Of a stretch of 46,435 bases of DNA, positions 1-46,435 are shown one piece after another. The position numbers and the translations under genes are program-made. Where the stretch lies: positions 1 to 46,435 of the forward strand of contig JAJDXM010000004.1 in NCBI GenBank assembly GCA_022823225.1, in the 5' to 3' direction. Under the pieces are notes generated by a model that saw only the letters and a list, made by a program, of their open reading frames with translations, was not told the origin of the DNA and did no database searches. This DNA comes from Gemmatimonadota bacterium (GTDB lineage: Bacteria; Gemmatimonadota; Gemmatimonadetes; Longimicrobiales; Gaopeijiaceae). Positions within the stretch are counted from its first letter, which is position 1. Each line of letters opens with the position of its first letter.

Positions 1-170
1 TCCAGCACCCCTCCCCACCCGCTCGAGCCCTCCGCTCCGACACCACATCCGGGTGGACGAAATTCGTCGGAATGGGTGGACGACTTCCGTCGGAACGAGT
101 GGACGAAATGAATCGGAATCAGTGGACGACTTCCGTCGGAATGAGTGGACGAAATGCGTCGGAATCAGCA
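1..170. mobile_element. Terminal region of an IS21-like insertion element (partial)
   Basis: The first 170 bases end in a block of short tandem repeats and the sequence CGGAATCAGCA. Several IS21-family elements carry multiple repeats of this GTGGACGA...CGGAAT type near their ends and finish in ...CA, so I read this as the outer end of such an element, with its body to the left of the window. Just beyond position 170 the reading frame matches the interior of a large ATPase, consistent with insertion into that gene. The family assignment rests on recall of IS21-type ends; no transposase gene is visible here. Confidence 0.5.
51..165. repeat. Five tandem copies of a 23-bp repeat
   Basis: Five consecutive 23-bp units (51-73, 74-96, 97-119, 120-142, 143-165) share the frame GTGGACGA followed by a variable six or seven bases and then TCGGAA. 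Units 2 and 4 carry ACTTCCG in the middle and units 1, 3 and 5 carry AAATNNN, so the types alternate. There are no unique spacers, so it is not a CRISPR array. It looks like a transposase-binding array at an IS end. Confidence 0.85.
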
Positions 171-1762
171 AGGCCCAAGCACATCTCGATCAAATGATCA
201 TGGCAGCTTATGGGACCGGTTCGTGCCAGTGGGAGCTGTTGACCCCATCTGGTGGAATGGACCTGCGGGGCGGGCGCGGTAGCGCCGCCATTTCGAGCGC
301 GTGTGATCTCGTCTACAATTCCACGCCTTCGGTAGGTAACGAGATCCTCAACCGTACGGCCGTCACCTCACAGGGAGCCAAAGCGCGGCGTATCCTGCTC
401 GAAGCCATGATTGAGAGGGACGATGCTGAGCAACTGGGTCTCGACGGGTATGGGCCCGAAGTCGCCATGTACCGGGCTTTCCTTGCCAGGACTGGCCTCC
501 ACGCGTTCGATCGGAGGAAGTCCCATTGGACCTTTCGCCGGCCAACGGACGAGAACCTCCAAGAGGCGTGGGACTTGGTTGAGCATGAGTTCGACCGGGC
601 CACCCGGCAGCGGGTCAATCTCCGCGACATCTACGCCACCCTGCTGTCGCCGCCGGTTGGGATGAAACGCGGAGTCATCCCCGTCTTCGTGACAGTCGCA
701 CTACTCGTCCGGAGCGATGACATCGCCGTCTACGAGCACGGCACCTTCGTACCAATGCTCACGCCAGAGTTCTCGGAGCGGATGGTCCGGAATCCGGGAC
801 ATTTCGAGGTCAAGCACTTTGCCAACACAACCGGGGCTCGTCTGCAGGTGGTACAGGCAGTCAGCGAACGAATGGGTGTACGGTCGAGACTCGGTCGTGT
901 GCGGGTGGCAAATGTCCTGGCAGTCGTCGGTCAGCTAGTTGCTCGTGTGAGGCGCCTGGACACGTTCACGCGCAGGACAGAGTCCTTGGATGCCGCTACA
1001 ACCAGGGTCAGGGAGGCACTCTTTACCGCTGTGGAGCCCGACGAACTCCTGTTCCAGAGTCTTCCCGAGGCGCTCGGACTGCCCGCGGTTCCCGTGTCGG
1101 CCACGGAATATCCGGCGTCGCACACCTACGCTAGTAGACTCCTCACTGCAATGGACGAGCTCACAGGCTGCGCAGACGGATTGTTGGACCAGCTATTCCA
1201 GGATCTGATGGATGTCAGTGGCGAGACTTCGCGCCAATCGATCAGTGGCTTTGCCAGGTCGCTCGAAGACGAGGTCTTGGATCCTACGGTGCGAGCCTTC
1301 GTGCTCACACTCGCCAACGACACCGTGGATGCGGATGCGGATTGGATCTGCACGATCGCGACAGTTGTGGCTGGAAAAGCCCCATCTGAATGGAATGACG
1401 GTGATCGGGCCCATTTCCGGCACTTGCTGGCTCGCCGTGTGGACTCGTTCCTGCGGCTCGTCGCACTCCACACGGACCAGCGTGCGGATGGTGGAGGTCC
1501 GTTCAAGCCCTTCCGCGTGACGGTCACTCGGCCGGACGGTCGGGAGCACGTCGCGCTGGTCGGCGTCGATGATGAGGATCAGCATTTGGTCAGCGACGTC
1601 CTTGACACGGCCCTAGATGAGTTGGTACCTACAATGGGTTCCCAGAAGAGAGCCATCTCGGCGCTGATCGCGATGATCGGTGACCGAGTCCTCCCTGACG
1701 AGAACGCCGACGACGACACGACCGAGGTCCAATTCACCACTAAGACGGTTCGGAATGCCTGA
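53..1762 (+). CDS. BrxC/DUF6079-like large ATPase, apparently 5'-truncated
   Basis: The open frame starts at a GTG inside the IS-like repeats, so the first ~39 residues (53-169) are probably not native; an ATG at 194 is another possible restart. From about residue 60 the protein resembles the region downstream of the P-loop domain in BrxC/DUF6079-type ATPases: a segment on TP...NEILNR, then AKARRILLEAMIE, then LG..GYGPEVAMYRAFLARTGLHA. The rest (about 200-569) is helical and weakly conserved. No Walker A motif is present; such family members are usually over 1000 residues, so the N-terminal ATPase part is missing. Its stop overlaps the next start by 8 nt, making it the first surviving gene of an operon running to 9927. 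The remnant is unlikely to act as an ATPase, but may still serve in translation coupling. The family call is from remembered motifs. Confidence 0.6.
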   Translation: MDEIRRNGWTTSVGTSGRNESESVDDFRRNEWTKCVGISKAQAHLDQMIMAAYGTGSCQWELLTPSGGMDLRGGRGSAAISSACDLVYNSTPSVGNEILNRTAVTSQGAKARRILLEAMIERDDAEQLGLDGYGPEVAMYRAFLARTGLHAFDRRKSHWTFRRPTDENLQEAWDLVEHEFDRATRQRVNLRDIYATLLSPPVGMKRGVIPVFVTVALLVRSDDIAVYEHGTFVPMLTPEFSERMVRNPGHFEVKHFANTTGARLQVVQAVSERMGVRSRLGRVRVANVLAVVGQLVARVRRLDTFTRRTESLDAATTRVREALFTAVEPDELLFQSLPEALGLPAVPVSATEYPASHTYASRLLTAMDELTGCADGLLDQLFQDLMDVSGETSRQSISGFARSLEDEVLDPTVRAFVLTLANDTVDADADWICTIATVVAGKAPSEWNDGDRAHFRHLLARRVDSFLRLVALHTDQRADGGGPFKPFRVTVTRPDGREHVALVGVDDEDQHLVSDVLDTALDELVPTMGSQKRAISALIAMIGDRVLPDENADDDTTEVQFTTKTVRNA

Positions 1763-2606
1763 CCCCATCCGGCACATCTGCGGCATCTCTGGAGGGAAGG
1801 ACTCCAGTGCCCTCGCCGTGTACCTCAGAGAGCCCCTGCCAGAGATGGAGTATTTTTTCTGCGACACAGGCGCCGAACTTCCCGAGACCTACGAGTACCT
1901 CACCCGGCTTCAAGTCATTCTCGGCAAGCCGATCACGCGTCTCAACGCGACCCGCGGCTTCGACCACTGGTTCGAGGTCTTCCGAGGGACCCTGCCGTCC
2001 CCGCAGATGCGGTGGTGCACGAAGAACATGAAGATTAAGCCGATCGAGGAGTGGATCGGCGACGCCCCGGCGATCTCTTATGTCGCCATCCGGGCCGACG
2101 AATCGAACCGCAAGGGATACATCTCCACCAAGTCGAACATCCAATCCCGGTTCCCGTTCATTGAAGACGGCATCGACCGCGAAGGGGTCATGCGGATCCT
2201 AGAGGACGCGGGAATCGGACTTCCGAAATACTACGAATGGAGAACACGATCAGGTTGCTATTTCTGCTTCTATCAGCGCAAAGCGGAGTGGATCGGCCTC
2301 GCCGAACGGCATCCCGAGCTGTTCGAGCGAGCAGTGGCGATCGAGCAAAAGGTGCTCCGGGACGCCGGCGTAGGCGGTGACGCCGACTTCAAGGATCGCG
2401 CGATGCGAGGGCGGCAGTACACGTGGTCTGGGGGTGAGACGCTCGTTGAGCTCCGGTCTCGGAAGGGTGAGATCCTGACTCGTCACCATGCAGCCCTAGT
2501 AGGTAGGGCAGCCACCAAACGAAAAAACGTACCCCTGATGGACGTGTTGGGAGACGCCCTAGACGAGGAAGATGACACTGTCCCCTGCACCGTGTGTGCC
2601 CTGTGA
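1755..2606 (+). CDS. PAPS reductase-family PP-loop protein, DndC-like
   Basis: A 283-aa PP-loop ATP pyrophosphatase. The signature SGGKDS is at residues 12-17, followed by the acidic FFCDTGAELPET segment (34-45) and MRWCTKNMK (85-93). Cysteines at 36, 88, 168 and 171 (GCYFC) and a C-terminal CTVC (278-281) could hold an Fe-S cluster. DndC and SspD, of the same superfamily, activate sulfur for DNA phosphorothioation, and BrxP occurs in type 4 BREX. I chose the ATG at 1755 because it places the N-terminus just before the PP-loop strand and overlaps the previous stop by 8 nt. A DndD-like ATPase lies downstream in the same operon. Sulfation-type metabolism is possible but unlikely in this context. 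No IscS-type cysteine desulfurase is visible in the window. Confidence 0.85.
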   Translation: MPDPIRHICGISGGKDSSALAVYLREPLPEMEYFFCDTGAELPETYEYLTRLQVILGKPITRLNATRGFDHWFEVFRGTLPSPQMRWCTKNMKIKPIEEWIGDAPAISYVAIRADESNRKGYISTKSNIQSRFPFIEDGIDREGVMRILEDAGIGLPKYYEWRTRSGCYFCFYQRKAEWIGLAERHPELFERAVAIEQKVLRDAGVGGDADFKDRAMRGRQYTWSGGETLVELRSRKGEILTRHHAALVGRAATKRKNVPLMDVLGDALDEEDDTVPCTVCAL

Positions 2607-4735
2607 GCACGTCGCCAAGCGAAGGCAGTGCCCCCCCGCATATACCCAGCGGTGCGCCATGGGGCAGTCCTCCCACTCCCCTACTACCGCGCTGGTATCA
2701 TCACAACCTCCCCAACGTGCGGCTCTCCTCTAAGATCCGGGCCGAGAATCCGACCGTCACCACGATAGGCCACCTCAAGGCGTTCTGGAACGACAGGTCC
2801 TCACCTATCGGTGATCCAGCACGAAGATCATTGCTTTACATCGCAAATACCTATCCGCCGCCCCCGCTCCTCGTTGTTATACCTCCCGAGATTGGTCCCA
2901 CTGACATCTTGGACTGGCCACTTTCTGTCCGTACAGCGAATTCGCTCCTGAGGAATGGCGTGCTCAAAGGCTCGAGCCCCGTCTGTGTAGAAGACTTGCT
3001 GGCCATCTCCGGCTTCGGCATGGCTTCGCTCTTGGAGCTGATGTGCGTGGCTGAAGCAACGGTACCGGTTCAACAGCAGACTCCGGCTCCCTTCACGGCC
3101 ACGGAGACTTCGAGCGCTGATCCCGACGGTAGTTACGAACGCAAAGATTGGCGCGAAGTCGCCGATTCGCTAGAATTGCTCTTCGCGGCAGCAAACGAGT
3201 TTTATGGGGCGATCACGGTTTCCGACGCTTTGGAACTCGACCTGACGGAGCTGGCTTTGGATCTCGGGTTGGGTGATGAGGTCGAGTCCTACAAGATCCA
3301 AGACCTAACCGATATTCGTATCCTGACCACGGTAGTTGATTCGATCCGTGACTTGCGGACTAAAATGTCGGAGCGCGAACTCACAATACTCGAGGAATAC
3401 CTGTTCGCACAAACACGTACGACACTCGAAAAGCTGGGAGTGAGGTTCGGGGTCTCGCGGGAACGGATCCGACAGATCAAGACCCGTATCGCTGACAACG
3501 TCGAAAGATGCGTGGGCCCTGAGGTCGACACTATTGCGGCTACGCTCCGCCGCAGGGCCGGCCCCGTAGTGGCTGAAAGCGATCTTCGCATGGCCGTGGA
3601 CAGGCTGTTCGAAGGAGAACCCCTTCGTGATCCGGCAGTGGGGCTCACCTGCAGAATTGTCGAAGCGGCACTGGGTTATGACTGCGTAAATGGCATATGT
3701 GCTATTGGCGACGCTAGAGAGACGCTGGATGGGCTTCGGAAGCGCGCAGTGGAGCTTGCTGATGACGTTGGGCTCATCGACGAGGAGGCTCTCCGCGAGT
3801 CCCTTCCTGATGCGGATTGGCACCGACTCTTTGAACTCTTGATCGAACGAAGTGGGGTCGTGCGCATCGGCCATCGATTAGCACTACGCTCCACCAAGAA
3901 AGCCCGCGCAAAGGCGGCGATCCTCAGTATCGGGCGTCCCGCCACACTTGACGAGATCGTGACGGAGTCGGGCCTTCCGCGGGCTAACTTGGGCGGACTG
4001 TTGTCGAGCATCCCTGGAATTGCTCGGGCGAGTAAGACCAAGTGGGGCATCGAGGACTGGATCGAAGACGAATACGAGGGGATTGTCGCTGAAATCGAGC
4101 AGCGGATCGAAGAGGACGGGGGCGCCACCACCTTGGACCGGTTGGTTAGTGAGTTGCCAGAGATGTTCGAAGTAAAGGAGAGCAGCGTACGTGCTCTCGT
4201 TGCGACCCGGCAATTCGTGTTGCGTGACGGAATCGTGCGCTTGGCGCAGGAATCGGAGGTGACGCTGAGGGACGTTTATGAGGTCGTTGATGGCGTGACT
4301 GCCGAGGGATGGCCGTATTGGAGCTTCAGGGTTCATGAGCGATACTTGAAGGGCTATAGTCTTGCCGGCGTCCCACCCGAGATTGCGGACGCGCTTGGGT
4401 GTCCAAGGAATGACAGCATTCGGGCAGCCGTGTCTCGTCCCTCTGGTTGTGGCCGGATTTCAGTCAATTGGCACTTGAGGTCTCTGTCGGGTGCGAGCGT
4501 GGGCTACATCTCGACACCTCTTAGCCGCCTGGGCGTCGCCGAAGGTGATCGAGTAAGCTTGGTCGTGGTCGAACCTGGCGTCGTCGAGTTCCGGTTGTTC
4601 GATTTGGAGCAACGCGGCGGACTTCCCAAGCGACGAGGGCGAAGGAGTGATCGAGCGGGCACGACGGTGACTGCAGGCAACCCTGGATCGTCCGCCCTGC
4701 TGGAGCGGCTGAAGCGTCGGCGGCAGGTGCTGTGA
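2603..4735 (+). CDS. Chimeric alpha-CTD-like / sigma-70 region 4-like DNA-binding protein
   Basis: A 710-aa protein with an unusual build. Residues ~103-153 (LDWPLSVRTANSLL...GFGMASLLEL) look like the helix-hairpin-helix fold of the RNA polymerase alpha-subunit C-terminal domain. Residues ~256-303 (ERELTILEEYLF...LGVRFGVSRERIRQIKTRI) match a sigma-70 region 4 helix-turn-helix. Further winged-helix-like segments follow (~435-535), then a possible beta-rich end. There is no sigma region 2, so it should not act as a sigma factor; binding DNA for a defence or modification complex is more likely. The GTG at 2603 overlaps the previous stop as GTGA; a GTG at 2594 is the alternative. The next gene starts in the same GTGA manner. 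Similar sigma-like HTH proteins occur in defence loci, but I cannot assign a role. Confidence 0.65.
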   Translation: MSTSPSEGSAPPHIPSGAPWGSPPTPLLPRWYHHNLPNVRLSSKIRAENPTVTTIGHLKAFWNDRSSPIGDPARRSLLYIANTYPPPPLLVVIPPEIGPTDILDWPLSVRTANSLLRNGVLKGSSPVCVEDLLAISGFGMASLLELMCVAEATVPVQQQTPAPFTATETSSADPDGSYERKDWREVADSLELLFAAANEFYGAITVSDALELDLTELALDLGLGDEVESYKIQDLTDIRILTTVVDSIRDLRTKMSERELTILEEYLFAQTRTTLEKLGVRFGVSRERIRQIKTRIADNVERCVGPEVDTIAATLRRRAGPVVAESDLRMAVDRLFEGEPLRDPAVGLTCRIVEAALGYDCVNGICAIGDARETLDGLRKRAVELADDVGLIDEEALRESLPDADWHRLFELLIERSGVVRIGHRLALRSTKKARAKAAILSIGRPATLDEIVTESGLPRANLGGLLSSIPGIARASKTKWGIEDWIEDEYEGIVAEIEQRIEEDGGATTLDRLVSELPEMFEVKESSVRALVATRQFVLRDGIVRLAQESEVTLRDVYEVVDGVTAEGWPYWSFRVHERYLKGYSLAGVPPEIADALGCPRNDSIRAAVSRPSGCGRISVNWHLRSLSGASVGYISTPLSRLGVAEGDRVSLVVVEPGVVEFRLFDLEQRGGLPKRRGRRSDRAGTTVTAGNPGSSALLERLKRRRQVL

Positions 4736-5625
4736 CGGTGTTCACACGAAACACCGTGATTCCAGGGTTGTATCGGCTCCCTGAGGACCCCGTTGGCCCG
4801 AGAGTCCTCATTCCTGGGTTTGCGTCGGCGACATCAGTTAGAGGAGCATTCGGTTGGTTCTCGGCCGGCTGGATCGCGCGGGTTGCTCCGGGCTTGGCGG
4901 AGTACATTGCTCGGCGCGGTACATCTCCGATCGAGTTCACGGTGGCGCCGGTTTTGTTTCCGGCGGAGCGCGAGGCCGTAGAGCGGGCAGTGTCCTTGAA
5001 TTCGGATGAGGCGAGCCGCAGGGTTGTCGATTTGTTCCACGACGGCAGGGTGAATGCGTCCGCGCTCGCCCAACATGCTTTGGATTGCCTTGCTTGGATG
5101 ATTGCCACGGGGACACTACGCCTACGCATCGCAGTGCCCACGGCCGAGTCAAACTATCATCCCAAGGTTTGGCTTTTCGATGATGGAACCGACCAGGTGC
5201 TTGCCCGAGGATCGGGCAACGCTACAGCGCGCGGAATCACCAGCGGCGTAGAACACTTCGATGTTGACGTGACTTGGATTGAACACAGTCGGCAGCGCGT
5301 CCGTGACGGTATTGCGATGCTTGATGACTGGTCTCAAGGAAAGAGCCACGGCATCGAGCGGGTTGTCGACTTACCTCAAGCCCTAAAGGAAGACATCATC
5401 CAGACTGCTCCAGAAGATCCACCTAGTCCGGCCGATTACGTCCAAGCGGCAACGGCGGACGCCGATCCCGGATGGGCGGCGGACGCAGCAGCACGACTGA
5501 CCGCTCGATTCAGCCGAAAGGTGACGCAAGCGCCCACGCTTGGCAATCCCCGATGGCATCGCGTGGGAGGAAGGCCCGTACAGCCATCAAGGCGAGGCCG
5601 TCGAGGCCTGGGAGTCCGAACCTAG
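4732..5625 (+). CDS. Phospholipase D-like nuclease domain protein (probably the N-terminal part of a split PLD-helicase)
   Basis: A 297-aa frame with one PLD/HKD motif: His143-x-Lys145 in NYHPKVWLF, then GSGNAT at ~160-165, as in single-motif PLD nucleases that act as dimers. The GTG at 4732 overlaps the previous stop (GTGA). Residues up to about 269 look native; the last ~28 (GNPRWHRVGGRPVQPSRRG...) are basic and low-complexity, and the next frame carries a normal helicase start there. A one-base shift near 5539 would join the two into one protein of about 740 aa, the usual layout of PLD-DEAD/DEAH restriction-type helicases. The real state may be a broken gene, a programmed shift, a sequencing error, or two overlapping genes. 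Confidence 0.75.
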   Translation: MTVFTRNTVIPGLYRLPEDPVGPRVLIPGFASATSVRGAFGWFSAGWIARVAPGLAEYIARRGTSPIEFTVAPVLFPAEREAVERAVSLNSDEASRRVVDLFHDGRVNASALAQHALDCLAWMIATGTLRLRIAVPTAESNYHPKVWLFDDGTDQVLARGSGNATARGITSGVEHFDVDVTWIEHSRQRVRDGIAMLDDWSQGKSHGIERVVDLPQALKEDIIQTAPEDPPSPADYVQAATADADPGWAADAAARLTARFSRKVTQAPTLGNPRWHRVGGRPVQPSRRGRRGLGVRT

Positions 5626-6979
5626 CCCTGAACGCGGCACCATCTCGATGGCCACCGGCGCCGGAAAAACCATCACCGCCTTGATATGCGCTACTCGCGT
5701 CCAAAACCGTCTTCAGGGGCAGCCTCTTCTTGTGGTCATCTCGGCACCATCGGTCCCGCTGATTCAGCAATGGCGCGGTGAGGTACGAAAGTTCGGCGTC
5801 CAAGCCGTCGTGCCGACTCTTGAGGCCAATACGAACATGGCGCTCACGAACCTCTTCCGCAGATTGCGTGGCGGTGGCACCCATGTCGTGATTGTCACCA
5901 ACCATCTCGTCTCGTCCCCTACTTTCCAGGCAACGGTAGCACAGACGACCCACTCGATAGACACCCTCTTCATCGGCGATGAGGTGCACACATTGGGTGC
6001 CGCAAAGTTCGTGGCGAACAAACCGGAGGCATTTGCCCGCCGACTCGGTCTTTCAGCTACACCGGAACGCCAATACGATCCTGACGGTACGGAGGAGATC
6101 TTCGCCTACTTCGGCGATCCAGTCTACGAGTTCGGCCTAGACCGCGCGATCGGTTTCTGCCTCACTCCGTACAATTACTACGTCCACGCCGCTACCTTGG
6201 ACGACGACGAAGTAGAGCGGTTCGAGCGCCTCAGTCAGCGGATCGGAGTGGCCATGGCTAGAGAAGCGAACGAACAGGGTGACCAGGACCCAGACTTGCT
6301 CAAGCGCTTGAGGATTCAACGACGCAGGATCATCGAGACGGCTCGAACCAAGATCTCGCTGCTGCGCAAGGTCCTTGACGAGCGTAATCCGCGTTCGTTG
6401 GACGGTGCCCTTATTTACGCAACCGCCAAGGATCCCCGGCAGTTTGACAGCATAAGCTCGCTTCTAAACAGCCTCGATATACGATGGGCTCCTGTAACTC
6501 AGGAAACGACGGCAAGACCCAACCTGCTCGCAACCCGTCTAGCTGCCTTTTCCGATGGCGGTTACCAAGTGCTGTTGGCCAAGAAGGTCCTCGACGAGGG
6601 TGTGGACATTCCGCGAATTCGGGAAGCCTTCATCGTTGCTTCGTCCACGGTCGAGCGAGAATGGATACAGCGCAGAGGCCGGGTGCTCCGCCGCCACCGC
6701 GATAAACCGTATGCGCTCATCCACGATTTTCTTGCGCTGCCGCCGGCACAACTTATTGCCCACGATACTACCAACGTCAAGAAGATTGTTCGCACCGAAT
6801 TCAACCGGGCTTACACGTTCGCGAAACATGCACGCAATGCGACCGGCGAGAAAACGGTGTTCGCTGATTTGGAGCGGATTAGAACGGCATACCAGCCCGA
6901 TAGCAGAACGTCGTCACTCCTTCAACGTGGCGGCGATTTCTATATCTCACCCAGTACTCCGAGAGGCTCCAAATGGTAA
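5540..6979 (+). CDS. SF2 DEAD/DEAH-box helicase (restriction/defence type)
   Basis: A superfamily 2 helicase of 479 aa. Visible motifs: Q-like YSHQGEAVEAW (~14-24), Walker A MATGAGKT (~37-44), DEVH box (~145-148), SATPER (motif III, ~172), and QRRGRVLRR (motif VI, ~377). This set is typical of HsdR- and DISARM-like defence helicases that move along DNA. The frame opens only at TTG 5540, with an in-frame TGA at 5522, and its first residues (AIPDGIA) look internal to a protein, so it is probably the C-terminal part of a PLD-helicase fusion with the preceding frame. Its stop overlaps the start of the next gene by 7 nt. Confidence 0.85.
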   Translation: MAIPDGIAWEEGPYSHQGEAVEAWESEPSPERGTISMATGAGKTITALICATRVQNRLQGQPLLVVISAPSVPLIQQWRGEVRKFGVQAVVPTLEANTNMALTNLFRRLRGGGTHVVIVTNHLVSSPTFQATVAQTTHSIDTLFIGDEVHTLGAAKFVANKPEAFARRLGLSATPERQYDPDGTEEIFAYFGDPVYEFGLDRAIGFCLTPYNYYVHAATLDDDEVERFERLSQRIGVAMAREANEQGDQDPDLLKRLRIQRRRIIETARTKISLLRKVLDERNPRSLDGALIYATAKDPRQFDSISSLLNSLDIRWAPVTQETTARPNLLATRLAAFSDGGYQVLLAKKVLDEGVDIPRIREAFIVASSTVEREWIQRRGRVLRRHRDKPYALIHDFLALPPAQLIAHDTTNVKKIVRTEFNRAYTFAKHARNATGEKTVFADLERIRTAYQPDSRTSSLLQRGGDFYISPSTPRGSKW

Positions 6980-7200
6980 GCAACTACGATCGAATATACA
7001 AAGAAATCCAGATCGAAGCCCGACGAGTCGGCGAAGATTTGGATATCGATCCTGAGGCCCTCGCGAGGCTAGCTCTGGAGATCGTGGATCTGGAGGACCG
7101 GCATCGTATCTCACACGTACACGCCATCAACAAGAAGGTCCGAGCTCTGATCGAAACCACAGCGGTTGCGCAGAGAGAGGAGGATTCAGACCGTGATTAG
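6973..7200 (+). CDS. Small helical protein of unknown function
   Basis: A 75-aa, charged, mostly helical protein with no recognised domain. Its ATG overlaps the helicase stop by 7 nt and its stop overlaps the GTG of the next gene by 8 nt, so it is embedded in the operon and very likely translated. The 5' part (YDRIYKEIQIEARRVGEDLDIDPEALARLALEI) could form two or three helices. Given its position between helicase and SMC-like ATPase, an adaptor between the two is a reasonable guess. It has no resemblance to DndE that I can see. Confidence 0.7.
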   Translation: MVSNYDRIYKEIQIEARRVGEDLDIDPEALARLALEIVDLEDRHRISHVHAINKKVRALIETTAVAQREEDSDRD

Positions 7201-9439
7201 AGTGCGTCGGATCGACATCCGTAACTTCGTATGTTTCGACCACATCGTTGTCGAGCCCTCGGTCGATCCAGAGAAGCGGCTTACGGTCATCAGGGCCGAG
7301 AACGGCTCCGGAAAGACCACGTTCCTCCGGGCGATTCGGTGGGGGATGTACGGGGAGAAGGGACTCCCCGGTGCAGACACGAGAACGTTTTCGATCCATC
7401 CGGCGGACTGGCGACCCGACCAAGAGGGGGTCCTCACACAGGTGGAGATCGAGTTTGAGACCGATGGATCGACTCGAGTTCATGGTGGGGGCGGCGGTGC
7501 CACCACGGTATACAATCTCAAGAGGCGGGTAACGACCATTCGGAGTCCCGCCGAGCGCGATGACCTGCCGGATTACCGACGGGTACACGAGACGGAAACA
7601 CTCATGAAGAGGGGACCGGACGGAGATTGGGCGCCAGTACCCCACCCGAGGAGGGTGATTGAAGAACTGCTTCCCTGGGATCTCCGGGACTTCTTTGTGA
7701 TGGACGCCGACGAAGCAGCGGACTTCGTCGGCGGCAGCGAGAACAAGGCAATAGCGCGTCGAGATGTGATCGCGAAGACTACGAAGGCTGTTCAGAGCCT
7801 GCTAGGGATCGATGTATTCACGGATGCCGCAGAGCGCGTGGCAGACCGTGAGCGCGAGTTCGGCGCGGAAGCAACGAAGGCTATCGGAGACAGTGACCTC
7901 GACGCCCTTCAGCAGGAGCTGGAGGAACACAGACGGCAGGAGAAGAGCTTGGAGCGAGACTTGGCCGACCAGCGTCGACAACGGCGCGAGTTGGCTGACG
8001 GATTACGGAGAGCGCTGGACAATCTTGAAACTGAAGTAAAGGGCGTGGGTGCTGCCGAGCAGCTCTCGGAACGTCTCCAGCAGACACGACAGCGAAGAAA
8101 GCAAACCGCCGTGAGGTACGGAAGGACCATGCTACGCCTCAGTGGCCAGCTGGAGTCGACTAAACTATTGGCCACCTTATCGGGCCGACTGGTGACGAAA
8201 GCTCATAGAGTGTTGAAGCCTCTGCACGATTCTGGCGCGATTCCCCTGAGGCATCTACAGTTCGTTCGGGCCCTATTGGAAGAGGGTGTCTGCGTATGCG
8301 GCCAGCAACTGTCGACCACCGGTGTCCATCGGCAGCATCTTGAGGACCGGGTCACCAAGACTGCTGATCAGGAGCGTCGCGCGGAGTTCCTTGAGAGACT
8401 GTATGACTCGGCACATGCTTTGGTGCGCACGGGCCAAGCTGCGGAATGGCTTAACCAAACGGAACAGCTCGGCCAAGACGCCGTGTCGCTCAGTGACGAG
8501 TTGTCAGAATTGGCGCGAGAGCAGAGCGAAATCGAAGCGGCCTTTAAACTGATCGATCAGGACAGAATACAGATGTTGCGCGATGAGATCGCCGCCCTCG
8601 AGACTCAGCTGAATACAGTTAAACGCAGGATTGCTGATAATGAAACAACGTTGCCGCCAGTTGCGCAACACATCCGATCTCTAAAGAAGCGCATTAGTCA
8701 GCGGACCACAAAGGCCCGAGTCGCACGCGACAAGAGGGCTTCCGAAAAGCTGGCGGGTGTCGTCACAACCATTCTCACGCGCGCCTATAGGACCATAGAA
8801 AGCGAGCAGGTCGATGAGCTGTCCCAGCGCATGAATTTACTGTTCGGGCAAATGGCGGCTAACGTTTCGGATGAGGACGTGCCAAACGCGGAGGCCAATA
8901 AAGCGACCCTCCGTATGATCGCGGAAGTCGGTGTGCGGTCGGTGAACGACGCTGAAGGGGAATACGAGATCTTTGCATTCAACGGGCGAGGTCGTCTGAT
9001 GCCGCCCATAGAGATAAACGGTGCCTCAAGAAGAGTGCTTGCGTTGTCCTTCGTGTTAGCACTGTGCAGGGAATCCCGCACATACGCCCCGCTCATCGCG
9101 GACTCTCTGCTCAATTTCATGTCCGGGGCAGTGCGGAGAAACACGCTACTCGTTACCTCCGAGAACTCCAGTCAGCCTATACTCCTTCTGACGGGTTCCG
9201 ACATCGAGGGGCAACACGAGGCGGCTATATCGAGCCGCTACGGTGGGGCAACCTATACGCTGACTGGTCAGTGGGACGCCGTGCGGGAAGGTGGTGGAGG
9301 AGATGTGGTGAATCAAATGGTTAGAAGGCAAGTAGCGGTCGTATGTGAATGCGGCCCTAGGGAGTTCTGCGATGTCTGCGAGCGACTTGGACAACGTGAG
9401 TCGCCCGGTTGGAGTCGGCGTACCAATGGAGATGGCTGA
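7193..9439 (+). CDS. DndD-like SMC/Rad50-type ATPase
   Basis: A 748-aa ABC-type ATPase with a long central coiled coil. Walker A is AENGSGKTT (35-43), preceded by the typical RIDIRNFVCFDH start. Coiled coil spans ~215-600, with a CVCG (Cys367, Cys369) near the middle, like a zinc-hook remnant. A signature-like NGASRRVLALS is at ~609-619 and a Walker B region APLIADSLLNFM at ~632. Unlike ordinary DndD proteins, it ends in a Cys cluster (718, 720, 726, 729; CECG...CDVC) that could bind zinc. I chose GTG 7193 because AGGAGG sits nine bases upstream and the alternative TTG 7166 adds an odd charged leader. DndD supplies ATPase activity for phosphorothioation together with DndC; a DndC-like gene lies upstream in the same operon. 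Confidence 0.8.
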   Translation: MIRVRRIDIRNFVCFDHIVVEPSVDPEKRLTVIRAENGSGKTTFLRAIRWGMYGEKGLPGADTRTFSIHPADWRPDQEGVLTQVEIEFETDGSTRVHGGGGGATTVYNLKRRVTTIRSPAERDDLPDYRRVHETETLMKRGPDGDWAPVPHPRRVIEELLPWDLRDFFVMDADEAADFVGGSENKAIARRDVIAKTTKAVQSLLGIDVFTDAAERVADREREFGAEATKAIGDSDLDALQQELEEHRRQEKSLERDLADQRRQRRELADGLRRALDNLETEVKGVGAAEQLSERLQQTRQRRKQTAVRYGRTMLRLSGQLESTKLLATLSGRLVTKAHRVLKPLHDSGAIPLRHLQFVRALLEEGVCVCGQQLSTTGVHRQHLEDRVTKTADQERRAEFLERLYDSAHALVRTGQAAEWLNQTEQLGQDAVSLSDELSELAREQSEIEAAFKLIDQDRIQMLRDEIAALETQLNTVKRRIADNETTLPPVAQHIRSLKKRISQRTTKARVARDKRASEKLAGVVTTILTRAYRTIESEQVDELSQRMNLLFGQMAANVSDEDVPNAEANKATLRMIAEVGVRSVNDAEGEYEIFAFNGRGRLMPPIEINGASRRVLALSFVLALCRESRTYAPLIADSLLNFMSGAVRRNTLLVTSENSSQPILLLTGSDIEGQHEAAISSRYGGATYTLTGQWDAVREGGGGDVVNQMVRRQVAVVCECGPREFCDVCERLGQRESPGWSRRTNGDG

Positions 9440-9927
9440 TGAACTATTTCAAAGCGCTATTGACTAGTCGAGCACATTCTCTGTTTCTCCCTGCAAAATG
9501 GAAGGACGATATTCAACGCTACGTTCGTCAACACCAGCAGGGGGCTAGTAGCAATCCTGAGGCCGCGCCCTTTGGGCGACAACTGGATTTCTGGACGCTC
9601 GCGTTTGCGACGGCGGTTGCTCGGGGCATCGCTCCACTTAAGTCGCGCCCCAACCAGGGGGGTCACAAGTTCGTTGACACGCGGCAGGTCGAGATGTCTG
9701 ATGAGCTTTGCGAGTTGCTCGCGGTCGTGGCTCTTGGGACCCTAGGCCCCGATGATGACGGCGTTGAAGATCCCGCTCGGATCATTGAACTCGCCAACCA
9801 GTACGCAGCCGCGGGCTGCGAAGAACTACTCCTCCGGCTTCAAGACCCGGATTTGCGTCTAAGTACGCTTGACAAGGCAATCGTTTTCGCCAGAGAGTTG
9901 GCACTCCCCGAATCTGACACAGATTGA
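9439..9927 (+). CDS. Last gene of the DndCD-like operon, unknown function
   Basis: A 162-aa protein. ATG 9439 overlaps the previous stop by one base (TGATG) and has GGAG seven bases upstream, so it is the natural start. The middle part (QLDFWTLAFATAVARGIAPL...FVDTRQVEMSDELCELLAVVALG) suggests a small helical domain. DndE is the small helical protein that ends dnd operons, and this gene sits in the equivalent place, but the sequence does not clearly match it, so a shared role is a guess. No transcription terminator is evident after the stop. Confidence 0.65.
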   Translation: MNYFKALLTSRAHSLFLPAKWKDDIQRYVRQHQQGASSNPEAAPFGRQLDFWTLAFATAVARGIAPLKSRPNQGGHKFVDTRQVEMSDELCELLAVVALGTLGPDDDGVEDPARIIELANQYAAAGCEELLLRLQDPDLRLSTLDKAIVFARELALPESDTD

Positions 9928-10238
9928 AGTCGGGCGTGAAACATCACGGTCCATCCGCAAGCGGCGACGATTCAGAGGACGGGTATCTCGTTCGATGAGA
10001 TCCGTTTCGAGTGTCCGCACGTGACGGGATCGAGCGGTCCGACGACGACATGACAAGTGTACATTACATTCAGCCATGTTTACATTACATTCTGTCGTGA
10101 AGCACCGTCCCTTGTTGCCGACCCCTCCGCGACGAATTCGTGACGCGAACGCGGTTCCGAAGCCGGTAACCGACGACACCCGTGGGGTGTTGATCCATCT
10201 CCCTGCTCACCCTGTTATTGACAACCCAAACACCCAAC
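9928..10238. other. Intergenic region between the DndCD-like operon and mcrBC
   Basis: A 311-base gap without a convincing gene. It contains a pair of direct repeats near 10060-10092 and is relatively AT-rich there. The TTATTGACAACC at 10214-10225 could be part of a promoter, or TTG 10218 could be a start codon for McrB. Minus-strand frames here have no recognisable content. Confidence 0.5.
10060..10092. promoter_or_regulatory. Two direct repeats upstream of mcrBC, likely operator
   Basis: TACATTACATTC occurs at 10060-10071 and again at 10081-10092. The period is 21 bp, two turns of the DNA helix, so both copies face the same side. The copies lie about 150 bases before the mcrB start. A regulator could bind both. 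The partial similarity of TTTACAT to the palindromic elements at 13.2-18.3 kb may be chance. Confidence 0.45.
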
Positions 10239-11981
10239 ATGCCCCGATTCAAGTATCATGAGCAGATCCTAGCGGCCGCCGAGCACTGGAAGGACCGGTG
10301 TTTGCTTGGCGAACGATCCCTGTTCACCGACCGACCCCTGTGGACTCGCGCGAACTTCCAAGCGCTGCTACCGCTCTTCGCCGAGAATCTGGACGATCTC
10401 TACGACCGCCTGCTCGCGATCGGCTCTTCAGACGCCAAGTGTCTTTGGGCCGAAATGACCTGGCTGTACCACTTGATTGAGCGCCCGGGTTCCATGGGAC
10501 CCGGGGCCAAGCGACGCCGGATCGCCGAGGTTTGGCGGTCGTCAGGGCGAGACTTCCCAGAGGGCCATGAGCTCGTCGCGGATACAGTGCTCGGCGCGGG
10601 CATCCTCAACCCGGGTCGGGCCTATAGTAGGCATGCCTGGAGGGAATACCACTTCTTCACGGTCGCCATGCTGGAGTGGTTCTCGCTAGATCGGAGCAAG
10701 CGTGAAACACTACTTGGTGACGCATGGGAGTTCGCCTCATGGTTGGACGCCACCAGACTCGCCCCTAACCGCATGCTTAGACACGCGATCGTGTTTCTGT
10801 TCTTCCCAGACGAATTCGAACCGATCATCTCCAACAGAGGCAAGAGAAAGATCGTCAGCCGACTGCACCAAGGCGAGCGTGTCAGTCCCTCCGATGCGGT
10901 CGCCATCGACCGTGCGCTGCTCGTGATCCGTCAACGCCTCGAAAAGGAGTACCCCGGTGAAGAGCACCACTTCTACCTCCCCCCGTTCAAGGAGCTCTGG
11001 CAAACACCTGCGCGTCCCGAACCTCCGAAGAATGGCAAGACGGTGACCGAGCCGATCCCGGATCCCTACCAACCCGACCCCCCGACCACCTACCTCCCCA
11101 CTCACGCCCACCAAGACCTCTTCCTCCCCCCCACCCACTTCAACCGCCTCCTCACCTCCCTCAAGTCCCGCAAGAACCTCATCCTCCAAGGCCCCCCCGG
11201 CACCGGCAAGACCTTCATCGCCCGCCGCCTCGCATGGTGCCTCATCGGCCACGAGGACAACGACCCCATCGAGATGGTCCAGTTCCACCAGTCCTACGCC
11301 TACGAGGACTTCGTGCAGGGGTACCGCCCCACCGACGACGGCGGATTCGACCTCAAGCCCGGCGTCTTCCACCGCTTCTGCGAACGCGCGCGCGCCAACC
11401 TCGACACCCCCCACGTCTTCATCATCGACGAGATCAACCGCGGCAACCTGTCGCGCATCTTCGGCGAGCTGCTCATGCTGATTGAGGCCGACAAGCGTAG
11501 CGAGGACTACGCCGTCGCGCTGACTTATGCGGACCCCGCGGACGGCCGCTTCCACGTCCCCGAGAACGTCCACATTTTGGGCATGATGAACACCGCGGAC
11601 CGGTCGCTGGCGCTGGTCGACTACGCGCTCCGCCGGCGATTCGCCTTCGAGTCGCTGCAGCCAGCCTTCGGAACGGACTTCGGCCGGACGGCGTTCGAAA
11701 AGCACCTCACCGGCAAGGGCGCCGCCCCCTCCCTCGCCCGCCGCATCTCCGACCGCATCGGCAAGCTCAACGAGACGATCGCCAACGACAGCGAACTCGG
11801 CCCCGGTTTCCGGATCGGCCACAGCTACTTCGTCCCCCGCGACGACGACGAGGAGGAACCCTCCGACGCCTGGTACGCCCACATCGTCGAGACCCAGATC
11901 GCGCCGCTGCTTCGCGAGTACTGGTTCGACTCGCCGGAGGATGTCGACAACGAAGTGGCCAGGCTCACCGCCGACGCCTGA
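10239..11981 (+). CDS. mcrB: McrB-family AAA+ GTPase of a modification-dependent restriction system
   Basis: A 580-aa protein. The N-terminal ~270 residues form a putative target-recognition region; it is not the DUF3578 type that I would recognise. After a proline-rich linker (~265-290) comes the AAA+ domain: Walker A GPPGTGKTF (318-326), Walker B with VFIIDEINRGNLSRIFGE (~391-408), the family marker GMMNTADRSLALVDYALRRRFAF (~447-470). McrB uses GTP to translocate DNA, and McrC provides the nuclease. ATG 10239 fits a short N-terminus MPRFKYHEQ; TTG 10218 is the alternative. Base use changes abruptly at ~11040: the 5' part uses mixed codons while the AAA+ part is strongly C-ending, suggesting a mosaic gene. 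mcrC follows 12 nt downstream. Confidence 0.9.
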   Translation: MPRFKYHEQILAAAEHWKDRCLLGERSLFTDRPLWTRANFQALLPLFAENLDDLYDRLLAIGSSDAKCLWAEMTWLYHLIERPGSMGPGAKRRRIAEVWRSSGRDFPEGHELVADTVLGAGILNPGRAYSRHAWREYHFFTVAMLEWFSLDRSKRETLLGDAWEFASWLDATRLAPNRMLRHAIVFLFFPDEFEPIISNRGKRKIVSRLHQGERVSPSDAVAIDRALLVIRQRLEKEYPGEEHHFYLPPFKELWQTPARPEPPKNGKTVTEPIPDPYQPDPPTTYLPTHAHQDLFLPPTHFNRLLTSLKSRKNLILQGPPGTGKTFIARRLAWCLIGHEDNDPIEMVQFHQSYAYEDFVQGYRPTDDGGFDLKPGVFHRFCERARANLDTPHVFIIDEINRGNLSRIFGELLMLIEADKRSEDYAVALTYADPADGRFHVPENVHILGMMNTADRSLALVDYALRRRFAFESLQPAFGTDFGRTAFEKHLTGKGAAPSLARRISDRIGKLNETIANDSELGPGFRIGHSYFVPRDDDEEEPSDAWYAHIVETQIAPLLREYWFDSPEDVDNEVARLTADA

Positions 11982-11993
11982 CCCCGGCGACCC

Positions 11994-13145
11994 GTGAAGA
12001 ACATCCCGATCCTCAACGTCTACTACCTCCTCTGCTACGCCTGGGGACGGGTCCAGGAACGCGACACCGCGCGGCTGGCCACGCTCGGCGGCCTCTCGAC
12101 GGTGCAGGACCTGCTGGGCAAGGTGCTCGCGGGCGGCGTCAACCATCTCTTCCGGCGCGGGATCGACCGCGGGTACGTCGAACGGCGCGAAGACCTCGCC
12201 GGCATCCGCGGCAAGCTGGCGGTCAGCGAGACGGCGAAGCGTGCGCTCCGTGCGCGGGCCCGGGCCGCGTGCGACTTCGAGGAGCTGAGCGTGGACATCC
12301 TCCCGAACCGCATCCTGCGCTCGTCGCTGCACGGACTGCTCAGGCGGGGCGTCACCATGGACGGACGGGACGTCACGCTCGACCGCCGTGTCCGCGCCGA
12401 CGTGCGCTCCGCCTACCGAAGGCTCGACGGCATCTCGCGCACCCGCCTGCGGCGGAACACCTTCGGCCAGGTGCAGCTCGGCGGCAACCGTCGGCTCTAC
12501 CACTTCCTGCTCTCGGTGTGCAGGCTCCTTTACGAAAGCTCGCTGGTCGACGAGACCACCGGCCGCACCACCTTCCGCGACTTCCGGCGCGACGATGCGA
12601 CCATGTGGGCGCTCTTCGAGGAGTTCGTCACCGGATTCTACCTGCGCGAGCAGCGCGTGTACCGCGTGAATCCGGGCGGCCGCCGGATCCAATGGGCCGA
12701 CCCCGGTTGGGCGACCGACGCCGACCGCGCCCGGATCCCCGTCATGGACGCCGACGTGATCCTCGAATCGCCCGAACGGCGGATCATCCTGGACACGAAG
12801 TACTATCGCGACGCGCTGGCCGGCGGGAGGGAGCGCGGCGCCGGCATGGGCCCCGCTTCGGGCACCGGATCCAGCACCGGCGGCCGCTCCGCCTACGGCA
12901 CCGGCAAGCTGCACTCCGGCAATCTCTACCAGCTGCTCGCGTACCTGCGGAACCGTCAGGCCACTCGGCCGGACGGACCGGTCCACGAGGGGATTCTGCT
13001 GTATCCGCAGGTGGGCGATGAGGCGCTACGGGCCGACGTTCGGCTTGAAGGGTTTCGGATTCAGGCTCGGACGGTAAACCTTGGTCGGGACTGGCGGCTG
13101 ATTCATGAGGAGATGCTGGGGGTGGTGGGCGTGGGCGGGGGGTGA
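11994..13145 (+). CDS. mcrC: McrC-like PD-(D/E)xK nuclease subunit
   Basis: A 383-aa McrC-family (5-methylcytosine restriction) protein. The N-terminus IPILNVYYLLCYAWG is the standard start of the short McrC form. The nuclease core is near residues 251-272: MDADVILESPERRIILDTKYY, with the D...D/E-x-K pattern of PD-(D/E)xK enzymes. A Gly-rich insert (~277-300) follows and the conserved Q-LAYL region comes near 312. Starts at GTG 11994, 12 nt after mcrB, so they are co-transcribed. Cuts DNA carrying modified bases when driven by McrB. GC content and C-ending codons match the 3' half of mcrB and the chromosomal genes to the right. Confidence 0.9.
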   Translation: MKNIPILNVYYLLCYAWGRVQERDTARLATLGGLSTVQDLLGKVLAGGVNHLFRRGIDRGYVERREDLAGIRGKLAVSETAKRALRARARAACDFEELSVDILPNRILRSSLHGLLRRGVTMDGRDVTLDRRVRADVRSAYRRLDGISRTRLRRNTFGQVQLGGNRRLYHFLLSVCRLLYESSLVDETTGRTTFRDFRRDDATMWALFEEFVTGFYLREQRVYRVNPGGRRIQWADPGWATDADRARIPVMDADVILESPERRIILDTKYYRDALAGGRERGAGMGPASGTGSSTGGRSAYGTGKLHSGNLYQLLAYLRNRQATRPDGPVHEGILLYPQVGDEALRADVRLEGFRIQARTVNLGRDWRLIHEEMLGVVGVGGG

Positions 13146-13173
13146 CCCGGAAGGCACCGGGACGCTGCTAGAG

Positions 13174-13217
13174 GTCAACTGCAGTTTCCAAAATGTAAAG
13201 CGCAGTTGACATTTTCA
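13174..13217. repeat. Palindromic intergenic element, copy C
   Basis: A perfect 9-bp inverted repeat, GTCAACTGC (13174-13182) and GCAGTTGAC (13202-13210), surrounds a degenerate version of the core seen at 18243-18257 (here TTTCCAAAATGTAAA). The GTCAAC-GCAGTTT...ATGTAAAG arrangement matches copy B at 18232. It lies 28 bp after the mcrC stop. It could be an operator, a recombination site or the trace of a small mobile element. Confidence 0.6.
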
Positions 13218-13279
13218 CCGTGATCCGTAAGGGTTCTCACGGCATGTTGGTCAAGCGGAAGGGGACAAGCTCGAACTGG

Positions 13280-13316
13280 CCAGGGACCAGACACCGGTTA
13301 TCGCCTGGTCCGCTGG
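13280..13316. other. Imperfect hairpin in the leader of the Schlafen-like gene
   Basis: CCAGGGACCAG (13280-13290) can pair with CTGGTCCGCTGG (13305-13316), leaving one bulge and a 14-base loop. There is no U tract, so it is not an ordinary terminator. It lies 78 bases before the start codon of the next gene and might affect its expression. Confidence 0.35.
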
Positions 13317-13393
13317 CTCCCACTTCCCCGCTCTCGTTAGCTTTGCAGGACTGGCGTGGCTATCGGCAACCCCGCAAGGAGACGCGATTCTCG

Positions 13394-15793
13394 GTGAGCA
13401 ACCTCAGAATCAACCTCGACGACCTGCTCCACGCCCGCACCGTCGAGTCCGAGCGGATCGAGTTCAAGGCGACCTGGGACGAGAAGGTCACGGGTTACCA
13501 GGTCTTGAAGACGATCTGCGCCTTCGCGAACGACCTGAGGCGCCACGGCAGCGGGTACATCATCCTGGGCGTCGCCGAAAAGGACGGCCGCGCTGATCTC
13601 CCACCCAGGGGGTTGACCGCGGAGCAGATCGAGGGCGCGACCAGGTGGCTCAAGGGACAGAGCCGCAGGATTGAGCCGCGGTATGAGCCCGTCTTCTCCC
13701 CGGAAGAAAGGGACGGGCGACGCATTCTGGTCATCTGGGTTCCAGCCAGCGAGACTCCCCCACACCAGGCACCCGACGGCGACAAGGTCCCCAGGAAGTA
13801 CTGGGTGAGGATTGACCAGGAGACGGTGGACGCCCAGGCCCGTGACCTTCTTAAACAACTCGTTGACCAGTCCACCACGGTACCATGGGACTCCCGCGCC
13901 GCCCTGAACGCCACGGTTGACGATTTGAGCGAGACCCTGGTTCGCGAGCACCTGCGGGCCTGCGAGAGTGCCCTGCTCGACGAACCGGACGCCCGGACCA
14001 TCTACCGGAAGATGGACATGGTCCGGCGGGTCAATGACCACGAGGTGCCGCGGAACGTCGCGCTCCTCTTCTTCTCTCGCGATCCCACTCGATGGTTCCC
14101 CGGAGCGAAGATCGAGACCAGCATCCTGCGGGCCGGAGCCGGCGGTGACGCCATCGATGAAAAGGAGTTCGAGGGCGGGGTCGCGGAACAGGTCAGAGAC
14201 TGTCTCCATTACCTGCGACGAGAGGTAATGGAGTCGATGATAAGCAAGGTGCCCAACCAGCTCGAGGCAGAACACAGCGTCAACTATCCGGAGGACGCCC
14301 TCCGCGAGGTTCTTGTGAACGCGCTCTTCCACCGCGGCTACGCCGAGGACTCTCCCCATTCCACTCTGGTTCGCATCACGCCGGACCGTATCGACATCCG
14401 CAGCACTCCGGGACCGGTCCCAGGCATCGACCTCGACCAACTCCAACAGGGAGGCAGCCCGCGTCTGGTACCTCCCCGCAACCCAAGGGTCGGCGAGTTG
14501 TTCAAGGAGCTTGGGCTTGCGGAAAAAAGACTGACCGGCCTGGGCAAGGTTTACCAGGCCATGGAGCGCAACGGGTCACCCCCGCCCGAATTCCATTTCG
14601 ACGAAGGACGCACGTTCTTCCAGGCGACTCTGTTCGCCCATACGCGGAAGACAACGAGGGCAGCGATCCGTACGGCCGACGAACTTCGGGCTGTGGGGCG
14701 CGCCAGGGCGGCCGCCGACACGCTCGAATCCGCATGGCGTGCCAATCCCGGGTCGCGCCGACTTGCCGAAGAGCTGGTTGGCCAATGCGTGACATTAGGG
14801 GATCTGGATCGTGCCGCGCCCGTGATCGAAGCCGTGCTGGAACTGGACCCTGATTCCGAACGCCCGAGCGTCGTCGTGCAGTGGTTGGAGGCGCTCGTTG
14901 CCGACGGACAGCGGGAGCGCGCACACCGCTTTCTCCGCGAACAGGCATCGAAGCTGTCCCCGCGTGAAGCGGCCGGTGCCGCGATCGTGGCCAGACGACT
15001 CCGGGAACCCGGCACTGCCGCCACACTCTTCGACATCGCCGGCACCCTGATCCTGGACGACCCTCGTGCGCTGTTGGAGTGCGCCCAGAACAAGCTCTGG
15101 CTCGCCGGGCAAGCCCAACGCGGGGGCATCGCCGCCAGGAATCGGGACCTACTGCACGACGCACGCGTTCTGCTGGAGCGGTTGCTCCGCATGGATGCGC
15201 CCCGTCGCAGACTCGCCTGGGCCTGGCGGGAACTGGCACGGGCACGGCGATGGCTGGGCGAGCCGGCTTCAGCGGTGGACGAAGCATATGCGATGGCCAC
15301 CGAACTGGCTTGGGACGAAACAAGGTTCTGGACGGAGTGGGGGCGTTCCAGCGAGCGCGGTGCTGTGGCACAGTTGGTGTGGCAGCAGCCGAAGGTTCGC
15401 GAATTGTCGGTGCCCGAACACCTCTATGGCCCGGGGGTCCTGGGCGACGGAGAGTATGACAAGCAGAGCAAGACAGTAGAGGCCGTGGGTCGGGCAGTCG
15501 ATAAACTCGACACGATCCTCGCTTCCGCCATCAAGGCGCCCGACCATCGCACCCGGCGCATACAGAAGCACCTTGCCGACGCGCACACACGACTCCAGCG
15601 TTCCGGGCCCCTTCGGATTGCCACCGGCCTCGAGGTGGCAAGAGACCTGACTGGGATCATCGTGTCTTCGACGGATCACAAGGAAGGGCTGTCAGCGGAC
15701 GAGTCGACTTCGGCCATGTTCATGGAATTGACTCAAGCCCTGGCAGAGGTCAACGCACGGTTTCTGCGTTGGCTCGGGCCGCGTCGCACCTGA
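13394..15793 (+). CDS. Schlafen AlbA_2 / HATPase-domain ATP-binding protein with TPR-like C-terminal half
   Basis: A 799-aa protein. Residues ~10-140 form an AlbA_2 (Schlafen) domain: ESERIEFKATW, then CAFAND, then GYIILGVAE. Residues ~300-420 form a HATPase_c_4-type ATP-binding region (DALREVLVNALFHRGY; VGELFKELGLAEKR). The rest (~430-660) is repeated helical pairs resembling TPRs, with no match I can name beyond that. Such AlbA_2-HATPase proteins are usually called transcriptional regulators or putative nucleases and are common in defence islands. GTG 13394 is preferred: AAGGAG lies 12 bases upstream, and the upstream extension to 13220 reads as noncoding. It follows mcrBC but is separated by 248 bp containing element C, so it is probably its own unit. 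Confidence 0.75.
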   Translation: MSNLRINLDDLLHARTVESERIEFKATWDEKVTGYQVLKTICAFANDLRRHGSGYIILGVAEKDGRADLPPRGLTAEQIEGATRWLKGQSRRIEPRYEPVFSPEERDGRRILVIWVPASETPPHQAPDGDKVPRKYWVRIDQETVDAQARDLLKQLVDQSTTVPWDSRAALNATVDDLSETLVREHLRACESALLDEPDARTIYRKMDMVRRVNDHEVPRNVALLFFSRDPTRWFPGAKIETSILRAGAGGDAIDEKEFEGGVAEQVRDCLHYLRREVMESMISKVPNQLEAEHSVNYPEDALREVLVNALFHRGYAEDSPHSTLVRITPDRIDIRSTPGPVPGIDLDQLQQGGSPRLVPPRNPRVGELFKELGLAEKRLTGLGKVYQAMERNGSPPPEFHFDEGRTFFQATLFAHTRKTTRAAIRTADELRAVGRARAAADTLESAWRANPGSRRLAEELVGQCVTLGDLDRAAPVIEAVLELDPDSERPSVVVQWLEALVADGQRERAHRFLREQASKLSPREAAGAAIVARRLREPGTAATLFDIAGTLILDDPRALLECAQNKLWLAGQAQRGGIAARNRDLLHDARVLLERLLRMDAPRRRLAWAWRELARARRWLGEPASAVDEAYAMATELAWDETRFWTEWGRSSERGAVAQLVWQQPKVRELSVPEHLYGPGVLGDGEYDKQSKTVEAVGRAVDKLDTILASAIKAPDHRTRRIQKHLADAHTRLQRSGPLRIATGLEVARDLTGIIVSSTDHKEGLSADESTSAMFMELTQALAEVNARFLRWLGPRRT

Positions 15794-15942
15794 GTTACCG
15801 GGCGGCCATGCCGTAACCGAAGACCGAGGAGATGCTGGCGACGGTTGGCGTGTGCAGGGAGGTTTATCAACGGGCGGGTCTCACCCGAATAGCCTCTCCC
15901 GCACAGCGCTCTTCGGCACGCCGAGATGGCGCGCCACGTCGG

Positions 15943-16125
15943 TCACGATCGCAGCCGGATCACCCTGGGCGTCTCCCGGTCGTCGAAGTGGCACAGTACG
16001 GCGTCCCTGACCATGTCCTTCAGGTCGTCCCAGTCATCGCCCTGAGTGAAGACGCTGTGGCCCAGCGCCCTGGCGTCGTAGCCGCCTTCGGGAGCTTCTG
16101 TCACTTCAAAGATGATCTCGCGCAT
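15943..16125 (-). CDS. HicB-like antitoxin (orphan)
   Basis: A 60-aa protein of the HicB-like beta-alpha fold: MREIIFEVTEAPEGGYDARALGHSVFTQG, then a helix (WDDLKDMVRDAVLCHF). Proteins of this kind are often mislabelled as a dehydrogenase subunit. ATG 16125 is preferred because AGGAG sits eight bases upstream; the longer frame starting at 16194 overlaps a palindrome. No HicA toxin follows. Instead a short frame overlapping its stop (15881-15946, minus strand) encodes DVARHLGVPKSAVRERLFG, which looks like an HTH fragment, so the partner gene may have decayed or been replaced. The palindrome at 16184-16218 could be its operator. Confidence 0.65.
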   Translation of the reverse strand: MREIIFEVTEAPEGGYDARALGHSVFTQGDDWDDLKDMVRDAVLCHFDDRETPRVIRLRS

Positions 16126-16183
16126 CTGGTCGCTCCTGGTCAGTTGTCGCGCCTTGTCGATCATGCGTGCGCAACAAAGCGAG

Positions 16184-16218
16184 TTGTCGCTCACTTATGA
16201 CTGAAATGTGAGCGACAA
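16184..16218. promoter_or_regulatory. Perfect 11-bp inverted repeat upstream of the HicB-like gene
   Basis: TTGTCGCTCAC (16184-16194) and GTGAGCGACAA (16208-16218) are exact inverted repeats separated by 13 bases. They lie about 60 bp upstream of the HicB-like start. Antitoxins of this type usually bind palindromes in their own promoters, so this is a likely autoregulatory operator. A rho-independent terminator is less likely because no T tract follows on either strand. Confidence 0.6.
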
Positions 16219-16383
16219 TCGGCCGGACTGCTCATCGGCGCGGGCGGGAGGTGAATCGCCCGGCTCTCGGGTCACCACCGCTGCGGGCCCAGTGTGCAAC
16301 CATTCGGCCACCCGCTGTGTCTGGGCCGGAGACGGTCGAGACCCCCTCGACAAGGAAGAGCACCTGTTCCCCGGGAGGATTCC

Positions 16384-17082
16384 GTGAGTGCGAGTACCGA
16401 GAGACTGACACGTTCGATTCGTTGGCTGCAGGTGTACGCCGCACTGATGACGGTTGCGCTCGTCGCGTCGTTCATGAGGGGCGGGACGGGGTCGGACGGA
16501 GTGCTGCGCGCACGGGGGCTGGTCATCGAGGACGAGGCGGGACGTGAACGCATCCTGCTCGGCGCGCCGGTTCCCGACGCGGCCAACCGCGTTCGCACCG
16601 ATACTGCTCGACTGCGCGAGCTGTGGGGGCCGGAGCATCCGGACATAGAGGCGTACATGGACTCCTACCAAGACTATAACCATGGGGCTAACGGGCTGGT
16701 GATCCTCAACGAGGACGGTTTTGACCGGCTGATCCTCGGTGAAGATGGCCCCGATCCGCACACGGGCAGACGAATCGCGCCCGTTACGGGTCTGTTGGTC
16801 CATGATCACAGCGGCTTCGAACGGGGTGGCTTTGGCGTGTTTCCCGCCGAGAACGGCGATCTTGTGGCTTTGGGCCTCGATACGAGTCGCGGCGAAGCTC
16901 TTTCCCTGATCGCGTACAACGAGGGCATGATCGGTGTCTACCTGAACCACGGGGGAGACTACATGTTTCTCGGCAAGGGTCCCGAGGGCACCATGCCGTA
17001 CCACGACGAGCCGTTTCTTGGTCTGACATTCTGGCGGGGTGGAGAGATCGTCCACAACCTGAATGTCGAAGAGGGCAACTGA
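16384..17082 (+). CDS. Membrane-anchored protein of unknown function
   Basis: A 232-aa protein with one N-terminal membrane segment (~13-31, WLQVYAALMTVALVASF) and a beta-rich outer part. The outer part repeats a motif of the type GLVI.DE.G.ERILLG (~45-60; again at ~103-120, GLVILNEDGFDRLILGEDG; and ~135-150, GLLVHDHSGFERGGFG), suggesting three or more beta-blade-like units. GTG 16384 is chosen because GGGAGGA lies about seven bases upstream; the longer frame to 16294 has no site. I do not recognise a family. It lies alone between HicB-like and lipoprotein genes, on the opposite strand to both. Confidence 0.7.
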   Translation: MSASTERLTRSIRWLQVYAALMTVALVASFMRGGTGSDGVLRARGLVIEDEAGRERILLGAPVPDAANRVRTDTARLRELWGPEHPDIEAYMDSYQDYNHGANGLVILNEDGFDRLILGEDGPDPHTGRRIAPVTGLLVHDHSGFERGGFGVFPAENGDLVALGLDTSRGEALSLIAYNEGMIGVYLNHGGDYMFLGKGPEGTMPYHDEPFLGLTFWRGGEIVHNLNVEEGN

Positions 17083-17119
17083 CGCCGCCCGCTTCACGGC
17101 GAGACCGGAGTCCACCCCA

Positions 17120-17626
17120 TCACCGCCGGCCTCTCGCGTGATCCCCGTGGTCCCGCAGCTGCGCGTCGAACCAGTCATGGATCGCCGATACAAGCGCCGG
17201 CTCCTCGGCCCTGTACGTAATCCGGGCACCGAGTTCGATCTCTCCGTATTCGATCGCAAGTCCCTCATGCCCCATGACCAGCTCGTGGAGCCCGGCCATG
17301 TCCTCGCCGTGGATCATTGCGGGGTCGTGGAAGTCGCCCCTCGCAAAGCGCTCGGCCTCCTCTTCGAGGTGCTCCCGGATGAGCGCCACCTGATGCGGAT
17401 CCACGGAGTCCGCCACGACCTCCTGAATGCCGCCGTACTCCGTCTTCTCGAAGAAATGGGTGGTCGCGTCGAGATCGAAGGGCATCACCTGCGCACCCGC
17501 GGCCGCCACTTCGGCCTGGTGCTCCGCATCGGCCGGGTGCTCCGCCACCTCGGACGATTGATCAGCCTCCGCGCATCCCAGAACGGCCAGAGCGCCGAGG
17601 GCCAGGATTCTCCTTGTCGGAATCAT
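17120..17626 (-). CDS. Small exported lipoprotein-like protein of unknown function
   Basis: A 168-aa protein. It begins MIPTRRILALGALAVLGCAEAD: a short signal peptide with a lipobox-like LGC ending in Cys18, so it is probably a lipoprotein. After an acidic linker, the conserved-looking part (PFDLDATTHFFEKTEYGGIQEVVADS...HLEEEAERFARGDFHDPAMIHGEDMAGLHEL) is rich in His, Glu and Asp and may bind metal. I recall homologues with this segment that carry a mistaken aspartate carbamoyltransferase label; nothing here supports that enzyme. It is convergent with the preceding gene (37 bp between stops). Confidence 0.65.
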   Translation of the reverse strand: MIPTRRILALGALAVLGCAEADQSSEVAEHPADAEHQAEVAAAGAQVMPFDLDATTHFFEKTEYGGIQEVVADSVDPHQVALIREHLEEEAERFARGDFHDPAMIHGEDMAGLHELVMGHEGLAIEYGEIELGARITYRAEEPALVSAIHDWFDAQLRDHGDHARGRR

Positions 17627-17653
17627 CGGTCGACTCGCTCCGGGCCGAGGCCC

Positions 17654-17690
17654 GGCTTGATTGGTCAATTGCAGCTTACGTATTCTACCC
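17654..17690. repeat. Degenerate palindromic element, copy A'
   Basis: The segment contains GGTCAATTGCAGCTTACGTATTC, here split as GGTCAATTGCAG and CTTACGTATTC, which follows the GTCAAC-GCAG-TTTACATTAT order of the element at 18230 with several changes. It is upstream of the minus-strand lipoprotein gene (start 17626) and 28 bp left of a better conserved copy. Confidence 0.4.
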
Positions 17691-17717
17691 GGAGCCGCCC
17701 GCCGACGGCGCTGAGAG

Positions 17718-17755
17718 CCAAGCTTACATAATGTAAACCCGGCTTGACAACCGAC
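17718..17755. repeat. Palindromic intergenic element, copy A
   Basis: TTACATAATGTAA (17724-17736) is a perfect palindrome with a one-base centre. The right flank has GGCTTGACAACCG, which resembles the reverse complement of the GTCAACC flank of copy B. It is next to the left edge of a decayed Rpn-family gene, with copy B at the other edge, so the two bracket the relic. Confidence 0.55.
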
Positions 17756-17789
17756 CGGGCTCTCACCGGTGTCCAGGACAAGCGCGACA

Positions 17790-18228
17790 GGCCAGGCCGC
17801 CGTCCACGTCCCCGAAATATCCCCCTCTACAATGGCCGCCCCCGCTGGACCGCCCCGGCGAACGTCTTCGACCTGATCGAGCCGGTGGGCGGGTGGCTCG
17901 CCGCGCGTCAGCCGAAGCTGCTGCACCATGTGCTTGACCTGCGGGCGCTCGCAAGCCAACCTCCGATAACGGACGAGCCGTGAAGTCGCTGAAGGAGGCG
18001 GGAATGATCTACGCGGGCGTGGAAGAGCAGAAGGAGCAGGCGCACTTGGAGGGCGGCGTGAGGGTGGTTCGCCGGCTGGCCAGGCTGAAGTTCGGAGCGG
18101 AGACGGCCGAGCGCCTGTCACGGTTGCTGGAGGGGGTCGCCGACCCGGAGGCAATCGCCCGCATCGGAGACGGCGTCATCGAATGCGAGACGGGTGCTGA
18201 GCTGCTGGCGCTTGCGGAGAAGAGTTGA
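17790..18228 (+). pseudogene. Decayed Rpn-family (YhgA-like) nuclease gene
   Basis: Two pieces match the intact gene at 18869-19864. The first (17790-17983) encodes LYNGRPRWTAPANVFDLIEP...HHVLDLRALASQPP and corresponds to the middle of that protein. The second (17980-18228) encodes KSLKEAGMIYAGVEEQKEQ and the C-terminal end ARLKFGAETAERLSRLLEG...ECETGAELLAL. The N-terminal nuclease half is gone, about 65 residues are deleted between the pieces, and the two pieces are in different frames. A GTG at 17980 could still express an 82-aa C-terminal fragment, which may be why that part remains intact. Confidence 0.8.
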
Positions 18229-18229
18229 A

Positions 18230-18269
18230 GCGTCAACCGCAGTTTACATTATGTAAAGCCAACTTTACA
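18230..18269. repeat. Palindromic intergenic element, copy B
   Basis: The core TTTACATTATGTAAA (18243-18257) is a perfect 15-bp palindrome. GTCAACCGCAG precedes it and CCAACTTTACA follows. It begins right after the stop of the Rpn relic and ends 17 bp before the ATG of the next gene. It matches copy C in the GTCAAC-GCAGTTT and ATGTAAAGC segments. Confidence 0.65.
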
Positions 18270-18285
18270 ACACGGACACAACGCG

Positions 18286-18531
18286 ATGACTCAAGACTCC
18301 AGATTCAGCTTCCTTGCGGTCCTCTGGTCCGGGGCCAAGGTGCTTGCGGTCACGGCCGTCATCTGCTGCGCCGTGTATGCCGCCGTATACTTCTCCCCGC
18401 TCGATCACACGCCGATCGGACCCAAGGCCGCCATTACCGGGATCGTCTTCGGGCTGATGGGGGCTGCCTACTGGTGGGCCCGGTACTTCCCGACCTTCAA
18501 GGAGCAGGCAGAGAGGGCTCGCAAGACGTAG
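18286..18531 (+). CDS. Small two-span membrane protein
   Basis: An 81-aa protein with two hydrophobic stretches (about 15-36 and 47-66) and a charged C-terminus (FKEQAERARKT). No family recognised. The start ATG 18286 lies 17 bp after palindromic element B, leaving little room for a separate promoter and ribosome-binding site; ACACGG is the nearest purine-rich stretch and is weak. The stop abuts the left edge of a decayed cupin gene, so this gene may have arrived by the same recombination. Confidence 0.55.
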   Translation: MTQDSRFSFLAVLWSGAKVLAVTAVICCAVYAAVYFSPLDHTPIGPKAAITGIVFGLMGAAYWWARYFPTFKEQAERARKT

Positions 18532-18534
18532 CCC

Positions 18535-18715
18535 ATCCTGAACGTGCTCGAAGGCAGCCTCCGCTTCGTGAACCTCGACACCGGCGAGGAGCCGCCTGAT
18601 CTCGGCCCCGGACCTCGTCACGATCCATCCCGGCCTTCCTCACAGGGTGGCCATCGAGGGCCGGATGCGCTGCCGGATCGACTTCTACCGGGAGCCGCCC
18701 GGCCATCCGGTCTGA
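18535..18715 (+). pseudogene. Decayed DUF1971 (YeaR/TehB-like cupin) gene
   Basis: The sequence after the previous stop reads ILNVLEGSLRFVNLDTGEE in one frame and then, after a one-base shift, LISAPDLVTIHPGLPHRVAIEG and RMRCRIDFYREPPGHPV to a stop at 18713-18715. VLEG-LRF, PHRV and FYRE in this order are hallmarks of the small DUF1971 family. The 5' third is missing, where the gene is joined to the membrane-protein stop. It cannot give a complete product. The rest of the gap to 18868 holds nothing I can recognise. Confidence 0.6.
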
Positions 18716-18868
18716 GCGACTTCCTCCCGGCGCCCGCAAAATTAGTCCCATCCCGCCATTCCAGCGCCCCCGCCCCACCGCGAACTTCCCCGGCAACCCA
18801 CTGGCCGCAGGAACCGCCGAGAGCCGGAACCACCCGCCCGGCGCCACGGCCACAGCCGGAAGTTCTCC

Positions 18869-19864
18869 TTGTCTCGCAGGCACGACCAGTCCTACAAGCT
18901 CCTGTTCTCACTGCCGCTGGCCATCGAGCATATGATCCGCGGGTTCGTCAACTACCGCCTCGCCGACGAGCTGGACTTCGCGAGAGCGGAGAGTCTGGCC
19001 ACTGAACGCAGCACTTCCGGCCGGGTCCGGTTCCAGGCCGACATGCTGTGGAAGGTCCACTTCCGCGGAAGCTCGCGGCATCTGCTCCTGCAACTCGAGT
19101 TCCAGTCGGCCCCCGAGCGCTACATGGCGGTGCGCGCCCTGTGCTACGTCGCCCTGCACTACCATGGCCTCATCGCCACGAAAGAGCGCCGCGCGGAGCT
19201 GGCCCCCGGAGGACGGCTACCGCCGGTGCTTGCGGTCACCGTCTACAACGGCCGGCGACGCTGGACCGCCCGGGGCAACGTCTTCGACCTGATCGAGCCG
19301 GTTCGCGGGTGGCTTGCCGAGCGCCAGCCCCGGCTGCCGCACCAGGTGCTTGACCTGAGGACGCTCGCGCGCCAACCTCCGATGGCGGGCGCGCCGAACG
19401 TGGTGGCGTGGATCGCCAGCATGGAGCTCGACCCCTCGGTCGGGAACGTCACGAGGGTCGTGCGCGAGGTGCTCGCGGTGTACCGAGGATCCGAACACGC
19501 GCGGCTCCGCGAGGCGTTCCGGGAATGGGTGCTGGGAGCGGCCGAATCGTGGGGGATCGAAGATGAAGTGCTGGAAGAGGTGAAGTCGCTGAAGGAGGCT
19601 GGGATGATCTACGCAGGTGTGGAGGAGCAGAAGGAGCGGGCGCACCGGGAGGGGCTTGGCCGGGGGCGAAGAGAGGGTCGCGCCGAGGGGCGGGCCACCC
19701 TGGTCTGCCGCCAGGCGAGGCTGAAGTTCGGCGGGCCGACGGCCGAGCGGCTGTCCAGGCTGCTGGACGACATCACGGACCCGGAAGCAATCGCCCGAAT
19801 CGGTGATCAGATCATCGAATGCGAGTCGGGGGAGGAGTTGCTGGCGCGGGCCGGGCAGGGCTGA
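18869..19864 (+). CDS. Rpn family recombination-promoting nuclease / YhgA-like (PD-(D/E)xK)
   Basis: A 331-aa protein of the Rpn/YhgA transposase-like family. The start HDQSYKLLFSLPLAIEHMIRGFV and the core FQADMLWKVHF...LLLQLEFQSAPERYMAVR (~50-85) with D-x(n)-QxEFQ are the PD-(D/E)xK nuclease centre. VLAVTVYNG (~123), the LIEPVRGW region, and a helical tail KSLKEAGMIYAGVEEQ (~235-250) followed by a Gly-Arg-Glu repeat (~260-275) complete the family layout. Rpn proteins cleave DNA, promote recombination and have been linked to phage defence. TTG 18869 is the only usable start before the motif and has no clear ribosome-binding site, so expression may be weak. A decayed relative lies 640 bp upstream. 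Confidence 0.85.
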   Translation: MSRRHDQSYKLLFSLPLAIEHMIRGFVNYRLADELDFARAESLATERSTSGRVRFQADMLWKVHFRGSSRHLLLQLEFQSAPERYMAVRALCYVALHYHGLIATKERRAELAPGGRLPPVLAVTVYNGRRRWTARGNVFDLIEPVRGWLAERQPRLPHQVLDLRTLARQPPMAGAPNVVAWIASMELDPSVGNVTRVVREVLAVYRGSEHARLREAFREWVLGAAESWGIEDEVLEEVKSLKEAGMIYAGVEEQKERAHREGLGRGRREGRAEGRATLVCRQARLKFGGPTAERLSRLLDDITDPEAIARIGDQIIECESGEELLARAGQG

Positions 19865-19890
19865 CCCCGCAACTACGCCGGAGACCGGGT

Positions 19891-20334
19891 CTACGGCCCG
19901 TCCTGCGGGCAGGTGCCGAACATGTCGGGCGTGGGGAATGTATCGGTCACCACGCCGGCGTCATGGAGGGCTTCGCGCAGCTTCATCACCGCCGCATCAT
20001 GCCGGTCACTGGCCAGGACCTGATCGCTGAACACTCCTTTGGCGAGTTCTTCTGTGGACGAGATGCCGCCGAACCAGCCTTCCTCGTAGTCGGATGACAG
20101 GCCCTCCTCTTCGGGATCGATACCGCCGCGCCTGGACATGCCAAGCACCATGGTCGTGAACTCTCCGGAACCGTAGTTGATCGAGCGCTCAAGTTCGTAC
20201 CAGCAACCGAGGTACTCGACGTACGCCTCCATGACATTCGGTTGCCACGCGGGCTCGGCGTCTTCCGGAGCGCAGGCGCCGACGACCATTGCCAAGATTG
20301 CGGCTCCGAGCATCCTGCCGGCAGTCGGACTCAT
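19891..20334 (-). CDS. Lipoprotein of unknown function
   Basis: A 147-aa protein. MSPTAGRMLGAAILAMVVGACAPED is a signal peptide with lipobox VGAC (Cys21), so it is probably a lipoprotein. The rest has WYELERSINYGSGEFTTMVLGM and a few Asp/Glu-rich stretches; I know no family for it. ATG 20334 is chosen over the longer frame to 20373 because GGAGAG and AAGGGA precede it and the signal peptide begins there. It is convergent with the Rpn gene, with 26 bp between the stops. Confidence 0.6.
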   Translation of the reverse strand: MSPTAGRMLGAAILAMVVGACAPEDAEPAWQPNVMEAYVEYLGCWYELERSINYGSGEFTTMVLGMSRRGGIDPEEEGLSSDYEEGWFGGISSTEELAKGVFSDQVLASDRHDAAVMKLREALHDAGVVTDTFPTPDMFGTCPQDGP

Positions 20335-20440
20335 GGTTCCCTTTCTCTCCACCAGCGAACGCCTTGTCCTCATCCCACCAAGATACGGTCTGACGCCCCT
20401 CGTGACACGTCATCCTGCCCCACTTGACCGGGCCCCACCG

Positions 20441-20881
20441 CTATATCGACCGACCCCCCAGGCGGAATCGGAAACCCTTGGACGGCTTCGACGCTTCCTC
20501 CTCCTCGGCGGCGTCATCGGGCTCGCCGACCTTCACCTTGCCGGACATCGCCTCGACGGCTTCGGCGACCGACTCGTGGACCGGGATGATCTTGTTGAAG
20601 CCGCTGAGCCTGACAACGCTCTCGATCCCCGCCTGGAGCCTGCACAGGCCCAACGCCTTGCCCGGCCCACGGAACACCCGGGTCATATCGAGAATGACGC
20701 GAAGACCCGCGCTGCCCATATACGTCAACTGGCCGCAATCCAGAACGAGAGCCCGTTCGCCCTCCGGAATCCCTTCCTTCAGAGCGTCGTGGAAGTCCGC
20801 GCTGTTTCCGCTGTCAACACGACCGGACACCGACGCGACGAGCACTCCGGCATCCCGGCTCCAGCTCACTTGCACATCCAT
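20441..20881 (-). CDS. STAS-domain anti-sigma-factor antagonist-like protein
   Basis: A 146-aa protein. Residues ~3-105 are a STAS domain: MDVQVSWSRDAGVLVASVSGRVD at the start, VLDCGQLTYMGSAGLRVIL (~46-64) with Ser57 at the place phosphorylated in SpoIIAA/RsbV, and the LCRLQAGIESVVRLSGF segment (~83-99). It ends with an acidic-basic tail (EPDDAAEEEEASKPSKGFRFRLG) that is unusual for SpoIIAA. It should be part of partner-switching control of a sigma factor or of a response, but no anti-sigma kinase is nearby. ATG 20881 puts the STAS strand first; the longer frame to 21352 has no supporting features. Confidence 0.85.
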   Translation of the reverse strand: MDVQVSWSRDAGVLVASVSGRVDSGNSADFHDALKEGIPEGERALVLDCGQLTYMGSAGLRVILDMTRVFRGPGKALGLCRLQAGIESVVRLSGFNKIIPVHESVAEAVEAMSGKVKVGEPDDAAEEEEASKPSKGFRFRLGGRSI

Positions 20882-21097
20882 GGTCTTCCCGTCTCCCTCG
20901 AGTGCCTGCGCTCTTCGTCCGGGCTTTGAGTCTACGGCTCGGCGAATCCGTGTCAAGCAGGACGGGCATGCGCCGGGTCGCGCTGGTCGGCCCCAATTGA
21001 AGAATCCCTGCCGCTCAAGCGTATTCCAGGGATAGACCCGATTCAAACGGGCCGTCGCCAACGCCGCACGCCCGAACAGGAGACACGGAGGACCCGG

Positions 21098-21478
21098 ATG
21101 ACCGACTCCACCGACCCGATCGACGCTGCCGACGCCGGCGAAGAAGCCGACGCCACCGACGACACATGCGCTCCCGACGACACCTGCGCCGACGCCACCG
21201 CCGACACCGACACCGACGCCCAAAGGGAGTTCAAGAAGAACGCCCGCGACGCCTTGCGCAAGTTCCTCAAGTCCATGACAAAGCGCCGCGGAGGCGCGGA
21301 CTTCTGCTCGCTCCTCGTCCTGCTGTTCATCGGGCTGAAGCTGACCGGTCACATCGACTGGTCGTGGGTCTGGGTGCTTTCGCCCTTCTGGATCAGGGCC
21401 GCGTTCAGGCTATCGATGGCCGCGCTGGTCATCACCCTGATGAAGAAGCTGGGGTGGAAACCCTCCGGGAAGACCTGA
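21098..21478 (+). CDS. Acidic-leader small membrane protein (Tmemb_185A-like)
   Basis: A 126-aa protein. Residues 1-42 are very rich in Asp, Ala and Thr; ~43-66 are basic (REFKKNARDALRKFLKSMTKRR); then two membrane segments (~70-84 and ~88-115). FCSLLVLLFIGLKLTGHIDWSWVWVLSPFWI matches small transmembrane Fragile-X-F (Tmemb_185A-type) proteins common in phages and bacteria. The function is unknown. GGAG is at the proper distance before ATG 21098. A terminator-like hairpin follows at 21492-21510. Confidence 0.65.
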   Translation: MTDSTDPIDAADAGEEADATDDTCAPDDTCADATADTDTDAQREFKKNARDALRKFLKSMTKRRGGADFCSLLVLLFIGLKLTGHIDWSWVWVLSPFWIRAAFRLSMAALVITLMKKLGWKPSGKT

Positions 21479-21491
21479 AAAGTCCCCGAAT

Positions 21492-21510
21492 AGGGGTCCG
21501 TGGGACCCCT
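21492..21510. terminator. Hairpin between convergent genes
   Basis: AGGGGTCC (21492-21499) pairs perfectly with GGACCCCT (21503-21510) around a three-base loop. It lies between the stops of the small membrane protein gene (21478, plus) and the multicopper oxidase gene (21532, minus). TTT follows on the plus strand. A second, seven-base repeat (GACCGGC/GCCGGTC) comes right after it. Confidence 0.55.
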
Positions 21511-21531
21511 TTGGACCGGCCATCCAGCCGG

Positions 21532-23223
21532 TCAGTTCTCCACCGTGAAGTGGAACATCATCCCCGCGCTGAGGTGCTCGGCAATGTGACAGTGGAGCAT
21601 CCAGTCGCCCGGATTCGACATCTCGACCAGGATGTCCATCGTTGAGCCGACCGGCACGATCGCCGTGTCCTTCCAGACGAGGTTGTCGTTGGGCATGTCG
21701 TCGCGCGCGAGCACGACGAAGCGCTGGCCGTGCACGTGGATGGGGTGGTTCATGGGGTGGAACGAGTCGGGCGAGTTGAAGACGCGGATCTTGACGAGGT
21801 CGCCGCGCTCGAAGGTCCAGTGGATGTCCTCGTTTTCGCGGCCTGTGCCGGCGTCGCGGAGGATCCAGGTGACCTGGGTGCCCGCCGACAGCCAGTTCAT
21901 CATCGGCATCGCGTCGTTCCACTCGATGGGGGGGATGTAGAGCGTGTCGATCTCCATGGAGCGGACGATCGGGAGCGGGAGGCCCTGGACGCGGACGGTG
22001 GCCTCGACGCGAAAGTCGGGGGGGCGGCCGAGGTGGGCGCGCAGCGCGGCGGTCTCGGCCACGACCGCTTCGTGGGTGCGCAGGGTGGCGTGGGCGCGGG
22101 TGACTTCGTCGTCGACGGGCGGCCCGGCGACGGTGACGAGCGCCAACGTGTCCACATGCGGGTAGAACTCGCCCCGGAAGTGGTTGATGGCCTGGATCGT
22201 GTTGGCGATCGCCACCTCGCCGGCCTCCGGGAAGACCACGTCGACGATGTACCGCTCCGCCGGCGCGATCACCACGCTCTGCACCCACATCTCGCGCTCG
22301 AAGCGGCCCACGTCGGACGCGACCAGCTTCACCCGCGCGTTGCCGAAGGTGACGTTGTAGGTGCGGGTGTTGGCGACGTTGGTGAGCAGGAAGCGGATGA
22401 CCTCGCCGGGGGCGGCGGCGAGCGTGTGTCCCGTCACGCCGTTGACGAGCATGACGTTGCCGAAGCGCCCCATCAGCGCGTGGGTGGGCGCCTCCCTCCC
22501 CCACGGGATGAAGCCCTGGTCGTCCATGAGGATGTCGTCCAGGACGAGGAGTTCCTCGCGGTGGGCGGGGCCATGGTATTCCGGGTCGGGCGAGGTGACG
22601 CGCAGGTTGCCGTAGAGGCCAAGGTCCTGCTGCACGTCCTCGCGGATGTGCGGGTGGTACCAGAACATGCCCGCGTCGGGGACGCGGAGCTCGTAGGTGA
22701 AGGATTCGCCGACTTCGATCGGGTCCTGGGTCAGGCCCGGCACGCCGTCGAAGCGGTTTTCGAGGCGGAGGCCGTGCCAGTGAACGGTGGTGGGGCTCTC
22801 GATCCGGTTGGTGACGCGCACCACGACAGTCGAGCCCTGCGGCGCCTGAATGAGCGGACCGGGATACTGGCCGTTGTAGCCGTACATGGCCGCCATGTGC
22901 CCGTTCAGCGTGCGCCGCACGATCGAGACCTCGATGTCGAGGGTGTCGCCGGGCGCGAGGTGCACGACTTCACTCGGCCGCGCCTCGGATAGCGTCATCA
23001 CGTCGATCCCCATCGCCGCCAGGAAGGGCTCGACCGGGGGCAGCGCCATCTCCAGCCCGGGGATCATCGGCATGTTGGGGTCCATCGGCGGCATGCGCCA
23101 GCCGCCCGCCATTTCGCCCATCATGTGGGCAGCGTGGTCCATCTCCTGGGCGACCGCGGGGGTGGCCGCGGCGAGGAAAGCAGCAATGGCCGGCAGGACA
23201 GTCCGGCGCGTCAACCTACTCAT
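21532..23223 (-). CDS. Multicopper oxidase (CueO/laccase-like), exported
   Basis: A 563-aa protein. A Tat-like N-terminus (LTRRTVLPAIAAFLAAATPAVA) precedes a Met-rich stretch (HMMGEMAGGWRMPPMDPNMPMIP, ~30-52). The four copper motifs are present: HWHG (~147), HPHI (~188), HPIHVHGQ (~485) and HCHIAEH (~540). The enzyme oxidises substrates, probably Cu(I) or phenolic compounds, in the periplasm with reduction of oxygen. Overlaps the preceding gene by 8 nt. ATG 23223 is used because the signal peptide begins there; a start at 23253 is possible. It ends the minus-strand run that begins at hipB. Confidence 0.92.
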   Translation of the reverse strand: MSRLTRRTVLPAIAAFLAAATPAVAQEMDHAAHMMGEMAGGWRMPPMDPNMPMIPGLEMALPPVEPFLAAMGIDVMTLSEARPSEVVHLAPGDTLDIEVSIVRRTLNGHMAAMYGYNGQYPGPLIQAPQGSTVVVRVTNRIESPTTVHWHGLRLENRFDGVPGLTQDPIEVGESFTYELRVPDAGMFWYHPHIREDVQQDLGLYGNLRVTSPDPEYHGPAHREELLVLDDILMDDQGFIPWGREAPTHALMGRFGNVMLVNGVTGHTLAAAPGEVIRFLLTNVANTRTYNVTFGNARVKLVASDVGRFEREMWVQSVVIAPAERYIVDVVFPEAGEVAIANTIQAINHFRGEFYPHVDTLALVTVAGPPVDDEVTRAHATLRTHEAVVAETAALRAHLGRPPDFRVEATVRVQGLPLPIVRSMEIDTLYIPPIEWNDAMPMMNWLSAGTQVTWILRDAGTGRENEDIHWTFERGDLVKIRVFNSPDSFHPMNHPIHVHGQRFVVLARDDMPNDNLVWKDTAIVPVGSTMDILVEMSNPGDWMLHCHIAEHLSAGMMFHFTVEN

Positions 23224-23812
23224 ACCCGTAGGCCGCGCAATTCTTCGTTTCAAAGGGGCCGTGACCAGCCATGGTGTGCATCATTCCGCTGCGGGACATG
23301 CCGCGGGTGACGATCGGGCCGGTCCACGTGGTCGCGTCGGGGTCGAATGCGCTTTCCAGGGTGACGACCACGAGGAACTTGTTCCAGGCGACCTTGCCGG
23401 AGAACGCTGCCGGGTCGGCCAGCTCGCCGGCGAGCACGACCCGGTCCAGTTCGGGCGTGGTGGTCCACACCACGTAGGTGCCGGCGCGCGCGGGCTTGAG
23501 CCGCTCGAAGCGCAACGTGAAGTCGTACTGGTAGCTGCCGTCTTCGGTGAGGGAGATGCCGAAGGGCGACTGCGTGAAGACGATCTCGCCGAACCCGGTC
23601 GCGTTGCCGGTGCCGGGGACGCGCCGCGTGGAGACCATGGGGAAGTGGTAGTAGTCGGGGCCGGTGGCGCGGGCCGCCGCGCCGGGGCCGGGCCCGCAGC
23701 CGGGCGAGCCGGCCACCCGCCCGGCGTTCTCGGGGTCTGGAGCCGCGGCCGCCAGCACCAGCGCCGCCGCCAGCGCAACCCAGCCTCCCGGTCGCCGGGA
23801 TCCGGTCCCCAT
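23216..23812 (-). CDS. Small exported protein next to a multicopper oxidase
   Basis: A 198-aa protein with a hydrophobic N-terminus (WVALAAALVLAAAAPDP), so exported; there is no clear lipobox. The mature part has DYYHFPMVSTRRVPGTGNATG, YDFTLRFERLKPARAGTYVVW and GPIVTRGMSRSGMMHTMAGHGPF; it looks beta-rich and its Met/His-rich end may bind copper. Its ATG overlaps the stop of the upstream gene (TGATG) and its stop overlaps the oxidase start, so they form one operon. I recognise no named family. Confidence 0.65.
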   Translation of the reverse strand: MGTGSRRPGGWVALAAALVLAAAAPDPENAGRVAGSPGCGPGPGAAARATGPDYYHFPMVSTRRVPGTGNATGFGEIVFTQSPFGISLTEDGSYQYDFTLRFERLKPARAGTYVVWTTTPELDRVVLAGELADPAAFSGKVAWNKFLVVVTLESAFDPDATTWTGPIVTRGMSRSGMMHTMAGHGPFETKNCAAYGYE

Positions 23813-25152
23813 CAGCTGATCGGCCGCTTGACCGGCCCGTTGTCCCAGTCCTGGGCCGACGAGATGTTCGGCACGCCCCACTTCTCGCCGTTCCAGCCGC
23901 TGAATCCGTCCATGCGGAAGGTCCAGAAGCCGGTGGTCATGTCGCTGACGACGATGAGGCCGTCGGCGTTGCGGATGTCGACGCCGAAGGCGCCGTTGAA
24001 GACGGGGGTGCGGTCGCGGTTCGGGGGGCCGGCGTAGGTGTCGTAGTAGCCGACGGTGACGGGGTTCTCGGGGTCCATCAGCGAGAAGATCTGCAGGCCG
24101 TCGAGGTAGCCTGAGGCGAAGACGTAGGGCCAGCGCACCTCGTGGTTGTGCACGAGATTCTCCCAGTCGGCGGTCCAGGCCGAGATGGGGCGGCTGATGT
24201 TGGTGACCTCGCCGTCGAGTGCGGGCTGCAGGTCGAAGATGCGGATCGGGGCGTACTGGTACTCGGTCTCGGCGACGACGTAGCGGCCGTCGGGACTCGG
24301 GGTGAAGGTGTGGCCGCCGCGGACGCCGCTGACGCCCACGAGGGTGACCCGCAGCTCGGGGTTTTCGATGTCGCTGACGTCGTAGATGTAGTAGCCGCCG
24401 GTGCCGCCGCCGTAGAAGCGGTCTTCGCCGGTGTCGGGGTGGTAGCCGACGTAGAAGTCGTGGTAGCCGCGGCCGGCCCGGGTCAGCTCGTTCTCGGGGA
24501 CGGGGACCCGGCCGACGAGCGCATTCTCCAAGTCGCCGGAGACGACGCGCGCCATGTCGTAGACGTGGGCGAAGGGGCCGCGCACGGTGCTGAAGAGGAG
24601 GACCCGCCCGTCGGAGTGCTTGTAGACGAAGATGTTGTGGAAGCCGCCGGGGAGATCGGGCTCCCGGATACGGGCGACCTCGCGGACGGTGGAGGCGTCG
24701 GGGAGTCCGGTCACGTCGAGCACCACCGCGCCCAGGTCGGGGTTCGGCCCGCCCTGCCCGAACTGCAGCGACTGCACGACGTAGTAGCGGTCGCCCAGCT
24801 TGAAGTGCTTGACGTCCATGCCGCCGGTGCGCATGTGCAGGTCCTGGTTCTCGATCCGCCACTCGTAGAGGACCTCGGGGTGCTCCGGATCGGCGATCGA
24901 GACGATGTCGAGGCCCTTTGGCCCGATGTCCCCGTAGACCATGCGCGCGACGTAGGCGTAGGGGCGGTCCATCTCCTGCTCCATGTCGATGTCGGCGACG
25001 GAAAGGCGCGGACCCAGGGGGATGTGGCCCAGGATGTCGATGTTGTCGCTGCCAGGCTTGAGCGGCGTCCACTGGGCCTGGACGGCGGGGGCCGCCAGAA
25101 GCAGCGTGGCGGCGGCAGCGAAGAGGGATCTCGTGCTCGGTCGAAGAGGCAT
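23812..25152 (-). CDS. LVIVD-repeat / choice-of-anchor-B family exported protein
   Basis: A 446-aa protein with a signal peptide ending AVQAQ (residues ~1-26). The body is a beta-propeller-type repeat: LDIVSIADPEHPEVLYEWRI (~80-99), YYIYDVSDIENPEL (~260-273), LQIFSLMDPENPVTVGYYDT (~355-374), as in LVIVD-repeat proteins. Likely periplasmic or surface-exposed; the biochemical role is unknown. Its stop overlaps the next start in the operon. A 75-bp gap separates it from the HupE-like gene, so a promoter could be there. Confidence 0.8.
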   Translation of the reverse strand: MPLRPSTRSLFAAAATLLLAAPAVQAQWTPLKPGSDNIDILGHIPLGPRLSVADIDMEQEMDRPYAYVARMVYGDIGPKGLDIVSIADPEHPEVLYEWRIENQDLHMRTGGMDVKHFKLGDRYYVVQSLQFGQGGPNPDLGAVVLDVTGLPDASTVREVARIREPDLPGGFHNIFVYKHSDGRVLLFSTVRGPFAHVYDMARVVSGDLENALVGRVPVPENELTRAGRGYHDFYVGYHPDTGEDRFYGGGTGGYYIYDVSDIENPELRVTLVGVSGVRGGHTFTPSPDGRYVVAETEYQYAPIRIFDLQPALDGEVTNISRPISAWTADWENLVHNHEVRWPYVFASGYLDGLQIFSLMDPENPVTVGYYDTYAGPPNRDRTPVFNGAFGVDIRNADGLIVVSDMTTGFWTFRMDGFSGWNGEKWGVPNISSAQDWDNGPVKRPIS

Positions 25153-25227
25153 TGCCGACTCCGTTGGTTGCTTGACGTGCCCGATGATTGCGGGCGGGCG
25201 GCTCGGCGGGCCGTCCCGCTCTTGAAC

Positions 25228-25857
25228 CTACAGCGGCCAGCGCTGGGCGGCCATCCACGCCGCCACCGCCCCGGTCGCCACCGACAGGACGACGGTCCAC
25301 GCCCTTTGGGAGACCGGAAGGAAGCGCGTGACCAGCAACGCCAGGAGGGTCATCGCGCCGGCAACGAGGATCTGGGCAAGTTCGAGCCCGATGTTGAAGG
25401 ACAGCAGGGGGACGAGGATGTTGCGCTCGTCGCCGAGCGCGAGGCGCAGGAAGTTGGAGAACCCCAGGCCGTGGACGAGCCCGAAGACGAGGGCGGCAGC
25501 GTAGCGCGCGTGGCGGGCGCGGGCGCCGGCATGCTCCGCTGGGCCGGTTGCGCGGGCGCCGGCATGCTCCGCTGGGACTCCGCCCGCCCGCACGTTCACC
25601 AGATTGATCACCGCTGTGGCCACGATCGTGACCGGTATCAGGAACTCCACCAGCGACGTATTCACCGCGACGAGCCGCAGGGTCGCCAGCGCCAGCGACA
25701 CGGAGTGGCCGATTGTGAACGCAGTCACAAGCACGAGCAGCTCGCGCCACCGCCGCAACGAGTACGCCGCGCAGAGTCCCGCCAGGAAGAGGATGTGGTC
25801 ATAGCCCTGCAGGTCGAGCAGGTGCTCGAAGCCGAGGCCGAGGTAAACGGTGAACAC
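25228..25857 (-). CDS. HupE/UreJ-like membrane protein
   Basis: A 209-aa integral membrane protein. GYDHILFLAGL, FTIGHSVSLAL and FGLVHGLGFSN are the His-containing motifs of the HupE/UreJ_2 family, thought to transport nickel or other metals. GTG 25857 is three bases after the preceding stop. Between the motifs there is a duplicated segment of 11 residues (PAEHAGARATG, then PAEHAGARARH), from a 33-bp tandem duplication; it lies in a loop that is normally short. It follows the PHP protein gene and precedes the copper-oxidase genes; a metal-related role is likely. Confidence 0.8.
   Translation of the reverse strand: MFTVYLGLGFEHLLDLQGYDHILFLAGLCAAYSLRRWRELLVLVTAFTIGHSVSLALATLRLVAVNTSLVEFLIPVTIVATAVINLVNVRAGGVPAEHAGARATGPAEHAGARARHARYAAALVFGLVHGLGFSNFLRLALGDERNILVPLLSFNIGLELAQILVAGAMTLLALLVTRFLPVSQRAWTVVLSVATGAVAAWMAAQRWPL
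25518..25576. repeat. Two direct copies of a 26-bp repeat inside the HupE-like gene
   Basis: Copies at 25518-25543 and 25551-25576 are identical and 33 bp apart, so the frame is kept. They share the CATGCTCCG[C/G]TGGG core with repeats at 28560-28607 near hipB. Confidence 0.8.
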
Positions 25858-25859
25858 GC

Positions 25860-27101
25860 TTACGCTCCTTCGTCCGACGGCTTTCTGAACCTTGCGCCGA
25901 TTACCGCACAGAATCCCGCCCACAGGAGCCACGACACCCGCTCGGCAACCGTCAGCGTGCGAAAGTGCTCCCACGCCACCACGGGCGCCGTCGCGGCGAC
26001 CATCACCGCACTGCCGTCGTGGTATGGCATGCGGCGTTCTACCACCGTGACCGCACGGCGGCGCTCCCGGTGCAGCTCCGCCTCGATCGCGCGGCCGAGG
26101 TCTTCCGGCGACATCTCGCGCCACCCCGGGATGCGCATCACGCTCCACGCCGGGACGGTGCGCCCCCATCCGTGGTGGTTGGTGCCCGACACCAGCGCCA
26201 GGTCCATGGAGTCCGCGAGCGCCAGGATCTCCTCACGCTGCGACCACGCCTGCTCCAGCCCGCGCGGCGCCCCGTCGCTCAGCTCCACACCCACCACGCC
26301 GGCCGGCGAGCCCGGCGCGAGCGGCACAATCTGGTCGAGCGGGCCGGGTATGGTGTAGAGCATCGTCGCGGGCGACCCGCCCCGGCCGGCCGCGGCGGCG
26401 ATCGAGTCCGGGTCGAGGTGGTGCCAGGTGCTGTCGAGCGCGAAGGCATAGCGGGACATGCCGCCGAGCAGGTTGGTGTGACGGTTGCGCAGCCGCACCT
26501 CCATGCCGCTCAGCAGCACGGTGCGGTCCCCGGCACGCACCGGGTTGGCCGGCAGAGCCTCCGCCACGCCTTCCCAGGTGTAGTGATCGGTGATGTAGGC
26601 CGCGTCGAAGCCGCCGGCTTCGTGCCAGGCGCGGTTCCGGGCCGCTGTGAAGAGGGACCAGCCGTCGTGGGAGCGGTTGGTGTGCGAGTGGAAGTCCACC
26701 GCGAGGTCGTCCGGCGAGGCGAGCCGGATCCCGGTCATGGGGCGCGGGATCAGGGCGGCCGCCGCGTAGAAGGCGAGCAGCGCGGCCAGCGCGACGAATG
26801 CGCGGAGGAGTTCCCGGACGGCCCACGAGACCTTCCCGATCGCGCGCCGGCGACGCGCCGCGAAGAGGCGGCGAACAATGTACAGCAGAATGAGGGTCCC
26901 GAGCACCGCGTAGTGCTGGCTGCCCGTCAGCAGGGTCAGCGTGTCCCAGATGCCGAACAGGGGCGCGCCGAGGAGGTAGGCGAACGGCTGGTGGGGGGCG
27001 GCGCCGGCCACGGGGAGATGCGTGGCTGCGTCCCGAAGGGGGCCAACCGCGGCCAGCGCCGATCCAGCCACGAGGACGCCCACAATCGCGGCGGTTCTCA
27101 T
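25860..27101 (-). CDS. Membrane-anchored PHP-domain protein
   Basis: A 413-aa protein. N-terminal membrane segments at ~1-20, ~60-77 and ~95-117, then a PHP metal-dependent hydrolase domain: VDFHSHTNRSHDG (~138-150), YITDHYTWEG (~169-178), SGMEVRL (~197), GTNHHGWG (~305-312). A last membrane segment lies at ~390-405. PHP domains cleave phosphoesters with bound metals; the substrate here is unknown. Its start overlaps the HipA stop as ATGA, and the HupE-like gene begins 3 nt after its stop, so it belongs to the hipBA transcript. Confidence 0.8.
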   Translation of the reverse strand: MRTAAIVGVLVAGSALAAVGPLRDAATHLPVAGAAPHQPFAYLLGAPLFGIWDTLTLLTGSQHYAVLGTLILLYIVRRLFAARRRRAIGKVSWAVRELLRAFVALAALLAFYAAAALIPRPMTGIRLASPDDLAVDFHSHTNRSHDGWSLFTAARNRAWHEAGGFDAAYITDHYTWEGVAEALPANPVRAGDRTVLLSGMEVRLRNRHTNLLGGMSRYAFALDSTWHHLDPDSIAAAAGRGGSPATMLYTIPGPLDQIVPLAPGSPAGVVGVELSDGAPRGLEQAWSQREEILALADSMDLALVSGTNHHGWGRTVPAWSVMRIPGWREMSPEDLGRAIEAELHRERRRAVTVVERRMPYHDGSAVMVAATAPVVAWEHFRTLTVAERVSWLLWAGFCAVIGARFRKPSDEGA

Positions 27102-28363
27102 GTCGGCACTTCCGCCTTCAACCGTTGTGCACGACCCTTCACCAACCCGGCAAGTCGCGCCAGCGCCTCTTCGTTGAGGCCTGGAGACGCCAGTTCGGCC
27201 GCGACCGAGTCACTCATCCGAATCGCCCGGTCGCACAGCTCACCCACGCGTCGCCGAACAAAGGGCGCACCGAGTCCGCTCCGCTTCGCGAAACGCCCCC
27301 AGTCGCCTGCCCGCATTTCCTCCAGGGTTCCCCGCCCGGCGATCTCCATCGCGAACCTTCCCCGGAGTTCGGGATACAGGACGGTGCACATCAGATCGCG
27401 CAGCGGCGCGAGCGCGACCTCGCCGGATTGCCGCCAGAGCAGGCTGTAGCTTCCGGCATGCGCGTCCGCATTCCCGATGATGACCTGGAAGATCGCAGCG
27501 TCGAGAAGTTTGAGCGCTCCGATCGCGGGAAAGGTGCAGGTCTCGCGAATGAGATCAAAACATCTTGCGAAGCCCGGTCCTCCATCCGAAGCATACTTGA
27601 GCTCCGGCAGAACTCCCAGTGCTTGACAGAAATCCTCCTGATGAAGGCGTCTCACCGATCCGTCGTGCTCTTCTTCGCGATCGTAGCGTTCAATGATCAG
27701 GTATTTTCTGCCATCCACCACGCCGCTCCGGATCGGGGCCACCTCAAGACCCACACGTACCGCCAGGCGCATCGAATACGCCTCATTCTCCGTTGTCCAT
27801 TCCAGATCCGGGATCGCGGGCTTGAGCACGTGTGTCGTCACCTGTCCATCCGCAGGCAGGGCCGGACGTCCGTCCACAAGTACAACCGGCAGCTTCGACC
27901 GGGTGCCAGCCAGCGAGAGGCGAAGCCGGTCTTCCCCGACCTCCAGGAAGGAGCGTTCCTGAATCGCGTCGAGGATACGGACCAGCTCATCCTTCGAAAG
28001 GGGCAGGACCGCGCGGCCGGGGCGGCCGGTGACGGGGCCTTCCCTCGCCGGGAGCAGAGTCAGCGCCCCGGCAACCTCGGCGCCGAGCGCGGCGAGCAGC
28101 CGGATGGTGTCGTCCGGCGAAGCCCCCAAGGCCGCCGCTGCTCTTGAGCGCCGCGCACCGTCGGGCAACAGTCCTTCGAAATAGGGAAGGCATCGGTCGG
28201 TGGGCGAATACCGGTGCCCTGCCGGGAAGGAGTGGGAGATCGGCCGCGGAGGCGGATCGGTGCGCCGGCCCCGATCGTAGGAGAATTGCAGCGTGCTATG
28301 CCGGTCATACCGGAGAAACCCGATCAGGTCGCCGTCGTACCAGACGTTCAACAGCAGGGTCAT
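27098..28363 (-). CDS. hipA: HipA-family serine/threonine kinase toxin
   Basis: A 421-aa HipA-like kinase. Features: HipA N-terminal region (VWYDGDLIGFLRYDRHSTLQFSYD), SLAGTRSKLPVV, LKP (ATP-binding), ENEAYSMRLA, LIIERYDR, HQEDFCQALG, the catalytic loop FQVIIGNADAHAGSYSLL (~302-319) and the metal-binding LAPLRDLMCT. E. coli HipA phosphorylates GltX and causes dormancy; the target here is unknown. ATG 28363 overlaps the HipB stop (ATGA). The kinase motifs are intact, so an active toxin is likely. Its stop overlaps the PHP gene start. Confidence 0.9.
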   Translation of the reverse strand: MTLLLNVWYDGDLIGFLRYDRHSTLQFSYDRGRRTDPPPRPISHSFPAGHRYSPTDRCLPYFEGLLPDGARRSRAAAALGASPDDTIRLLAALGAEVAGALTLLPAREGPVTGRPGRAVLPLSKDELVRILDAIQERSFLEVGEDRLRLSLAGTRSKLPVVLVDGRPALPADGQVTTHVLKPAIPDLEWTTENEAYSMRLAVRVGLEVAPIRSGVVDGRKYLIIERYDREEEHDGSVRRLHQEDFCQALGVLPELKYASDGGPGFARCFDLIRETCTFPAIGALKLLDAAIFQVIIGNADAHAGSYSLLWRQSGEVALAPLRDLMCTVLYPELRGRFAMEIAGRGTLEEMRAGDWGRFAKRSGLGAPFVRRRVGELCDRAIRMSDSVAAELASPGLNEEALARLAGLVKGRAQRLKAEVPT

Positions 28364-28566
28364 CTGCCGGGCGGCACGATCCGTACCGAGCATCCCAACG
28401 TCCGCAGGACGTGCAGCGCCTTCCCGAGCTGCACGGTAGTCTTGCCACTCTCCAGCTCCGACAGAAACCGGACCCCCACCCCGGCTGCGCCGGCAAGCTG
28501 GTCCTGGCGGAGCCCCTGGGATTTGCGGGCGGCACGGACGATCCGGCCGATGTGGGCGGGCGTCAT
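28360..28566 (-). CDS. hipB: HipB-like XRE antitoxin/repressor
   Basis: A 68-aa protein with an XRE helix-turn-helix: AARKSQGLRQDQLAGAAGVGVRFLSELESGKTTVQLGKALHVLRTLG. It should neutralise HipA and repress the operon by binding the two palindromes at 28675 and 28710. The start codon at 28566 lies inside one copy of a 22-bp repeat; the other copy gives an upstream 9-codon leader with the stop overlapping this ATG (ATGA), so translation may be coupled. GGAG precedes the ATG. Confidence 0.88.
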   Translation of the reverse strand: MTPAHIGRIVRAARKSQGLRQDQLAGAAGVGVRFLSELESGKTTVQLGKALHVLRTLGCSVRIVPPGR

Positions 28567-28607
28567 GCCATGCTCCGGTGGGCAGGCGTCATGCCATGCT
28601 CCGGTGG
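28560..28607. repeat. Two direct repeats around the hipB start
   Basis: A 22-bp unit (28560-28581 and 28586-28607, period 26) containing CATGCCATGCTCCGGTGG. Each copy holds, on the minus strand, a GGAG ribosome-binding site and an ATGGCATGACGC start segment. The duplication makes a decoy start. Its core resembles the repeat in the HupE-like gene (25518-25576). Confidence 0.8.
28563..28592 (-). CDS. Putative 9-aa leader peptide of hipB
   Basis: A short frame MTPAHRSMA* begins with its own GGAG site at the upstream copy of the duplicated segment. Its TGA overlaps the hipB ATG in an ATGA. It begins with the same residues (MTPAH) as HipB. It may couple translation to hipB or lower it by competing. 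It might also be only an accidental result of a recent duplication. Confidence 0.35.
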   Translation of the reverse strand: MTPAHRSMA

Positions 28608-28674
28608 CGGGCGTCCCGCGAATGTCGGGGGGCCGGGCACCATGTTGTGCCCCCCGCAGGTGTCACGTAGAATT

Positions 28675-28688
28675 TTCCCGATCGGGAA
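28675..28688. promoter_or_regulatory. Palindromic operator, hipB-proximal
   Basis: TTCCCGATCGGGAA is a perfect 14-bp palindrome about 110 bp upstream of hipB. Together with the second site it probably binds HipB dimers and gives autoregulation. The two centres are 41 bp apart, about four helical turns. Confidence 0.7.
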
Positions 28689-28709
28689 GAAAAATGGGCT
28701 TGAGTGCGC

Positions 28710-28735
28710 AAAATCTTCCCGATCGGGAAGATTTT
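28710..28735. promoter_or_regulatory. Palindromic operator, hipB-distal (26 bp)
   Basis: The core CTTCCCGATCGGGAAG is extended by AAAAT and ATTTT arms to a perfect 26-bp palindrome. It shares TTCCCGATCGGGAA with the site at 28675. It could also form a stem with a T tract on the plus strand, but its pairing with an identical core upstream of an XRE gene argues for an operator. Confidence 0.7.
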
Positions 28736-28804
28736 TTCGGACGGCCGACTCACACCCCCTCCCAGAGGGCGAGGCCCGCAGTCCTGCCTTCCGCCGCTGC
28801 ATCC

Positions 28805-31042
28805 TCATCCCACGAACGTATGCGTGTATTTCACCATCACCGCCCGGCCCGATGAGAGCGGCCGCCTGGGTCCGAGTCCGTTGTCCCGCTCATTGTAGAG
28901 TCCCTCGTTGTACACGATCCAGAGGTCGGTGCCCTCGCGGACGTGGTAGCGGAAGCGCACGTTGAAGGTGGTCTGGTCGGTCGCGCTGCTGTATTGCCCG
29001 AAGGTGCTCAGCGATACCCGCGGATTGAGCGCGGTGTTCACCCGCAGGCGGGCGAGCCGCGTCGTGGTTCCGGCGTCGCGGTCGCCGAAATCGAGCCGGT
29101 TGACCTCAACGCCGCCCTCCAGCTCCACGAACTTCGACAGCACCCACGCCGGATTGACCGCGAGGCTGAGACGGGTGCCGTCGTAGAAACTGCCCGCGGA
29201 ACCGTCGAACTCGCCGCGGAAGAGGCCGCTCCTGGGCAGCCGAAGCATGAAGACGGCTTCATGGAACCAGTATTCGCCTGCCGGGACCACCACGTCCGAG
29301 ATGCGGAACGCCTCCCGCACGCTCTCGAAGCTGGACAGCGTGCCCACCGTGAGGTTGGATCCCTGCCTGAATTCGATCTCGACTTCCGGCCTGAGTTCGC
29401 GCGACTCGGCGGTCCCGTCCGCGTTGCGGAAGTACTGCGCGGTGCCAAGGGTCAGCGCCCTTGACAGGAGCGCCGAGTCGGGCGCTCTGAGTTGGCGGTA
29501 GCGGAGCTGTCCACCCCAGTAGCTGAAGTCCCTGCGCGACTGGAACCCAAGTCCCGGAAGATAGTCGGCCCCCACTCGAATCCCTTCCGCCACGTACGAG
29601 AAGCCGCTGTCCCGCCGGCGTTCCAGCCGAGCCCTGGCGAGCCCCGACTCCAGCCCGGCTTCCTGCTCGGCCGCCTCGTCGAAGGTATGCGCCCACTGCA
29701 CGATGACGTATTCGTCTCCCAGCCACCGCACGACCGCGTCCACGCCGTAGGCCGTGTTGTCCCGGCCGCCACCGCCCAGTCGAGTCGTCAGCATTCCTCC
29801 CACCGTCGAATACGGGTTGAAGACCTGCTGCCGCAACCGCACCACCCCCACGTTTTCGGTGGAAAGGTCGCCGTGCGGCGCGGTCTGCATGCTGAGGAAC
29901 CCGAAATCGGTCCCGGCAAGTCTCCCCACCGCCCGCGCGCCCCCGTAGATCCGCACGATCTCCCCCCGGTCCAGGCCGATCCGGCGGGAGTGGAAGAGGC
30001 GGTTGAACATTCCACCGGTGTTGAAGTCGAAGGTCGAGGCGCGTTCCTGGAAGAACTGCCGCTTCTCCGGGAAGAACAGGGCGAAGCGAGTGAGGTTGAT
30101 CTGCTGGTCGTCCGCCTCGACCTGGGCGAAGTCGGTGTTGACCGTCAGATCGAGCGCGAGATTCGGTGTCGGTGAGTAGCGGAGGTCCAGCCCGGCCTCG
30201 GTCGTCGGATCGCGCTCGGTCTGCCAGCCGGCCTGCGGCACCTCGGGGGGACCGGCGAGCACGGGGGTCTGCTTGATGCCCGCGAGGGCGTAGGGCGTGA
30301 CGTAGACCGGGGTGGACTGGCGCACGTCGCGCAGGACGACGCGCTGCGCCTGCGACGGCTTGGCAAAGCCGAGGCGGCCCCACATGGGGTCGATCGCCGG
30401 GAATGTCTGGCGCTCGTTCTTGCGCGGGACCATCCGGTAGACGATCAGCCCCATGGTCACCTCGCCGCCGGCGACCTGGAAGCCCAGGGTGGAAAACGGG
30501 ATCCGGAACTCGGCGAACCATCCTTCGGCATTGCGCGTGGTGACGACGTCCCAGTAGGAGTTCCAGTCGTCGTTCATCGGCATGCCGTTGGTGAACTGGG
30601 CGTCGTTCGACACGGTGCGGTCCTGCCGGACCCCCACCGGGTTCGTGACGAACCACACCGCGGTCTCGTGGTCGTTGTAGCTGTCGATCACGACCGCCAG
30701 GATGTCGTCCCCGCTGTACCGGTCGCGGTAGAAGGTGCCCACCCGAATCTGCTCAGGGTCCGAGTCGTACATGCGCCCCGAGACGTACAGGTAGCGGTCG
30801 TCGTGCGCGATGCGGACCTCCGTCTCCTCGGTGAGGGCGCCCCCGAAGTTGGGCGAGTACATGGTCATGGCGACGGGGGCGACCGCCTCCCACGCGGCTT
30901 CGTCGACCACGCCGTCCAGCACGATCGCGCCGGTGAGGCGGGGAATGGTGATGGGCGGCGGCTGGGCGGTGAGGGGTGCCGGCGCCGCGACAGCCAACGC
31001 GAAAACGGCGCAACCCCGCAGGAAGCGATGACAACGGGACAT
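28805..31042 (-). CDS. DUF5916 outer-membrane protein with CBM9-like N-terminal domain
   Basis: A 745-aa protein: signal peptide (about 1-26, AVFALAVAAPAPLTAQ), a CBM9-like beta-sandwich (~30-240: LDGVVDEAAWEAV, EVRIAHDDRYLYVSGRMYD, WFAEFRIPFSTLGF) and a DUF5916 membrane barrel (~265-745; LALDLTVNTDFAQVEADDQQINLTRFALFFPEKRQFF is the family core). Common in Gemmatimonadota and Bacteroidota; the substrate is not known. ATG 31042 is 15 bp from the divergent hydrolase start, so both promoters must overlap coding sequence. Likely single-gene unit. Confidence 0.85.
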   Translation of the reverse strand: MSRCHRFLRGCAVFALAVAAPAPLTAQPPPITIPRLTGAIVLDGVVDEAAWEAVAPVAMTMYSPNFGGALTEETEVRIAHDDRYLYVSGRMYDSDPEQIRVGTFYRDRYSGDDILAVVIDSYNDHETAVWFVTNPVGVRQDRTVSNDAQFTNGMPMNDDWNSYWDVVTTRNAEGWFAEFRIPFSTLGFQVAGGEVTMGLIVYRMVPRKNERQTFPAIDPMWGRLGFAKPSQAQRVVLRDVRQSTPVYVTPYALAGIKQTPVLAGPPEVPQAGWQTERDPTTEAGLDLRYSPTPNLALDLTVNTDFAQVEADDQQINLTRFALFFPEKRQFFQERASTFDFNTGGMFNRLFHSRRIGLDRGEIVRIYGGARAVGRLAGTDFGFLSMQTAPHGDLSTENVGVVRLRQQVFNPYSTVGGMLTTRLGGGGRDNTAYGVDAVVRWLGDEYVIVQWAHTFDEAAEQEAGLESGLARARLERRRDSGFSYVAEGIRVGADYLPGLGFQSRRDFSYWGGQLRYRQLRAPDSALLSRALTLGTAQYFRNADGTAESRELRPEVEIEFRQGSNLTVGTLSSFESVREAFRISDVVVPAGEYWFHEAVFMLRLPRSGLFRGEFDGSAGSFYDGTRLSLAVNPAWVLSKFVELEGGVEVNRLDFGDRDAGTTTRLARLRVNTALNPRVSLSTFGQYSSATDQTTFNVRFRYHVREGTDLWIVYNEGLYNERDNGLGPRRPLSSGRAVMVKYTHTFVG

Positions 31043-31057
31043 TCGGTAAGATACTTC

Positions 31058-31867
31058 ATGTCCGCCCTGCACCACGAGATCATCACGGCGCCCGGAGCCG
31101 CGCCGTCGCGCCGAATGCTGCTGCTGCACGGGATCTACGGCGCGGGTCGCAACTGGGGCAGCGTGGCGCGGCGGCTCGTCAGGGCGCGGCCCGCCTGGAG
31201 CGTGATCCTGGTGGACCTCCGGTCCCATGGACGGTCGCCGCGGATGGCGCCGCACACGGTCGAGGCCTGCGCTGACGACCTGCTCCGCCTCGAGCGCACG
31301 CTGGAAGGAGCCGCCGAGGCGGTCCTGGGGCACTCCTTCGGCGGCAAGGTCGCACTTCTCCACGCCCGGCGCCGCTGCCCCGCGCAGCTTTGGATCATCG
31401 ACTCGGCGCCGGGCGCGGGGCGGCCGGGGGGCGGGGCGTGGCGCATGCTGGGCGTCCTGCGCCGCCACCCGGGTCCATTCGGCAGCCGCGCCGAGGTGGT
31501 CGCCGCGGTGGAGGCGGAAGGCTTTGCGCCGCTGGTCGCCAACTGGATGGCCACCAACGCCGTGAGGACGCCGGACGGCCTTGCGTGGCGCCTGGACCCC
31601 GACGAAATGGAGGCGTACCTGCGCGACTATTTCCGGACGGACGCCTGGGACATCGCCGAGTCGCCGCCCCGGGGCACGGCGATCCACTTCGTGAAGGCCC
31701 TCGGCTCGAGCGTCCTCGGCGAACGGGATGTGGCCCGCATTCGGGCGGCCGGAGGCGGAACCGGCCGGGTCTTCCTCCACGAAGTGCAGGGCGGCCACTG
31801 GGTGAACACGGAGAACCCCGGCGCGATCCACGATCTGCTGACTCGCACGCTGGCAGATCGCGGATAG
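31058..31867 (+). CDS. Alpha/beta hydrolase (YbfF-like esterase)
   Basis: A 269-aa alpha/beta hydrolase. LLLHGIYGAGRNWGSVARRL (~20-39) is the oxyanion region, VDLRSHGRS (~51-59) the second conserved strand, and GHSFGGKVAL (~88-97) the nucleophile elbow with Ser90. A His near HEVQGGHWVN (~246-255) completes the triad. This order matches YbfF-type esterases. The substrate is unknown. ATG 31058 directly begins the domain; the longer frame from 30668 lies over the DUF5916 gene. Confidence 0.85.
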   Translation: MSALHHEIITAPGAAPSRRMLLLHGIYGAGRNWGSVARRLVRARPAWSVILVDLRSHGRSPRMAPHTVEACADDLLRLERTLEGAAEAVLGHSFGGKVALLHARRRCPAQLWIIDSAPGAGRPGGGAWRMLGVLRRHPGPFGSRAEVVAAVEAEGFAPLVANWMATNAVRTPDGLAWRLDPDEMEAYLRDYFRTDAWDIAESPPRGTAIHFVKALGSSVLGERDVARIRAAGGGTGRVFLHEVQGGHWVNTENPGAIHDLLTRTLADRG

Positions 31868-31897
31868 ACCGCGTGAGCACCGCGGGCTGCTCGGGTA

Positions 31898-31919
31898 GCG
31901 CGCGGCTCGCGCCGCGCGC
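31898..31919. other. GC-rich hairpin after the hydrolase gene
   Basis: GCGCGCGGC (31898-31906) and GCCGCGCGC (31911-31919) pair perfectly around a four-base loop. Together with the following larger hairpin it lies between two convergent genes; no T tract follows. Confidence 0.5.
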
Positions 31920-31925
31920 GGGAAA

Positions 31926-31960
31926 GGGCCCCCGCGCCGGCTTGTCCGGCGCGGGGGCCC
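31926..31960. terminator. Strong GC-rich bidirectional hairpin between convergent genes
   Basis: GGGCCCCCGCGCCGG (31926-31940) and CCGGCGCGGGGGCCC (31946-31960) are exact inverted repeats with a five-base loop. It lies between the hydrolase stop (31867) and the TonB-receptor stop (31995), which converge. A terminator without a T tract is common in GC-rich genomes. Confidence 0.7.
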
Positions 31961-31994
31961 GGTTCGCCCGCTCGGGAGCGGGCCGGCCACCCGG

Positions 31995-34742
31995 TCAGCG
32001 GGAGATCTGGAAGCCGAAGTTGAAGAAGCGCGGATAACCGAGGAAGACCTCGGCATCGTCGGCCTTGTGGCTGAGGATTCCCCGTTCGCGCTCGGCGTCG
32101 TCCCGGTATCCGTTGAAGCGGGAGTTGTCGCGCGCGTCCTGAACGTAGATCGCGTCCATGATGTTGTAGGCGTTGAAGAAGAGCCTCATGGTGCCCCCGC
32201 CGACGGCTGCCGACATCTCGTCCGCGAGCCGGTAGGAAAGATGCAGGTCGAAGACCGTGTAACCCGGCGGGCTCCAGGACTGCACGCCCCGGTCAAGGGT
32301 CGTGGTACGCGAGAACGGATCGTAGTCCGCGTAGTGCTTCCCGTATGTCTTGCCCACGACCTGTGCGTAGAAACCACCGGCCGGGAATACCGAGAGCGCG
32401 TACGCGACCTGGAACTGAGGCGCGTCGCCGACCAGGAGCCCGTCCAGGTAGAAGGTGTATTCCTCGGTTTCGCTCTGGCGGTCGTCGGGCTTGAAGGTGC
32501 CGCTCGGATCGTTGGTGAACTTCCAGTCGCCGTACGACAGCGCCCCGTCGAAGCGCATGAAGTCCGACGGCCGGAACGCCCCCTCGACTTCGACGCCCAC
32601 GTGGCGCGCGTCCACGCCCAGCAGGTTCACCAGTCCGTCCTGGTTGTCGCCGAGCAGGTTCCGGATGAACTGGTTGCGGGTGCGGTCGTTCCACTGCGTG
32701 AAATACACGTTGCCGTCCAGCGACAACCTGCGGTCGTTTGAGCGGAAGCGCGTCCCCGCCTCGAACGAAAGGAAAGTCTCGTTCTTCGCGTCAGGGTTGA
32801 GGATGCCTCGGTTGTCGTCGATCACTCCATCGAAGATCGGAACCTTCGAGACCAGCCCCGCATTCCCGTAGACCGACCACTCGGAATTCAGGTTGCGGAC
32901 CGCTCCGCCCTTCACCTGATAGCCCGTCAGGCCGCCGCTGCTGAGCTCCAGGAAACCGCCGGCGGGGCCGCGAGTGAAGAAGTCGGTGAAGTCGTACGAA
33001 AGCCGCGAGACACCCAGCATGCCGTAGTACGAACCGGCCTCCGAGGTCTGCTCGGCCTGCAGGTGCGCCCCGACCCAGTTGACGTCGTTCTCGTTGTGGT
33101 AGTTGATCTTCTCGCCGAGGAGCCGGTCACCTTCCTCCTCGCTCCAGAAGTCCGAACTGCACCCGCGGAAGCAGTCGTTGTAGAAACGGCCGCCGAGCAG
33201 GTCACGGACCTCGCGGTAGTGCTCGATCGTCGCGGTGCGCCAGTCCAGCCCGAGTTCCGTCACGAGCCCGCCGAAATCCTTCTGCAGCTTGGCGATCATG
33301 CCGTAGGTGTCCTGGTTGTTCACCGAGTTCCGAAGAATCCCCCTCGATCCGGAGTCACTGCTCGCGTTCCTGTTGATGGTGGCGTCCCAGTCGGCGAATC
33401 GCTGTCCGTAGGTGTAGTCCCACACCAGCGAGCCGTAGGTGCCGGTACCGCCGCCCTGGCCTCCGGAGTAGTACGCGACCGCGGTGGCGGTGAGGCCTTC
33501 GCCCAGGTAGGAATACCAGTTGAGGTTCACCTGCGGCTTGTGGAAGTAGTTCTCCCGCTCGTTGATGAAGGTGCGGTCATGCCGGCTGAAGACGCCGGAC
33601 CCCGGACCGGTGCTCGTGAACTGCCGGCCTGTGTAGCTCGGATCGACACCTCCCACATTCGGGCTCCAGTACCGGCCCGCCTGTGTCCTGAACTGGTTCA
33701 GCGCGTCGCGGTCGTAGTCCTCCAGCGAGAAAGCGAAATCGCGGTCGATGGTGCCGATGTTCAGCCTGTAGAGGTTTTGCCCGTGCCGCTGGGGCGCCCC
33801 CACCGCGTACAGCTCGATCCGGTTGCTGTCGTTGAACTTGTACTGAGACGCCAGGTAGTACGACCACGCGTCGGTCCAGGTGCCGTCGACGATGCCGTCG
33901 CCCGTCTTGCGCACCCCCGACGCGGTCATGGCGAAGTTGCCGATCGCGCCGGTCGAGGCCGTCATGGTGGTCTTGAGGAAGTTCCCGCTGCCGAACTCCT
34001 GCTTGAGGTTGTAGCCGGTGTCCTGGGCGCTTGGATCCGTGATCACGTTCAGCGTGCCGCCGATCGACGGCGTCGCGAGGTTGATTGCGCTGAGCCCGCG
34101 TTGCAGCTGGATGCTCGTGGCGGCGTCCCCGAGTCCGTCCCAGTTGGACCAGTAGACCCAGCCGTTCTCCATGTCGTTCACCGGCACCCCGTTGATCATC
34201 ACGGCGGTGTTGCGCTGGCTGAAGCCCCGCACGTTGATGCGGGCGTCGCCGGCGCCGCCGCCCTGCGGCGTCGAGTAGACGGACGGAGTCACGTTCAGCA
34301 CCAGCGGCAGGTCGCGCGACCCGAGCTGGGTTTGAATCTGCGACTTGGGAACGTCGGTGAAGGCGACGGGCGTCATGCGCGGCTCGGCCCGCTCCGCCAG
34401 CACCTCGATCCCGCCGACCGACACGGCCGTGGCGACCATGTCGAAGTCGACCACTTCGGTGTCGCCGGCGGCAACCGTGATCTGCTGGGTCTCTCCCCGG
34501 TACCCGATCAATTCCACCCTGACGTCGTAGGTGCCCGGGGGAACTCCCACGACGTTGTAGCGCCCGGATTGGTTGGTGAGGTCACCGTACTGCGCACCGG
34601 TTTCGGACTGCGACAGAACCACCTGGGCGCCGACAAGTGCGCTCCCGTCGGCCATCACGCTCCCGGTCACTGCTCCGTTCTCCTGGGCGTTCAGTGGAAA
34701 CGCCACCGGAAGCAGGGCCACCAACAGACAGATTCGCTTCAT
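31995..34742 (-). CDS. TonB-dependent receptor with carboxypeptidase-regulatory-like N-terminal domain (Oar-like)
   Basis: A 915-aa outer-membrane receptor. Signal peptide MKRICLLVALLPVAFPLNAQ, a CarboxypepD_reg-like domain (~22-105, GAVTGSVMADGSALVGAQVVL, NQSGRYNVVGVPPGTYDVRVELIGY), a plug (~125-240: PSVYSTPQGGG, GDARINVRGFSQRNTAVMINGVPVNDMENG, LGDAATSIQLQRG) and a beta barrel to the end. It should import a nutrient or siderophore using TonB energy; the ligand is not evident. GGAGGAG stands before ATG 34742. No SusD partner is next to it. Confidence 0.9.
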   Translation of the reverse strand: MKRICLLVALLPVAFPLNAQENGAVTGSVMADGSALVGAQVVLSQSETGAQYGDLTNQSGRYNVVGVPPGTYDVRVELIGYRGETQQITVAAGDTEVVDFDMVATAVSVGGIEVLAERAEPRMTPVAFTDVPKSQIQTQLGSRDLPLVLNVTPSVYSTPQGGGAGDARINVRGFSQRNTAVMINGVPVNDMENGWVYWSNWDGLGDAATSIQLQRGLSAINLATPSIGGTLNVITDPSAQDTGYNLKQEFGSGNFLKTTMTASTGAIGNFAMTASGVRKTGDGIVDGTWTDAWSYYLASQYKFNDSNRIELYAVGAPQRHGQNLYRLNIGTIDRDFAFSLEDYDRDALNQFRTQAGRYWSPNVGGVDPSYTGRQFTSTGPGSGVFSRHDRTFINERENYFHKPQVNLNWYSYLGEGLTATAVAYYSGGQGGGTGTYGSLVWDYTYGQRFADWDATINRNASSDSGSRGILRNSVNNQDTYGMIAKLQKDFGGLVTELGLDWRTATIEHYREVRDLLGGRFYNDCFRGCSSDFWSEEEGDRLLGEKINYHNENDVNWVGAHLQAEQTSEAGSYYGMLGVSRLSYDFTDFFTRGPAGGFLELSSGGLTGYQVKGGAVRNLNSEWSVYGNAGLVSKVPIFDGVIDDNRGILNPDAKNETFLSFEAGTRFRSNDRRLSLDGNVYFTQWNDRTRNQFIRNLLGDNQDGLVNLLGVDARHVGVEVEGAFRPSDFMRFDGALSYGDWKFTNDPSGTFKPDDRQSETEEYTFYLDGLLVGDAPQFQVAYALSVFPAGGFYAQVVGKTYGKHYADYDPFSRTTTLDRGVQSWSPPGYTVFDLHLSYRLADEMSAAVGGGTMRLFFNAYNIMDAIYVQDARDNSRFNGYRDDAERERGILSHKADDAEVFLGYPRFFNFGFQISR

Positions 34743-35047
34743 TTTCTCCTCCGATTCTGGGGGTTACGATCACAATTGCAGCGGGCCCGCATGGCTCCGC
34801 CACCATACTAGCACTTCACCACTTCCTGGGCGAATGATCGCCACTCCTCGTCCCCTCCCGTGTCCTGACCGGTCACAATCACGTAACGTCGCAAACCGCT
34901 GGACACCGTCCAGACGAAAACGTAGATTCTTCTCGCTGCGACAGCAAACGGCGCGCTGCCCGAACGGGTCCGACCCGGGTCGGGACTCACCGTGTCAACC
35001 ATTAGTGGGCGACGCGGTTTTCTTTGGTTGCATCCAATGGAGGACGC
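34743..35047. other. Divergent promoter region between the TonB receptor and ABC genes
   Basis: 305 bases between divergent genes. Possible elements: TAGTAT-like -10 on the minus strand (complement of 34805-34810) and a CTGGAC/GTCCAG inverted repeat near 34900-34914. Neither is strong enough to call. No coding frame here looks real. Confidence 0.35.
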
Positions 35048-36007
35048 ATGATCTCGGTCGAAGGTGTCACCAAGCGCTACGGCCCCATCACAGCGGTGGA
35101 CCAGGCGAGCTTCACGGTGAACCGGGGCGAGGTCGTCGGTTTTCTGGGCCCGAACGGCGCCGGAAAGACGACGACCATGCGGATGCTCACGGGCACATTG
35201 CAGCCCGACGAGGGCACGATCCGGTTCGACGGTTCGCGCATCAGCGAGGACCTGACCGCCGCGAAGTCCCGGGTGGGATACCTGCCGGAGGCGAACCCGC
35301 TCTACGACGACATGCTCGTCTGCGAATTCCTGGAGTACGTGGCGCGGCTGAGGGGAATGGACGGCGGCGGCGCCCGCCCCGCCATCGGTCGCGCGGTCGA
35401 GGAGACGGGGCTGGACGAGGTCTTTTTCCGTCCGATCGCCGAAATCTCCAAGGGCTTCCGGCAACGGACCGGCATGGCCGGAGCGATCCTCCACGAGCCC
35501 GAGATCCTCGTTCTCGACGAGCCCACCGAGGGGCTCGACCCCAACCAGCGGGTGGAGATCCGGAAGCTGGTCAACTCGCTCGGCAGCGAGCGGACGGTGA
35601 TCCTCAGCACCCACGTCATGCAGGAGGTCGAGGCGACCTGCGACAGGCTGCTGATCATCTCCCGGGGCGCCATCGCCGCCGACGGCACCGTGGGCGAACT
35701 GATCGAGGCCGGGCGGGGCGTGTCCCATTACACGGTGGAAGCCGCCGGGGAAGGGGTGGCCCGCGCGCTCGCGGCGCTCCCGGGTGTCGCGGACCATTCG
35801 GTGGAACCGGTCGAAGGACGGATGCGGGTGCGCCTGGAGGCGGAGGGCGACCGCGAACTCCGGCCCGGGATCTACCAACTGGCCAGGGAGCGCGATTGGG
35901 TGCTCTGGGAGCTGAGGCGCGAGCGCGCCACCCTCGAGCAGGTCTTCCGGGAGCTCACCCTGGACGCACGGCAGTCCGTGGAGTCGGCGCGGGAGGAGGC
36001 GGAATGA
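35048..36007 (+). CDS. ABC transporter ATP-binding protein, GldA-like
   Basis: A 319-aa ABC ATPase: Walker A GPNGAGKTT (~37-45), Q-loop-like LPEANPLY, signature ISKGFRQRTGMAGAI (~135-149), Walker B ILVLDEPTEGLD (~153-164), H-loop STHVMQEVEATCDRL. A C-terminal ~90 residues form the extension seen in GldA/NatA-type exporters. ATG 35048 has GGAGGA before it. Its stop overlaps the permease start as ATGA; the three genes 35048-39176 form an export operon of Gld type (gliding motility or secretion-linked ABC systems in Bacteroidota, with wide distribution elsewhere). Confidence 0.88.
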   Translation: MISVEGVTKRYGPITAVDQASFTVNRGEVVGFLGPNGAGKTTTMRMLTGTLQPDEGTIRFDGSRISEDLTAAKSRVGYLPEANPLYDDMLVCEFLEYVARLRGMDGGGARPAIGRAVEETGLDEVFFRPIAEISKGFRQRTGMAGAILHEPEILVLDEPTEGLDPNQRVEIRKLVNSLGSERTVILSTHVMQEVEATCDRLLIISRGAIAADGTVGELIEAGRGVSHYTVEAAGEGVARALAALPGVADHSVEPVEGRMRVRLEAEGDRELRPGIYQLARERDWVLWELRRERATLEQVFRELTLDARQSVESAREEAE

Positions 36008-38289
36008 CGATCGGACAGACCGCCGAGGTCGCGCGCCGGGAGCTGCGCGGCTTCTTCGACCAGCCGATGGCGTACGTGCTGGCCGTGGCATTCCTGGGGC
36101 TCGGGCTCTACCTGGCCTTCCGCTCGCTCTTCGCCCTGTCCTACGCGACCCTCAGGCCGTTTTTCGACAACCTGCCCTGGCTGCTCGTGGTCTTCGTTCC
36201 CGCGGTGACCATGAAGAGCCTGGCCGAAGAGCGCCGCGGACGGACGCTGGAGTGGCTGCTCGCCCAGCCGCTCACCGAAACCGAGATCGTGGCGGGCAAG
36301 TTCATCGGGAACTGGCTGTTCGTGATGATCACGCTGGCCGGGACGATCCCGATGGCGCTCGGCGTGCTCATGGCGTCGGAGGCCGATGCCGGAATCATGG
36401 TCGCGCAGTACCTTGGTGCCGCGCTTCTGGCGGCCCAGATGATCGCCATCGGGATCTGTGCCTCGTCGTTCACGCGGAATCAGATCACGGCCTTCATCCT
36501 CGGCGCCTCGATCTGCCTGTTGCTGGTCCTCATCGGGTCGCCGATCGTCCAGTACGGCCTTCCACCGGCACTGGCCAACTGGGCCGCGCAGCTGTCGGTG
36601 ATCAGCCACTTCCAGAACATCGCGCGGGGAGTGGTGGACCTGCGCGACCTCCTCTACTTCGCGTCCACCTGCGCCCTGTTCCTCCTCCTTGCGGTGGCGG
36701 CGCTCGGCCGCGAGCGGCTCAGCCACGCGGGCGCCGCCTACCGGCGTCTCCGGCTCGGCACCGGGGCGATCGCGCTTGCCGTGGTCGTCCTCAACCTGCT
36801 GGGGGGACACCTGCGCGGCCGGGTCGACCTCACGCGGGACGATCTCTTCACCCTTTCGAGCGGCAGCCGCGACATCCTCGGCGGCCTCGACGACGTGGTG
36901 AACCTGACGCTGTTCACCAGCGACGACCTCCCCCCCGAGATTCAGCTGCGCGTCCGCGACGTGCGCGATCTGGTGGCGGACATGCGGAACGCGGCGGGCG
37001 AAATGCTGTCCGTGCGGGACATCAACCCGGACGACGACGAGGACGCGGCGAGCGAGGCAACCGCTCTCGGGGTCGTGCAGATCGAGTTCAACGTCCTGCG
37101 CGACGATGAGCTGCAGGTGAAGCGGGGCTACTTCGGCCTGGCGGTCACCTACGCCGACGAGCAGGAGACGATCCCGGTCATCGACCGGACGGACGACCTT
37201 GAGTTCCGGCTCGTCTCCGCGATCGCGCAGATGACGGCGGAGAGGCGTCCCGTGCTGGCCTTCATGACGGGGTTCGACGCCCGGGAGTCGTTCCATTACC
37301 GGTCCTTCCGGGAGAGCGTGGCGGACCGCTACTCGATCACCAGCGTGGACCTCGCCAACGACTCCGTGGCGCCGTTCGTGCCGGATTCGATCGATGTGCT
37401 TGTCGTGGCGGCCCCGATGACGCCGGTTTCGCCCGATGCCGCCGCCGCCATCGACAGCTACCTTGACCGGGGCGGCGCCGCTCTTCTGTTGATGGAGCGC
37501 CACCTCTTCAACCCCCAGTCTCCCACCCTCATCCCGGTCGCGTCCGGCCTGGAGTCGCTGCTGGCCGAGCGCGGCGTGACGGCACCTGGCGAGGTGGTGT
37601 TCGACGTGGCCTCCGCCGAGCGGGTCCAGACGCGCCAGGGGATCTTCACCGTGCTCCGCGACTATCCCCTCTGGCCCGTGGCCTTCCGGGGCGACAACCA
37701 TGCCACCAACCGCGATCTGGGCAATGTCACCTTCGGCTGGGCGGCGCCCTTCACCTGGGACGAAGACGGCCCTGCCGTGACCGCGCTGTGGACAACCACG
37801 GAGTCGGGCGGCACCCGGCCGGCCGGAATGATGGTCGACCCGAGCTTCCCGGTCGGGGCCACGCAGGACGAGGTTGGCATGCAGACGCTTGCGGTGGCGG
37901 TCGAAGACTCCGTGGGCGGCAGGTTCATTGCCGTCGGCGACGCCGATTTCCTGGAGGAGCAGTTCGTCCAGGCCAACTCCCAGAACCTCGTGTTCGCGGC
38001 CAACGCCATCGACTGGCTCGCGCAGGACGAGGCGCTGATCGCGATCCGGTCGAAGGACAGGACCCCTCCGGTGCTCGCCTTCGAGTCGGACGGCGGCAGG
38101 GACGCCCTGAAGTGGGGGTCGCTGATCGGTGTGCCCGCCATCTTCGTTCTGGTGGGGATCGCCAGGGTGACGAGGCGCGGAGCCCGGGCCGAGCGGCGCT
38201 GGAGCGACGCGGTCGCCGAGGGGGTCGTCCGTGTCACCACGAGCGGCGGGACGGGCGGCGAGGACGAAGACGGCGGAGGCGTCCGATGA
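36004..38289 (+). CDS. GldF-GldG-type fused ABC permease/auxiliary protein
   Basis: A 761-aa protein. The first ~260 residues are a six-span ABC-2 permease (GldF-like): FFDQPMAYVLAVAFLGLGLYLAFRSLF, FVPAVTMKSLAEERRGRTLEWLLAQPLTETEIVAGKF. Residues ~270-735 are a GldG-like part: LTRDDLFTLSSGSRDILGGLDDVVNLTLFTSDDLPP, NPDDDEDA, LVVAAPMTPVSPDAAAAIDSYLDRGGAALLLMERHLF, with a last membrane segment (~695-715). In Flavobacteria gldF and gldG are separate; here they are fused. ATGA overlaps on both sides (36004 and 38286). Confidence 0.85.
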   Translation: MTIGQTAEVARRELRGFFDQPMAYVLAVAFLGLGLYLAFRSLFALSYATLRPFFDNLPWLLVVFVPAVTMKSLAEERRGRTLEWLLAQPLTETEIVAGKFIGNWLFVMITLAGTIPMALGVLMASEADAGIMVAQYLGAALLAAQMIAIGICASSFTRNQITAFILGASICLLLVLIGSPIVQYGLPPALANWAAQLSVISHFQNIARGVVDLRDLLYFASTCALFLLLAVAALGRERLSHAGAAYRRLRLGTGAIALAVVVLNLLGGHLRGRVDLTRDDLFTLSSGSRDILGGLDDVVNLTLFTSDDLPPEIQLRVRDVRDLVADMRNAAGEMLSVRDINPDDDEDAASEATALGVVQIEFNVLRDDELQVKRGYFGLAVTYADEQETIPVIDRTDDLEFRLVSAIAQMTAERRPVLAFMTGFDARESFHYRSFRESVADRYSITSVDLANDSVAPFVPDSIDVLVVAAPMTPVSPDAAAAIDSYLDRGGAALLLMERHLFNPQSPTLIPVASGLESLLAERGVTAPGEVVFDVASAERVQTRQGIFTVLRDYPLWPVAFRGDNHATNRDLGNVTFGWAAPFTWDEDGPAVTALWTTTESGGTRPAGMMVDPSFPVGATQDEVGMQTLAVAVEDSVGGRFIAVGDADFLEEQFVQANSQNLVFAANAIDWLAQDEALIAIRSKDRTPPVLAFESDGGRDALKWGSLIGVPAIFVLVGIARVTRRGARAERRWSDAVAEGVVRVTTSGGTGGEDEDGGGVR

Positions 38290-39176
38290 GCGAGAAGGGC
38301 CTGCGCGCGTCGCTGTATTTTCTCGGGGCTGTGGTCGCGCTGTACTTCCTGGCGACGCTGCTGGGCCGAGCCGGCGATTCGCCGCGCACGGTGGATGCAG
38401 GCCTGACGGGCGCGCTGGAGGAGCTGCGGGCGGTCCCCCACGATCTGTTCGTCATCGAGGGTCCTTCGGGCGCGATTCGCCTGGAGATGGGCGGCGGGGT
38501 CTGGACGGCCAACGGCTTCGAGGCCGACTCCAGCGCCGTCGGCCGTCTCGTCCGCGCGCTGGAGGAGGTCGCGGCGGTTTCCGTAGCCGGCACCAATCCG
38601 GCCAATCACGAACGCTTTGGCGTCACGCGGGACAGCGCCGTCGCGATCGGCACAGGAGAGGGCCCCCTCGTGCTCCTGGGCAAGGCCGGAACGCGCTTTC
38701 GGACCGCCTACGCCCGCCTCCCGGACGGCGATGTGGTGAGCCTCGTCGAGGGCGACCTGCGCTCGGCCGCGGCCAGGCCGCTGGCGGATTGGCGCAACAA
38801 GGTCGTGCTGCGGGCCGACACGGCCGCGGTGACGCGGGTCGCCGTCACGCACGGCACCGAGACCCGGCTCTACGAGCGCCAGGATTCGGTCTGGACGGTC
38901 AACGGGGACGCGGCGGAGGCGATCACGGTCAACAACATCCTGCAGGAACTCGCCACCCTGCGAGCCAGCGGCTTCGCCCCGGAGGGTGCCGCGATGCCCG
39001 AGCCGGCCGACAGGACCGTGGTGGCCACGGACGCCGACGGGAACGAATTGGCGGCCATCTCGCTCGCCGAACAGGAGGGCAGCTACTGGCTCTCGTCGAC
39101 AAGCAGCCCGTACATTTTCGAGATTCCCACCTTCCGCGCCAACCGGCTCGCACCCGGAGGACCGGAAGAAGGCTGA
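38286..39176 (+). CDS. DUF4340 family protein of the Gld-like exporter
   Basis: A 296-aa protein with an N-terminal membrane span (~8-27, SLYFLGAVVALYFLATLLG) and an outer part of DUF4340 type: two or three repeats in which a short sequence reads like LVRALEEVAAVSVAG...NHERFGVT (~82-105) and VNNILQELATLRASGF (~218-233). DUF4340 genes usually sit next to GldFG-like permease genes, as here. The start overlaps the permease stop. It should stay with the ABC complex on the periplasmic side; its exact job is not established. Confidence 0.8.
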   Translation: MSEKGLRASLYFLGAVVALYFLATLLGRAGDSPRTVDAGLTGALEELRAVPHDLFVIEGPSGAIRLEMGGGVWTANGFEADSSAVGRLVRALEEVAAVSVAGTNPANHERFGVTRDSAVAIGTGEGPLVLLGKAGTRFRTAYARLPDGDVVSLVEGDLRSAAARPLADWRNKVVLRADTAAVTRVAVTHGTETRLYERQDSVWTVNGDAAEAITVNNILQELATLRASGFAPEGAAMPEPADRTVVATDADGNELAAISLAEQEGSYWLSSTSSPYIFEIPTFRANRLAPGGPEEG

Positions 39177-39221
39177 CCCCCGGAGTCCATCGCTCAAGCG
39201 ACTGCTGAAAGGCAGGGTGAA

Positions 39222-41000
39222 GTGCCTCAATCCCCCCAGTACGACGCGATCGTGGTGGGATCGGGGGCCGGGGGCGGCATTACGGCCTTCATTCTGGCGA
39301 CCTCGGGCCTGCGCGTCCTTCTCCTCGAGGCGGGCCGGGACTACGATCCCATCCGCGAGACCCCGATGTTTCAGCTGCCCAGGGATGCGCCCCTGCGCGC
39401 GGCGGGCACCGCCGAAAAGCCCTTCGGCTTCTACGACGCAACGGTCGACGGCGGTTGGCAGGTCCCCGGAGAGCCGTATTCGGTGGCCGACGGGTCCGAG
39501 TTCATGTGGTGGCGCTCCCGGATGCTGGGCGGGCGCACCAACCACTGGGGACGGATCTCGCTGAGGATGGGCGAGTACGACTTCAAGCCGCGCAGCCGGG
39601 ACGGACTGGGCTTCGACTGGCCGATGTCCTACGACGACCTCGCTCCCTACTACGACAAGACCGAGATGCTGATCGGCGTCTACGGGTCCAACGAGGGGCT
39701 GGAGAACACCCCGAATTCGTCTCCTGGCGTCCTGCAGCCGCCGCCCAGGCCGCGGGCCTACGAGCTGCTCACGCGCAAGGCGTGCCGGCGGATGGGGATT
39801 CCGGTGATTCCGGCGCACCTGGCGATTATGACCCAGACCCAGGATCCGGACCGGCTCCCTGGCGAACTCTTCCCCGACAACGAGCTCGCCCGGCGCGTCA
39901 CGGCCGACTCGATGCGGGGCCGCGCCGCCTGCTACTGGGCGACGCCGTGCGGACGCGGCTGCTCGATCCGCGCCAACTTCCAGTCCACCACCGTGCTGCT
40001 GCCTCCCGCGCTCGCGACCGGCAACCTGGAAATCCGCACCGACGCGATGGTGCGCGAGGTGACGGTCGATGAGCAGGGACGCGCCACCGGGGTGCACTAC
40101 ATCGACCGGACCACGCTGCTCGACGAATTCGCCGGGGCGCGCGTCGTGGTGCTCGCCGCGAGTGCCTGCGAGAGCGCGCGCATCCTGCTGAATTCGACCA
40201 GCTCGCTCTTCCCCGACGGGGTGGCCAACTCGTCCGGTCTCGTGGGCAAGTACGTCATGGACACGGTCGGCGCGGGCGTGTATTCGCACATTCCGGCGCT
40301 CCAGTCGCTGCCGCCCCACAACGAGGACGGCGCGTCCGCGATGCACATGTACATGCCGTGGTGGCTCTACGGCGAGCAGCTGGCCGGGCAGCTCGACTTC
40401 CCCCGCGGCTACCACATCGAGTTCGGCGGCGGCCGGCGCATGCCCGGCTTCGGCGCATTCGGCGGCCTCGAGCCCCTGACCGGCGGCACCTACGGCCAGC
40501 AGTTCAAGGACGACTGCCGCCGCTACTACGGCAGCTTCCTCTTCTTCGATGGCCGGGGCGAGATGATCCCCAACGAGGACTGCTACTGCGAGATCGATCC
40601 GGACAAGGTCGACCGCTACGGCATCCCCGTGCTGAAGTTCCACTGGAAGTGGGCCGACCACGAGTTGAATCAGGCGCTCCACATGCAGCGCACCTTCGCC
40701 GAGATCGTCGACGAGATGGGCGGGCAGCTGCTGAGCACCGTGCAGACCGACGGCTCGCGGGCGATCTCGAAGGGCGGGCAGATCATCCACGAGGTGGGCG
40801 GCGCGATGATGGGAGACGATCCCCGGACCTCGGTGCTGAACCAGTACTGCCAGTCGTGGGACGTGCCGAACCTCTTCGTGACCGACGGCGCGCCCTTCGT
40901 GTCGAACGCGGACAAGAACCCGACACTGTCGATCATGGCGATCGCGTGGCGGGCCAGCGATTACATCGTCGAGCAGCTCAGGCAGAGGAGCATCGGATGA
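39222..41000 (+). CDS. GMC-family FAD-dependent oxidoreductase
   Basis: A 592-aa flavoenzyme. The FAD-binding motif is VVGSGAGGGITAFIL (~11-25), followed by LLLEAGRDY; a GGRTNHWGR segment is at ~103-111. The C-terminal part has HEVGGAMMGDDPRTSVLNQY (~526-545) and NPTLSIMAIAWRASDYI, with the conserved His and Asn of the GMC_oxred_C domain. It oxidises a sugar or other alcohol. The subunit-3-like gene overlaps its stop (ATGA), so they probably form a gluconate-2-dehydrogenase-type complex; no cytochrome c subunit is visible. GTG 39222 has AGGG upstream. Confidence 0.9.
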   Translation: MPQSPQYDAIVVGSGAGGGITAFILATSGLRVLLLEAGRDYDPIRETPMFQLPRDAPLRAAGTAEKPFGFYDATVDGGWQVPGEPYSVADGSEFMWWRSRMLGGRTNHWGRISLRMGEYDFKPRSRDGLGFDWPMSYDDLAPYYDKTEMLIGVYGSNEGLENTPNSSPGVLQPPPRPRAYELLTRKACRRMGIPVIPAHLAIMTQTQDPDRLPGELFPDNELARRVTADSMRGRAACYWATPCGRGCSIRANFQSTTVLLPPALATGNLEIRTDAMVREVTVDEQGRATGVHYIDRTTLLDEFAGARVVVLAASACESARILLNSTSSLFPDGVANSSGLVGKYVMDTVGAGVYSHIPALQSLPPHNEDGASAMHMYMPWWLYGEQLAGQLDFPRGYHIEFGGGRRMPGFGAFGGLEPLTGGTYGQQFKDDCRRYYGSFLFFDGRGEMIPNEDCYCEIDPDKVDRYGIPVLKFHWKWADHELNQALHMQRTFAEIVDEMGGQLLSTVQTDGSRAISKGGQIIHEVGGAMMGDDPRTSVLNQYCQSWDVPNLFVTDGAPFVSNADKNPTLSIMAIAWRASDYIVEQLRQRSIG

Positions 41001-41752
41001 GCGAGGAACGGGAGCGGACCGTGGCCGGCGGTGACGGTGGGGCCGAGGGCACCATCACGCGGCGCGGCGCGCTCAAGGTGATTGCCGCGGGTGCGGCCCT
41101 GGGCGCCACCGTGCCGGCGTGCGCGCCGGGCGACGGTGGAGGGGCCGGATCCGGCGGAAGCGCGGGCACCGACGCCGCCCACACCGAGCTGTCGGGCTTC
41201 AACCCCCTCCCCCCCAGCAACCCCCGCGCCGCGGGCACCCTGACCGATCCGGACATGCTGGCGCCCATCGTTCCCTGGGAGATGGTCCTCACCGACGAGG
41301 AGATGCGCCACGTGGCCGCCCTGGCCGACGTGATCATACCGGCGGACGACCGCTCCCCCGCGGCGAGCGCCGTCGGCGTCCCCGACTACATCAACGAATT
41401 CGTCTCGGCACCCGCCCACACCGAGCAGCTGACCCAGCTGCGCGGCGGCCTCGCGTGGCTGAACCGCACCGCCCGTGACCGCTTCGGTGCTGTCGACTTC
41501 CCCGCCCTCTCCACCGCCCAGAAGCACGAGATCTGCGACCTGGTCCGCTTCGAACCCGACGCCCCCGAGGAGCTGAAGCCCCAGGCCCGCTTCTTCGACG
41601 CATTCCGCGACATGTGCTCCACCGGGTTCTGGACGACCGAGGAAGGGATGCGCGACCTGGGCTACATGGGCAACGTGCCGCTCCCGAGCTTCGACGGGCC
41701 GCCGCCCGAGGTGCTCGAGCGGCTGGGGCTGGCGGGGGAGGATCTGGTTTGA
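40997..41752 (+). CDS. Gluconate 2-dehydrogenase subunit 3 family protein
   Basis: A 251-aa protein. TRRGALKVIAAGAALGATVPAC is a Tat-type signal with a Cys, so the complex is likely exported folded and anchored. The body (~95-235; EEMRHVAALADVIIPADDRSPAASAVGVPDYINEFV...FFDAFRDMCSTGFWTTEEGMRDLGY) matches the Gluconate_2-dh3 family. Its start overlaps the GMC oxidoreductase stop. Works as the small partner that carries the flavoenzyme to the periplasm. Confidence 0.88.
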   Translation: MSEERERTVAGGDGGAEGTITRRGALKVIAAGAALGATVPACAPGDGGGAGSGGSAGTDAAHTELSGFNPLPPSNPRAAGTLTDPDMLAPIVPWEMVLTDEEMRHVAALADVIIPADDRSPAASAVGVPDYINEFVSAPAHTEQLTQLRGGLAWLNRTARDRFGAVDFPALSTAQKHEICDLVRFEPDAPEELKPQARFFDAFRDMCSTGFWTTEEGMRDLGYMGNVPLPSFDGPPPEVLERLGLAGEDLV

Positions 41753-41871
41753 CCCAGCCGAGACGGGCCCACAGCCTTCGATACGCGCATGCTACAGGTC
41801 CGCTCCCTCCTTCGGATCCATCCCGGTAGATTAGCGATGGTGTTTTTTCAATTGAAGCGCGGGAGACCATC

Positions 41872-43296
41872 GTGATCACACGGCTGCGGCTTGCCAACTT
41901 CAAGGCTTGGAGAGAGATCGACATCCCGTTCGCTACCGTTACGGGAGTATTCGGAGCGAACAGCGCCGGAAAGAGCAGCCTGGTTCAATTCCTGCTGCTA
42001 CTCAAGCAGACTCGGGAAGCGACGGACCGTCGAATCGTCCTTGATTTCGGCGGCCCGGAGAACCTTGCGAATCTCGGTAGCTACCGTGAAGTGGTCCACG
42101 GCCGCAACACCGACACGGACATCAGCTGGGAACTGGGGTGGACTCTGCCCAAGCGCCTCAGGATCGCGGCGCAATCTGCCGATGGAAGGCCGGTCAGCTT
42201 CACAGGCCGGGAAATGGCTATCCGATGCACTGTCGGCCTGTCCGAAACGAAGCAATCTTCCTCTCTCTTCACACGGAGCCTGAGTTACCGGTTCGACGAC
42301 ACAGTCTTCGCGCTCGAGCCCTCCGAACGCGGAGAGCGGCGTGCCTACACACTGAACGTTTCCGCCGGGCGCCATGGCTTTGCGCTCAAGCGGAGCCAGG
42401 GGCGTCCGTTCCGGATTCCTCCACCCGTCAAGACTCACGCGTTCCCTCAGCAGGTCAGGTGGTCATACCAGAACGCCGACTTCCTCAGCGACCTGGAGCT
42501 GTCATACGAGAGCCTCATGGACCGCATCTACTATCTCGGCCCGCTCCGGGACTATCCCCAGCGCCAATACTACTGGAGCGGAGCCAGCCCAGCAGATGTC
42601 GGACCCCGGGGCGAGCGTGCCATCGATGCAATTCTGGCCGCCACCGCACAAGGGAAGGCCCGTCAACTCAAGCAGCGGGCGCATAACCAGCCTTTTCAGC
42701 AAGTGATCGCGCACTGGCTCCGAGAACTCGGGTTGATAGATCGATTCTCGATGGAAGAGATCGGAACCGGCTCCAACCTGTATCAAGCACGCGTGACCGC
42801 GAATTCATCCAAGACCTCCACGACTCTGACGGACGTGGGATTCGGTGTCTCCCAGGTCCTTCCGGTTCTTGTCCTGCTGTATTACGTGCCGGAGGATTCC
42901 GTGATACTGCTCGAGCAGCCCGAGATCCACCTGCATCCTGCCGTGCAAAGCCGATTGGCAGACCTGTTTCTATGCGTTGCGAGACATCGGAGACTTCAGA
43001 TAATCGTTGAGTCACATAGCCAGCCCTTGTTGCAGCGCCTTCAGCGCCGTGTTGCCGAGGGGAGGGTAACAGTACCCGGAAAGGGACCCACCTTCCCGTT
43101 CCCCATCTCCTGGGACGACGTGCGGCTCTATTTCTCGACGGTGTCGCGTGGTGTCGGCAGGCTGGAAGACCTGCAACTGAACCACTGGGGCGAGATTGAG
43201 AATTGGCCCGCCGACTTCTTTGGTGACGAGATGGAAGAGATCGCCGCGATCAGATCGGCCACACTGCGCCGCAAGCTGACGGACTCTTCGCGATGA
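41872..43296 (+). CDS. OLD-like AAA ATPase, DUF3696 family
   Basis: A 474-aa ABC-type ATPase. Walker A is GANSAGKSSL (28-37); the central part carries SYRFDDTVFALEPSERG; the signature VGFGVSQVLPVLVLLYYV (~321-338) and Walker B SVILLEQPEIHLHPAVQSRLADLF (~343-366) with ESHSQPLLQRL (~383) are typical of DUF3696/OLD-like sensors. No TOPRIM domain follows, so it has no nuclease of its own; the next gene, a PIN protein, overlaps it by four bases (ATGA). This pairing resembles ATPase-effector systems such as PARIS or Septu, but with a different effector. GTG 41872 is the start. Confidence 0.85.
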   Translation: MITRLRLANFKAWREIDIPFATVTGVFGANSAGKSSLVQFLLLLKQTREATDRRIVLDFGGPENLANLGSYREVVHGRNTDTDISWELGWTLPKRLRIAAQSADGRPVSFTGREMAIRCTVGLSETKQSSSLFTRSLSYRFDDTVFALEPSERGERRAYTLNVSAGRHGFALKRSQGRPFRIPPPVKTHAFPQQVRWSYQNADFLSDLELSYESLMDRIYYLGPLRDYPQRQYYWSGASPADVGPRGERAIDAILAATAQGKARQLKQRAHNQPFQQVIAHWLRELGLIDRFSMEEIGTGSNLYQARVTANSSKTSTTLTDVGFGVSQVLPVLVLLYYVPEDSVILLEQPEIHLHPAVQSRLADLFLCVARHRRLQIIVESHSQPLLQRLQRRVAEGRVTVPGKGPTFPFPISWDDVRLYFSTVSRGVGRLEDLQLNHWGEIENWPADFFGDEMEEIAAIRSATLRRKLTDSSR

Positions 43297-43805
43297 CCAG
43301 CAGGTCGGTCGTAGACACCAACGTCCTCGTGGCGGCCAACGGTCGGGACACCCATGTGGAGGTCAGCTGTCAACTCAAGTGTGTGGATGAGCTGATGAGG
43401 CTTTCCCACAAGGAAGTCGTATGTGTCGACGATAAGGGGCTCATCATGCGCGAGTATGGAAGAAGAACCAAGGACCAAGGGCAAGCAATGCCTGGCACGG
43501 TCTTCTACAAGCGTATCTGGCAGCAAATGGGCAACCCCCACAGAGTCCACCTGACACCGGTCGAACCCCGTGACCCCGAAGGCAGGGACTTCCGCGATCC
43601 AGTCCTCCCACCCAACAACCTGAAGAAGGATGCGAAGTTCCTGGCGGTCGCCATCAAGGCCGGTGCCTTGATCGTCAACGCCGCCGACTCGGACTGGGCC
43701 GAGCATCGTGAACTGACCGACCGGTTAGGAATCGATGTGCGGCAGCTTTGCCCCGAGCATGCGACCCGCCCGGAAAAATCGCGCGCCGACCATGCTTCCC
43801 GGTAG
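43293..43805 (+). CDS. PIN-domain ribonuclease (predicted effector)
   Basis: A 170-aa protein. The PIN-like start SVVDTNVLVAANG has Asp8 and Asn10; a second acidic region is DDKGLIMREYGRR (~46-58, with Glu) and the third is KDAKFLAVAIKAGALIVNAADSDW (~110-133) with Asp near the end, as in PIN catalytic sites. PIN nucleases cut RNA, often tRNA or rRNA. ATG 43293 overlaps the ATPase stop. The RNA ligase overlaps its 3' end. It is probably the toxic effector of the ATPase-PIN-ligase module. Substrate not shown. Confidence 0.78.
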   Translation: MTSRSVVDTNVLVAANGRDTHVEVSCQLKCVDELMRLSHKEVVCVDDKGLIMREYGRRTKDQGQAMPGTVFYKRIWQQMGNPHRVHLTPVEPRDPEGRDFRDPVLPPNNLKKDAKFLAVAIKAGALIVNAADSDWAEHRELTDRLGIDVRQLCPEHATRPEKSRADHASR

Positions 43806-44481
43806 GCTGAAGTACCCTCGCACCCCTTACTGGCCCTATTCGCCAACCACGGGCCGCCGCGACACGTTGCACGCCGATCCCAAACGTTTCGTCGGGCGTC
43901 CGATCGTTGTGACCGAGAAGCTCGATGGAAGCAATGTCCTGATCCACCGGGGGAAGGTCTACGGACGCTCTGTAGCCGACGAGGCCGCCAACAAGTGGAT
44001 GGCGATGGTCAAGAAGCACCACGCCTGGAAGGTAACCGACCCGGACGTCCTGTTATATGGGGAAGATATCTACGGAGTGCACAGCATCGAGTATGAGCCG
44101 ATCAGGGAGAATGAGACGTTCCATGCGTTCGCTCTTCGCGATTGGAAGGGGGACTTCGGATCCATGGCGGAACTTGAGCAGTTCGCCGCCGAGCGGAGCA
44201 TCCCGGTTGTGCCGGTCATCCACAGGGGCGCGTTTGCTTCGGTCGCCAAAATGCGGGGATTCATTCAGAACGAGCACGCGAAACAATCAGCGCTGGGCGG
44301 AGAGCGTGAGGGGATGGTGGTGCGTATCGCGGAAGGATTCGCCTCAGCCGGGTTCGCCCACTACGTGTGCAAGAGCGTGCGTAAGGATCACGTGCAAACG
44401 GATCAGCACTGGACGCGCAACTGGCGCCCCTGCGCCCTCCGGCGGACCCCATCGCCACAGGGTGAAGGTGATCGTGATTGA
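43792..44481 (+). CDS. RNA ligase (T4 Rnl-type nucleotidyltransferase)
   Basis: A 229-aa protein with the ligase nucleotidyltransferase motifs: TEKLDGSN (41-48; Lys43 would be adenylated), RSVADEAAN (motif Ia-like), LLYGEDIYGVHSIEY (motif III, ~85-99), GEREGMVVRI (motif IV, ~170-180) and YVCKSVRKDHV (motif V, ~191-201). It should seal RNA 3'-OH/5'-P ends with ATP. ATG 43792 overlaps the PIN stop by 14 nt; ATG 43759 is an alternative. Placed after a PIN nuclease and OLD-like ATPase, it may repair RNA that the PIN protein cuts. The C-terminal end RRTPSPQGEGDRD may be non-native. Confidence 0.85.
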   Translation: MLPGRLKYPRTPYWPYSPTTGRRDTLHADPKRFVGRPIVVTEKLDGSNVLIHRGKVYGRSVADEAANKWMAMVKKHHAWKVTDPDVLLYGEDIYGVHSIEYEPIRENETFHAFALRDWKGDFGSMAELEQFAAERSIPVVPVIHRGAFASVAKMRGFIQNEHAKQSALGGEREGMVVRIAEGFASAGFAHYVCKSVRKDHVQTDQHWTRNWRPCALRRTPSPQGEGDRD

Positions 44482-44514
44482 CGTGAGCGGTTCCGCGGAC
44501 TTATCTGGGTAGCA

Positions 44515-45267
44515 ATGATCTCCATCCTGTCCAGCGCCGACGCGCATGCTCCGGCGGCCAGTCCCGGCATCACAGCACGCCGCCGATCCGCGTGGACCCC
44601 CATCCTCGCCCTCCTCCTCCCCACCGCCGCATGCGTCCCCGCCCCCGCCGAGCCCCACACCGCGCTCGTCGAGGCCATCGACCACTACACCGGGGTGGCC
44701 GGCGCGGTGGACGACGGGCGCGCGCGCGAACTGCTCGAACAGGCGGCCGCGACGGGAGACCCGCTCGCGGTGATGTGGATGGCGCGCGTGCACTCCACCG
44801 GGCGCATGGGGTATCCCCGCGACGAGGAGCGGGCGCGCGAGATCGCCGCCGGGGTGATCCGGAAGGTGCAGCGGGCGGCCGAATCGGGCGTCATCGAGGC
44901 GGTCTTCCTGATGGGGACCGCCTACGACGAAGGGCTCGGCAAGCCGGTCGACCTGGTGCTCGCCGCATCCTGGCACCGCCGCGCCGCCGAGCGCGGCCAC
45001 GTCCTCGGCGCGCACAACCTGGGCAACAACTACGCAGAGGGCCGCGGCGTCGGGGAAGATCCGGCACAGGCGGTCGAGTGGTGGACCCGGGCCGCCGAGC
45101 GCGGCGACGCGATCACCCAACTGCGCCTCGGCGAAGCCTACGAGGCCGGGCGCGGCGTGGCCCGCGATCTGGAAGCGGCGCGGGAGTGGTACGGGAAGGC
45201 GGCGGCCGCCGGCAACGCCCAGGCGCGGGAGGGGCTCGACCGATTGTCGCCAACTGACCCACCCTGA
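44515..45267 (+). CDS. Sel1-repeat lipoprotein
   Basis: A 250-aa protein. Signal region about 20-42 ends LLLPTAACVPAP, a lipobox with Cys40. Then Sel1-like helical repeats: AVFLMGTAYDEGLGKPVDLVLAASWHRRAAERGHVLGAHNLGNNYAEGRGV and EDPAQAVEWWTRAAERGDAITQLRLGEAYEAGRGVARDLEAAREWYGKAAAAGNA (~130-240). Sel1 repeats mediate protein interactions. ATG 44515 is adopted. The lipid anchor is predicted; partners are not known. Confidence 0.8.
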   Translation: MISILSSADAHAPAASPGITARRRSAWTPILALLLPTAACVPAPAEPHTALVEAIDHYTGVAGAVDDGRARELLEQAAATGDPLAVMWMARVHSTGRMGYPRDEERAREIAAGVIRKVQRAAESGVIEAVFLMGTAYDEGLGKPVDLVLAASWHRRAAERGHVLGAHNLGNNYAEGRGVGEDPAQAVEWWTRAAERGDAITQLRLGEAYEAGRGVARDLEAAREWYGKAAAAGNAQAREGLDRLSPTDPP

Positions 45268-45334
45268 CAATTGGAAATGCCAATACTGTAATGTCCACTG
45301 GTGGTTATGTACTTGATGCACACCGGGGGCGGTG

Positions 45335-45505
45335 TTAGCTTCCCGAAACGGAGGCGTTTTTCCCCTTCTCGCGGTGCTCGTTGACGACCCGGTCGACCTC
45401 GTTCATGACGCGCTTGGGGAAGACGGCCTCCATGATCTCGCGGTCGGTCTTCTGGGCGATGCTCCGAGGCACCTTCCGCCGCCGTTTCGTCTTTCGTCGC
45501 TTCAC
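45335..45505 (-). CDS. Small basic protein near the IS1595-type transposase
   Basis: A 56-aa frame (MKRRKTKRRRKVPRSIAQKT..., then EIMEAVFPKRVMNEVDRVVNEHREKG), starting at GTG 45505 with GGAGGG about six bases before it. It has a basic head and a helical body. I believe similar small proteins (RSIAQKTDREI-MEAVFGKR) accompany IS1595-like genes, but that is memory, not a search. A shadow frame on the other strand has no features. Divergent from the next gene by 34 bp. Confidence 0.5.
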   Translation of the reverse strand: MKRRKTKRRRKVPRSIAQKTDREIMEAVFPKRVMNEVDRVVNEHREKGKNASVSGS

Positions 45506-45539
45506 GCCACCCTCCCCATCCTTGAAAGGAACCGAATCA

Positions 45540-45776
45540 ATGCGTGAGTCACCCGGTAGCGAAGTCGTCTACGAAATCCTAGAGGTCGTCGCTCTAGCAC
45601 CCAGAAATCCTCATGATCCGTTGGGAGTAATACGACTTCGCACTGATCGGGGCTGGTATCGATTCTCGGCACAGAAGCAGACGCTTCTCCTACTCGCTGG
45701 TAGATGTGTCGAGTTGGCGCACCACCTGCCGCCGCATGACGAGAGTGATCCCAGGGAACCGTCTGAGATGAACTAG
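45540..45776 (+). CDS. Small hypothetical protein upstream of the transposase
   Basis: A 78-aa frame, MRESPGSEVVYEILEVVALAPRNPH... RTDRGWYRFSAQKQTLLLLAG. AAGGA lies about ten bases upstream of ATG 45540. No family recognised; beta-like start then a helix. Close before the transposase (11 bp), so probably co-transcribed with it. Confidence 0.45.
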   Translation: MRESPGSEVVYEILEVVALAPRNPHDPLGVIRLRTDRGWYRFSAQKQTLLLLAGRCVELAHHLPPHDESDPREPSEMN

Positions 45777-45787
45777 GAGAATCAGCC

Positions 45788-46435
45788 ATGAAGAGAGTCA
45801 ACCTCGTTTCGCTGCTGGACCAGTACAACACTGATGATAGGTGCAGGGACGCCTTGGAGGCAATCCGGTGGCCGGACGGCGTGTGCTGCACGCGGTGCGG
45901 CGACACGGAGGTGGACGAGGTGCCCAGCCGTAATCAGTGGCGCTGCCGGGGGTGCAAGTACCGCTTCAGCGTCATGGCCGGGACGATCATGCACCGCAGC
46001 CACCTGCCGCTTCGGAAGTGGTTCCTCGCCATCTACCTGATGTGCGAATCCAAGAAGGGCATGAGCGCGAACCAACTCAAGCGGTCGCTCGGGTGCCAGT
46101 ACAAGACGGCGTGGTATCTCTGCCACCGCATCCGCGAGGCCATGGGCAACGACCCGTTCGAGGGGCCGACCCTGTTCGGGGTGGTCGAGGTGGACGAGAC
46201 GCTCGTCGGCGGCCGCGTGAAGGGACGCGAGAACGCCCACAGCAACAAGCATTGGGTGGCCGGGGCGATCGAGCGGGGCGGCAAGGTGCGGATCGAGCGC
46301 ATCCCGAACGTCCGGAAGGACACGATTCAGGGATTCGTGAACCGCACCGTCAGCCCGGACGCGGAAGCCATCTACACGGACGAGCTGCGGTCCTACATCG
46401 GCGTCGAGACGGACACCGGACGCCACGAGACGGTG
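45788..46435 (+). CDS. IS1595-family transposase (3' end outside the window)
   Basis: 216 codons without a stop. The N-terminal zinc ribbon is CTRCGD...WRCRGCKYRF (~35-60, C-x2-C twice), followed by the helical IS1595 region (SANQLKRSLGCQYKTAWYLCHRIREAM, ~97-123) and the DDE core: VVEVDETLVGG (~133-143) and AIYTDELRSY (~196-205); the last Glu is beyond the window. DNA transposition by ISXO2-like DDE chemistry. ATG 45788 was chosen as the start of the conserved domain; upstream of it no GGAG is clear. No terminal inverted repeat could be identified on the left. Confidence 0.88.
   Translation, partial: MKRVNLVSLLDQYNTDDRCRDALEAIRWPDGVCCTRCGDTEVDEVPSRNQWRCRGCKYRFSVMAGTIMHRSHLPLRKWFLAIYLMCESKKGMSANQLKRSLGCQYKTAWYLCHRIREAMGNDPFEGPTLFGVVEVDETLVGGRVKGRENAHSNKHWVAGAIERGGKVRIERIPNVRKDTIQGFVNRTVSPDAEAIYTDELRSYIGVETDTGRHETV

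Follow-up and report, generated by a model that had tools for sequence, protein, structure and literature searches.

A compact operon at the start of the window, the 46,435-nucleotide stretch of Gemmatimonadota DNA analyzed here, very probably encodes a phosphorothioate (PT)-based restriction-modification system with the gene order sspABCD-SIG-pbeABCD; we infer its chemistry, its activity in defence, and what SIG does. SspABCD lays single-strand sulfur marks and has SspE or SspFGH as partners (PMC8092258, PMC11662687), and PbeABCD is a published PT-linked restriction module that accompanies DndCDEA in Haloterrigena/Natrinema (Xiong et al. 2019, PMC6459918). While each module is thus known on its own, their combination and the SIG protein seem not to have been described. 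Recent papers give only SspE and SspFGH as partners of Ssp; for Pbe, the PT partner they give is Dnd. No description of the Ssp–Pbe pairing or of SIG was found in the searchable open-access literature.

The window corresponds to contig C89 of a genome of 4.19 Mb in 97 contigs that is congeneric with G018, and window position 1 is the first base of that contig. A preliminary description of this DNA took positions 53–9927 for a single operon, which is borne out: the genes lie on the same strand, tightly packed, and six gene junctions within 171–9927 share overlaps of a few bases (sspC/sspD, sspD/SIG, SIG/pbeA, pbeA/pbeB, pbeB/pbeC, and pbeC/pbeD). Because sspA, sspB, and the 5′ half of sspC are found in operon order on contig C26, the reconstructed order is sspA-B-C-D–SIG–pbeA-B-C-D, split over C26 and C89 (Table 1). 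A dN/dS of 0.04–0.21 in every operon gene points to purifying selection and, together with a gene order that is kept in distant genomes, excludes chance clustering.

Table 1. Features of the window between positions 1 and 9927
Feature	Position	Strand	Basis and remarks
End of putative IS21-type element interrupting sspC	1–170		Five 23-bp repeats, terminal repeat CGTCGGAATCAGCA; tandem repeat finder
Target-site duplication AGGCC, 5 bp	171–175		Perfect copy also at the C26 side
sspC, 3′ part (SspC AAA+ ATPase, C-terminal half)	171–1762	+	PADLOC SspC, 1.6e-128
sspD, PP-loop (PAPS-reductase-like) sulfurtransferase	1755–2606	+	PADLOC SspD, 4.8e-107; motif SGGKDS, two CxxC pairs
SIG, 713 aa	2594–4735	+	N-terminal alphaCTD-like HhH domain, sigma-70 region 4 HTH (257–299), predicted winged-helix array
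pbeA, 5′ part, PLD/HKD nuclease domain (HPKVWLFD, GSGN)	4732–5531	+	PADLOC PbeA, 7.7e-33; frame lost at about 5531
pbeA frameshift	5531–5533	+	2 nt fewer than in G018 and G396, DNA alignment
pbeA, 3′ part, SF2 helicase domain (DEVH)	5533–6979	+	PADLOC PbeA, 9e-126
pbeB, 75 aa	6973–7200	+	Position and size; 52–80% identity among Ssp-SIG-Pbe loci
pbeC, ABC ATPase of the DndD/CxC clade	7193–9439	+	PADLOC PbeC, 1.2e-47; Walker A AENGSGKT
pbeD, 162 aa	9439–9927	+	Position; homologues in the same place in six other loci

Directly 3′ of the operon, positions 10218–13145 hold genes for an McrB-like AAA+ ATPase/GTPase (PRK11331, 4.6e-93, below cut-off) and McrC (PF10117, 1.8e-21), a type IV (modified-DNA) restriction pair. 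The neighboring 857-residue protein (13220–15793), with Schlafen AlbA_2 and RecG-C-like HATPase domains and TPR repeats, is likely a member of the same defence island.

The mark expected of an SspABCD module is a single-strand PT at 5′-CPSCA-3′. All four genes of the modification module are present in the genome in the required order, namely sspA (cysteine desulfurase), sspB (DUF4007), sspC (AAA+), and sspD (PP-loop), with sspC interrupted. The preliminary description had seen no Ssp genes and had taken the first reading frame for a BrxC/DUF6079-like remnant, neither of which stands. ORF 2–1762 is the C-terminal half of SspC, covering profile positions 618–1102 of 1104, and it matches the BrxC model at 3.1e-42 as against 1.6e-128 for SspC (PADLOC); SspC and BrxC are only distantly related. 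The N-terminal half, including Walker A, lies on C26 (locus L009; profile positions 2–621), where SspB (3.1e-100) and SspA (1e-124) also match in operon order (PADLOC), and in a search of the window's own genome the two SspC halves score 5.4e-176 and 4.6e-128. In G018, SspC is intact (1153 aa) and the ssp gene order is unbroken.

The PP-loop protein, first described as being of the DndC/SspD/BrxP kind, sides with SspD (4.8e-107, scored on ORF 1680–2606) and not with DndC (6e-07; PADLOC). A role in sulfate metabolism was considered for it and rejected, as the window protein scores as SspD; a separate strong PAPS-reductase match (1.3e-54) is found on contig C23 of the same genome. Among the operon ORFs scanned with PADLOC, there is no match to SspE, SspF, SspG, or SspH, nor to the DndE profile, and the operon does not hold the DndABCDE set.

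An insertion sequence interrupts sspC. The contig end at which the window starts falls within this IS21-type element, which is why sspC looks a remnant. The same element end begins contig C55 (98% identity), and the end of C26 carries the opposite element end (TGCCTATTCCGACG...), an inverted repeat to the CGTCGGAATCAGCA of the window end. The insertion lies at a codon boundary with its flanks in frame, and the adjoining residues, ERLAQA/QAHLDQ, agree with ERLAQAQMHLDR in the unbroken SspC of G018. The AGGCC target duplication makes an assembly effect very unlikely here. The IS21-type assignment is putative and follows from the end structure, the transposase being absent from the assembly pieces read. 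The pbeA frameshift, on the other hand, could in principle be an assembly effect. As sspC is split by the insertion sequence and pbeA is frameshifted, the operon copy in the window's genome is probably inactive.

The restriction module has the features expected of PbeABCD: (i) a PLD nuclease fused to an SF2 helicase (PbeA), (ii) a small protein (PbeB), (iii) an ABC ATPase with a CxC hook (PbeC), and (iv) a protein of about 150 residues (PbeD). pbeA is a single ORF in G018 (747 aa, PADLOC 5.6e-152) and G396 (749 aa), and what had been taken for a PLD-helicase pair is one pbeA gene that lost 2 nt near 5531 relative to these two intact relatives. The helicase ORF also matches TIGR04095 (dnd_restrict_1) at 4.7e-98, below the cut-off of that model. 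The ATPase, initially assigned to the DndD kind of SMC proteins, is indeed DndD-related, but it is better matched by PbeC (1.2e-47 versus 2.9e-20 for DndD; PADLOC) and carries the hook, CVC at residue 376 (numbered in the ORF from 7166), which is invariant in all eight PbeC sequences aligned. PbeB and PbeD, which had been listed as two unknown small proteins, find no profile match, and their assignment follows from where they lie and from homology between loci; their sizes and places are as expected and are conserved across loci. Rakesh et al. 2024 term PbeD a DndE cognate (PMC10853773). The catalytic motifs of both modules are kept, including Walker A of SspC, the PP-loop of SspD, HKD and DEVH of PbeA, and Walker A and CxC of PbeC.

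The operon shares with DndCDEA-PbeABCD the PLD-helicase PbeA, small PbeB, ABC ATPase PbeC, and PbeD of about 150–170 aa in the same order, adjoining a PT modification module; here, however, the modifier is SspABCD (AAA+ SspC, DUF4007 SspB), and a sigma-like protein sits between the modules. With SspABCD-SspE and SspABCD-SspFGH (PMC8092258), it shares sspABCD in the same order, whereas the restriction partner is PbeABCD. The CxC ABC-ATPase systems of Rakesh et al. 2024 (PMC10853773) resemble it in the CxC-hook PbeC, the HKD-SF2 nuclease-helicase, the small protein, and the DndE-cognate position. That paper pairs CxC systems with Dnd and methylase genes and presents Ssp as having SspC in place of the ABC ATPase; neither an Ssp-CxC operon nor a sigma-like partner was found in passages of its main text.

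The preliminary description also suggested a hybrid of sulfur-based DNA modification with BREX or DISARM restriction. Its first half is upheld by SspABCD, and its second gives way to PbeABCD as the actual partner. The SspC–BrxC relatedness speaks for such a hybrid. Type 4 BREX, itself PT-based (PMC12839542), has SspB-, SspC-, and SspD-like proteins. The operon proteins scanned differ from this type in having Pbe as the restriction part and neither PglZ nor BrxL. Among them, PADLOC finds no PglZ, BrxL, BrxX, or methylase model and no Drm model of the DISARM set (DrmA/B/C plus methylase), and the best matches all fall to Ssp or Pbe, which leaves a BREX or DISARM hybrid a very improbable reading.

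Intact copies of the operon occur in at least three phyla, represented by Gemmatimonadota, Latescibacterota, and Acidimicrobiaceae MAGs. The complete nine-gene, co-linear operon is present in G018 and in G396, which belongs to another genus, and contig C17 of G122 has the same gene order with a SIG that lacks the N-terminal part. When an alignment of SIG is scanned against 84,980 species genomes, only six loci emerge, in all of which SIG follows sspD; pbeA comes after SIG in the five with enough sequence, the contig of the other (L086) ending inside SIG. Most loci come from metagenome assemblies. They include an Acidimicrobiaceae MAG and a Latescibacteria MAG chromosome in which sspA is divergent and SIG reaches 904 aa through a duplicated N-terminal region. 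Locus L085 (JAPPHB010000015.1) is labelled Gammaproteobacteria (RHO1_bin_70), which disagrees with the placement of G396 in the window's own family. In G021 (L035/L089), the variant set sspCD-SIG-pbeA-pbeC has behind it a GIY-YIG-like gene and the gene for a protein of the DndB family (PF14072, 2.8e-28).

The pairing of Ssp with Pbe extends beyond the SIG-containing form, as two plasmids illustrate. The Sphingomonadaceae plasmid CP099618.1 carries the same eight genes, sspABCD-pbeABCD, without SIG, and in the Rhizobium indigoferae plasmid NZ_CP140639.1, sspABCD is convergent with a pbe set and SIG is absent. SIG is therefore not required for the pairing. In the window's phylum, six of eight strong PbeA loci adjoin ssp genes; in one of these six, on contig C62 of G122, a SIG-like gene lies in convergent orientation at the opposite end of the pbe set. 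Of the remaining two, one adjoins Dnd genes (G004) and the other a DNA methylase accompanied by another kind of sigma-region-4 protein (G186). At the latter locus (L091, G186:C96, 5162–12133), pbeA-pbeC-pbeD precede the genes of a sigma-region-4 protein of 439 aa and of an N6/N4 DNA methylase, as well as a RelE-like gene, and Pbe is apparently paired with methylation. A link between SIG and this sigma-region-4–methylase–Pbe arrangement was rejected beyond the HTH, the only part that profile comparison aligns. Two further loci (L078 in G017 and L079 in G001) have sspABCD followed by a ResIII-type helicase and an HATPase_c_3 protein in place of Pbe, another candidate restriction partner of Ssp; GIY-YIG-like and DndB-like (DGQHR) genes lie further along L078.

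In a rival reading, SspABCD would be a modification set without a partner of its own and SIG-PbeABCD a separate system, the two brought together by chance in a defence island. Consistent with this, Pbe also pairs with Dnd and methylases, and the module histories differ, as PbeC and SspD identities are uncorrelated (rho 0.11, p 0.29). Module swapping between modification and restriction is, however, known for this class, and in the tested archaeal case Pbe activity needs PT modification (PMC6459918). Reading frames overlap at the junctions, the gene order is the same in several phyla, and the alphaproteobacterial plasmid carries an independent co-linear Ssp-Pbe operon, all of which makes chance neighborhood improbable.

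SIG belongs to the Pbe (restriction) module. Across seven loci, a small sample whose members are not independent draws, the pairwise identity of SIG correlates with that of each of the four Pbe proteins (rho 0.68–0.93, Mantel p 0.0004–0.013) but with that of none of the four Ssp proteins (rho −0.02 to 0.26, p 0.21–0.42); simple linkage would also yield co-divergence of SIG with Pbe. The assignment draws on an independent case as well, the Arthrobacter plasmid NZ_AP024649.1, in which the gene of a SIG relative of 732 aa overlaps pbeA, pbeC and a gene the size of pbeD come next, and the opposite strand encodes DndC (5e-191), DndD (6e-224), and DndE (9e-15). On this arrangement, SIG–PbeABCD pairs with either Ssp or Dnd.

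The first reading of the middle protein as sigma/alpha-like and DNA-binding holds. Sigma region 4 is found in all full-length SIG copies scanned, and the G021 homologue matches RNA_pol_A_CTD at E = 9.4e-5, just below the family cut-off. Of regions 2 and 4, which sigma-70 factors combine, only region 4 was detected in SIG, and no further sigma-factor region was, so that SIG is unlikely to act as a sigma factor itself; one homologue alone has a weak region 3 match (E = 0.17). The AlphaFold model of SIG has low overall confidence (pLDDT 64, pTM 0.37) and is better at residues 21–157 and 245–550. Foldseek returns borderline tandem winged-helix matches to it, the best being a SelB C-terminal fragment (E = 2e-3), and a winged-helix array is likely on this model. 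Since these matches are borderline and PDB sequences match SIG at region 4 only, the fold claim stops at the winged-helix array, and SIG was rejected as a solved fold. A virus-borne origin was likewise rejected, no relatives being found among viral contigs or phage records.

A relative of about 500 aa, corresponding to residues 190–662 of SIG without the N-terminal domain, lies outside defence operons in essentially every genome of the window's genus and is missing from the family's other genera that were sampled. One such sigma-region-4/winged-helix protein is encoded at G000:C1:9247–10662 (locus L036, 9193–10689). SIG looks like a recruited, extended copy of this DNA-binding protein of the lineage, or the reverse. 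Another sigma-70-like protein, MzaA of the Mza defence system (NCBIfam NF041931), resembles SIG in having a sigma region 4 HTH within a defence operon, but the similarity is limited to about 50 HTH residues (E = 2.5e-4, far below cut-off). On Microbacterium chocolatum plasmids (L097, L098), SIG-like sigma-HTH proteins cluster with genes for a UvrD-helicase, a 3′-5′ exonuclease, and DUF4011, and this may be a further type of defence cluster that uses such proteins.

The families of the proteins suggest how the system would work. SspA would take sulfur from cysteine, SspD would activate and transfer it, and SspB with the SspC ATPase would select and process the DNA site, so that host DNA would bear a backbone sulfur mark as self. 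PbeC, the CxC-hook ABC ATPase, and PbeD would survey DNA, PbeB would regulate, and PbeA, through its PLD nuclease and SF2 helicase, would block invading DNA that lacks the mark. In the published archaeal system, PbeABCD depends on PT modification to block the replication of viruses, and cleavage of viral DNA was not seen (PMC6459918); the HKD-nuclease of PbeA, on the other hand, speaks for cleavage (PMC10853773). SIG would be a fifth part of this Pbe subtype, bearing RNA-polymerase-like DNA-contact domains (alphaCTD, sigma region 4, and winged helices).

The favored role for SIG, to which we give a little less than an even chance, is that of a subunit that reads DNA and either recruits the Pbe complex to it or reports its state. 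A transcriptional controller of the restriction genes is the second choice and nearly as likely. In its fuller form, this alternative holds SIG to be an operon regulator that guards against toxicity, like the C proteins of restriction-modification systems, and not part of the restriction machinery, its alphaCTD and region 4 binding a promoter and limiting or timing Pbe expression. The clearest domains of SIG are indeed transcription-type DNA-binding domains, its core homologue without the N-terminal domain lives outside defence operons throughout the genus, and SIG is dispensable in some Ssp-Pbe loci. SIG nevertheless sits between two modules and not first in the operon, its predicted winged-helix array exceeds the needs of a simple regulator, and it co-diverges closely with PbeA and PbeC, though linkage could give the same; we regard the regulator as a real possibility that falls well short of an even chance. 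Rather unlikely is a distinct type of PT defence with SIG as the target-recognition or licensing subunit, by which PbeABCD would serve single-strand (Ssp) or double-strand (Dnd) marks or target transcribed or promoter-like invading DNA.

Of 2,678 sspBCD loci, 2,211 have neither sspE nor sspFGH nearby, and other restriction partners have been queried (Wang et al., PMC8092258). For some of these partnerless loci, PbeABCD is a concrete answer. The Pbe module is exchanged between two unrelated sulfur-marking machines, with SIG as an added, uncharacterised DNA-binding component that belongs with Pbe. If the favored role is correct and SIG reads the DNA state, it would help to explain how PbeABCD tells marked from unmarked DNA without visible cleavage, a point that stands between PMC6459918 and PMC10853773.
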